From: Paraphysoderma sedebokerense
Lineage: Eukaryota; Blastocladiomycota; Physodermatomycetes; Physodermatales; Physodermataceae
Assembly (NCBI GenBank): GCA_025602915.1
Contig: JAHLJZ010000078.1
Location: 45,913-109,912, forward strand
Direction: 5' to 3'
Length of the DNA: 64,000 nucleotides
Shown piece after piece: positions 1 through 64,000 of this stretch. Below the pieces are notes generated by a model that saw nothing but the letters and a program-made list of their open reading frames with translations, was not told the origin of the DNA and made no database searches. A program made the position numbers and the translations under genes. Every line of letters starts with the position of its first letter. Position 1 is the first letter of the stretch.

Positions 1-2939
1 AAAAACAGACCCTGTGTCGCCTCCAAACTCTCTGCAAAAGTGGTACCGCATATCTTGGAAACCTTAATTTCAAGAATTTAAATCTTCTTCTAGCTACCAA
101 TCCTCTTCCAACTCTGTTGATCAATGCGACTGCTCGAAGGGCCTTCTTGTAGTTTAACCTTCCCAAATGGCCCCGATAAGTAGCTTGAATTTTGATGGCA
201 CAAGCTTTCTGAAGTAAGAAGTGGGTGCGGGTCTTGTACATGTGCCACGTCGCTTGAATTTTGGAGGCTAGACGGATTTTGATTTCCAGGCGTTTTTTCT
301 CAAAAAGATGGAGCTACAACGACCCAAAGTAGAGGCATTAGGGGACAAAAAAATGCAAATTTCCAGATTGAGCAAAAGATATGGTACCGTTCGAGGAGAA
401 CGAATGAAGACTTTCGTTTTACCGAATGCATATTCGGACTCGGGGATTTTGTAAGCTTCAAACAACTTTTTAATACCGTCGACATCGGATCCATTCCAAG
501 CAGGCCATGTCGCCGCCGAAAGCATTTTGTACCTGGAAATTTGTTAAATAACGGAACAGAAGAAACGAGACCAATCAGTTTCACGGACCTGTACAAAAAC
601 TTATCGAATCTCGAGCGATGGCAATAACCTGCTCTTTTAACTAAAATATTTTCCAATAATCCAAGGTACTTTATCTGGTGTTTGACCAATTCATTGTCGA
701 ACAAGCCTGGCGTCTTACTCGAATTTGGCTTGATACATCGGATATAGTGTGGGTTTTTACTCAACAAATTTTCCATGAGTGCATTCATGCTAGTTCGAAA
801 TTGGGACGCCAATGTTTCAATTCTTTTTGTGCCGCCAGTTCCATTCTCGTTGAACAATTCTCTAAAAACCGAACACGTAGAAGATCGCAAAAGGACTTTA
901 ACATCCGCATGTAACGTATCAGTATTTCTTTCCAAGAACCCAGATGCATTGTACAGCACATCGCCGGCGTAATGTTTTAGCCGGAACGAGTCATGCGGTA
1001 GAGTTTTATCCGATTTCGATTTTTCGCGGGAATCAAAATGCGGATGCTTCGACACTATATTATTAAGTTTGTCTAAGAAAGTTTTGTCGCTTGTGTTTCC
1101 GACCATGGCACATTCTTCGTCCAATAAAGTCAGGATACCGTTCTTTTTCTGTGAGCAAGAGTTTACGGTGAGTACCTTACATAACCGAGAACAGAAAAGG
1201 AGCAGACACACACTGATTCAATCAGTTCGCAAATAACTTGATTATTGAAGAATTCAATATTCTTCCATTCGATTCCTTCGGATTGGTATTCAGCTTGCTC
1301 CGAACGAAGGGTAAGCTCAATAAAGATTTGTTGTAGTTTCTCGTTACAAAAATTGATAATAAATTGTTCAAATCCATTTTTCTGTTCGCAAAGATGAAAC
1401 GATGAGTGATGACTCCAATTATTGTGCGGGGACACAGTTAATGAAATTACCTGGAAAATCTCAAAACCGTAGATGTCAAGCACACCAATCACAGATTTCT
1501 TGGTTTTCTCTTTTGACATAATCTGATCGTTAATTTTTGCGACCAGTGAATCGAACAGTCTTCCGTATATGGCCTTTGCACATGCATCACGAGCGGCCTG
1601 CGCCTTCGGAACCGTCAATGGAACAACCATATCCTCACCACCTTGTTTTTTGTCTTTCATCACTCGAGAAGTAAGTGCTGTCGATAATGCATTGGGAGTC
1701 ACACCAAGGAGGTCAGCTGCCGTGGATAACACCTCGGCGTTTGCAACGCGACTATTAGGGTTTTCTTCACTAAATGCATCGAATTGAATATTCCCTAAAT
1801 GCAGTATTGCTGCCACGGCTTGCAGGAATGATTTTTTATCTTCTGGTTTAATGCCAATAATATCAAAAGCCGACTACAAAAACTCAGATGAGGAAAAGCA
1901 GATAACAAGCAATGGTCACTTTGGTCACATACCAAAACTTCTTGAAACTTTTCTTTGTCGTCAACTTCTGGAATGGTTGTTACCGAACTTTTCAAATATC
2001 CATAGTCTTCGGCTTTATCGGTAAGCTTGGTGTACTCGCGAATTTCTGGAGTTGCACCTCTAACAAGTTGATAAAATATGTGAAACGTTCTTTCTTCTTC
2101 TGATCTTTGAATAACTCTAGATTTTTCGAGCAAGTCTACCAATTTTTTGGTGTTAGTAGTCCTAAAAATTGCTTTTGTAAACTACTGCTGAAGCTTACAA
2201 GTCGTGATTTTTCCGCCGATGGGATCCGCTTTGAAATCAAATTCCAATTCCATGTACTTCCCCTACAATATTTTGAATGTATTAGAATATCTTAAGACCC
2301 TAGCGGGACAAGAAGGACAAACACATACGAAACGAGAAGAATTGTCGTTTCTCATTGTCTTCGCATTGCCGAAAGCTAAACGAGGTGCCGTTAGCACGGT
2401 TTAAACACAGCCAAGACGGAAATGCATTGCAAGGACAACCTTCAAGGAGTGGATTCGAATTTAAAAGTTGAGATTTAATCGCATTCACTTTTTCTGTACT
2501 TCCTGACACTTCGGCTATGTACTTCATGAAATACTTCGACGTTTCCGTCTTACCAGCACCACTTTCACCGGTGATGATAACACACTGGTCTTGATTTCTA
2601 TCTCTCATCATTCTATAACTGTCGTCCGCGATAGAATAAATATGGGGCGGGAGTTCAAAGATAGTTTTGCCTCGGTACATATCTATGTACTTTTCTCCGT
2701 ATTGGTCAATATGCTTGTACGGGTTTACTGCAATCACGACATCGCCGATTAATGTCTTTGAAAAGGGAAAGACGAAACAATATCATAAGTACTGGCACTA
2801 TGTCAGTAGTAATTTAAACATAATACGAAGCACGAACATAAATCTTTGAGTCGTCGAAGCGAACTTTGAGGTTATCTGATAATTCATTTTCGTTTACTTC
2901 ATTCAACAGGACACAGTCCTGCACACCGGGCTCAGTCAT
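1..2939 (-). CDS. Class I-like myosin heavy chain (3' end beyond window)
   Basis: Actin-based motor, minus strand, interrupted by several introns. The first Met is at 2939. The motor head is recognisable in order: an N-terminal segment with VVIAVNPYKH, the P-loop GESGAGKTETSKY, switch I rebuilt across two introns as RNDNSSRFGKYM, switch II/relay GVLDIYGFEIFQ, the actin-binding region PHYIRCIKPN, then KYLGLLENI and the converter motif KTKVFIRSPRT. The last visible exon (about 313 to 1) carries three or four IQ-type light-chain sites (for example KIQATWHMYKTR and KIQATYRGHLGR). The KYLGLLENI and FIRSPRT motifs fit class I myosins; several IQ sites make the neck longer than in yeast Myo3/Myo5. 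The tail lies outside the window, so the subclass is open. Confidence 0.9.
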
Positions 2940-3419
2940 TCTTTGACTTTCTGCGACAAATTAAGAAAGCAGAAACGTTAATGGAGAAAGGAAGCGAACA
3001 GCAGTCGGAGACGAAGACAGTTAATTGCGAAGGAATTCATCGTCTCATTCTCCGACGGCCCTTTGGAGCCTTCATGTCAAAGGGCCCGTCCTTTCCCACT
3101 TCAAAACGCGCTTCTGGATTGATTAATTTTATATATGCTATTACTGCTTATCTAAACATATTTGTCTTAGTGACATGAAGCATTCATAAATAAAAGGATA
3201 TAGAACCATGGAGTCTAAGGCTGGCATGTACGAAATTTACTTGAGTAAAGTCATTATTTCCAGTCGATGTTGTCCGTCGTCGCGCTTTCCATGGTCGTTC
3301 CACTTTCCCTGGAGCCATCTCAACCCACCCACAGTTATACAGGCTCCTCTTACAGTCTTATTGTTTCCGTTTGAAATGGAATCCGCCTTCTATCTACCCT
3401 ATTGAAATTTCTTATATTC

Positions 3420-6400
3420 ATGCTCACTGCCAACAAGCGCTTATCCGATGAGGTCAAATCCTCGTCGTCCACCTCCTCTTCTGCTCTGCGTCCAGTAAAA
3501 GTCATCTTAAGGATCAGACCTCGACATCATTTTGAAAAACCAAGCTGTATTTTACTGGAAAATCAAAATTCTATTCGTATACCCAACCCCAGAAACCCAA
3601 ACGAATATCTTAATTACAAGTTTGACAGATGTTACGGAGAAGAGAGTACCCAGGAGGATCTGTTTGAGACCGACGTCAAACCTTCACTCGATCAACTTTT
3701 TGCTGGAATAAACACATGTATATTTGCTTATGGAGTCACTGGAGCTGGTAAGCTTTGTCTAGACCTATATGTCAATTATAGTGAAGAATGTGACATAATG
3801 TTTACTATCGTTATCGTGGATAGGCAAAACTTTTACTATCACCGGATCCGAAGAGAAACCAGGAATTATTCCTAACGCTATGAAGTATCTGCTTAGTCAG
3901 TCTCAATTTTTTGACGAATGCAATATAACGATTTCATTCTTTGAGATATACTGTGAAGATGTGTGGGATCTGCTGGTGCCTCGACAGCTGGTACGAGCAT
4001 TGATTTGTTCAGTTCTCACCCGCGCCGCTAACTGACAAAACTCAGCAAACTACGTCTCTCAAAATTCGAGAAGATCAGAATAAGAACATTTTGATTGCCG
4101 GGTTGAAGGAAGTTCCAATCAAAGAGTTTAGAGATTTTGGCGAGGTGTTCAAGTGCGCATTTTCAACTCTTGAAGTCCGACAAGCTTACCTTCTAATCTG
4201 CCATTATTAGAACCGCGACCAAAAATCGATCTACAGCTGCGACAAACCTGAACGCTCACAGTTCACGGTCTCATTCTGTCATGCGGATACAGGTATAGTG
4301 ATAGCTGGTTAGGTATCTTTGTCATGTGCATGTTCACTGACTTCAATTCTTTCAGCTTGCGACAAGAGACGGAGATAAAATCACAAGCAGCAAAATGTAT
4401 ATTCTAGATTTGGCAGGAGCAGAGAACAACAAGAAAACAGGGAATAAAGGAAAAGAAAGGATGGCGGAATCAGGAGCAATTAATAAGTCGCTGTTTGTTC
4501 TCGGAAATGTGGTGGATGCATTGAACAGCAAAGCGGTACGTTTCATTATAAACAATTTTTAGATATCGAATGCCGGAATTTCCCCTCATTCTGAAACAAT
4601 TTATTGCAGCATCGGATACCGTACAGAGATTCAAAGATGACTAGGATACTACAAGATTCTTTAGGCGGAAACAGTTTAGCCATGATGATTGCTAATATAG
4701 CATCCAGCGAGAACTATTATACAGACATATATCAGTATGTAATTGCTATTGCACTCCGCCTGTTGTTCCTCAGTTCTGATCTCTCGCACCAATGATATTT
4801 AGAACTCTCAATTTTGCATCTAAATCGAAGAAAATAGTAAATCAGCCGGTTGTGAATGAATCAACAGGTCGGTCTTTTATTTAATAAGCTCTTGCCTGCT
4901 TTTTTGGCTCTTGACTTATCGCTTCTACGGCGTTAACAGCATTTCTTGGTCGCCGTGTATCTAATGAGTCCGCCACTTCCGCATCCACCGCAATAGAGCG
5001 AAAAATTGAAACCAAAGCCGGACCGAAACGAGTTCTGGAGTCTCAACCAGCTGGGCCGAGACCACCAATGAAAAAAAGAAAAGTTGCAGAGGATGTTGTT
5101 ACCGCTGAGCAGTTAGTCGCTTTCAAGAGGGAGCTCTTGGAGACAGTGGAAGAGCAGCTGCACAGTACTACGAAGGGATTAATAAGGTAGCACCCGCAAA
5201 ATTCGCCATAATTACGAGGCAACGCTGATGGCTTCCGTTTCTGTAGCCCAATTCTTAGGAAACAGCAACCGTGGGTATCGTCTGAAACTCAAGTCAGGTT
5301 GGAGAAACTGGAGAAAAGAATGTATGCTTGTTCACTTTTTCTGATATTGGTACCCGCTGAAAGTTGTCCCTGACCATATTTGCATGTACCCATAGTGAAA
5401 CAAGATTGCAGGTCGATAAAGATGTATTGCTTGAAATGTCACCGGCTACTCAAATGAAGGTCGCAAAAGGATTTCTTGTTAAAGCCAGACAATATGAAGC
5501 GCAAGGCGATACGGAGAAAGCTCAGGAATCATATCAGCGAGGTCTGTTTTTGTGAACCACCATCTTCTCGAATGACATCTGTTTTGATTCCTTAACTTAA
5601 CGCTTTTCTGTCACAGCACATCCACTACTCCCGGAAAAATCACAGAAAATTGAAAAGAAAATACAAAAACTTCAAAAAATATCGCAAGACGGATCTGGTG
5701 GCAATCCGTCATCATCGTTGTCTAAATGCTCTACCTCAATCATGTCTGCTTCTCTCCTCATGGCTACACAGTACGATCAGTTACTTCCTCCAGAGGAATC
5801 CTTCAATGTTCCAAAGGCAAGCTCGAAAGTGAAACCGACTGCAGACTCATCAATTGCTGAGACACGCCCAGATAAGAATGATTCCCATCGGGGTAACCAC
5901 CACTCTCCTTCCTCGTCTTTAGATACGTCGGTTCTAACCTTAATTGTGAAAAGGTCAAACATTAGAAACGTCAACTCTTCTTTCTTCGTCAAATCTGTCA
6001 TCGACAGCCTATTCTTCAATTCCCAATTCACTATCCACCTCAAATCCCCCGTCATTTAAGTTAAACACCGTTGACATTCCACAAAATCTAGAATACGATC
6101 TGAACGTCGATCTTCCTCCACAGCCACAACCCAAAAAAAGGAAACGAGCAGATATAACAGATATTTTTGACCAAGATTTTTTCCCGAAAGATTATGAAGG
6201 CACCAAAAAAAAGCAAAAAAATTCATCCTCATCTTCTTCGTCGGCAGTTGGAAATATTGGGGGAATTGGATTGGACGGATTGGTTTATCGAATTTCGACT
6301 GTTCCACAGGATGTTAGGGAACGCGTCGAAAGCGATGTCTTGAGAATTTTGAATTGTGGCGATAAGAAAAAGATAAAAAAGTTGAAAGGAATGGGTGATA

Positions 6401-6674
6401 AACGAACTCAACAGGTTCTTTGTCCATTTTATTCTGACTGATTTAAAATATGGTGGTCTAATTTAACTTTCATGTATCTACATCCAGGTGATTGATTATC
6501 AATCTGAAAATGGAGATTTCAAAGCTTTGGAAGACTTAATTGAAGCCGGTTTATCAGAAAAAATGATTGCAAAGTTGATTGAGGTGATTTTTTGTTTCCT
6601 ATTCATATATTTCATCTCGAATTTCTTGTCTCCTTCAGCGCGCAATTGATCTGGTCACTAACCATGAGTGTTAA
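3420..6674 (+). CDS. Kinesin-10 (Kid/KIF22-type chromokinesin) with C-terminal HhH domain
   Basis: Plus-end-type microtubule motor, likely a chromosome-arm motor in mitosis. There are about 14 exons; the start is the ATG at 3420 and TAA is at 6672-6674. The motor has [10 protein letters not shown] near the N-terminus, a P-loop [15 protein letters not shown] split by an intron at 3748-3823, switch [13 protein letters not shown] (4211-4292), switch II DLAGAE (usually DLAGSE), and the [19 protein letters not shown] block. The tail has basic NLS-like patches ([20 protein letters not shown]). It ends in a helix-hairpin-helix DNA-binding segment, [12 protein letters not shown] followed by [11 protein letters not shown], as in KIF22. 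Most exon joins keep frame; the donor of the intron that ends at 6060 is ambiguous (several phase-0 GT sites). The neighbouring myosin is divergent, with about 480 bp between start codons. Confidence 0.9.
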
Positions 6675-6927
6675 TTCACACCTTAATGTAGGAAAATTTT
6701 TGAATACATTCATGTATATATTTTCGTCTCCCTGAACTAAATCATCAATTTAATACAGATAAATGATTTATAGAGAATCTGCATTGAGTTAATTTGTTGA
6801 AAACAACGACGACTCAGCAGTTGCAGAAACCTTATGTTACAAATTATATTATTTTATGTTACATCCCAATTTCATACAGTCGAGGAGCAGCGCCTGTTTA
6901 AGATCTTCGTGTTTGATCTTGTTTCTG

Positions 6928-7523
6928 ATGGCGGAAACTTTGGGAAACCAGATTTCCTATCAATGGCGATTAAATGAAATGGACAAGCTGACAGACTGAG
7001 GATAATTTACAAACTACCCGAATACTTGAAGTCACACTATAATCATTGGAAAGCGAATATAGATGAAGAGAATTCTATTCTGAACAACAGCGCAGCTCAT
7101 TCCGAAGTGATACGTCGAATCCACTCTCCTGCCCCGTCTAGAGTAAGACTTCCTGATCCCTTAATTCCGACGTTGATGAATTCTTCTCCTACATCCCCGC
7201 CGGCCAAAATCGTCTCAAACCCAACATCTGAATCAACAACCACATCGCGTCAGCCTGACATTTCATCGGTCTCATCAGTTGCGCCGCCTACTAATGATTC
7301 ACCTTCTAAAAAACTATTGCCGCCCTGCACTGGTATTAACGGATTGTTGCTGGACAACACACATACTGTTGATGTTCCCTTGCCTAGCGATTCGGCTGAA
7401 TTTTCGGATTTTCTTGACCAACAGACACCACATGGATGCCTCGTATCGGGAGTAAGCGATTCCGCGCAACGAGATTCAGCCTGTAATGTCGCGACTCGCG
7501 TGCTTTCATTCATTCACGGGTAA
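6928..7523 (+). CDS. Unrecognised Ser/Pro-rich protein, possibly frameshifted
   Basis: An open frame from just after a TGA near 6974 to TAA at 7521-7523 codes about 180 residues rich in Ser, Pro, Thr and Asp, beginning around RIIYKLPEYLKSHYNHW. It has no convincing in-frame ATG at its 5' end. A short ATG frame at 6928-6999, ending NEMDKLTD, overlaps it in another frame, and a -1 shift near 6995 would join the two smoothly. Alternatively an upstream exon is missed, or the GT at 7522 is a splice donor and the gene runs on. I recognise no family. It lies between the kinesin-10 and the subtilisin-like gene on the same strand. Confidence 0.35.
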
Positions 7524-7602
7524 ATTATTCTGTCGCGTTGCCAACCGCGGACATGGACAGGAATGTATCCGTTGCATAGCTGCATTCTACTTCATAACAG
7601 GC

Positions 7603-9215
7603 ATGAAGCTCTTAATAATTCAGAAATTCTACGTAATGGTGCTTCTTTTGTATTGAAGAGGTTTATAAATAGCGTATCAGTCGTCAAGAGTTTTTGTTGA
7701 AAAGAAACTGCAGTTCGGCATACTTGCCGCGTTCTTACTAGCACTATCACCTTCGATAAAGAGTTTGGTCATTGACAATGATGGGAAAAAATTGTTGCCC
7801 GACGAAACCAACAACCGCGTATCTTTAACCACTCCCAATAGGAGGATTCCAACAATTGGCGCAAGTCTAGGTCCATACTTTTGGTATCTTGATGAATTAG
7901 ATGGTGTGGTTGACAACAAATATACCTTTCCCGCGCAAGCTGGTAATGGTGTCGATGTCTACGTGGTGAGCATGTTATTTCCTACACCAGGATTTGAAAT
8001 TCATCATCTGATTTAACCGACTATTTAGATCGACAGTGGGATTGATATTGAACACAAAGGGTTTGGCGGCCGCTCGAGCAATATTGCCAACTTCGTCACT
8101 GGAGAAGACAAAGATTATACCGGCCATGGTAATTATTTTATTCATTTGCAAGAAAATGTGAGAAAAAGTAACACTCTTCTGTAGGTACACATGTTGCAGG
8201 AATTGTTGCCAACGTGGCTAGAAAGGCAACAATATTTGGAATTAAAGCTTTGGGTAAGTAAGAAGTCAATTGCCCGCTGGACATGTGAATCTCTGTTTTA
8301 TGCACCAATTCAATTGACATAGCTCTTTCGGTGGTATAAAGATTCCCGAGGCAGGACTGTTAATATCCCCAACAAGCCGACGAGCAATTCAGGGGCCGAA
8401 GCGGTTAAGTTTGCCGTAGAACAAATCAAGATGAAGAAGAAAGAAAGAAAGTCAGTCATAAACTATTCTGTTAGTGGAGAAATGCTTAATACCCACAGTG
8501 AGTTATTTTGATTGTTCCATATATGATTCTTAACTCAGACAAATGCTCATTTACAATTTCACTGACTCTATTACACAGCCCCGTTGATAGCAGAAATTAA
8601 AAAAGCAACAGAAGCAGGAATTCCAGTAATCGTTTCCGCAGGGAACGGTTTCACTGACGCATGTAGGAGAGCTCCGCCTGGAGCGGTTCCGGAGGTGATT
8701 ACCGTTGCCAACGTCCGGAGAAACAACACGTTGTTCAAAGACCCAAGTGGAAAGGGCGGAAGCAATTTTGGGCCATGTGTTGACATTGCCGCGTAGTACG
8801 TTAATTTCAATTTTATTATATGCAAAGCCAAGTACATTATAACGTGTTTCTGTTATTTTGTCAACATATTAAAGTGGCACAAACATACCATCTGCAGTTG
8901 CCGGTACCGCTGGAGCAGCAACTCCTAAAACTGGTACAAGAATGGCAGCACCAGTAGTTTCTGGTATGTCAATCAGTTTGCACCGTGATACGGTTAAAAT
9001 TTATATTAAAGCTATCTCACACAGGCATTGCGGCAATACTTCTCTCGATGGGCGCACCGCCAGAAGATCTGCTTCAAATAATTCGTAAACTGTCAACAAC
9101 AAGTGCCTCCGTAGAAGGACTTGTCCACCCAGACGGCAACCTTAATCAACTACTTTTAAACACTAAACTGAAAGTAGCTAGTCTAAGTTTGATGCTATCA
9201 CATGGAAGGACATAG
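7603..9215 (+). CDS. Secreted subtilisin/proteinase K-family protein with Ser-to-Arg active site
   Basis: Serine peptidase family S8 fold. Proposed exons are 7603-7632, 7714-7965, 8029-8128, 8185-8253, 8342-8497, 8579-8795, 8875-8963 and 9025-9215, which sum to 1,104 nt (367 aa) in frame. The N-terminus MKLLIIQKFYFGILAAFLL reads as a signal peptide and decided the start; the first exon is only 30 nt and less certain. The catalytic Asp is in VIDSGID (8032-8034), the His in GHGTHVAG (split at 8128/8185), and the oxyanion Asn region is VIVSAGNG. The nucleophile motif, normally GTSMAxP, reads GTRMAAP, with AGA at 8939-8941. The stretch between signal peptide and catalytic domain is too short for a full I9 inhibitor propeptide. 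It is likely a pseudoprotease unless the codon is a sequencing error. Confidence 0.85.
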
Positions 9216-10353
9216 GAAGTGAAATGCTTGGGTTGTAAGCGCAGGATAGTTCAGAGGTGACATTAATGTGGTAGTTCCACGGTGTTTGAAGTTAGATTAT
9301 TGACTGGAATCTTATCCGTTCGGAGGAAAAGTAGAAGGATTCTTATAAGTATGTTGAGATTATGTAAGAATGGTTACCGAGAGAATTATTATACAAATGA
9401 CAATTGCAATACTTGATAGAAAAATAGGAATAAATGATTAGAATTAAATCTCGTAATATCGATGAAACTGGATGATACAAACGAGCGCAGCATTGTGGAG
9501 ATGTAGATTCAAACATGATACCTAACATATGGAGACGCAAGAGCTTGTTTGATTTTAGGACAAAATTGAACAAACATTTTATTCATAATCGAAAGTTAAT
9601 TTATCCCTAAAACACCTAATATACCTAAAATAAGAATGAATTTAAAGTAATAGCAAGAACATAACAGAGAAATGAACGGACCACTATTGAAATCGATGTT
9701 GCAGAATTCTGTTAAACAAATAATCTCGATGACAGGTGAGTCCCCTTTGTAAAATACATCTTTGTTCATTTCGCCATCAAAAGGAAAACATTGATCACTC
9801 ACTCATTACAATCGACGACCTATCACCAGATAACACTTAAGACGTGGCAAAGAAATGATAGCAAGAGGAAGGAGAAAACAGAATTGTGTTGCTCTGTGAC
9901 CTTACAGATATCCAAATATCAAATCAAGGTCCCGATCACCTTATGAAAGATTCTTTTCCACGTCCAGGGAAAGTAGGCTTAGGCATTCCTCATGTCGATT
10001 GGAACGGAAACTGCAACCGGAACTCGCATCATTATTACGGAAAACATTCACAGTCACAATGTGATGGTTCTGTCGTTTGTTCGGTTAATGCAGTTGTTCT
10101 TAACAAAGCCTGTCAGTAGCCTGTCGCACACAACGTCATACGCTTGGACGCCGTTCTGCCGTTCATGGCTCCGCCCTGGCGCCCGTCGGATGATCAATTT
10201 ATTAAGGTCACCGTAAAGTGGAACTCCGCCCCCCGACACCGATATATCTAGTCTCCGTATCATAATTCCACTATTCTCTGCCTTGCGCTACTCTTTCCTC
10301 CTGCTGGATACTCTATATATCTCCCATCACATAGCTGTTTTGGAATATTAACG
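9216..10353. other. Intergenic, no supportable gene
   Basis: About 1.1 kb between the subtilisin-like gene and MEMO1. Short frames occur on both strands (for example 9596-9802 minus, with a hydrophobic C-terminus, and 9886-10119 plus), but none matches a family I know or shows convincing splice context. A GC-richer patch lies around 10130-10240. A TATA-like CTATATAT at 10313-10320, about 35 bp before the MEMO1 ATG, is a plausible core promoter element. Confidence 0.5.
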
Positions 10354-12152
10354 ATGATACGATGTGCTACTCATGCAGGGTCATGGTACCAAGATAAAGG
10401 TCCGCCTTAATTGTAACCCTATATCAAACGACTTAATACTGACTTGCAGTTTTCTTAATCTCATTGCTTCTTCCGTTCCTCTTTATCTTCTTTTTGGTGT
10501 CGTTTTTGTATATATTCTAAATTCAATTAGACAAAGTTTTGTCAAAGGAACTAGATGAATGGCTTTCGGATGTGACGAGTGTAGAGTACTTGGACGAAGA
10601 AGAAACTAGACCTCCAATTGCGAATGTTAAAGCGATTATTGCACCGTGAGTATTCTATATCTGAATGAGTTGTGGATAAGTGAATTCTGGAAAAATTGTC
10701 AGTCGAGGGAGTAGCAACGAATTAGTAGTTTCTACGAGGTGAAGGAGGAACTGTGTTCAGGTTATTGACTGACTTAACCCTTACTTTCGGAATTGTTTTC
10801 TTTTCGATTTTGCGTTGGTTTGAATTGGTTTACATTAGACATGCAGGATATTCTTATAGTGGTCGAGCCGCAGCCTTCGCTTATGCATGTGTCGATACTT
10901 CGAATATGTAAGTGGTCACTCCATTTCTTTTGATTTGTGATATTCTTCCGTTTTTACTCATTATGCTGTTATACCGAAATCGACGATACGAATTCATGAT
11001 CCACAAAATTTTCCGGCTAATCCATACGACGTACAGCGAACGAGTCTTTATTCTGGGTCCTTCACATCATTCTTATCTCACTGGTTGCGCTTTAACCGCA
11101 TGTTCAGTGTACGAAACACCATTGGGAGATCTCAAAGTTGATGAAGAAAGTAAGAAACACATTCGTTATTTCCTTCTTTTGGGAGTCTACGGCTGACTGG
11201 TTGTCTGATTGTAGCGATTGCCGAATTGAAAGAAAATGGTCGATTTGATACCATGTCACTCTCGGTGGACGAAGATGAACATAGTATTGAGATGCACCTT
11301 CCTTATATACACAAAATTATGTCCAGGTACGGTTAATTTTACTAATTTATTCTCTCATTAGCACCGCTAATTTACATTCACCTATCCCAAATGACCCGCA
11401 TTAGATCCAGGGGTGAAGACTTCTCTATCGTTCCTATTCTCGTAGGCGCCACATCTCCAGAAAAAGAAAAATACTATGCAGAGATACTATTACCCTACTT
11501 TTTAGATCCCACCAATTTATTCGTTATTTCCTCCGATTTCTGTCATTACGGTTCACGTTTTGGATTTTCTCCATTTTCATCATCCTCGTCATCTTCATTC
11601 TCCAGTTCTTCCAACTCGTCTTTAATCACCTCTACATTCCGTCAAACCAAATCTGACAACCGCAGTGACCATTCGAAATCAGAATCTCAGACTAAATCAA
11701 CCCCAATCTGGAAGCAAATCGAAAAATTAGATCACGAAGCTATCGAGATCATTGAAAATTTAGATACAAAAGGATTCTACAAGTACCTTAAACAAACTAA
11801 AAATACTATCTGTGGACGACACCCTATAGGCGTTTTACTCAATATTCTTGACCTCGCAAAAAGTGAATTGAAGAGTTCAAGTTCTGTTGGCTCTTCAGAT
11901 CAGGATAAAGTAAACGGGGAAAGTAGTACATCAATTCAAGACAAAGGAAACCCAAAGAAACGAAAAGCAGAAAGTGACGAAGGTGAGGAAAATGAAACAG
12001 ATCAAGAAGCTGAAGCTGGAGAAGTCAAACGGAATGAGGATTCGGATAAACAATTGTTTTTAAAGTTTACGCGGTACGAACAAAGTTCAAAATGTATGAA
12101 AAAGACGGATAGTTCAGTCAGCTATGCTAGTGCTTTTGTTTGTTTGATTTAA
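10354..12152 (+). CDS. MEMO1: MEMO1 family protein (complete copy)
   Basis: Homologue of animal MEMO1 and yeast Mho1, related to extradiol dioxygenases; animal MEMO1 binds metal and is tied to redox and cell-motility signalling. Exons are 10354-10399, 10531-10645, 10839-10907, 11037-11149, 11215-11326 and 11405-12152, giving 400 aa in frame. The N-terminus [12 protein letters not shown] matches the family start. The expected metal-site and Cys motifs are present: [29 protein letters not shown] and [10 protein letters not shown]. The C-terminus DSSVSYASA is also typical. It is about 100 residues longer than human MEMO1 because of a Ser-rich insert after [13 protein letters not shown] and an acidic Lys/Glu-rich insert before the last strand. 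The 26.4-kb repeat begins inside exon 4 of this gene. Confidence 0.93.
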
Positions 12153-13038
12153 TTTGATTCGAAAGATGTGTAGTGTATATAAAATGACTTGAAATATATT
12201 GATTTTCTTCATTCTTTTTGTATTATCATTCGTAGTATAACTATCCTATGATATTCTTTTCTATTTTCTTTCGTACTCATTGACTTTCCGACGTACTCCC
12301 GAATGCACAGTTAATTCCATTCAAATATTGAACACGTCATTTCCGACTGTTCAATAATTATTTGATTTGATTTGTACATAACATACCTTCACCGCCGATT
12401 CTGAATAAACAATTCTCCCTTGTATTGGTATAAACAAACTGTACAAGATAAATAACTTTATTCGATATTCATTACTTCTTGGGTTTTCTTATGTATTTTC
12501 TCTTTTATTCACAGATTACTTTAATATAGTACACGTCATATACAAGTCACGACAATTTGCACCTGTGTTTCATCAGTTCAACTTATCGTTTGATTTAACA
12601 TCTTGTTATTAGCCCAGTTCAATTAAACCAATTTACACATATGTTCATTACCAACATTATGCCGATATACAGTTCAAGATTTAATTTCTTGTTTCTAATA
12701 AGATTTATTTTTCTCCCTATCCGGTTCCCTCGGTCCCCAATTGTACACCCATACAATAAAAAAGTAATAAAACGTAGAAACAAAATGGTGACACGGTTTT
12801 ATATTTTTTACAAGATTGTTGATCTACAATTTAGTGGTTGGCAGTCTTCACAAATACAGTCGCTGATCTGGAAAAAGTAGAAAAAAGCGACCCAATTGTC
12901 CCATAAGAGAAGTATTGAGTTTCGATTGAAGAGTAAATAAATTTCATGAGGGCGGTTACAGCGGATATATTTGGAAATTGATGAATTAGCAGTAGTATTT
13001 CCGCGCCTAAAGGAAGAAACGTTGTTAGACATTGATGG
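12153..13038. other. Convergent 3' spacer, MEMO1 / cyclin
   Basis: AT-rich DNA of about 0.9 kb between two converging genes, presumably both 3' UTRs. It contains AATAAA-like stretches (for example around 12756 and 12937). Short frames here have no family resemblance. Confidence 0.5.
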
Positions 13039-15019
13039 TTAAACGACCTGAAATATAGCGTCAACAGAAGCATTATGAAGATATCGACGTACATTTCCAT
13101 TTTCTTTCCCATTACCCCCGACTACTCCAATGTTGCCTAAGCTCGCTCGTCTTCCTGCATGTGCATCCTGTCCAATCCTTCCCCCAGCATCTTTGGACAC
13201 AGGGGCGGGAACAGGGGTAGGATAAGAGTTGTTTACCGTAGTAACTGTGCTGTAGTTCTCGTTGTATGGTAACGCGATAGGGTAATTGGAGGCAACTGAC
13301 GAGGTGGGATAGGCGACTGACGTGTAAGTCTGCTGGGATTGTGGGTGGGTCAGAGGTGCAGGTGGGAGAGGACGGGAAGATGGCTGAGAGGGGAAAGACC
13401 CAGGAACTGAAAGATGTTGATGGGAGGGTTGAGGGTTGGTCAGAGATTGGATAGATGGAAGCGATAACGATGGCGATGTCTTATTGTTTGAGAATTTGGA
13501 TTGCTGATATGCCTGTTGAGATTGAGCTAAGGTCGTGGATGGGGACACTGAAGATGAATATGAAACATGGCTCGAGTTGGATGGAGAACGGTATTCGTTG
13601 AAATTATTAGGATAATTTGGCAAAGGTATGGGCAATGGTTGAGATAGCTCAGGATTTGACGAAGTTCGAAGAGGAAAAGGCTGACCAGGTTGCAAATTAT
13701 ATGCTGACGGAGACGATGCGGAAGACTGTCGTGACGCCGGATTTGAGTATGATTGGGGATAATTAGGACTGGGGCTGTTGTAGGATGGTAAATGCAGTAC
13801 CTGAGTTCCGGACGGACTGCGAGTTAAATGGTTCGAAGGAAGGATCATTTGAGACTGTGGTTGCGATATAGATGAGGAGTGCAGATGAGGTTGAGTGGGG
13901 TAAGTACGGCCAGGGCTATTTGAGGAATAGGATTGATTTTGGGAGGAAGAATTTGACTGTGAAGAAGAAGAAGCGTGCGATAATGAACCCCTGCGGTATT
14001 GCAGTTGTGAGTACGTCCTCGGTGGATGGACTTCCGACTCGGAAGAGGATATGTGTTGCGGAAAATTCTGCGACTGCGATGGCGACGGGACAGGCGAGTA
14101 AAAATTTGACGAACAAGCTACTGAAGATGAAGCCAGTTGTCTCGGTGCACCGGCGGTGATGGGACTTATTGGCATGGTGCCGTTTGCTCCGAATAATTCA
14201 GGAGAAGGAATGGTAATTTGTAACCTCGTTTGCAAACTTTCTTGTATCCGCATCTCCGCGAGATAATGGTTTAACAACTGATTCCCGTACTTGTCGAATT
14301 CATGAGGCTGTATAATCAAATCGAAATTCATCATGAACAAAAATTCGAGTTCTAGTTGGTTGAGTTCGACAGTCGAAATACCGCCGACTTTGGCGTAGTG
14401 ACTACATTATTTTGTATTGGGGTAAAGATGTGGATAATACCGAAAGAGGAAAGAATACAAGGGGAAAAAATTGTAAGAATGATTGTAAATAGCACTGCTG
14501 GAAGCGGCCGGCCGAGCAACAAACTCCGCCACACTCGCTGAAGCACCACAGACACAAAAAAAATACGAACCTATTTGTGTAAAAGACGTCGGAGAAGAAC
14601 TTTGTTGCTACCATGACGCCGACAATGAGAAACCTGTGAACATTGTAGCTATTCACCACAAAGGGATTCTTGGAATTTGCAAGACGATCCATGTAAACCA
14701 AGATAGCCATCAATACTGCATTATTGCAGGGGGCGTATTTTAATATTCTGGCGAGGTACTGATGAATTGTGATATTTGTGGGGATACTCCGAGCATGAAA
14801 TCTAGTAATTTGAGAATGCACTTGTGTTTTCGATAGGTTAGGAGAGGAAGGGGAGGAATTCGAAGGTGAATTAGAGGAAGATGAATTAGAGGAGGAAGTT
14901 GAAGACAAGTTGTCGTTCGCCTTTGTAATTTTGACAATAAGAGTGGACATCATTTTCACCGTCTCCTTTGGAGATACTTTGTCGTAAGAGTAGACATTTG
15001 AACCCGGGTCTTGCATCAT
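13039..15019 (-). CDS. Pho80/Pcl-type cyclin with long Ser/Pro/Gln-rich tail
   Basis: Regulatory subunit for a Pho85-like cyclin-dependent kinase. There are two exons, 15019-14571 and 14401-13039, joined in frame over a 169-nt intron (603 aa). The Pho80-like cyclin box includes RFHARSIPTNITIHQYLARI, YMDRLANSKNPFVVNSYNVH, VATKFFSDVFYTN, then across the intron SHYAKVGGISTVELNQLELE and FLFMMNFDL. A run of Ser/Asn/Pro (about residues 40-60) splits the start of the box from its core, a position often filled by low-complexity sequence in fungal Pcl proteins. The last 350 or so residues are Ser/Pro/Gln-rich and probably disordered. Which Pcl subgroup (Pho80, Pcl6/7 or other) cannot be settled by eye. 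It is divergent from the Kv channel gene. Confidence 0.92.
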
Positions 15020-15698
15020 CTTTGCGAGATTGTGTCTTGGGTTTGCTTGCCCACTTTAGATGAAATGACGACAGACTGGGCCGGGGAGGATGAGCGGCAA
15101 CAGAGAGGGGTCTGGCTGAGTAGCTGAGGAGGGGTAGAGCGTCGAGCTGTCGGACGGGAGGGCGGACAGAGTGTGCAGTTAGACGGCAGAGTGTGGGAGG
15201 GAATGCATCTTCTGGTGTTGCTGTTGCTGTTGTTCTATGTATGTATCTGAGAGAGGGAATGAATCTGATGCTGGAAGGAGTCCGCAAAAGTGGAATTTCG
15301 TTTGCTGGTGAACCACTGGTGAACCAAACGGGAATCTTGCTGCAACGACTGGTGAACGAGTGGCGACCACGCGCTCTGATTGGTCCGCTATTTTTATTAC
15401 GTCTGGTATAATTTGCTATTCCTCGTCATTTCAATACTGTAGTAAATTTTATTAATATTCCATCAAATTAGACATAGCTGTGCATGTATGTAGTATGAAA
15501 TAATAAAAAGCAGTCTGCCATCAGCTAGCAGTACAAAACAAAAATGAATTCAGCGCACCCGACTGTGGCATGTTCCAATTCGTACTTTAAAATTGCCAAA
15601 GCTTAAAAACTCCACAAAAAGTCAATTTCCCGCATCAATTCACTTGACAATTTATTTATCAATCACAAATATTCAGCAATCACCCTATTACTCTTTCG
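15020..15698. promoter_or_regulatory. Divergent intergenic region, cyclin / Kv channel
   Basis: About 680 bp between two divergent start codons. It should hold both promoters and 5' UTRs. A GTTGCTGTTGCTGTTGTT-like triplet run lies near 15216-15235. The part next to the Kv gene (15420-15690) is AT-rich. No specific factor site is identified. Confidence 0.4.
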
Positions 15699-18600
15699 AT
15701 GCTCCCGTCGCAGCGCAGGGCATACGACTCTTCTGAATCCGATCCCTCCCTTAATGACAACTCTGAATCTCAACAGACAAACCATTCCCGCTCCACAGCC
15801 ATACCTCTAGCTTCGGCCTCAAACTCGCATTCAAGCTCTCAGCCATTCTTCCCTCCACAACAACCCTCGTCCTCGAATGCACACACCAACGCATTATTAG
15901 GGTCTTCGCCCAACCACAGGACGTCGTTGCTTTCACGATCCGTCCCCGTCAGGTTGAATTTGGGATTCTCGCCCCCGAAATTGTCTAATATAGGACTATT
16001 TAAAAATAAGGACAAAGAAAAAGTAACACCTACTTCTAGTGGCATAGGGTTTAGCAGCTTTGGGTTCAGAAGAACTTCTGGTGGATATGAAGTCATGAAC
16101 GATGATGAAATCGACGAGACAAATATGGTTCCCTTGTCATTGCGAAGTCCGGAGTTCGCCGATACTGCAGGAGAGCAAGATACCGCAAAACCGGGGTTTG
16201 AAAAGAACCACGAAAGAAATGAAGATAGCCTCACCCCAGACAGTCGAGTCTTTATCGAACATGCTCGCTCAAGTCCAGATTGGAGAAAGCGTGAGAACTC
16301 GCGAATTACGCTCAGTAGTCAGAGCAGCCCGCAACGAGGGCCACGACAGAGAATAGGTAGTAGGAACCGCACGAGAACAAATACAGGGAGCAGTGGTGCC
16401 TTTGAAGAGTCGGAACGGCATGTAAATCCGAAAGCCGAATTGATACAGGTGTGGTTACCGTTCTTTTGGGCTGTTTGTGCTTGCCGTTGTGGATGCTTGC
16501 CTTTTGCATAAAACAATCGTTTGACATCTCTTGTTTTATTGCGGTTTCGATCAATTATAGAACGAATTTAAAAAGAAATTGTATTTATTGCTGGAAGATC
16601 CCTCCAGTTCAAGAGCAGTAAGAAAATTATTCTGATTATTACGGATTGGACTGAACCGTTCGTTAACGGAATACTTCTCTTTCCTAGGCTCTTTATACCA
16701 CACTTTTTATTAGCTTCAATATAATATTATCTACTATCGTTGCGACAGTCGAAACTATGCCGTCATTATATTCTGACGAAAAAGGGATTTGGTAAACTAC
16801 TTTCGCGTTTCTTCCGACCTACTGTCTGCATCACCCTTTGTATCATGACCACCTAACGAAATCATAAATCAATCACATACAAGGATGGCACGAGAAGCGC
16901 TGGAAATATTTATTGTCATTTGTTTCACCCTCGAGTTTATCTTCAGAGTAATAGCACACAGTGATACTTGGGGTAGTTTAATGAATTTGGCAAAAAGTAT
17001 GCACTTTCTGCACTTTCATGATCGATGTTTTGTTTTTGTCTTCCTTGCTTCAACGGCCCAACTTACTTGTTGAAGTCCTGACTGACCTCGTACCATCAAT
17101 TTCTACTCTTTTCTTTAGGTCCGCTCTCTTGGATTGACCTTTTAGCCATCGTTCCTTACTTCATTGAGCTAGCAGTCGACAGAAATAATTCGGCAGCTCA
17201 CTTAAGTTATGTATTTCGTATCACTATTCTGAGGATGTTTCGATTGTTCAGAATATTCAGAGTGTTCAAACATAGCAGTTTAATTCAGGTATGTCCCTCC
17301 AAGGATTATTCAACGGCCCTTGATTGTAGTTTATTGCATCAGAATCGAATTAACCCGGTCATCATATATTCTTTCTATAGTTGTCGATCGAAGTCTTGAT
17401 CGTCGCATTGAAGGTTCATTTTTTCCCCTCCTTCTTGCTTTAAGTGCGACGTCAAACTCAATGAATCCCGCCCATACTTAACTGTAATATAGAAATCGTT
17501 GGACGCTCTCTGGGCACTATTTTTCTTCGCTATCATTACCATATTGCTTTTTTCAACGTTAATTTATTTCGCCGAAAGGGGAACGTACGATCCCGAGAAA
17601 AAGGTTTTCGTTACTAAAAATGGAGTACCGAGGTCAGTCCACGGTGTCATCGTATCCAGCCGTTCATGCCATATTGGAAATTGATCAAGATTTCTTTAAA
17701 TTGACCTATAATGACACCTTACGATAGTATATTCGACTCTATACCGAGTTCGTTTTGGTTTGTTATTGTTACCATCACAACAACAGGTATCTTCCTTCTC
17801 CTTCTGCATTAAAAAGTTCTTCCTTGTCTCTAAACTGCTTCACCTCGATTTAAATGCATCACTTGCTCACAATATTAAAATTCAATTTTGAACCCTAGGT
17901 TACGGAGACATGGTAACTATAAAGTATTCTTAGATGTTTTCCAAGTTGAGCTGGTAACTGAGAAAGTTTCTTAAGGTTCCCCAAACTTTTGTCGGAAAAT
18001 TCCTAGCATTTCCAGGTAATGTATAACATTGATTAAGCTATTACTTCGTTCCGCGTCAATGCTAACTGGCTTTGGGCCCTGTCTGACCGTGCTGTCTTCC
18101 TTTGTCTATTAGCTATGATGTGTGGCGTATTGGTGAGTCTTTCTTCTATATCAATACTTGTCCCATTGTAATTTCTAACGTAGAGGATCATTTCTGTTCT
18201 TAATTTCGTTCCTGTTTTACAGTTAATTGCGTTGCCCTCGATCATTGTCGGCCGGAATTTCACCGTCGTTTGGGAGCATATGAAAACTCATAGGATCCGA
18301 ATGGCAGGCGGCGAGGTAACTAGTTGATGTTACGGTTTATTCAAATCATTTGACATCGTGTGTTAAGCTACTCTTTCCCAAATGCTTCAATTTATGAAGG
18401 AACCCAGCGATTATCATCATTCTCAACCCACCTCACCCGTTGAAGATTACTTTCAACAAAATGGCGGTTTGTGTTTTCGATTCCTGAGTTTTTAAACATA
18501 CTTTATAATAATGCTTTTATCATTTGTCATTTCCCCTCAAGGCTACTTCCCTGTCACGGAAACAACTGCATACCAACATCCTACCTCCAACTCCCGCCAA

Positions 18601-18876
18601 CCTTCCTTCTCCACCACCCGTCCCATACTGCAAGATCCTCCATTCACTTCTCCCCTTACGGATCCACAGTTTTCTTCCCACCCCTTGTCTTCATCTCCAA
18701 ATATTCCATCCGATCCTAAATTACTTATTAATCATATCCAAAAACTATTGATACAGACACAAGCCCAACAAGTGGCATTGTGTAATGCTTTGAAGGCTTT
18801 GCAGAATCATTTTGAGGATTTGGGAAATGATACTGAAGCTTTGAATTATAAAATTGGGAGTCACCCGTTACAGTGA
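15699..18876 (+). CDS. Voltage-gated K+ channel (Kv, six-TM) with 14-nt pore microexon
   Basis: Plasma-membrane potassium channel subunit, 664 aa from 14 exons that sum in frame: 15699-16448, 16561-16617, 16688-16791, 16884-16996, 17119-17288, 17381-17413, 17493-17632, 17728-17786, 17899-17912, 17976-18015, 18113-18132, 18223-18315, 18400-18466 and 18542-18876. It has a long Ser-rich cytosolic N-terminus (250 aa), S1 (TLFISFNIILSTIVATVET), S2 (EIFIVICFTLEFIFRVIAH), S3 (SWIDLLAIVPYFIELAV), and S4 with positive charges every third residue (RMFRLFRIFRVFK). S5, the filter TTTGYGDM and S6 (MMCGVLLIALPSIIVGRNF) follow. The C-terminus ends in a predicted coiled coil. It lacks an evident T1 domain. 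Kv channels are unusual in Dikarya. Confidence 0.93.
17899..17912 (+). other. 14-nt microexon encoding the K+ selectivity filter
   Basis: Between an acceptor (…CCCTAG) and a donor (GTAACT), 14 nt complete the Gly codon and code for Tyr-Gly-Asp-Met of TTTGYGDM. The phases of both flanking exons (17728-17786 ending in phase 1, 17976 starting in phase 0) require it. The same microexon is at 44332-44345 in copy B. Confidence 0.85.
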
Positions 18877-19179
18877 AAAGAGATTTTTGTGACGGAATAA
18901 TCTTTGAAATAAATACGTTGATTTTGACCTGATGATTAGATTTACAGTTTTGTTCAACAAACTTTATTTGGTTCCAAAGATATAAATGTGCGATTGATGT
19001 TACAGTTCTGATATTCAACACAGACATCACCCAAAGAACTCCACAGATGATGTCTTGCTTCTTAATTCATAAATAACCCAACTATTTTCCGTCTTATCAC
19101 ATACTCAAAACAAAAGGACAAATCAGAAAAATTTTAAACTTTCTCCAAACATTCTTCCTATTTTTCCAGTTTCCATCAT
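18877..19179. other. Convergent 3' spacer, Kv channel / ASL
   Basis: About 300 bp of AT-rich sequence between the two stop codons, with an AATAAA at 18908. I see nothing else in it. Confidence 0.45.
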
Positions 19180-21060
<1,881 letters not shown>

Positions 21061-21570
21061 GATGAGGAAAGTTGTAGAGAGAACTAGTCGAAAGATAATT
21101 CAATTGGAGGCGGAACATGAAAACCTTAATTACTTCAGATCACGTGTCGTGTTGCTTTAAGCCTTCTGCAGTCTAAATGGGTTCAAGGGTTACAAGGCTT
21201 TGAATTACCACATCCAATTTCGCAGTTGATCCCCTAACCATTATATTTATGGGAAGTCTTTTCGTTTTTATAAAGTTAGTGGTATCGGCTGTTCGAGACT
21301 GCGCCAAACAAAGCCTGCTGATGTACCAACTTCTGTCTGGCCAACCAGCTAATTACTTATAAACTTTATTTGATACAAGAGAGAAAATTGGTATTTCTAC
21401 ATGCCATTGTGACTTACCACGCAAAATATTGCGAAACTATTCTGCTGCGTTCTTAGAATGTAGGTCGTGCTCTGGACGTCGTATTATCGGTCTGAACAAT
21501 GCCGTCGCGAGTCAGGTGGCTATCTTGATCACGCCACTGACGACTGTAGATTTTCGATCTTGTAAGCAGC
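21061..21570. promoter_or_regulatory. Divergent intergenic region, ASL / EutBC
   Basis: About 510 bp between divergent genes, expected to hold both promoters. A second block (21596-21756) may be the first EutBC intron. No specific operator is recognised. Confidence 0.35.
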
Positions 21571-24453
21571 ATGAATTGTAATGTCGTTGACGATGGTTTT
21601 GTTCTCTTTCATCCAAACAGTACTTTTACTTTGGCACTAATTCTCTGAATGGCCTCTGTTGTACTCGTACGATCGCAATCGGCGTTAGTGAATGACCCAA
21701 GGTAGGGTAGCTCGTAATTTAGAACATATGCTAATAATTTCATTTCGACTAAACAGTCGAAACTGACTTGATAATTTTTGGAAGTCCATATATACCCCCG
21801 TTGAGTCCATCCCCTTCGTCTACTACTGCTGACGAAAATGGACCCACTGTAACCACCTCCGAAGCCGCTCCAGCTAATGCTTCTTTCGAAGACATTGACG
21901 ACAGTTCTCTCCGTTTACTATTCGGCCAGGCCAATGAATTTAAAGAAGGCGACGCTACAATTAGTGTTGCCTCTGCATCAAATTCTCAACGAAGTGATGT
22001 CCGTCAACGGCTCTTGCGTCTCAGATTACATCAAATCATAAGTAGCCGCTTTTTGAATGATGAGGTTTCGGCGTTTCTAGAATCGTCGATAGATATTGAA
22101 ATTGCTAAAAAGTTGGCAACCTGGACATTAGCAGATCTAAAGAATTTCTTATTGACTGCTGATGAGGTTGAAATTAAAAGGATAATGCCAGGATTGGGTA
22201 GTGAAGTCATTGCCGGAGTTGCTAAACTCATGAGCAATGAAGAGTTGATACAAGTGAGCTCGAAGATTTATAACGAAGTTCCAGGTAGTACTCTCGGCAG
22301 AAAAGGATATTTTGGGAGCAGAATTCAACCAAATTCAGCTACCGATGATCCGGAAGAGGTCTTGATGAGTGTTTTGGAAGGCCTAAGTTATGGTTGTGGT
22401 GATGCCATATTCGGTGAGTTCAAACTGATTAATCAAAATCTGCTCCAAAGTATATTAACTTTGGCATTAAGGCATAAACATCGTTGCATCCGACCACCCA
22501 AATGTTACCGCTCTTCAACGAGTTTTGCGCGACGTGATTGACACTTTCCAAATCAACAACTCAACCCATTACTCTGTTTTAGCCCATATCGACGATCAAA
22601 TGGCTGTAGAGAATACTAATCCAGGCTTGACAGATGCCGCATTTCAGTCTATCGGTGGTACAGGTAAGTTTTGCTCCGTAACTTAGTCACCGCCAGATAT
22701 ATGTAACAAGAATGTTCATCGTTGATAGAGGGAGTGAATCGGGTTTTTAACATTAACATTGATAAACTCAAGTATCACCTTCAGAAAGTAAAAGCTCAAT
22801 ATTTTGAAACGGGACAGGGAAGTGCAGTGACAAATAATGTGAGTGGGGGTGTTGATATGGTGACATGTGAAGCCAGAGCTCACGGTATTGCAAGAGCTCT
22901 CAAAAATATCAATGGAAACTGGACGATAGTCAACACAGTTGGTAAGCCCAAGTTTGCTATCTGTGTTTAAACTGATTTTGACACCGAGAGTCTCCGACAG
23001 CTGGGTTTATCGGCCCTGAAGTTTTTCGATCGACAGATCAACTCTTGCGCGCTTGTCTTGAAGACCTATTTATGGGAAAGCTGCACGGTTTAGTTTTTGG
23101 TTTGGATGTCTGCAGTACTTATCACATGGGCGTTAATCTGGATGAGATTGGGCACATTCAAGACGAAGTCATGAGGTAAGAAGATGTGTTTTTGATCAGC
23201 CCGCCTGTTGAATTGAACTGATTTACCATGATTTTAGAGCGGGCCCGGCGTTCTATATGGCTGTCGCAGGTCGAAATGATCCAATGCTATCTTACCTCAC
23301 GACGGGCTTCCGCGATCATCCACGTCTTCGCCTAAAGCATAATAAACGGGTAACTGACGAAATGACGAAATTCTTCCAGGCAATCAATATTATGGACGAG
23401 AATGGTAATCTAACCTCACATGCCGGTGATACTGCCTATGTCTACGCGTTGTACAAGCAGCGTAAAGGCGATACGAGATCGCTTGAGACATTACAGGATG
23501 AAGCACGCACGATTTTGAAAAAACTACAAGGTCGAGGGTTAGACCTAGGTTATGGTCATGATGGTAACTTTAATCCTCCAAGAGAAGTACAGGAGAGATT
23601 GGAAAAAATTTACAATGATGCGAAGAAAGTGATTTATGAAAACTTAGCTTCCGAATTCATCGAATCATTCTCCAACAGATTGGTACTTCATACTGAAGCT
23701 GTGGATCGTGAACAATATCTCATTCATCCTTCTTCAGGAGAATCGATTTCAAGAGACTCAATGGTGAAACTGGAGGATTACCAGAGGGAATTGCAAAGAT
23801 TTATGGATTCATTGCCCGATGATACCCCAGTCGCGCAAATCGTGATTAGCGATGGATTAAATGCTCGCAGTATCGAGACCAATGGGCATTTACAACCATT
23901 ACTTCATCGATTGAAAGAGTTGCTTTCTGCTCGTGGTATTAAGGTTGCGGAGCGACCTATTATCGCTGTCAACGGACGGGTGCGAGCAGGGTACACAATT
24001 GGGAAAAAACTCTTCCACCCGAATCATACGATTGTATCTTCCCCACTTGCTGAAAAGAAATCAAAGACTGCATGGCTAAGGAACAAGATTGGCACAATCA
24101 GACGGTTCAACCGCAAGGTCGACACCTCAAACGGTTCGAGAAAATCGAAACGAAAATGCATCGTCCTCCATGCTGTCGGCGAAAGACCAGGAAACGGAAA
24201 TAACACATATAGTGTTTACATTTCTTGTGTCTCAGCCGATTCATGGAATCTTGTTGATCATAATGTTGTAGATGTAGTTTGTGGTATATCCAATACCGCA
24301 TTGAAACCAGAATTAGCAGCCGAACAGGTTGTCAAATTTATTGACAACAGGTTAAAAGTCGACGATGAGAAGGCTATTCTGAAGGAAAAGAAACCTGGGG
24401 AGCTGAGAATTATAAAAACCGTTGAAAATGCTAAAAAAGTGATTGAATCGTAA
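21571..24453 (+). CDS. Ethanolamine ammonia-lyase, fused large (EutB) and small (EutC) subunits
   Basis: Adenosylcobalamin-dependent enzyme converting ethanolamine to acetaldehyde and ammonia. Exons are 21571-21595 (tentative), 21757-22413, 22472-22663, 22729-22941, 23001-23175 and 23238-24453; all sum in frame (825 aa). EutB part: LFGQANEFKEGD, SRIQPN, EGLSYGCGDAIFG, YFETGQGSA, MVTCEARAHGIAR, GFIGPEVF and RNDPMLSY. Residues aligned with E. coli EutB Arg160, Gln162, Glu287 and Asp362 look conserved. EutC follows in the same last exon: QIVISDGLNARSIE, NGRVRAGYTIGKK and the cobalamin-site HAVGERPGNGN. So the fusion is seen directly, without a splice join. In E. coli the two are separate genes. 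The first exon (MNCNVVDD…) was chosen because no ATG opens the second exon in frame and phase-1 entry is needed. No peroxisomal C-terminal signal or microcompartment genes are seen. Confidence 0.92.
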
Positions 24454-24577
24454 ATCAAAATTGTCTGTCTCGGCGGACTGGAAATAAATCTAACTGTTTA
24501 TTATTCGTTAATTTGCGCTATCTTACAGCATTTAATCATTAGTAGCTTTTCTCTCTTGATCAGCGAACTAAGATGCT

Positions 24578-25082
24578 CTAAACTTGATCTGGAGTCTTCG
24601 TTGACAGTTGCAAGGCATGAACTCCATCTTGGATTTCTTGAGCCAGGATATCATACACTAATCTGTGTCGTTGAATTAATGGCTATTTACACCATTCATC
24701 ATTCAAGAATTACAACAAAAGATGGTCAGAATCCATCGATTTTTTGGTGGGCTTTTTAAAAGTTCAATTATTTTTACCTTCCCCGAAAAACTGTCCGATA
24801 CGATATTAACTCTAAAATGGGTTTCTTTTTTATTCAAACCTTTCATGGCTGCATGTCCGGCATGTTTGTGCGAATCATCAATGATCTCTAGGGAAACGGG
24901 GTTCAATTGTTGTGTGAGCTAATCAGTAGAAGAATGTAAGAAGTTAGTTGTTCCGCATATGTATCGTGAAGATTGCGCAAAAGGTAGACGGAAAACTTCA
25001 CTTTTTCTTTCATTCGAAGAGCAATAGGGCCTTCTGTAGTGGTGGTTGACATTCTTGCGACTTGTATTAGATTTCTTAGCAT
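24578..25082 (-). CDS. BolA family protein, probably mitochondrial
   Basis: BolA proteins partner with monothiol glutaredoxins in iron-sulfur cluster handling. Exons are 25082-25002, 24918-24778 and 24682-24578, giving 108 aa in frame. The fold motifs are present: [30 protein letters not shown] (conserved His), [19 protein letters not shown], and [12 protein letters not shown] with the RHR signature. The N-terminus [10 protein letters not shown] is short, basic and free of acidic residues, like a mitochondrial presequence; a second Met at 25052 would remove it. It could be BolA1- or BolA3-like; the 'SHKH' rather than a Cys-bearing site favours BolA1. Its stop lies 124 bp from the convergent EutBC stop. 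Confidence 0.93.
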
Positions 25083-25214
25083 TTGATAATTTTGGGGCAA
25101 GGACCAGTGGCTGAAGGTGATCAAGATTGTGAAGAAGACGAGGATCCGGATACCCTCGTTCAAGACTCAAGATTCATAGTTCGTCTAATTTTCAATTTCA
25201 AAATTTATAATTTG

Positions 25215-26265
25215 CTATCGATCATGATTATTTATTCTTTGCATGTAAGTACTTCTTAATTCTTCACCTTCAACAATTTTACGACAGGATACAAGTACAA
25301 TAGTCTTCAATATTACATCTTCGTACTTCATTGGCGATCCGTTTGAATGTAAATATGGTAGGTACTGCCACAAGTTTCTACGCAGCATGGACAGCGGAAT
25401 ATCTAGTTCTTGATACATCACTGCAAGACACATCCGTATTGCAGAGGAACTTCAGAATTTTAACATCCGATCGCGACAGTAAGAAAAATTACTAACCATT
25501 GGCAGGATTTGACGGAGTTTCATTGTTGATGAATTGTCCGATAGATATAGGATTTTGCAGGCACTCATCCCACGGAGATAGCCACGTAATATCAGCAGTA
25601 GGGTATTGTATACCTGGAAAATTCATTTGTCTGTAGGCGGAGAGGAAAATGCGTTTCGATAAACCTATGCGACGTTGGTTTACAAACTAGAATTGCTGTA
25701 AAAAATATTATCAAGCTTACCATAAGGTTTACCATCAATAAATACGCCATCTTTTCTTCGTATTATGTATTCATTTTTTATAGATTGCAATAGGATGGTT
25801 TCACCAGGATAAATTATACTTCCAGGATATAGAGCAACCAGAGAATTCGGCAATATTTCTCCTTCTTTCACGAAAACACCTATACTAGTGTATTTTAATT
25901 TTTTCGATCTTCACATGAGCGAATGAATTATAAGATGAGGTACCTGTTCCACCATTTGGGAGTAATGACGGCGCCCTCGCAATCACGAACCCTAGGTTGT
26001 CTTTCATTACATGACAACGCTTTTCATATTGAGACGACAATTCACGCAGTCGAACTCCTTTTGTGATGCTATTGACAATTTCGTATCGATATCTGTCTTG
26101 ACACGATGCTTGGAATCCCTCGAACAACCGTATTAGAGCCGGAATGACTTGATCGGACTTGATTGCGTCCGCAGGCTGATTGAGAGTGGCCTTGACAGGC
26201 GGATCGAGTAGGAGTTTAATATAATGGAGAGGATAAAATCGACGAAAATAGTTATGTAAAACCAT
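25215..26265 (-). CDS. SETD9-like SET-domain protein
   Basis: Putative lysine methyltransferase resembling animal SETD9. Exons are 26265-25944, 25879-25721, 25664-25497 and 25420-25215; they sum to 855 nt (284 aa), close to SETD9's roughly 300. The N-terminus is helical. The SET region reads NGGTGVFVKEGEILPNSLVA, LYPGSIIY, YIIRRKDGVFIDGKPYGLSK, WLSPWDECLQNPISIGQFIN, NVMYQELDIP and IVEGEELRSTYM. The YPG…DG(V)xIDG block and the YQE(F/L)D(I/V)P strand are the SETD9 hallmarks I recall. The substrate is unknown. The start at 26265 lies 216 bp from the divergent FAH start. Confidence 0.82.
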
Positions 26266-26481
26266 TGCAATTCGTCTTTGAGGATGGCAACAAAATTTCT
26301 GGCGTTAACGGAAAACGGTTTTCGAAAGATTCGGGTCAATTCGGACAAGAGAACCCAGAGTCCAAGTAAACAAACCGGACTGATACCACTTTCGTTTACC
26401 AATTCCAACTTTATCTTTATCTTAACTGATACCGTTAAATTGTCGCTTCTTCGCATTCATTCAATATTAAGACACTTGAAA

Positions 26482-28469
26482 ATGTTGAGATCGTTTGTTC
26501 CCGTTTCTCCTGAATCGCACTTCCCTATTCAAAATTTACCTTTCGGGATCTTCTCGACAAAGGATAATGTAGGAAGATCTCCAATTTCTTCATTAAGATA
26601 GTGCTGAATTATCAATATTACCGAGAAAAACACTTACAAATTTGCTTCTAAATTGTATGGCCTTGGAATTTTACCAATATAGGCGAATCGAAGAGTTGGT
26701 GTCGCGATCGGAGAACATGTTTTGGACTTGAGTGTTTTGGCCCAAGAAGGTTTATTCAACGGAACACCCATGGACGCACATGCTAAATCGGTTTTTGCCA
26801 AGGTAAAGTTGAATAACAAATATTTCGATACAGGAAAGACAAAAAGAGCGGCGGCCCCTAACGTATCTTCAATTTGATGTTCAGCCCGTCTTGAACGACT
26901 TTATGAACCTCGGCCGTCCAATGTGGAGAGCTACAAGACAACACCTTCAGCAATTACTTTCCGAATCTAATTCTACAATCCGAGATAACGCCAACTTGAA
27001 ATCGAAATGTCTTGTTCCTCAATCTGCAGTCACTATGCACCTTCCCGCCGAAATTGGAGATTACACTGATTTCTACGCATCTAAAGAACATGCGACCAAC
27101 GTCGGTACTATGTTCAGAGGAAAAGATAATGCATTGATGCCTAACTGGTACCTCTCAAAATTATTAAAGTATATATTATTATTGCGAAACTAATCCAAAT
27201 TACAGGCTCCACCTTCCAGTTGGTTACCACGGACGTGCTTCTTCCGTCGTTGTCTCTGGTACTCCGATCCGTCGTCCTTGTGGGCAAAGAACTCCCGGCA
27301 AAGATCAACCTCCTGTATACGGTCCTTCTATTCGTTTAGATTTTGAATTAGAAATGGCATTCTTTGTCGGTAAAGGTAACAAACTCGGTGAACCAGTTAA
27401 AATCGATCGAGCTGAAGATGCGATTTTCGGTGTTGTCTTGATGAACGATTGGAGTGGTATGTCCTGTCAATTCTTGTGTCTCTCGATCTATTAATTAATG
27501 GATTTCTTGTGCTTTCTCATTCCATTTATATATAGCTCGCGATATCCAAGCCTGGGAGGTAAAAAAAACCTGATACTTCATATCTCTACATGTATTTCTA
27601 TACACAATCTAACTGCAATTTCTTGAATCTAGTACCAACCTCTGGGTCCATTCCTCGGTAAAAACTTTGGCACCAGTATTTCACCTTGGGTCGTCACATT
27701 AGACGCATTAGAACCATTCTTGTGTACCGGTCCTGAACAGGTATTTCTGTTTTACCACGCCACTCATCATCCACTACCATTAACTAAATTTCTAAAAATT
27801 ATATTTGCTAGACTCCTACGCCATTACCGTACCTTAAAGACTCCAAACCAGGGAGCTATGACATCCAATTAGAAGTTCGCATGAAACGTAAAACATTTTA
27901 CCTTTTTACTCCAAACCTTTCTCTCCAATCATCTAACCCCTTTTTACTTGATTTGAACTATCAATGCATGACCAGCGAAACAAACCAACGAATTCAAAAC
28001 AATTTGTAAATCGAATTTAAAGTATATGTATTGGTCGTTTAAACAACAACTCGCCCATCACACTGTGAACGGATGTAACATGAGACCAGGAGATTTATGC
28101 GGCACAGGCACCATTTCTGGACCGGTAACGTTTTTTTTCCCTCCTCGTTGCCTCTTTTTTTTTGAACCTCAATTTACACCTTTCTCATTAATTTTTGGAA
28201 TGCTAAATTTATCTGAACCTACCTAACTGATTTCGGATTCGAATTCTCTGGTCCCACGAATTCCATAGACTCCCGACTCTTTTGGCTCACTCCTAGAACT
28301 CTCATGGGCGGGTCAACAATCCATTGATTTCGGGAACGGGGTGACCCGAAAATTCATCGAAGATGGGGACGAAGTGTTGATGACGGGGTATTGTCAGAGT
28401 AAAGAAGGGGGATTTAGAGTTGGTTTTGGGGGTGTGACGTCCGTGATTCAACCCGCTTTGGAAGGGTAA
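26482..28469 (+). CDS. FAH: Fumarylacetoacetase
   Basis: Hydrolyses fumarylacetoacetate to fumarate and acetoacetate, the last step of tyrosine/phenylalanine breakdown. Nine exons sum in frame to 425 aa: 26482-26568, 26683-26802, 26885-27147, 27206-27456, 27536-27558 (a 23-nt microexon), 27633-27740, 27812-27887, 27976-28124 and 28269-28469. The N-terminal SH3-like part has [14 protein letters not shown]. The catalytic part has [98 protein letters not shown], and GTISGP then FGSLLELSW. The metal and catalytic Asp, Glu, His and Arg positions look intact. Confidence 0.96.
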
Positions 28470-28889
28470 AAGGTGGGGGTTACAGATGAAAAACAGATGA
28501 AAAAGAAAATTAAACCTTAATGTGGTTTAGGTTTAGTGGGGGTGTCAAATGTTGAACAATAAAAATGATTTTTTTTATATTGTTTTAAACGGTTTCGGTC
28601 ACTGTTGCCATGTGTTGTACACTTCTATATTAGTACAGTATTCGCTCATATAAAAATGGTACAACAACACCCGTCAAAACAAAGCAAAATGATACAAGTT
28701 AAGCAACCGTGAGACCGCTTCCGATTTATTTGGACAAACTAAGACAAGCATCAATATATAAATCCATCCCCAATGCAATGGGAACTTGAGAAGCCACAAC
28801 AATCCATCTTACAAATCCAATTGCCATGCTACACTACTTCCAACATTGTCAACGTGGACATATTACAATTTACTAAGCCAGTAAGGAAG
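28470..28889. other. Convergent 3' spacer, FAH / UBC4
   Basis: About 420 bp of AT-rich sequence between two stop codons. An AATAAA at 28558 fits the FAH polyadenylation signal. I see no gene in it. Confidence 0.45.
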
Positions 28890-30341
<1,452 letters not shown>

Positions 30342-30770
30342 TGGAATAAAGTATTATAAAGATTGGTTGTGGAGGGTGGCGGAGTGAAAGATGCAAATGG
30401 TGGGGATGGAGGGGGTGCGGATATTGCTTTCGGGAAGTGGATAAAAGAAGGCGAAGGAAGAACTGGTGGAAAATTGGGCATGGGGCTTACTAACTTTGGT
30501 CACGTGTGTCCAATTCATCGTGTTCCGCACCAGCTGGTTAATGGATCAGGTGGGACAAAGGAACAATTCAATGATAAGAGTGTCGTACATGTAGTAGTAT
30601 CAAGTATTTACAGACAATAAAACCATTATGTACAAAAAAATTTGAAAGTCTAATAAACTAGATACATATTGCCCAAAAATTATTCATATACTGTCTAAAT
30701 CAGCAAACTCTATTGATGGTTTAACCCTACTCGACCCACATAACCAGTTGAAGCAAAAATGGAACGCGTT
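30342..30770. other. Spacer between UBC4 and RGS-FSP1 gene
   Basis: About 430 bp, head-to-tail on the minus strand, so it should hold the UBC4 promoter and the 3' end of the RGS-FSP1 gene. A purine-rich GGT/GGA stretch lies at 30363-30470. I see no gene. Confidence 0.4.
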
Positions 30771-32974
30771 CTATTTCTTCCTTAGTTCATTCTCCATTTC
30801 TTCAGTCACATCGTCCATTAAATCGTCACGAGGTTGAATCTTTGAATTGACGGTTGATGGCGGTTGTCCGTACCGAAATGACGAAATAGGTTCACCTCTT
30901 AAAATCTTGAAAGTGGATTCTCTCAGATTTGATTTGATTTTGGCCCACTTCGGAGAGACAAAAACGTGAGAATTATTAATGATTGCCATCGCTAATATAG
31001 GGAAACAGAAAAGACAGAACGGTTAGGAAAATGAAAATCGATGCTGTGGAGAGTAGAAGTTGTCAGATTATACGGGACAAAACTATACCTTCTTTCGGAC
31101 CCAGACTAACAAATTGAATAAGTGGAGTTTGCTGAGGCGCTTTCGTTCCCTTCTCGCCCTGGAGTAACGGATCTTTTCCTTTCTCGAGTCTGCATATGTT
31201 TCGAGCAATGGTCACTGCACTAATAAGGGCAGCGTACGCCGTTTTTTCTTCCTTGATTGTGGTCACGTCCCCTCCAGCTAAAATATTCGCGTGTCCAGGA
31301 AGTTGAAGGGAGGGAAGCACCTGAACATCATCCGTAATGGGCAAGTTAATTTATAGTCTATGAATGCAGGAAAAGGAATCGGAAATCCAAAAACTTACTT
31401 TTATTCGTTTTCGGTCATCAATGTAGGGCGCAAATCGCTCTTTCATGAATGATGACTGCGGTTGAGGTCCGGTAGCTAAATAAATCATGTCGAATTTGTA
31501 CAATCTACCACTTTTACTTTTGAAAACTCGTCTCGACTCATCGTACTGCGTGATGCGTTCATTGAGAATCACTTCAACCCCTAGCCCTTGAAGGTACTCT
31601 AGAGATCGTAGATGTGCTTTCTTGGTTAGCCGCTTTAATAAATAAGAGTTGGCTTCGACCAAGGTAATTTTCTTGTCTGGGAATGCGCAAGCTAATTCGG
31701 CGGCAATTTCAACACCAACACTCCCTATGATCACAGATAAATTAGCATCGAATCGTAGTAGGGCGGAAGACAAAGGAAGACCCACCTCCACCGACTATCA
31801 AAACATTTCGAGACTTGACCAATCTCTGATGTTCGTAACTGAGTTTCTTTGACCTATACGTACTTGATATATTTGCGGCTTTGATATGCGAGGCGTAGGT
31901 TGACCCAGTGGCGATTGCTAGATAATCGAATGGAATCTGTAGACATGATTGGCAAAAGAATTAATCAAAACTGACGATAGGCAGGTCACCGAACAGCGAA
32001 TTCAAACAACAAACCTCGACATTTCCCAGCGACACATGATGAGGAGTAACGGAATCTACATAACCCAAAACAAAATGGCCATTTTGAACGATTTCTGAGT
32101 GAGGTATTCGAATATTGTCCACGGTACTTGGATTCGGAATTTCTTTGACGACGGAGGGCTGACCGATCGAAGTTAGACAGTTAGCACATAGGCTTTGAGA
32201 ATATCATGTAATAGTTTAAATATACAAACAGTGTATTCGAAAAACGTTTTTGAGTCTATCAGGCAAACGTTGAACCGAGGCATCTTGTCTAATATACTAG
32301 CCAACAGGGCTCCGCAAAATCCGCCGCCAAGAACCACCACTCGCTTCTGGGAACTTTTCAAGGCCGGGATCAGCGTTCTAAAAAACAAAGGTGGATGTCG
32401 CCAATCAATGAAAACGCAGAAGCGTTGCCCACAATAGTACATTCACATACTCTGATGATTGTTTCATATAATCCCTGTAGAAAGTTTTGACTCGATTATT
32501 CAAGACCCCAATGATATGTTTCTCAGCCTCCTCAAAGATGGCGAAACTGTGCGGTTCAAAGACCTCCAACTCTTCGATTTCTGTCAGCAATCTCTTTCGT
32601 AGCGAGCTTGGTATATTGAGTTCCATGGGTGAGGAGGGAAGAAAGAATTCTTCGATCAGTTTTTGAATGTCATTTCGAATGGCGACAGGATCCGAGAGTT
32701 CGAGGCTGGAGCTCTTGACTTCCCGCAGGGTCTTTAGGAACACCAAATTCTCTTCGGCTGTTAAGGGGGGGGAGGGATATAAGTGTAAGGGTTAGTGATT
32801 CATGGTATTAGAGGCGAAAGGTTTTCCGAAAACGGCAATCCTGGGGGTAGGGGTGATCGGGGGGAGGGGAGTGATGGATTTACCTAGAGATTTTGACAGG
32901 TAGATTTGGAAATGATGCAGGAGGACTGGCTGGCGCAGAATCAGCTCGAAAGTTTGGTTGCCGACGCATGCCAT
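30771..32974 (-). CDS. RGS domain fused to FSP1/AIFM2-like NAD(P)H oxidoreductase
   Basis: Eight exons (32974-32884, 32757-32451, 32377-32230, 32158-32015, 31936-31786, 31724-31399, 31320-31089, 30991-30771) sum in frame to 539 aa. Residues 1 to about 133 resemble an RGS domain: QTFELILRQPVLLHHFQIYL, EENLVFLKTLREVK, ELNIPSSLRKRL, then FAIFEEAEKHI. The rest is a two-dinucleotide-domain flavoprotein like FSP1/AIFM2: RVVVLGGGFCGALLAS (FAD), DYLAIATGS, NVLIVGGGSVGVEIAAELA (NAD(P)H), MIYLATGPQP and ILAGGDVT. FSP1 reduces CoQ and protects membranes from lipid peroxidation. The RGS exon joins the FAD exon through a canonical GTATGT intron in phase 2 with no stop, which supports one protein. Two separate genes are less likely. 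Confidence 0.82.
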
Positions 32975-33439
32975 GGCAAGAACGAGAGGGAATGGATGAA
33001 AGAGAGGGAATGAAAGAGGGAATGGATGATGGAGGGAATGGATGAAAGAGAGGGAATGGATGAAAGAGGGAATGGAATTATGGAAGTGCAATGCCTTGTT
33101 TCATTGCCACGCGTGGTGAACCAGTGAACCCCTGTGAACAGGCACCCTCTCTCTGGCACGCGTGACCTGCACATGACTGCGCGTGACTGCACGTGACAGT
33201 GGAGAATTGCCGGCGGACAGAAGCAACAGAGCAGCATCCATTCCCTTCGTTCCCTCATCACATCCACCATCCACACCACATTCGCACTCTCTTTCCCCAT
33301 CCCCCGCAACAACCACCAACTCCCTCCCTCCCTCTCGCACCCCCCGCTCTTCCGCTTCACCCCCCCCTCCCTTCCCCCTCCCATCAATGTCACTGTCCTC
33401 AACTCATCCCTCCTCATCGCTAACATTCGCTCCACAATC
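32975..33439. promoter_or_regulatory. Divergent intergenic region, RGS-FSP1 / CCR4
   Basis: 465 bp between divergent start codons. Left part: a GGGAATGGATGAAAGA-like minisatellite (listed separately). Middle: several ACGCGTG/GCGTGAC/CACGTGAC-like motifs (33110-33197). Right part: a strong C/T tract on the plus strand (about 33285-33395), which may act as an initiator or 5' UTR region for CCR4. Confidence 0.45.
32984..33076. repeat. Short purine-rich minisatellite
   Basis: Imperfect tandem copies of a unit near GAGGGAATGGATGAAAGA, about five or six times. It sits just upstream of the RGS-FSP1 start codon. On the minus strand it reads as an open frame of Ile/Pro/Ser/His repeats, which I do not take as coding. 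Confidence 0.8.
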
Positions 33440-35959
33440 ATGATTGATGCCGCAAACTCCTCGCAGTCTCCCGCCTCCCTCCCCCTCTACACTTACAACC
33501 AAAACTTTCATCACAACTCCCTCCTCTCCGCCGTTTCTCAACAAACTCCTCCCCTCGCTTCTCAAATGCCTCCTGTGTCAACGCCTGTTGTTCCCGCTTC
33601 AGCCTTCCATTCGCAATCTATCAACCAACACCAAATATCCAGAAATTCTTCCACTCCTCACCAAAGGTAATTCTCATATCCCTAACCCTATAAACTCTCT
33701 ACCCGTAGCGCACCCGTTTCGAGTAAAACTACTCGCCTTCCGTACCCCTTTATTACCAAATTACTTTGCCAAATCATGGAACGTCATGACTCGTTTCTGC
33801 TTGCGCTCTTCTGGAAACTTGTAACCTCTATTATTTCTAACTCAAAATATTTATCTTTATATCCTGGGCTTTTTTTTCCTTCGTCGTTCGTCACCCTCAG
33901 AGCGAGAGCTGCTGCAGCTTTAGCCAGGAGCACAGGCAACTTCAATGTTGGCACTAGCTACGATCCAAACGCTCCCACGGGAGTGAACGCAGCCAGTCAA
34001 TCCAATCTGAAAAAGGAAAGCGAAAGTCGTTGGACAACACTGGATATTGGCGGAATGGGAATAAAGTCGCTGAGCCAGGAACTGTTCCGATACAATTTCT
34101 TGACGACACTTTACCTAAATCACAACAACCTCACATTCATTCCTCCTGAAATCTCAAAACTTCGTGCTCTTGTTTTACTGGATGTATCGGGCAACAAATT
34201 AACCTCCCTGCCGCCGGAAATTGGATTACTTGCGTCATTGCAGTCTTTGTTATTTTTCGATAATGGAATCTCGACCCTGCCGTGGCAAGTTGGAAATTTA
34301 TATCAGTGCGAATGTCTAGGTATGGAAGGAAATCCAATGACAGACCCGATAGTATCATTGATGCAGAAAGAAGGTACTTCTGCGGTCATAACTTATTTAA
34401 GAGATCATGCTCCAAGTATGTTTTGTTTTTTCACTTTATCCGGAAAATGCGAATGGATGATTGATGGCGTGTGATCCTCATCTACTTTACAGTACCTACT
34501 GGTCCAAAAGAAAGAGAATGGATAATCATGGAAACAGAAGTGCCGACGGCTCCGTCAGGTTAGTCCGTTGTTGCTCAAATTGTAGCTAAAAAGCAATTGT
34601 ATAACACTTTATCTCTTGTCGACTTTAGAAACCTGTGCCATCTTTTGTTACAACATTCTTAGTGAAAAATATGCATCCCCCAAAATGTACGGATACACTC
34701 CATCGTGGGCTTTGTCATGGGAAACTCGACGGGAGAATGTCAAGAGTGAAATTATCGCTTTCAGTCCAGACATCATCTGTTTGCAGGTAAGTTTAATTCC
34801 TTGATCGCTTATTGTAATTGGCCTGTTTTCTAACATAGCGAGATATTATTAGGAAGTTGAAATGTGTCAGTACGATGATTACTTTAAACCGCGGATGATG
34901 GAAGAAGGTGGATACGATAGTGTATTTTGGCCAAAATCTAGAGCCAGAACCATGACAGAATGGGAACGAAAATCGGTAGATGGATGCGCAACATTCTTCA
35001 GGACATCAAGGTGCGCCCCTTGGAAATGTAAACTGATTTTCAAACCAGAGTCTTAAACAGTATTCGTATAGGTATACACTCATCGAGAAGCATCTAATCG
35101 AATTCAATCAAATCGCTCTTCGTCGACCCGACTTTCATAAATCTGAAGACGTTTATAATCGACTCATGACGAAGGACAATATTGCCGTTGTTACCCTACT
35201 GGAGAACAAAGAAACCGGCACAAGAATGCTCGTTGCCAACTGTCACATTCATTGGGATCCGACATATCGAGACGTGAAACTTGTTCAAGTGGCGATGCTT
35301 ATGGAAGAACTGGAGAAACTTGCACTAGAATATTCGCCCTCCGATTCCGATGTAAACTACACCGGACCGATCCGATTGCCAACCCTTATATGTGGTGATT
35401 TCAATTCCACCCCCGACTCTGGAGTATACGAATTACTATCTCATGGTACAGTGCCGCAGGATCATGATGATTTCGGTTCATTTACATATGGTCCATACAC
35501 TACGGAAGGATTATCACACAAGTTATCATTGAAGAGTAGTTATCAAGATGTGAAGTTGGAATTCACAAATTTCACCCCAACATTTTCCGGTGTCATTGAT
35601 TATATTTGGTACACCAACAATACGATGAATGTGATTGGATTGTTGGGAGGTATAGATAAATCCTACACCGACAAATGTGTTGGGTTTCCGAATGCCCATT
35701 TCCCCTCAGAGTACGTTGGTCCCCTTGTTGCGATCTTCTTGCCGATCTTTTCTACCTTTTTCCCCCTTAATTTGTCGTACTCATTCTTCTGTTTTCTCTT
35801 AATTTACATCCCTAAATTTAATTCATATTTACCTCGCATCGTATCGTCGTCAACAGTCATATCCCCATTCTCGCCGAATTTAGAGTCACACCACCTTCAC
35901 AGCAAAATGGAAACAACAAAAATCAAAATCAACGACGACAGTTTGGAAATCGAAAATAA
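33440..35959 (+). CDS. CCR4: CCR4 deadenylase (LRR plus EEP nuclease)
   Basis: Catalytic 3'-5' poly(A) exonuclease of the Ccr4-Not complex. Seven exons sum in frame to 621 aa: 33440-33666, 33901-34415, 34493-34558, 34629-34786, 34853-35010, 35072-35710 and 35857-35959. The N-terminal 75 or so residues are Ser/Gln/Pro-rich. Four or so leucine-rich repeats follow ([37 protein letters not shown]). The nuclease has [18 protein letters not shown] (catalytic Glu), [29 protein letters not shown] and the final [11 protein letters not shown] with the catalytic Asp-His. The last intron splits the Asp codon of SDH. The C-terminus is short and Asn/Gln-rich. Confidence 0.96.
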
Positions 35960-37127
35960 GAGCATCATAACGGTTGGATATTTCGTGTGATTTTAAGATA
36001 TTTGAATGAAATGAACCAGGAACTGGAAATGATTTGCAAAGAGTGAGAAGGGTAGAGCGAAGATGAAGAATGAATGAATGAATGCTGGTAGTGAATCGTG
36101 GTATCTTTAAATCCGAGAACAATAATTATGTTCCATATGTACTGTGTTGGATAATCCTAGTTTACTCTTATTGTGTCTGTTTCTATGTGTGTTATATTGC
36201 GACGTTCTGTTATTTGGAATTATTCTATGTTACTTTCAAATCTGTCGAAACTAGAACTCTTGTCGTAATTATTCAGGTTCTTTTGATACGCTAGTAGTTT
36301 TTTTTTTAGTTTTTCTTTTTACTATTTTTTTATTTCTCTCTTTGTTTAATTTGTACTGATACAAGGTAGATATTTTGGGTTGCAAATTTACTTTATTTAC
36401 CGATTTCTTTCTCTGTTATAGCATCTGAACTTGTTTGATGTTCCAATTGAAACAATACAGCACGGATTATTATTTTTCTTTATTTTTGTTTCTGTCGATT
36501 TTGGTCGAGCGAATCAAATAGAAACGATAGGAATTTACATATACTTGTTGAGTGGTCCAGAGTGTTGTAAAGAACACGAACGCAAAAGGAAAAGGCGGCG
36601 GGTTGAATTTTTGTAAAATTGGATCTATAAATTATATAAGGATTTACAGTTGTGTAATACCGTGTTATATAAAGATACTCTGTTTAAAAGGTCTCTTTTC
36701 TTTCCATCGTGTTAAAAATGACGAATTGAGGGGTATCCAATGTCCATGAATGATGTCTTGGCGGGATTGATTTGATTGTGAATTGATTTTTGATTTTTGA
36801 TTTTCTGGCGGCAACGATGAAAGAGACATGTACGATTGTAGAGTCCCAAATTGGGATTCAATTCATCCAGCGAGATGCAAACAATCCTTCACGCACATTG
36901 GATGTATTATTGAGGGATATTGCGATTCAGGGGGGATGATTGAATAAGCTCATCCGGCAATACAAATACCCTCGCCACATTCCCCACACGGAAGAAGGCA
37001 GGGCGATGCGCATCACCCACATTCCACACAAACTCAAAATTATCTGTCAAGTGGAGCAGCCCCCGCCAGCATCTTTGTAGTAATATAAAGCGACCCTATC
37101 TCATCTCCACACTCTCATCTATAGGAT
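35960..37127. other. Intergenic, no gene supported
   Basis: About 1.2 kb downstream of CCR4. It holds T-rich tracts (36299-36350), AT-rich sequence and short meaningless frames. The right end (36900-37127) is richer in GC and carries a TATA-like TAATATAAAG at 37081-37090, about 40 bp before the next ATG, so it is probably the promoter of the following gene. Confidence 0.45.
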
Positions 37128-37662
37128 ATGACGTCCATCCTTCCCTCTTTCTCCTCCCTCTCACCCTCCGCCGCCCTCCCCACTCCCACTATCCTCAACT
37201 TCTTTACCTCCCGTATCCTCCAATTCCTGGTGCGTCCCCTCTACTTTTGTTCCATCAAATTCTAACCCCCTCCCCACACAACTACACCCCCTTGTCTTAC
37301 TTGTCTCACCGCCCCACATCCTCGTAGACACAACTAACAAATTTGTTATCTCTGATGATGCATTCATTCTAATAGGTATTCCAAGCTATCATTGTCAATC
37401 GAATAAGGGAGGTAGCATCTCCCCGACGAGCTCATCGAATATCGAAATTATCACATTGTATCATCCGTATTCCATTGATAATATTACTCTCTATCAATGT
37501 CTACCATTTATATCACTTGATTACCAATGAAACCGGGGTCAACCCGGCCGCTAAATTTCAAGATACAAAGTTGATGAAGAAAGTAAGAAACACATTCGTT
37601 ATTTCCTTCTTTTGGGAGTCTACGGCTGACTGGTTGTCTGATTGTAGCGATTGCCGAATTGA
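37128..37662 (+). CDS. Unrecognised gene, 5' part, chimeric across the repeat junction
   Basis: ATG at 37128 opens [21 protein letters not shown] likely intron at 37231-37374 (GTGCGT…TAATAG, with CTAAC near 37335) joins in phase 0 to an exon reading [17 protein letters not shown], then a hydrophobic segment [17 protein letters not shown] and TGVNPAAKF. It suggests a small membrane or mitochondrial protein, family unknown. At 37566 the sequence becomes MEMO1 exon 4 in the wrong frame; if spliced like MEMO1 (37582 to 37648) the chimera ends at TGA 37660-37662. The true 3' part of this gene is not in the window. Confidence 0.45.
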
Positions 37663-38585
37663 AAGAAAATGGTCGATTTGATACCATGTCACTCTCGGTG
37701 GACGAAGATGAACATAGTATTGAGATGCACCTTCCTTATATACACAAAATTATGTCCAGGTACGGTTAATTTTACTAATTTATTCTCTCATTAGCACCGC
37801 TAATTTACATTCACCTATCCCAAATGACCCGCATTAGATCCAGGGGTGAAGACTTCTCTATCGTTCCTATTCTCGTAGGCGCCACATCTCCAGAAAAAGA
37901 AAAATACTATGCAGAGATACTATTACCCTACTTTTTAGATCCCACCAATTTATTCGTTATTTCCTCCGATTTCTGTCATTACGGTTCACGTTTTGGATTT
38001 TCTCCATTTTCATCATCCTCGTCATCTTCATTCTCCAGTTCTTCCAACTCGTCTTTAATCACCTCTACATTCCGTCAAACCAAATCTGACAACCGCAGTG
38101 ACCATTCGAAATCAGAATCTCAGACTAAATCAACCCCAATCTGGAAGCAAATCGAAAAATTAGATCACGAAGCTATCGAGATCATTGAAAATTTAGATAC
38201 AAAAGGATTCTACAAGTACCTTAAACAAACTAAAAATACTATCTGTGGACGACACCCTATAGGCGTTTTACTCAATATTCTTGACCTCGCAAAAAGTGAA
38301 TTGAAGAGTTCAAGTTCTGTTGGCTCTTCAGATCAGGATAAAGTAAACGGGGAAAGTAGTACATCAATTCAAGACAAAGGAAACCCAAAGAAACGAAAAG
38401 CAGAAAGTGACGAAGGTGAGGAAAATGAAACAGATCAAGAAGCTGAAGCTGGAGAAGTCAAACGGAATGAGGATTCGGATAAACAATTGTTTTTAAAGTT
38501 TACGCGGTACGAACAAAGTTCAAAATGTATGAAAAAGACGGATAGTTCAGTCAGCTATGCTAGTGCTTTTGTTTGTTTGATTTAA
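37566..38585 (+). pseudogene. MEMO1: MEMO1, 5'-truncated copy
   Basis: Holds the last 17 nt of exon 4 (to 37582), exon 5 (37648-37759) and exon 6 (37838-38585). Exons 1-3 and most of exon 4, with the first two His motifs (APHAGY, GPSHH), are missing. The upstream gene runs into it out of frame, so no MEMO1 protein is expected from here unless translation restarts internally. Confidence 0.9.
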
Positions 38586-39471
38586 TTTGATTCGAAAGAT
38601 GTGTAGTGTATATAAAATGACTTGAAATATATTGATTTTCTTCATTCTTTTTGTATTATCATTCGTAGTATAACTATCCTATGATATTCTTTTCTATTTT
38701 CTTTCGTACTCATTGACTTTCCGACGTACTCCCGAATGCACAGTTAATTCCATTCAAATATTGAACACGTCATTTCCGACTGTTCAATAATTATTTGATT
38801 TGATTTGTACATAACATACCTTCACCGCCGATTCTGAATAAACAATTCTCCCTTGTATTGGTATAAACAAACTGTACAAGATAAATAACTTTATTCGATA
38901 TTCATTACTTCTTGGGTTTTCTTATGTATTTTCTCTTTTATTCACAGATTACTTTAATATAGTACACGTCATATACAAGTCACGACAATTTGCACCTGTG
39001 TTTCATCAGTTCAACTTATCGTTTGATTTAACATCTTGTTATTAGCCCAGTTCAATTAAACCAATTTACACATATGTTCATTACCAACATTATGCCGATA
39101 TACAGTTCAAGATTTAATTTCTTGTTTCTAATAAGATTTATTTTTCTCCCTATCCGGTTCCCTCGGTCCCCAATTGTACACCCATACAATAAAAAAGTAA
39201 TAAAACGTAGAAACAAAATGGTGACACGGTTTTATATTTTTTACAAGATTGTTGATCTACAATTTAGTGGTTGGCAGTCTTCACAAATACAGTCGCTGAT
39301 CTGGAAAAAGTAGAAAAAAGCGACCCAATTGTCCCATAAGAGAAGTATTGAGTTTCGATTGAAGAGTAAATAAATTTCATGAGGGCGGTTACAGCGGATA
39401 TATTTGGAAATTGATGAATTAGCAGTAGTATTTCCGCGCCTAAAGGAAGAAACGTTGTTAGACATTGATGG
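38586..39471. other. Convergent 3' spacer (copy B)
   Basis: Same as 12153-13038: AT-rich, no gene seen. Confidence 0.45.
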
Positions 39472-41452
39472 TTAAACGACCTGAAATATAGCGTCAACAG
39501 AAGCATTATGAAGATATCGACGTACATTTCCATTTTCTTTCCCATTACCCCCGACTACTCCAATGTTGCCTAAGCTCGCTCGTCTTCCTGCATGTGCATC
39601 CTGTCCAATCCTTCCCCCAGCATCTTTGGACACAGGGGCGGGAACAGGGGTAGGATAAGAGTTGTTTACCGTAGTAACTGTGCTGTAGTTCTCGTTGTAT
39701 GGTAACGCGATAGGGTAATTGGAGGCAACTGACGAGGTGGGATAGGCGACTGACGTGTAAGTCTGCTGGGATTGTGGGTGGGTCAGAGGTGCAGGTGGGA
39801 GAGGACGGGAAGATGGCTGAGAGGGGAAAGACCCAGGAACTGAAAGATGTTGATGGGAGGGTTGAGGGTTGGTCAGAGATTGGATAGATGGAAGCGATAA
39901 CGATGGCGATGTCTTATTGTTTGAGAATTTGGATTGCTGATATGCCTGTTGAGATTGAGCTAAGGTCGTGGATGGGGACACTGAAGATGAATATGAAACA
40001 TGGCTCGAGTTGGATGGAGAACGGTATTCGTTGAAATTATTAGGATAATTTGGCAAAGGTATGGGCAATGGTTGAGATAGCTCAGGATTTGACGAAGTTC
40101 GAAGAGGAAAAGGCTGACCAGGTTGCAAATTATATGCTGACGGAGACGATGCGGAAGACTGTCGTGACGCCGGATTTGAGTATGATTGGGGATAATTAGG
40201 ACTGGGGCTGTTGTAGGATGGTAAATGCAGTACCTGAGTTCCGGACGGACTGCGAGTTAAATGGTTCGAAGGAAGGATCATTTGAGACTGTGGTTGCGAT
40301 ATAGATGAGGAGTGCAGATGAGGTTGAGTGGGGTAAGTACGGCCAGGGCTATTTGAGGAATAGGATTGATTTTGGGAGGAAGAATTTGACTGTGAAGAAG
40401 AAGAAGCGTGCGATAATGAACCCCTGCGGTATTGCAGTTGTGAGTACGTCCTCGGTGGATGGACTTCCGACTCGGAAGAGGATATGTGTTGCGGAAAATT
40501 CTGCGACTGCGATGGCGACGGGACAGGCGAGTAAAAATTTGACGAACAAGCTACTGAAGATGAAGCCAGTTGTCTCGGTGCACCGGCGGTGATGGGACTT
40601 ATTGGCATGGTGCCGTTTGCTCCGAATAATTCAGGAGAAGGAATGGTAATTTGTAACCTCGTTTGCAAACTTTCTTGTATCCGCATCTCCGCGAGATAAT
40701 GGTTTAACAACTGATTCCCGTACTTGTCGAATTCATGAGGCTGTATAATCAAATCGAAATTCATCATGAACAAAAATTCGAGTTCTAGTTGGTTGAGTTC
40801 GACAGTCGAAATACCGCCGACTTTGGCGTAGTGACTACATTATTTTGTATTGGGGTAAAGATGTGGATAATACCGAAAGAGGAAAGAATACAAGGGGAAA
40901 AAATTGTAAGAATGATTGTAAATAGCACTGCTGGAAGCGGCCGGCCGAGCAACAAACTCCGCCACACTCGCTGAAGCACCACAGACACAAAAAAAATACG
41001 AACCTATTTGTGTAAAAGACGTCGGAGAAGAACTTTGTTGCTACCATGACGCCGACAATGAGAAACCTGTGAACATTGTAGCTATTCACCACAAAGGGAT
41101 TCTTGGAATTTGCAAGACGATCCATGTAAACCAAGATAGCCATCAATACTGCATTATTGCAGGGGGCGTATTTTAATATTCTGGCGAGGTACTGATGAAT
41201 TGTGATATTTGTGGGGATACTCCGAGCATGAAATCTAGTAATTTGAGAATGCACTTGTGTTTTCGATAGGTTAGGAGAGGAAGGGGAGGAATTCGAAGGT
41301 GAATTAGAGGAAGATGAATTAGAGGAGGAAGTTGAAGACAAGTTGTCGTTCGCCTTTGTAATTTTGACAATAAGAGTGGACATCATTTTCACCGTCTCCT
41401 TTGGAGATACTTTGTCGTAAGAGTAGACATTTGAACCCGGGTCTTGCATCAT
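39472..41452 (-). CDS. Pho80/Pcl-type cyclin (copy B)
   Basis: Identical to the gene at 13039-15019: exons 41452-41004 and 40834-39472, 603 aa, Pho80-like cyclin box followed by a Ser/Pro/Gln-rich tail. Both the coding frame and the intron are intact, so if the repeat is real this locus is a full second gene with its own promoter. Confidence 0.9.
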
Positions 41453-42131
41453 CTTTGCGAGATTGTGTCTTGGGTTTGCTTGCCCACTTTAGATGAAATG
41501 ACGACAGACTGGGCCGGGGAGGATGAGCGGCAACAGAGAGGGGTCTGGCTGAGTAGCTGAGGAGGGGTAGAGCGTCGAGCTGTCGGACGGGAGGGCGGAC
41601 AGAGTGTGCAGTTAGACGGCAGAGTGTGGGAGGGAATGCATCTTCTGGTGTTGCTGTTGCTGTTGTTCTATGTATGTATCTGAGAGAGGGAATGAATCTG
41701 ATGCTGGAAGGAGTCCGCAAAAGTGGAATTTCGTTTGCTGGTGAACCACTGGTGAACCAAACGGGAATCTTGCTGCAACGACTGGTGAACGAGTGGCGAC
41801 CACGCGCTCTGATTGGTCCGCTATTTTTATTACGTCTGGTATAATTTGCTATTCCTCGTCATTTCAATACTGTAGTAAATTTTATTAATATTCCATCAAA
41901 TTAGACATAGCTGTGCATGTATGTAGTATGAAATAATAAAAAGCAGTCTGCCATCAGCTAGCAGTACAAAACAAAAATGAATTCAGCGCACCCGACTGTG
42001 GCATGTTCCAATTCGTACTTTAAAATTGCCAAAGCTTAAAAACTCCACAAAAAGTCAATTTCCCGCATCAATTCACTTGACAATTTATTTATCAATCACA
42101 AATATTCAGCAATCACCCTATTACTCTTTCG
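41453..42131. promoter_or_regulatory. Divergent intergenic region, cyclin / Kv (copy B)
   Basis: Same as 15020-15698; both promoters would be duplicated whole. Confidence 0.35.
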
Positions 42132-45100
42132 ATGCTCCCGTCGCAGCGCAGGGCATACGACTCTTCTGAATCCGATCCCTCCCTTAATGACAACTCTGAA
42201 TCTCAACAGACAAACCATTCCCGCTCCACAGCCATACCTCTAGCTTCGGCCTCAAACTCGCATTCAAGCTCTCAGCCATTCTTCCCTCCACAACAACCCT
42301 CGTCCTCGAATGCACACACCAACGCATTATTAGGGTCTTCGCCCAACCACAGGACGTCGTTGCTTTCACGATCCGTCCCCGTCAGGTTGAATTTGGGATT
42401 CTCGCCCCCGAAATTGTCTAATATAGGACTATTTAAAAATAAGGACAAAGAAAAAGTAACACCTACTTCTAGTGGCATAGGGTTTAGCAGCTTTGGGTTC
42501 AGAAGAACTTCTGGTGGATATGAAGTCATGAACGATGATGAAATCGACGAGACAAATATGGTTCCCTTGTCATTGCGAAGTCCGGAGTTCGCCGATACTG
42601 CAGGAGAGCAAGATACCGCAAAACCGGGGTTTGAAAAGAACCACGAAAGAAATGAAGATAGCCTCACCCCAGACAGTCGAGTCTTTATCGAACATGCTCG
42701 CTCAAGTCCAGATTGGAGAAAGCGTGAGAACTCGCGAATTACGCTCAGTAGTCAGAGCAGCCCGCAACGAGGGCCACGACAGAGAATAGGTAGTAGGAAC
42801 CGCACGAGAACAAATACAGGGAGCAGTGGTGCCTTTGAAGAGTCGGAACGGCATGTAAATCCGAAAGCCGAATTGATACAGGTGTGGTTACCGTTCTTTT
42901 GGGCTGTTTGTGCTTGCCGTTGTGGATGCTTGCCTTTTGCATAAAACAATCGTTTGACATCTCTTGTTTTATTGCGGTTTCGATCAATTATAGAACGAAT
43001 TTAAAAAGAAATTGTATTTATTGCTGGAAGATCCCTCCAGTTCAAGAGCAGTAAGAAAATTATTCTGATTATTACGGATTGGACTGAACCGTTCGTTAAC
43101 GGAATACTTCTCTTTCCTAGGCTCTTTATACCACACTTTTTATTAGCTTCAATATAATATTATCTACTATCGTTGCGACAGTCGAAACTATGCCGTCATT
43201 ATATTCTGACGAAAAAGGGATTTGGTAAACTACTTTCGCGTTTCTTCCGACCTACTGTCTGCATCACCCTTTGTATCATGACCACCTAACGAAATCATAA
43301 ATCAATCACATACAAGGATGGCACGAGAAGCGCTGGAAATATTTATTGTCATTTGTTTCACCCTCGAGTTTATCTTCAGAGTAATAGCACACAGTGATAC
43401 TTGGGGTAGTTTAATGAATTTGGCAAAAAGTATGCACTTTCTGCACTTTCATGATCGATGTTTTGTTTTTGTCTTCCTTGCTTCAACGGCCCAACTTACT
43501 TGTTGAAGTCCTGACTGACCTCGTACCATCAATTTCTACTCTTTTCTTTAGGTCCGCTCTCTTGGATTGACCTTTTAGCCATCGTTCCTTACTTCATTGA
43601 GCTAGCAGTCGACAGAAATAATTCGGCAGCTCACTTAAGTTATGTATTTCGTATCACTATTCTGAGGATGTTTCGATTGTTCAGAATATTCAGAGTGTTC
43701 AAACATAGCAGTTTAATTCAGGTATGTCCCTCCAAGGATTATTCAACGGCCCTTGATTGTAGTTTATTGCATCAGAATCGAATTAACCCGGTCATCATAT
43801 ATTCTTTCTATAGTTGTCGATCGAAGTCTTGATCGTCGCATTGAAGGTTCATTTTTTCCCCTCCTTCTTGCTTTAAGTGCGACGTCAAACTCAATGAATC
43901 CCGCCCATACTTAACTGTAATATAGAAATCGTTGGACGCTCTCTGGGCACTATTTTTCTTCGCTATCATTACCATATTGCTTTTTTCAACGTTAATTTAT
44001 TTCGCCGAAAGGGGAACGTACGATCCCGAGAAAAAGGTTTTCGTTACTAAAAATGGAGTACCGAGGTCAGTCCACGGTGTCATCGTATCCAGCCGTTCAT
44101 GCCATATTGGAAATTGATCAAGATTTCTTTAAATTGACCTATAATGACACCTTACGATAGTATATTCGACTCTATACCGAGTTCGTTTTGGTTTGTTATT
44201 GTTACCATCACAACAACAGGTATCTTCCTTCTCCTTCTGCATTAAAAAGTTCTTCCTTGTCTCTAAACTGCTTCACCTCGATTTAAATGCATCACTTGCT
44301 CACAATATTAAAATTCAATTTTGAACCCTAGGTTACGGAGACATGGTAACTATAAAGTATTCTTAGATGTTTTCCAAGTTGAGCTGGTAACTGAGAAAGT
44401 TTCTTAAGGTTCCCCAAACTTTTGTCGGAAAATTCCTAGCATTTCCAGGTAATGTATAACATTGATTAAGCTATTACTTCGTTCCGCGTCAATGCTAACT
44501 GGCTTTGGGCCCTGTCTGACCGTGCTGTCTTCCTTTGTCTATTAGCTATGATGTGTGGCGTATTGGTGAGTCTTTCTTCTATATCAATACTTGTCCCATT
44601 GTAATTTCTAACGTAGAGGATCATTTCTGTTCTTAATTTCGTTCCTGTTTTACAGTTAATTGCGTTGCCCTCGATCATTGTCGGCCGGAATTTCACCGTC
44701 GTTTGGGAGCATATGAAAACTCATAGGATCCGAATGGCAGGCGGCGAGGTAACTAGTTGATGTTACGGTTTATTCAAATCATTTGACATCGTGTGTTAAG
44801 CTACTCTTTCCCAAATGCTTCAATTTATGAAGGAACCCAGCGATTATCATCATTCTCAACCCACCTCACCCGTTGAAGATTACTTTCAACAAAATGGCGG
44901 TTTGTGTTTTCGATTCCTGAGTTTTTAAACATACTTTATAATAATGCTTTTATCATTTGTCATTTCCCCTCAAGGCTACTTCCCTGTCACGGAAACAACT
45001 GCATACCAACATCCTACCTCCAACTCCCGCCAACCTTCCTTCTCCACCACCCGTCCCATACTGCAAGATCCTCCATTCACTTCTCCCCTTACGGATCCAC

Positions 45101-45309
45101 AGTTTTCTTCCCACCCCTTGTCTTCATCTCCAAATATTCCATCCGATCCTAAATTACTTATTAATCATATCCAAAAACTATTGATACAGACACAAGCCCA
45201 ACAAGTGGCATTGTGTAATGCTTTGAAGGCTTTGCAGAATCATTTTGAGGATTTGGGAAATGATACTGAAGCTTTGAATTATAAAATTGGGAGTCACCCG
45301 TTACAGTGA
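42132..45309 (+). CDS. Voltage-gated K+ channel (copy B)
   Basis: Identical to 15699-18876: 14 exons, 664 aa, charged S4 segment and TTTGYGDM filter. The 14-nt filter microexon is at 44332-44345. Intact from promoter to stop. Confidence 0.9.
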
Positions 45310-45612
45310 AAAGAGATTTTTGTGACGGAATAATCTTTGAAATAAATACGTTGATTTTGACCTGATGATTAGATTTACAGTTTTGTTCAACAAACTTTAT
45401 TTGGTTCCAAAGATATAAATGTGCGATTGATGTTACAGTTCTGATATTCAACACAGACATCACCCAAAGAACTCCACAGATGATGTCTTGCTTCTTAATT
45501 CATAAATAACCCAACTATTTTCCGTCTTATCACATACTCAAAACAAAAGGACAAATCAGAAAAATTTTAAACTTTCTCCAAACATTCTTCCTATTTTTCC
45601 AGTTTCCATCAT
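45310..45612. other. Convergent 3' spacer, Kv / ASL (copy B)
   Basis: Same as 18877-19179; nothing else seen. Confidence 0.4.
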
Positions 45613-47493
<1,881 letters not shown>

Positions 47494-48003
47494 GATGAGG
47501 AAAGTTGTAGAGAGAACTAGTCGAAAGATAATTCAATTGGAGGCGGAACATGAAAACCTTAATTACTTCAGATCACGTGTCGTGTTGCTTTAAGCCTTCT
47601 GCAGTCTAAATGGGTTCAAGGGTTACAAGGCTTTGAATTACCACATCCAATTTCGCAGTTGATCCCCTAACCATTATATTTATGGGAAGTCTTTTCGTTT
47701 TTATAAAGTTAGTGGTATCGGCTGTTCGAGACTGCGCCAAACAAAGCCTGCTGATGTACCAACTTCTGTCTGGCCAACCAGCTAATTACTTATAAACTTT
47801 ATTTGATACAAGAGAGAAAATTGGTATTTCTACATGCCATTGTGACTTACCACGCAAAATATTGCGAAACTATTCTGCTGCGTTCTTAGAATGTAGGTCG
47901 TGCTCTGGACGTCGTATTATCGGTCTGAACAATGCCGTCGCGAGTCAGGTGGCTATCTTGATCACGCCACTGACGACTGTAGATTTTCGATCTTGTAAGC
48001 AGC
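47494..48003. promoter_or_regulatory. Divergent intergenic region, ASL / EutBC (copy B)
   Basis: Same as 21061-21570. Confidence 0.3.
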
Positions 48004-50886
48004 ATGAATTGTAATGTCGTTGACGATGGTTTTGTTCTCTTTCATCCAAACAGTACTTTTACTTTGGCACTAATTCTCTGAATGGCCTCTGTTGTACTCG
48101 TACGATCGCAATCGGCGTTAGTGAATGACCCAAGGTAGGGTAGCTCGTAATTTAGAACATATGCTAATAATTTCATTTCGACTAAACAGTCGAAACTGAC
48201 TTGATAATTTTTGGAAGTCCATATATACCCCCGTTGAGTCCATCCCCTTCGTCTACTACTGCTGACGAAAATGGACCCACTGTAACCACCTCCGAAGCCG
48301 CTCCAGCTAATGCTTCTTTCGAAGACATTGACGACAGTTCTCTCCGTTTACTATTCGGCCAGGCCAATGAATTTAAAGAAGGCGACGCTACAATTAGTGT
48401 TGCCTCTGCATCAAATTCTCAACGAAGTGATGTCCGTCAACGGCTCTTGCGTCTCAGATTACATCAAATCATAAGTAGCCGCTTTTTGAATGATGAGGTT
48501 TCGGCGTTTCTAGAATCGTCGATAGATATTGAAATTGCTAAAAAGTTGGCAACCTGGACATTAGCAGATCTAAAGAATTTCTTATTGACTGCTGATGAGG
48601 TTGAAATTAAAAGGATAATGCCAGGATTGGGTAGTGAAGTCATTGCCGGAGTTGCTAAACTCATGAGCAATGAAGAGTTGATACAAGTGAGCTCGAAGAT
48701 TTATAACGAAGTTCCAGGTAGTACTCTCGGCAGAAAAGGATATTTTGGGAGCAGAATTCAACCAAATTCAGCTACCGATGATCCGGAAGAGGTCTTGATG
48801 AGTGTTTTGGAAGGCCTAAGTTATGGTTGTGGTGATGCCATATTCGGTGAGTTCAAACTGATTAATCAAAATCTGCTCCAAAGTATATTAACTTTGGCAT
48901 TAAGGCATAAACATCGTTGCATCCGACCACCCAAATGTTACCGCTCTTCAACGAGTTTTGCGCGACGTGATTGACACTTTCCAAATCAACAACTCAACCC
49001 ATTACTCTGTTTTAGCCCATATCGACGATCAAATGGCTGTAGAGAATACTAATCCAGGCTTGACAGATGCCGCATTTCAGTCTATCGGTGGTACAGGTAA
49101 GTTTTGCTCCGTAACTTAGTCACCGCCAGATATATGTAACAAGAATGTTCATCGTTGATAGAGGGAGTGAATCGGGTTTTTAACATTAACATTGATAAAC
49201 TCAAGTATCACCTTCAGAAAGTAAAAGCTCAATATTTTGAAACGGGACAGGGAAGTGCAGTGACAAATAATGTGAGTGGGGGTGTTGATATGGTGACATG
49301 TGAAGCCAGAGCTCACGGTATTGCAAGAGCTCTCAAAAATATCAATGGAAACTGGACGATAGTCAACACAGTTGGTAAGCCCAAGTTTGCTATCTGTGTT
49401 TAAACTGATTTTGACACCGAGAGTCTCCGACAGCTGGGTTTATCGGCCCTGAAGTTTTTCGATCGACAGATCAACTCTTGCGCGCTTGTCTTGAAGACCT
49501 ATTTATGGGAAAGCTGCACGGTTTAGTTTTTGGTTTGGATGTCTGCAGTACTTATCACATGGGCGTTAATCTGGATGAGATTGGGCACATTCAAGACGAA
49601 GTCATGAGGTAAGAAGATGTGTTTTTGATCAGCCCGCCTGTTGAATTGAACTGATTTACCATGATTTTAGAGCGGGCCCGGCGTTCTATATGGCTGTCGC
49701 AGGTCGAAATGATCCAATGCTATCTTACCTCACGACGGGCTTCCGCGATCATCCACGTCTTCGCCTAAAGCATAATAAACGGGTAACTGACGAAATGACG
49801 AAATTCTTCCAGGCAATCAATATTATGGACGAGAATGGTAATCTAACCTCACATGCCGGTGATACTGCCTATGTCTACGCGTTGTACAAGCAGCGTAAAG
49901 GCGATACGAGATCGCTTGAGACATTACAGGATGAAGCACGCACGATTTTGAAAAAACTACAAGGTCGAGGGTTAGACCTAGGTTATGGTCATGATGGTAA
50001 CTTTAATCCTCCAAGAGAAGTACAGGAGAGATTGGAAAAAATTTACAATGATGCGAAGAAAGTGATTTATGAAAACTTAGCTTCCGAATTCATCGAATCA
50101 TTCTCCAACAGATTGGTACTTCATACTGAAGCTGTGGATCGTGAACAATATCTCATTCATCCTTCTTCAGGAGAATCGATTTCAAGAGACTCAATGGTGA
50201 AACTGGAGGATTACCAGAGGGAATTGCAAAGATTTATGGATTCATTGCCCGATGATACCCCAGTCGCGCAAATCGTGATTAGCGATGGATTAAATGCTCG
50301 CAGTATCGAGACCAATGGGCATTTACAACCATTACTTCATCGATTGAAAGAGTTGCTTTCTGCTCGTGGTATTAAGGTTGCGGAGCGACCTATTATCGCT
50401 GTCAACGGACGGGTGCGAGCAGGGTACACAATTGGGAAAAAACTCTTCCACCCGAATCATACGATTGTATCTTCCCCACTTGCTGAAAAGAAATCAAAGA
50501 CTGCATGGCTAAGGAACAAGATTGGCACAATCAGACGGTTCAACCGCAAGGTCGACACCTCAAACGGTTCGAGAAAATCGAAACGAAAATGCATCGTCCT
50601 CCATGCTGTCGGCGAAAGACCAGGAAACGGAAATAACACATATAGTGTTTACATTTCTTGTGTCTCAGCCGATTCATGGAATCTTGTTGATCATAATGTT
50701 GTAGATGTAGTTTGTGGTATATCCAATACCGCATTGAAACCAGAATTAGCAGCCGAACAGGTTGTCAAATTTATTGACAACAGGTTAAAAGTCGACGATG
50801 AGAAGGCTATTCTGAAGGAAAAGAAACCTGGGGAGCTGAGAATTATAAAAACCGTTGAAAATGCTAAAAAAGTGATTGAATCGTAA
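48004..50886 (+). CDS. Fused EutB-EutC ethanolamine ammonia-lyase (copy B)
   Basis: Identical to 21571-24453. The last exon (49671-50886) again carries the EutB C-terminus and the whole EutC part in one open frame. The first exon (48004-48028) is tentative as in copy A. Confidence 0.9.
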
Positions 50887-51010
50887 ATCAAAATTGTCTG
50901 TCTCGGCGGACTGGAAATAAATCTAACTGTTTATTATTCGTTAATTTGCGCTATCTTACAGCATTTAATCATTAGTAGCTTTTCTCTCTTGATCAGCGAA
51001 CTAAGATGCT

Positions 51011-51515
51011 CTAAACTTGATCTGGAGTCTTCGTTGACAGTTGCAAGGCATGAACTCCATCTTGGATTTCTTGAGCCAGGATATCATACACTAATCTGTG
51101 TCGTTGAATTAATGGCTATTTACACCATTCATCATTCAAGAATTACAACAAAAGATGGTCAGAATCCATCGATTTTTTGGTGGGCTTTTTAAAAGTTCAA
51201 TTATTTTTACCTTCCCCGAAAAACTGTCCGATACGATATTAACTCTAAAATGGGTTTCTTTTTTATTCAAACCTTTCATGGCTGCATGTCCGGCATGTTT
51301 GTGCGAATCATCAATGATCTCTAGGGAAACGGGGTTCAATTGTTGTGTGAGCTAATCAGTAGAAGAATGTAAGAAGTTAGTTGTTCCGCATATGTATCGT
51401 GAAGATTGCGCAAAAGGTAGACGGAAAACTTCACTTTTTCTTTCATTCGAAGAGCAATAGGGCCTTCTGTAGTGGTGGTTGACATTCTTGCGACTTGTAT
51501 TAGATTTCTTAGCAT
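51011..51515 (-). CDS. BolA family protein (copy B)
   Basis: Identical to 24578-25082: exons 51515-51435, 51351-51211 and 51115-51011, 108 aa, intact. Confidence 0.9.
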
Positions 51516-51647
51516 TTGATAATTTTGGGGCAAGGACCAGTGGCTGAAGGTGATCAAGATTGTGAAGAAGACGAGGATCCGGATACCCTCGTTCAAGACT
51601 CAAGATTCATAGTTCGTCTAATTTTCAATTTCAAAATTTATAATTTG

Positions 51648-52698
51648 CTATCGATCATGATTATTTATTCTTTGCATGTAAGTACTTCTTAATTCTTCAC
51701 CTTCAACAATTTTACGACAGGATACAAGTACAATAGTCTTCAATATTACATCTTCGTACTTCATTGGCGATCCGTTTGAATGTAAATATGGTAGGTACTG
51801 CCACAAGTTTCTACGCAGCATGGACAGCGGAATATCTAGTTCTTGATACATCACTGCAAGACACATCCGTATTGCAGAGGAACTTCAGAATTTTAACATC
51901 CGATCGCGACAGTAAGAAAAATTACTAACCATTGGCAGGATTTGACGGAGTTTCATTGTTGATGAATTGTCCGATAGATATAGGATTTTGCAGGCACTCA
52001 TCCCACGGAGATAGCCACGTAATATCAGCAGTAGGGTATTGTATACCTGGAAAATTCATTTGTCTGTAGGCGGAGAGGAAAATGCGTTTCGATAAACCTA
52101 TGCGACGTTGGTTTACAAACTAGAATTGCTGTAAAAAATATTATCAAGCTTACCATAAGGTTTACCATCAATAAATACGCCATCTTTTCTTCGTATTATG
52201 TATTCATTTTTTATAGATTGCAATAGGATGGTTTCACCAGGATAAATTATACTTCCAGGATATAGAGCAACCAGAGAATTCGGCAATATTTCTCCTTCTT
52301 TCACGAAAACACCTATACTAGTGTATTTTAATTTTTTCGATCTTCACATGAGCGAATGAATTATAAGATGAGGTACCTGTTCCACCATTTGGGAGTAATG
52401 ACGGCGCCCTCGCAATCACGAACCCTAGGTTGTCTTTCATTACATGACAACGCTTTTCATATTGAGACGACAATTCACGCAGTCGAACTCCTTTTGTGAT
52501 GCTATTGACAATTTCGTATCGATATCTGTCTTGACACGATGCTTGGAATCCCTCGAACAACCGTATTAGAGCCGGAATGACTTGATCGGACTTGATTGCG
52601 TCCGCAGGCTGATTGAGAGTGGCCTTGACAGGCGGATCGAGTAGGAGTTTAATATAATGGAGAGGATAAAATCGACGAAAATAGTTATGTAAAACCAT
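51648..52698 (-). CDS. SETD9-like SET-domain protein (copy B)
   Basis: Identical to 25215-26265: exons 52698-52377, 52312-52154, 52097-51930 and 51853-51648, 284 aa, intact. Confidence 0.8.
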
Positions 52699-52914
52699 TG
52701 CAATTCGTCTTTGAGGATGGCAACAAAATTTCTGGCGTTAACGGAAAACGGTTTTCGAAAGATTCGGGTCAATTCGGACAAGAGAACCCAGAGTCCAAGT
52801 AAACAAACCGGACTGATACCACTTTCGTTTACCAATTCCAACTTTATCTTTATCTTAACTGATACCGTTAAATTGTCGCTTCTTCGCATTCATTCAATAT
52901 TAAGACACTTGAAA

Positions 52915-54902
52915 ATGTTGAGATCGTTTGTTCCCGTTTCTCCTGAATCGCACTTCCCTATTCAAAATTTACCTTTCGGGATCTTCTCGACAAAGGATAA
53001 TGTAGGAAGATCTCCAATTTCTTCATTAAGATAGTGCTGAATTATCAATATTACCGAGAAAAACACTTACAAATTTGCTTCTAAATTGTATGGCCTTGGA
53101 ATTTTACCAATATAGGCGAATCGAAGAGTTGGTGTCGCGATCGGAGAACATGTTTTGGACTTGAGTGTTTTGGCCCAAGAAGGTTTATTCAACGGAACAC
53201 CCATGGACGCACATGCTAAATCGGTTTTTGCCAAGGTAAAGTTGAATAACAAATATTTCGATACAGGAAAGACAAAAAGAGCGGCGGCCCCTAACGTATC
53301 TTCAATTTGATGTTCAGCCCGTCTTGAACGACTTTATGAACCTCGGCCGTCCAATGTGGAGAGCTACAAGACAACACCTTCAGCAATTACTTTCCGAATC
53401 TAATTCTACAATCCGAGATAACGCCAACTTGAAATCGAAATGTCTTGTTCCTCAATCTGCAGTCACTATGCACCTTCCCGCCGAAATTGGAGATTACACT
53501 GATTTCTACGCATCTAAAGAACATGCGACCAACGTCGGTACTATGTTCAGAGGAAAAGATAATGCATTGATGCCTAACTGGTACCTCTCAAAATTATTAA
53601 AGTATATATTATTATTGCGAAACTAATCCAAATTACAGGCTCCACCTTCCAGTTGGTTACCACGGACGTGCTTCTTCCGTCGTTGTCTCTGGTACTCCGA
53701 TCCGTCGTCCTTGTGGGCAAAGAACTCCCGGCAAAGATCAACCTCCTGTATACGGTCCTTCTATTCGTTTAGATTTTGAATTAGAAATGGCATTCTTTGT
53801 CGGTAAAGGTAACAAACTCGGTGAACCAGTTAAAATCGATCGAGCTGAAGATGCGATTTTCGGTGTTGTCTTGATGAACGATTGGAGTGGTATGTCCTGT
53901 CAATTCTTGTGTCTCTCGATCTATTAATTAATGGATTTCTTGTGCTTTCTCATTCCATTTATATATAGCTCGCGATATCCAAGCCTGGGAGGTAAAAAAA
54001 ACCTGATACTTCATATCTCTACATGTATTTCTATACACAATCTAACTGCAATTTCTTGAATCTAGTACCAACCTCTGGGTCCATTCCTCGGTAAAAACTT
54101 TGGCACCAGTATTTCACCTTGGGTCGTCACATTAGACGCATTAGAACCATTCTTGTGTACCGGTCCTGAACAGGTATTTCTGTTTTACCACGCCACTCAT
54201 CATCCACTACCATTAACTAAATTTCTAAAAATTATATTTGCTAGACTCCTACGCCATTACCGTACCTTAAAGACTCCAAACCAGGGAGCTATGACATCCA
54301 ATTAGAAGTTCGCATGAAACGTAAAACATTTTACCTTTTTACTCCAAACCTTTCTCTCCAATCATCTAACCCCTTTTTACTTGATTTGAACTATCAATGC
54401 ATGACCAGCGAAACAAACCAACGAATTCAAAACAATTTGTAAATCGAATTTAAAGTATATGTATTGGTCGTTTAAACAACAACTCGCCCATCACACTGTG
54501 AACGGATGTAACATGAGACCAGGAGATTTATGCGGCACAGGCACCATTTCTGGACCGGTAACGTTTTTTTTCCCTCCTCGTTGCCTCTTTTTTTTTGAAC
54601 CTCAATTTACACCTTTCTCATTAATTTTTGGAATGCTAAATTTATCTGAACCTACCTAACTGATTTCGGATTCGAATTCTCTGGTCCCACGAATTCCATA
54701 GACTCCCGACTCTTTTGGCTCACTCCTAGAACTCTCATGGGCGGGTCAACAATCCATTGATTTCGGGAACGGGGTGACCCGAAAATTCATCGAAGATGGG
54801 GACGAAGTGTTGATGACGGGGTATTGTCAGAGTAAAGAAGGGGGATTTAGAGTTGGTTTTGGGGGTGTGACGTCCGTGATTCAACCCGCTTTGGAAGGGT
54901 AA
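52915..54902 (+). CDS. FAH: Fumarylacetoacetase (copy B)
   Basis: Identical to 26482-28469: nine exons, 425 aa, with the 23-nt microexon at 53969-53991. Intact. Confidence 0.93.
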
Positions 54903-55322
54903 AAGGTGGGGGTTACAGATGAAAAACAGATGAAAAAGAAAATTAAACCTTAATGTGGTTTAGGTTTAGTGGGGGTGTCAAATGTTGAACAATAAAAATG
55001 ATTTTTTTTATATTGTTTTAAACGGTTTCGGTCACTGTTGCCATGTGTTGTACACTTCTATATTAGTACAGTATTCGCTCATATAAAAATGGTACAACAA
55101 CACCCGTCAAAACAAAGCAAAATGATACAAGTTAAGCAACCGTGAGACCGCTTCCGATTTATTTGGACAAACTAAGACAAGCATCAATATATAAATCCAT
55201 CCCCAATGCAATGGGAACTTGAGAAGCCACAACAATCCATCTTACAAATCCAATTGCCATGCTACACTACTTCCAACATTGTCAACGTGGACATATTACA
55301 ATTTACTAAGCCAGTAAGGAAG
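54903..55322. other. Convergent 3' spacer, FAH / UBC4 (copy B)
   Basis: Same as 28470-28889; no gene seen. Confidence 0.4.
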
Positions 55323-56774
<1,452 letters not shown>

Positions 56775-57203
56775 TGGAATAAAGTATTATAAAGATTGGT
56801 TGTGGAGGGTGGCGGAGTGAAAGATGCAAATGGTGGGGATGGAGGGGGTGCGGATATTGCTTTCGGGAAGTGGATAAAAGAAGGCGAAGGAAGAACTGGT
56901 GGAAAATTGGGCATGGGGCTTACTAACTTTGGTCACGTGTGTCCAATTCATCGTGTTCCGCACCAGCTGGTTAATGGATCAGGTGGGACAAAGGAACAAT
57001 TCAATGATAAGAGTGTCGTACATGTAGTAGTATCAAGTATTTACAGACAATAAAACCATTATGTACAAAAAAATTTGAAAGTCTAATAAACTAGATACAT
57101 ATTGCCCAAAAATTATTCATATACTGTCTAAATCAGCAAACTCTATTGATGGTTTAACCCTACTCGACCCACATAACCAGTTGAAGCAAAAATGGAACGC
57201 GTT
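56775..57203. other. Spacer between UBC4 and RGS-FSP1 (copy B)
   Basis: Same as 30342-30770. Confidence 0.35.
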
Positions 57204-59407
57204 CTATTTCTTCCTTAGTTCATTCTCCATTTCTTCAGTCACATCGTCCATTAAATCGTCACGAGGTTGAATCTTTGAATTGACGGTTGATGGCGGTTGT
57301 CCGTACCGAAATGACGAAATAGGTTCACCTCTTAAAATCTTGAAAGTGGATTCTCTCAGATTTGATTTGATTTTGGCCCACTTCGGAGAGACAAAAACGT
57401 GAGAATTATTAATGATTGCCATCGCTAATATAGGGAAACAGAAAAGACAGAACGGTTAGGAAAATGAAAATCGATGCTGTGGAGAGTAGAAGTTGTCAGA
57501 TTATACGGGACAAAACTATACCTTCTTTCGGACCCAGACTAACAAATTGAATAAGTGGAGTTTGCTGAGGCGCTTTCGTTCCCTTCTCGCCCTGGAGTAA
57601 CGGATCTTTTCCTTTCTCGAGTCTGCATATGTTTCGAGCAATGGTCACTGCACTAATAAGGGCAGCGTACGCCGTTTTTTCTTCCTTGATTGTGGTCACG
57701 TCCCCTCCAGCTAAAATATTCGCGTGTCCAGGAAGTTGAAGGGAGGGAAGCACCTGAACATCATCCGTAATGGGCAAGTTAATTTATAGTCTATGAATGC
57801 AGGAAAAGGAATCGGAAATCCAAAAACTTACTTTTATTCGTTTTCGGTCATCAATGTAGGGCGCAAATCGCTCTTTCATGAATGATGACTGCGGTTGAGG
57901 TCCGGTAGCTAAATAAATCATGTCGAATTTGTACAATCTACCACTTTTACTTTTGAAAACTCGTCTCGACTCATCGTACTGCGTGATGCGTTCATTGAGA
58001 ATCACTTCAACCCCTAGCCCTTGAAGGTACTCTAGAGATCGTAGATGTGCTTTCTTGGTTAGCCGCTTTAATAAATAAGAGTTGGCTTCGACCAAGGTAA
58101 TTTTCTTGTCTGGGAATGCGCAAGCTAATTCGGCGGCAATTTCAACACCAACACTCCCTATGATCACAGATAAATTAGCATCGAATCGTAGTAGGGCGGA
58201 AGACAAAGGAAGACCCACCTCCACCGACTATCAAAACATTTCGAGACTTGACCAATCTCTGATGTTCGTAACTGAGTTTCTTTGACCTATACGTACTTGA
58301 TATATTTGCGGCTTTGATATGCGAGGCGTAGGTTGACCCAGTGGCGATTGCTAGATAATCGAATGGAATCTGTAGACATGATTGGCAAAAGAATTAATCA
58401 AAACTGACGATAGGCAGGTCACCGAACAGCGAATTCAAACAACAAACCTCGACATTTCCCAGCGACACATGATGAGGAGTAACGGAATCTACATAACCCA
58501 AAACAAAATGGCCATTTTGAACGATTTCTGAGTGAGGTATTCGAATATTGTCCACGGTACTTGGATTCGGAATTTCTTTGACGACGGAGGGCTGACCGAT
58601 CGAAGTTAGACAGTTAGCACATAGGCTTTGAGAATATCATGTAATAGTTTAAATATACAAACAGTGTATTCGAAAAACGTTTTTGAGTCTATCAGGCAAA
58701 CGTTGAACCGAGGCATCTTGTCTAATATACTAGCCAACAGGGCTCCGCAAAATCCGCCGCCAAGAACCACCACTCGCTTCTGGGAACTTTTCAAGGCCGG
58801 GATCAGCGTTCTAAAAAACAAAGGTGGATGTCGCCAATCAATGAAAACGCAGAAGCGTTGCCCACAATAGTACATTCACATACTCTGATGATTGTTTCAT
58901 ATAATCCCTGTAGAAAGTTTTGACTCGATTATTCAAGACCCCAATGATATGTTTCTCAGCCTCCTCAAAGATGGCGAAACTGTGCGGTTCAAAGACCTCC
59001 AACTCTTCGATTTCTGTCAGCAATCTCTTTCGTAGCGAGCTTGGTATATTGAGTTCCATGGGTGAGGAGGGAAGAAAGAATTCTTCGATCAGTTTTTGAA
59101 TGTCATTTCGAATGGCGACAGGATCCGAGAGTTCGAGGCTGGAGCTCTTGACTTCCCGCAGGGTCTTTAGGAACACCAAATTCTCTTCGGCTGTTAAGGG
59201 GGGGGAGGGATATAAGTGTAAGGGTTAGTGATTCATGGTATTAGAGGCGAAAGGTTTTCCGAAAACGGCAATCCTGGGGGTAGGGGTGATCGGGGGGAGG
59301 GGAGTGATGGATTTACCTAGAGATTTTGACAGGTAGATTTGGAAATGATGCAGGAGGACTGGCTGGCGCAGAATCAGCTCGAAAGTTTGGTTGCCGACGC
59401 ATGCCAT
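57204..59407 (-). CDS. RGS-FSP1/AIFM2-like fusion (copy B)
   Basis: Identical to 30771-32974: eight exons, 539 aa, N-terminal RGS-like domain joined through a phase-2 intron to the flavoprotein part. Intact. Confidence 0.8.
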
Positions 59408-59872
59408 GGCAAGAACGAGAGGGAATGGATGAAAGAGAGGGAATGAAAGAGGGAATGGATGATGGAGGGAATGGATGAAAGAGAGGGAATGGATGAAAGA
59501 GGGAATGGAATTATGGAAGTGCAATGCCTTGTTTCATTGCCACGCGTGGTGAACCAGTGAACCCCTGTGAACAGGCACCCTCTCTCTGGCACGCGTGACC
59601 TGCACATGACTGCGCGTGACTGCACGTGACAGTGGAGAATTGCCGGCGGACAGAAGCAACAGAGCAGCATCCATTCCCTTCGTTCCCTCATCACATCCAC
59701 CATCCACACCACATTCGCACTCTCTTTCCCCATCCCCCGCAACAACCACCAACTCCCTCCCTCCCTCTCGCACCCCCCGCTCTTCCGCTTCACCCCCCCC
59801 TCCCTTCCCCCTCCCATCAATGTCACTGTCCTCAACTCATCCCTCCTCATCGCTAACATTCGCTCCACAATC
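59408..59872. promoter_or_regulatory. Divergent region with minisatellite (copy B)
   Basis: Same as 32975-33439, with the GGGAATGGATGAAAGA-like minisatellite at 59417-59509. The repeat number is the same in both copies, notable because such arrays change length easily. Confidence 0.45.
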
Positions 59873-62392
59873 ATGATTGATGCCGCAAACTCCTCGCAGT
59901 CTCCCGCCTCCCTCCCCCTCTACACTTACAACCAAAACTTTCATCACAACTCCCTCCTCTCCGCCGTTTCTCAACAAACTCCTCCCCTCGCTTCTCAAAT
60001 GCCTCCTGTGTCAACGCCTGTTGTTCCCGCTTCAGCCTTCCATTCGCAATCTATCAACCAACACCAAATATCCAGAAATTCTTCCACTCCTCACCAAAGG
60101 TAATTCTCATATCCCTAACCCTATAAACTCTCTACCCGTAGCGCACCCGTTTCGAGTAAAACTACTCGCCTTCCGTACCCCTTTATTACCAAATTACTTT
60201 GCCAAATCATGGAACGTCATGACTCGTTTCTGCTTGCGCTCTTCTGGAAACTTGTAACCTCTATTATTTCTAACTCAAAATATTTATCTTTATATCCTGG
60301 GCTTTTTTTTCCTTCGTCGTTCGTCACCCTCAGAGCGAGAGCTGCTGCAGCTTTAGCCAGGAGCACAGGCAACTTCAATGTTGGCACTAGCTACGATCCA
60401 AACGCTCCCACGGGAGTGAACGCAGCCAGTCAATCCAATCTGAAAAAGGAAAGCGAAAGTCGTTGGACAACACTGGATATTGGCGGAATGGGAATAAAGT
60501 CGCTGAGCCAGGAACTGTTCCGATACAATTTCTTGACGACACTTTACCTAAATCACAACAACCTCACATTCATTCCTCCTGAAATCTCAAAACTTCGTGC
60601 TCTTGTTTTACTGGATGTATCGGGCAACAAATTAACCTCCCTGCCGCCGGAAATTGGATTACTTGCGTCATTGCAGTCTTTGTTATTTTTCGATAATGGA
60701 ATCTCGACCCTGCCGTGGCAAGTTGGAAATTTATATCAGTGCGAATGTCTAGGTATGGAAGGAAATCCAATGACAGACCCGATAGTATCATTGATGCAGA
60801 AAGAAGGTACTTCTGCGGTCATAACTTATTTAAGAGATCATGCTCCAAGTATGTTTTGTTTTTTCACTTTATCCGGAAAATGCGAATGGATGATTGATGG
60901 CGTGTGATCCTCATCTACTTTACAGTACCTACTGGTCCAAAAGAAAGAGAATGGATAATCATGGAAACAGAAGTGCCGACGGCTCCGTCAGGTTAGTCCG
61001 TTGTTGCTCAAATTGTAGCTAAAAAGCAATTGTATAACACTTTATCTCTTGTCGACTTTAGAAACCTGTGCCATCTTTTGTTACAACATTCTTAGTGAAA
61101 AATATGCATCCCCCAAAATGTACGGATACACTCCATCGTGGGCTTTGTCATGGGAAACTCGACGGGAGAATGTCAAGAGTGAAATTATCGCTTTCAGTCC
61201 AGACATCATCTGTTTGCAGGTAAGTTTAATTCCTTGATCGCTTATTGTAATTGGCCTGTTTTCTAACATAGCGAGATATTATTAGGAAGTTGAAATGTGT
61301 CAGTACGATGATTACTTTAAACCGCGGATGATGGAAGAAGGTGGATACGATAGTGTATTTTGGCCAAAATCTAGAGCCAGAACCATGACAGAATGGGAAC
61401 GAAAATCGGTAGATGGATGCGCAACATTCTTCAGGACATCAAGGTGCGCCCCTTGGAAATGTAAACTGATTTTCAAACCAGAGTCTTAAACAGTATTCGT
61501 ATAGGTATACACTCATCGAGAAGCATCTAATCGAATTCAATCAAATCGCTCTTCGTCGACCCGACTTTCATAAATCTGAAGACGTTTATAATCGACTCAT
61601 GACGAAGGACAATATTGCCGTTGTTACCCTACTGGAGAACAAAGAAACCGGCACAAGAATGCTCGTTGCCAACTGTCACATTCATTGGGATCCGACATAT
61701 CGAGACGTGAAACTTGTTCAAGTGGCGATGCTTATGGAAGAACTGGAGAAACTTGCACTAGAATATTCGCCCTCCGATTCCGATGTAAACTACACCGGAC
61801 CGATCCGATTGCCAACCCTTATATGTGGTGATTTCAATTCCACCCCCGACTCTGGAGTATACGAATTACTATCTCATGGTACAGTGCCGCAGGATCATGA
61901 TGATTTCGGTTCATTTACATATGGTCCATACACTACGGAAGGATTATCACACAAGTTATCATTGAAGAGTAGTTATCAAGATGTGAAGTTGGAATTCACA
62001 AATTTCACCCCAACATTTTCCGGTGTCATTGATTATATTTGGTACACCAACAATACGATGAATGTGATTGGATTGTTGGGAGGTATAGATAAATCCTACA
62101 CCGACAAATGTGTTGGGTTTCCGAATGCCCATTTCCCCTCAGAGTACGTTGGTCCCCTTGTTGCGATCTTCTTGCCGATCTTTTCTACCTTTTTCCCCCT
62201 TAATTTGTCGTACTCATTCTTCTGTTTTCTCTTAATTTACATCCCTAAATTTAATTCATATTTACCTCGCATCGTATCGTCGTCAACAGTCATATCCCCA
62301 TTCTCGCCGAATTTAGAGTCACACCACCTTCACAGCAAAATGGAAACAACAAAAATCAAAATCAACGACGACAGTTTGGAAATCGAAAATAA
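59873..62392 (+). CDS. CCR4: CCR4 deadenylase (copy B)
   Basis: Identical to 33440-35959: seven exons, 621 aa, leucine-rich repeats then EEP nuclease. Intact. Confidence 0.93.
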
Positions 62393-63560
62393 GAGCATCA
62401 TAACGGTTGGATATTTCGTGTGATTTTAAGATATTTGAATGAAATGAACCAGGAACTGGAAATGATTTGCAAAGAGTGAGAAGGGTAGAGCGAAGATGAA
62501 GAATGAATGAATGAATGCTGGTAGTGAATCGTGGTATCTTTAAATCCGAGAACAATAATTATGTTCCATATGTACTGTGTTGGATAATCCTAGTTTACTC
62601 TTATTGTGTCTGTTTCTATGTGTGTTATATTGCGACGTTCTGTTATTTGGAATTATTCTATGTTACTTTCAAATCTGTCGAAACTAGAACTCTTGTCGTA
62701 ATTATTCAGGTTCTTTTGATACGCTAGTAGTTTTTTTTTTAGTTTTTCTTTTTACTATTTTTTTATTTCTCTCTTTGTTTAATTTGTACTGATACAAGGT
62801 AGATATTTTGGGTTGCAAATTTACTTTATTTACCGATTTCTTTCTCTGTTATAGCATCTGAACTTGTTTGATGTTCCAATTGAAACAATACAGCACGGAT
62901 TATTATTTTTCTTTATTTTTGTTTCTGTCGATTTTGGTCGAGCGAATCAAATAGAAACGATAGGAATTTACATATACTTGTTGAGTGGTCCAGAGTGTTG
63001 TAAAGAACACGAACGCAAAAGGAAAAGGCGGCGGGTTGAATTTTTGTAAAATTGGATCTATAAATTATATAAGGATTTACAGTTGTGTAATACCGTGTTA
63101 TATAAAGATACTCTGTTTAAAAGGTCTCTTTTCTTTCCATCGTGTTAAAAATGACGAATTGAGGGGTATCCAATGTCCATGAATGATGTCTTGGCGGGAT
63201 TGATTTGATTGTGAATTGATTTTTGATTTTTGATTTTCTGGCGGCAACGATGAAAGAGACATGTACGATTGTAGAGTCCCAAATTGGGATTCAATTCATC
63301 CAGCGAGATGCAAACAATCCTTCACGCACATTGGATGTATTATTGAGGGATATTGCGATTCAGGGGGGATGATTGAATAAGCTCATCCGGCAATACAAAT
63401 ACCCTCGCCACATTCCCCACACGGAAGAAGGCAGGGCGATGCGCATCACCCACATTCCACACAAACTCAAAATTATCTGTCAAGTGGAGCAGCCCCCGCC
63501 AGCATCTTTGTAGTAATATAAAGCGACCCTATCTCATCTCCACACTCTCATCTATAGGAT
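62393..63560. other. Intergenic (copy B)
   Basis: Same as 35960-37127, including the T-rich tract and the TATA-like box (63514-63523). Confidence 0.4.
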
Positions 63561-64000
63561 ATGACGTCCATCCTTCCCTCTTTCTCCTCCCTCTCACCCT
63601 CCGCCGCCCTCCCCACTCCCACTATCCTCAACTTCTTTACCTCCCGTATCCTCCAATTCCTGGTGCGTCCCCTCTACTTTTGTTCCATCAAATTCTAACC
63701 CCCTCCCCACACAACTACACCCCCTTGTCTTACTTGTCTCACCGCCCCACATCCTCGTAGACACAACTAACAAATTTGTTATCTCTGATGATGCATTCAT
63801 TCTAATAGGTATTCCAAGCTATCATTGTCAATCGAATAAGGGAGGTAGCATCTCCCCGACGAGCTCATCGAATATCGAAATTATCACATTGTATCATCCG
63901 TATTCCATTGATAATATTACTCTCTATCAATGTCTACCATTTATATCACTTGATTACCAATGAAACCGGGGTCAACCCGGCCGCTAAATTTCAAGATACA
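63561..64000 (+). CDS. Unrecognised gene, 5' part, cut by window end
   Basis: Second copy of the gene start at 37128. Two exons with a likely intron at 63664-63807 and a hydrophobic segment. The frame is still open at the last base of the window. Sequence beyond 64000 would show either the natural 3' part of this gene or a third repeat copy. Confidence 0.4.

Follow-up and report, generated by a model that had tools for sequence, protein, structure and literature searches.

A gene on the reverse strand of a 64,000-nucleotide stretch of Paraphysoderma sedebokerense DNA (the window) joins an RGS domain to an FSP1/AIFM2-like flavin oxidoreductase in a single spliceable reading frame, and is very probably one fused reading unit. 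The predicted architecture, an N-terminal RGS domain followed by a linker of about 15-25 residues and then the oxidoreductase, might allow a quinone-reducing enzyme to be positioned or regulated by G-protein signalling. We read the protein as a putative Gα-docked NADH:quinone-type oxidoreductase in which the RGS domain would replace the lipid anchor of FSP1, at a probability of roughly 45%.

Independent splicing and translation of the coding gene (30771..32974, reverse strand) gives eight exons that sum to 1620 nt in a single frame and encode 539 aa plus a stop. The eight exons in one frame described in the first-pass annotation are thus recovered, and profile searches together with the splice anatomy confirm its claim that an RGS domain and an FSP1/AIFM2-like oxidoreductase share that frame. 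All seven introns run from GT to AG, with lengths of 126, 73, 71, 78, 61, 78 and 97 nt. The features are as follows:

32884..32974, reverse strand: exon 1, carrying the start codon and the beginning of the RGS domain (residues 1-30)
32451..32757, reverse strand: exon 2, bulk of the RGS domain
32378..32450, reverse strand: border intron between the domains, 73 nt, GTATGT...TTTTTTAG, phase 2, no internal AG
32230..32377, reverse strand: exon 3, remaining linker and FAD-binding GGGFCG motif (residues 150-155)
32015..32158, reverse strand: exon 4, FAD-binding domain
31786..31936, reverse strand: exon 5, FAD domain as far as the beginning of the NAD(P)H motif
31399..31724, reverse strand: exon 6, NAD(P)H-binding domain
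31089..31320, reverse strand: exon 7, GD motif (D407), K415, Y418 and the beginning of the C-terminal domain; with an alternative donor it ends at 31074
30771..30991, reverse strand: exon 8, remainder of the divergent C-terminal domain, then a charged tail
57204..59407, reverse strand: second, identical copy of the fusion gene, within a 26,433-bp tandem repeat

The GGGSVGVE motif (residues 279-286) crosses the exon 5/6 junction. The exon-1 frame has no ATG upstream of 32974 as far back as the preceding stop. CT-rich CCATTCCCTCTTTCAT-type repeats lie at 32980-33090, immediately 5' of the start codon.

In the 539-aa product, the Pfam RGS profile matches residues 9-119 (E 1.7e-11, 45 bits; curated cut-off 23.9). 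An RGS profile match within residues 1-133, the absence of which would by the first-pass annotation have refuted its reading, is obtained when that part is searched alone (E 2.2e-12, 47.8 bits vs the cut-off of 23.9), and the unspliced translation of exon 2 also exceeds the cut-off of 23.9 by itself (E 4e-07, 30.9 bits). A single-sequence search of the RGS part against PDB sequences gives weak matches, the best of them to RGS7 (E 0.0026); 27 of the 29 matches listed up to E 1 are RGS-domain chains and two are beta-lactamases, and the chain of EhRGS-RhoGEF (PDB 4GOU) is among those listed. No NCBIfam family was found for the RGS part. An AlphaFold model of exon 2 alone, computed from the single sequence with no alignment, has four helices at a mean pLDDT of 52.8, which is too poor to use. 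To map residues, the protein was aligned by MAFFT to five RGS sequences from the PDB, of which two are incomplete. The RGS4 residues N88 and N128, the asparagines that touch and stabilise the Gα switch regions, are kept as N34 and N78, whereas E83, D163 and R167 correspond to S29, R119 and D126; the protein also differs from RGS4 and RGS7 in small insertions and in the attached oxidoreductase. D163 and R167 are presumably Gα-contact residues, and their mapping could shift by a few residues, as gaps of 6, 3 and 2 residues fall near the last helices. By this alignment, two or three of the Gα-contact residues are missing from the RGS part, and GAP activity on Gα is possible.

The enzyme part is probably an FAD- and NAD(P)H-dependent, quinone-reducing oxidoreductase. 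Pfam Pyr_redox_2 matches residues 145-418 (E 1.7e-29, 103.6 bits), and a phmmer search against solved structures returns FSP1/AIFM2 for all six best distinct sequences (E 7.5e-27 to 1.4e-22; PDB 8WIK, 8JSC and 7XPI among the FSP1/AIFM2 structures compared), two of which are reconstructed ancestors. The next matches are CoA-disulphide reductases, from E 6.4e-11. Among NCBIfam families, the 25 listed of 63 all score below their curated cut-offs. Both Rossmann domains are present, and so, by the motif definitions of PMC10643123, are the GxGxxGxE motif (GGGSVGVE), the GD motif (GGD) and the WxxG glycine (G244 in human FSP1). Identity to human FSP1 is 100 of 346 aligned residues for the 539-aa model and 101 of 339 if the alternative exon 7 is used. 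Residues predicted to serve FAD, NADH and part of the quinone site are retained: human D41, K118, E156, D285, K293, A295 and Y296 are all kept, with E156 and D285 corresponding to E286 and D407. FSP1 G22, N49, A153, H174, S175 and Q176 are replaced by C154, T182, V283, E304, A305 and N306, of which the loss of N49 and H174 sets this enzyme apart from FSP1, and D181 falls in an alignment gap. An acid in place of human H174 is usually a sign of NADH preference. The label ‘FSP1-like’ used in the first-pass annotation is justified; it does not by itself imply ferroptosis suppression. The link between Gα signalling and membrane redox or lipid-peroxidation defence that the first-pass annotation drew is putative, and the chemistry behind it is less clear than was implied there.

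The C-terminal domain is the least sure part of this likeness. In FSP1, residues 319-373, a domain of about 55 residues with a two-strand hairpin, form the unit of the dimer and the quinone pocket (PMC10516921); human FSP1 is held to act as a monomer, E156 is bound to K355, which contacts the flavin, and Y296 and F360 clamp the quinone (PMC10896247). In the phmmer search, the alignment to FSP1 runs out at human residue 314, short of this domain, and the last 112 residues searched alone return no FSP1 match. Intron 7 has two in-frame donors, at 31088 and 31073 (reverse strand), 15 nt apart; use of the second ends exon 7 at 31074 and gives 544 aa, with five additional residues in the quinone-pocket region. 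In MAFFT alignments in which human FSP1 residues 315-320 (six) were entered as X, the 539-aa model places K484 at K355 and L489 at F360 with one gap position in the hairpin, and the 544-aa model places F482 at F360, W487 at W365 and N478 at K355 with eight gap positions there. We lean, by judgement, towards the alternative donor. In either model the C-terminal domain diverges from that of FSP1, and in the alternative splice model it is about 8 residues shorter than in FSP1; the charged tail is likewise extra to the FSP1 plan. A micro-exon in intron 7 that would lengthen the C-terminal hairpin was rejected by eye, since the intron left over would measure about 30 nt.

The joining of the two domains turns on the border intron (32450-32378), which has the canonical form that the first-pass annotation ascribed to it: a GTATGT donor, an AG acceptor following TTTGTTTTTT with no AG ahead of it, and a length of 73 nt. 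Its removal links 32451 to 32377, in phase 2. Because 73 is 1 modulo 3, retention shifts the frame, and a further 14 codons lead to a stop. A chain that retains the intron thus ends at 147 aa, so the fusion depends on splicing here, which we infer to take place in vivo. As a rough control, intron-like sites were counted with a strict pattern (a GTATGT or GTAAGT donor, the first AG 55-130 nt downstream, and pyrimidines at 8 or more of the 10 positions preceding that AG) that was framed after the border intron had been seen and to which several of the gene's other introns do not conform. In 2 x 37,565 bases the strict pattern is found twice, whereas 20 first-order random sequences average 0.1 and never exceed 1; with a looser donor there are seven sites in the same span, and the random set averages 2.4 with at most 6. 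The counts are totals over all sites; by its letters, the border intron fits the strict pattern.

It is unlikely that the locus makes two products instead, with intron retention giving a 147-aa RGS-only protein and a transcript from the ATG at 32442 giving the oxidoreductase alone. That reading draws on the 14 codons and stop that retention places after the RGS domain, and on the position of this ATG, inside the intron and in the exon-3 frame with no stop downstream; but the donor and acceptor of the border intron are by eye among the best of the seven, and a chain started at 32442 reads MYYCGQ, with no myristoylation glycine at position 2. Separate genes would also need to overlap: the RGS exon ends only about 107 nt short of the first FAD-domain strand, which is too little to accommodate separate gene ends. 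An artefact of assembly or gene prediction is a very improbable source of the fusion. The gene does lie inside a tandem direct repeat with a period of 26,433 bp (11133-37565 and 37566-63998, reaching the window end) whose copies show 0 differences in 26,435 aligned bases, and such repeats can be assembly artefacts; however, the repeat junction (37565/37566) is 4.6 kb from the gene, so the fusion itself is untouched by it, and the window contains no N. The perfect identity of the copies reflects either a very recent segmental duplication or an assembly error, and the second copy of the gene is no independent evidence for the fusion.

Each of ten ORFs chosen from the window is matched by a Pfam family at an E-value of 1e-5 or lower: myosin head, kinesin, Memo, cyclin, ion channel, Lyase_1, EutB-EutC, FAA hydrolase, LRR and Exo_endo_phos. 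With the short introns, this content is in keeping with a eukaryote, probably a fungus. The Lyase_1 enzyme is presumably an argininosuccinate lyase, and the LRR and exo/endonuclease pair, upstream of the fusion gene on the opposite strand, looks to us like CCR4. The repeat starts inside ORF 10912-11193, by eye the 5' part of a Memo gene whose Pfam match lies in the next ORF (11346-12149); if ORF 10912-11193 belongs to Memo, the second Memo copy (37566-38582) is without its 5' part. ORF 23212-24450 (copy at 49645-50883) reads from the end of EutB, the large subunit of ethanolamine ammonia-lyase, into EutC, the small subunit, and so is a fused EutBC in a eukaryote. Ethanolamine ammonia-lyase is a B12 enzyme.

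The fused protein has no FSP1 myristoylation motif, because its enzyme part starts inside the chain and the chain itself begins MACVGN. Since that motif is lacking, we propose the RGS domain as the membrane address, via activated Gα: it would most likely stand in for the N-terminal lipid anchor of FSP1 and, through the predicted Gα binding, dock the enzyme on an activated, membrane-bound Gα subunit. A quinone or related acceptor would then be reduced at membrane sites of G-protein activity. The RGS domain may, in addition, accelerate GTP hydrolysis, and the docking would then be self-limiting. As reported in PMC10643123, FSP1 with the G2A change, which is defective in myristoylation, no longer suppresses ferroptosis, and Lyn11, a foreign N-terminal membrane tag, restores function to this unmyristoylated form; by that rescue, the FSP1 anchor is exchangeable.

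A serious rival, possible though at clearly less than even odds, is that the RGS domain serves just for protein binding or localization, without GAP activity, on an otherwise normal redox enzyme. The changed D163 and R167 positions and the three gaps near the last helices are in keeping with such a docking-only role, as is the reuse of RGS-homology domains in the fusions of the GRKs (PMC3307776), but the retained N88 and N128, which in RGS4 are switch-region contacts, argue against it. The functions could also be coupled in the opposite sense, with an NADH-dependent flavoprotein that uses an acceptor other than CoQ and whose flavin redox state regulates the RGS part, making the protein a redox sensor. 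The divergent C-terminal domain, the uncertain equivalent of K355 and the acidic E304 at the position of human H174, with the NADH preference that such an acid usually signals, are consistent with this; the quinone-clamp residue Y296 is conserved, however, as is F360 in the alternative splice model, and we consider such a sensor quite improbable. Docking of the oxidoreductase on Gα through its RGS domain is the reading that we prefer.

Precedents exist for an RGS-type domain and an effector enzyme in one chain, as is predicted here. Both the GRKs, which combine an RGS-homology domain with a kinase, and EhRGS-RhoGEF have this plan, whereas the enzyme here is a flavin oxidoreductase and not a kinase or a GEF. 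GRKs arose through insertion of a kinase into an RGS domain (PMC3307776); in them the kinase sits within the RGS domain, whereas here the enzyme follows it. Among the papers listed, no RGS-oxidoreductase fusion appears in titles and the beginnings of abstracts, which is a weak test. We know of no described fusion of an RGS domain with a flavin oxidoreductase. A search of the full protein against viral contigs matched a pattern in 6 stretches and confirmed 0 of them; for the enzyme part against prokaryote and viral contigs, 0 of 29 stretches were confirmed. A single sequence reaches only close relatives, and neither result bears on the distribution of the fusion.

RGS-enzyme fusions are known for kinases and RhoGEFs, and the union of an RGS domain with a quinone-type flavoprotein would physically link heterotrimeric G-protein signalling with membrane redox directly. 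The protein would be a testable FSP1-like enzyme with a signal-dependent membrane address instead of a fixed lipid. More tentatively, it may represent an undescribed class of G-protein effector, a Gα-recruited NADH:quinone oxidoreductase through which a receptor signal would directly move or switch a membrane antioxidant enzyme, or in which the redox state of the cell would set the lifetime of active Gα. Confined to one species, the fusion would be a curiosity; kept across a lineage, it would be a real signalling design.
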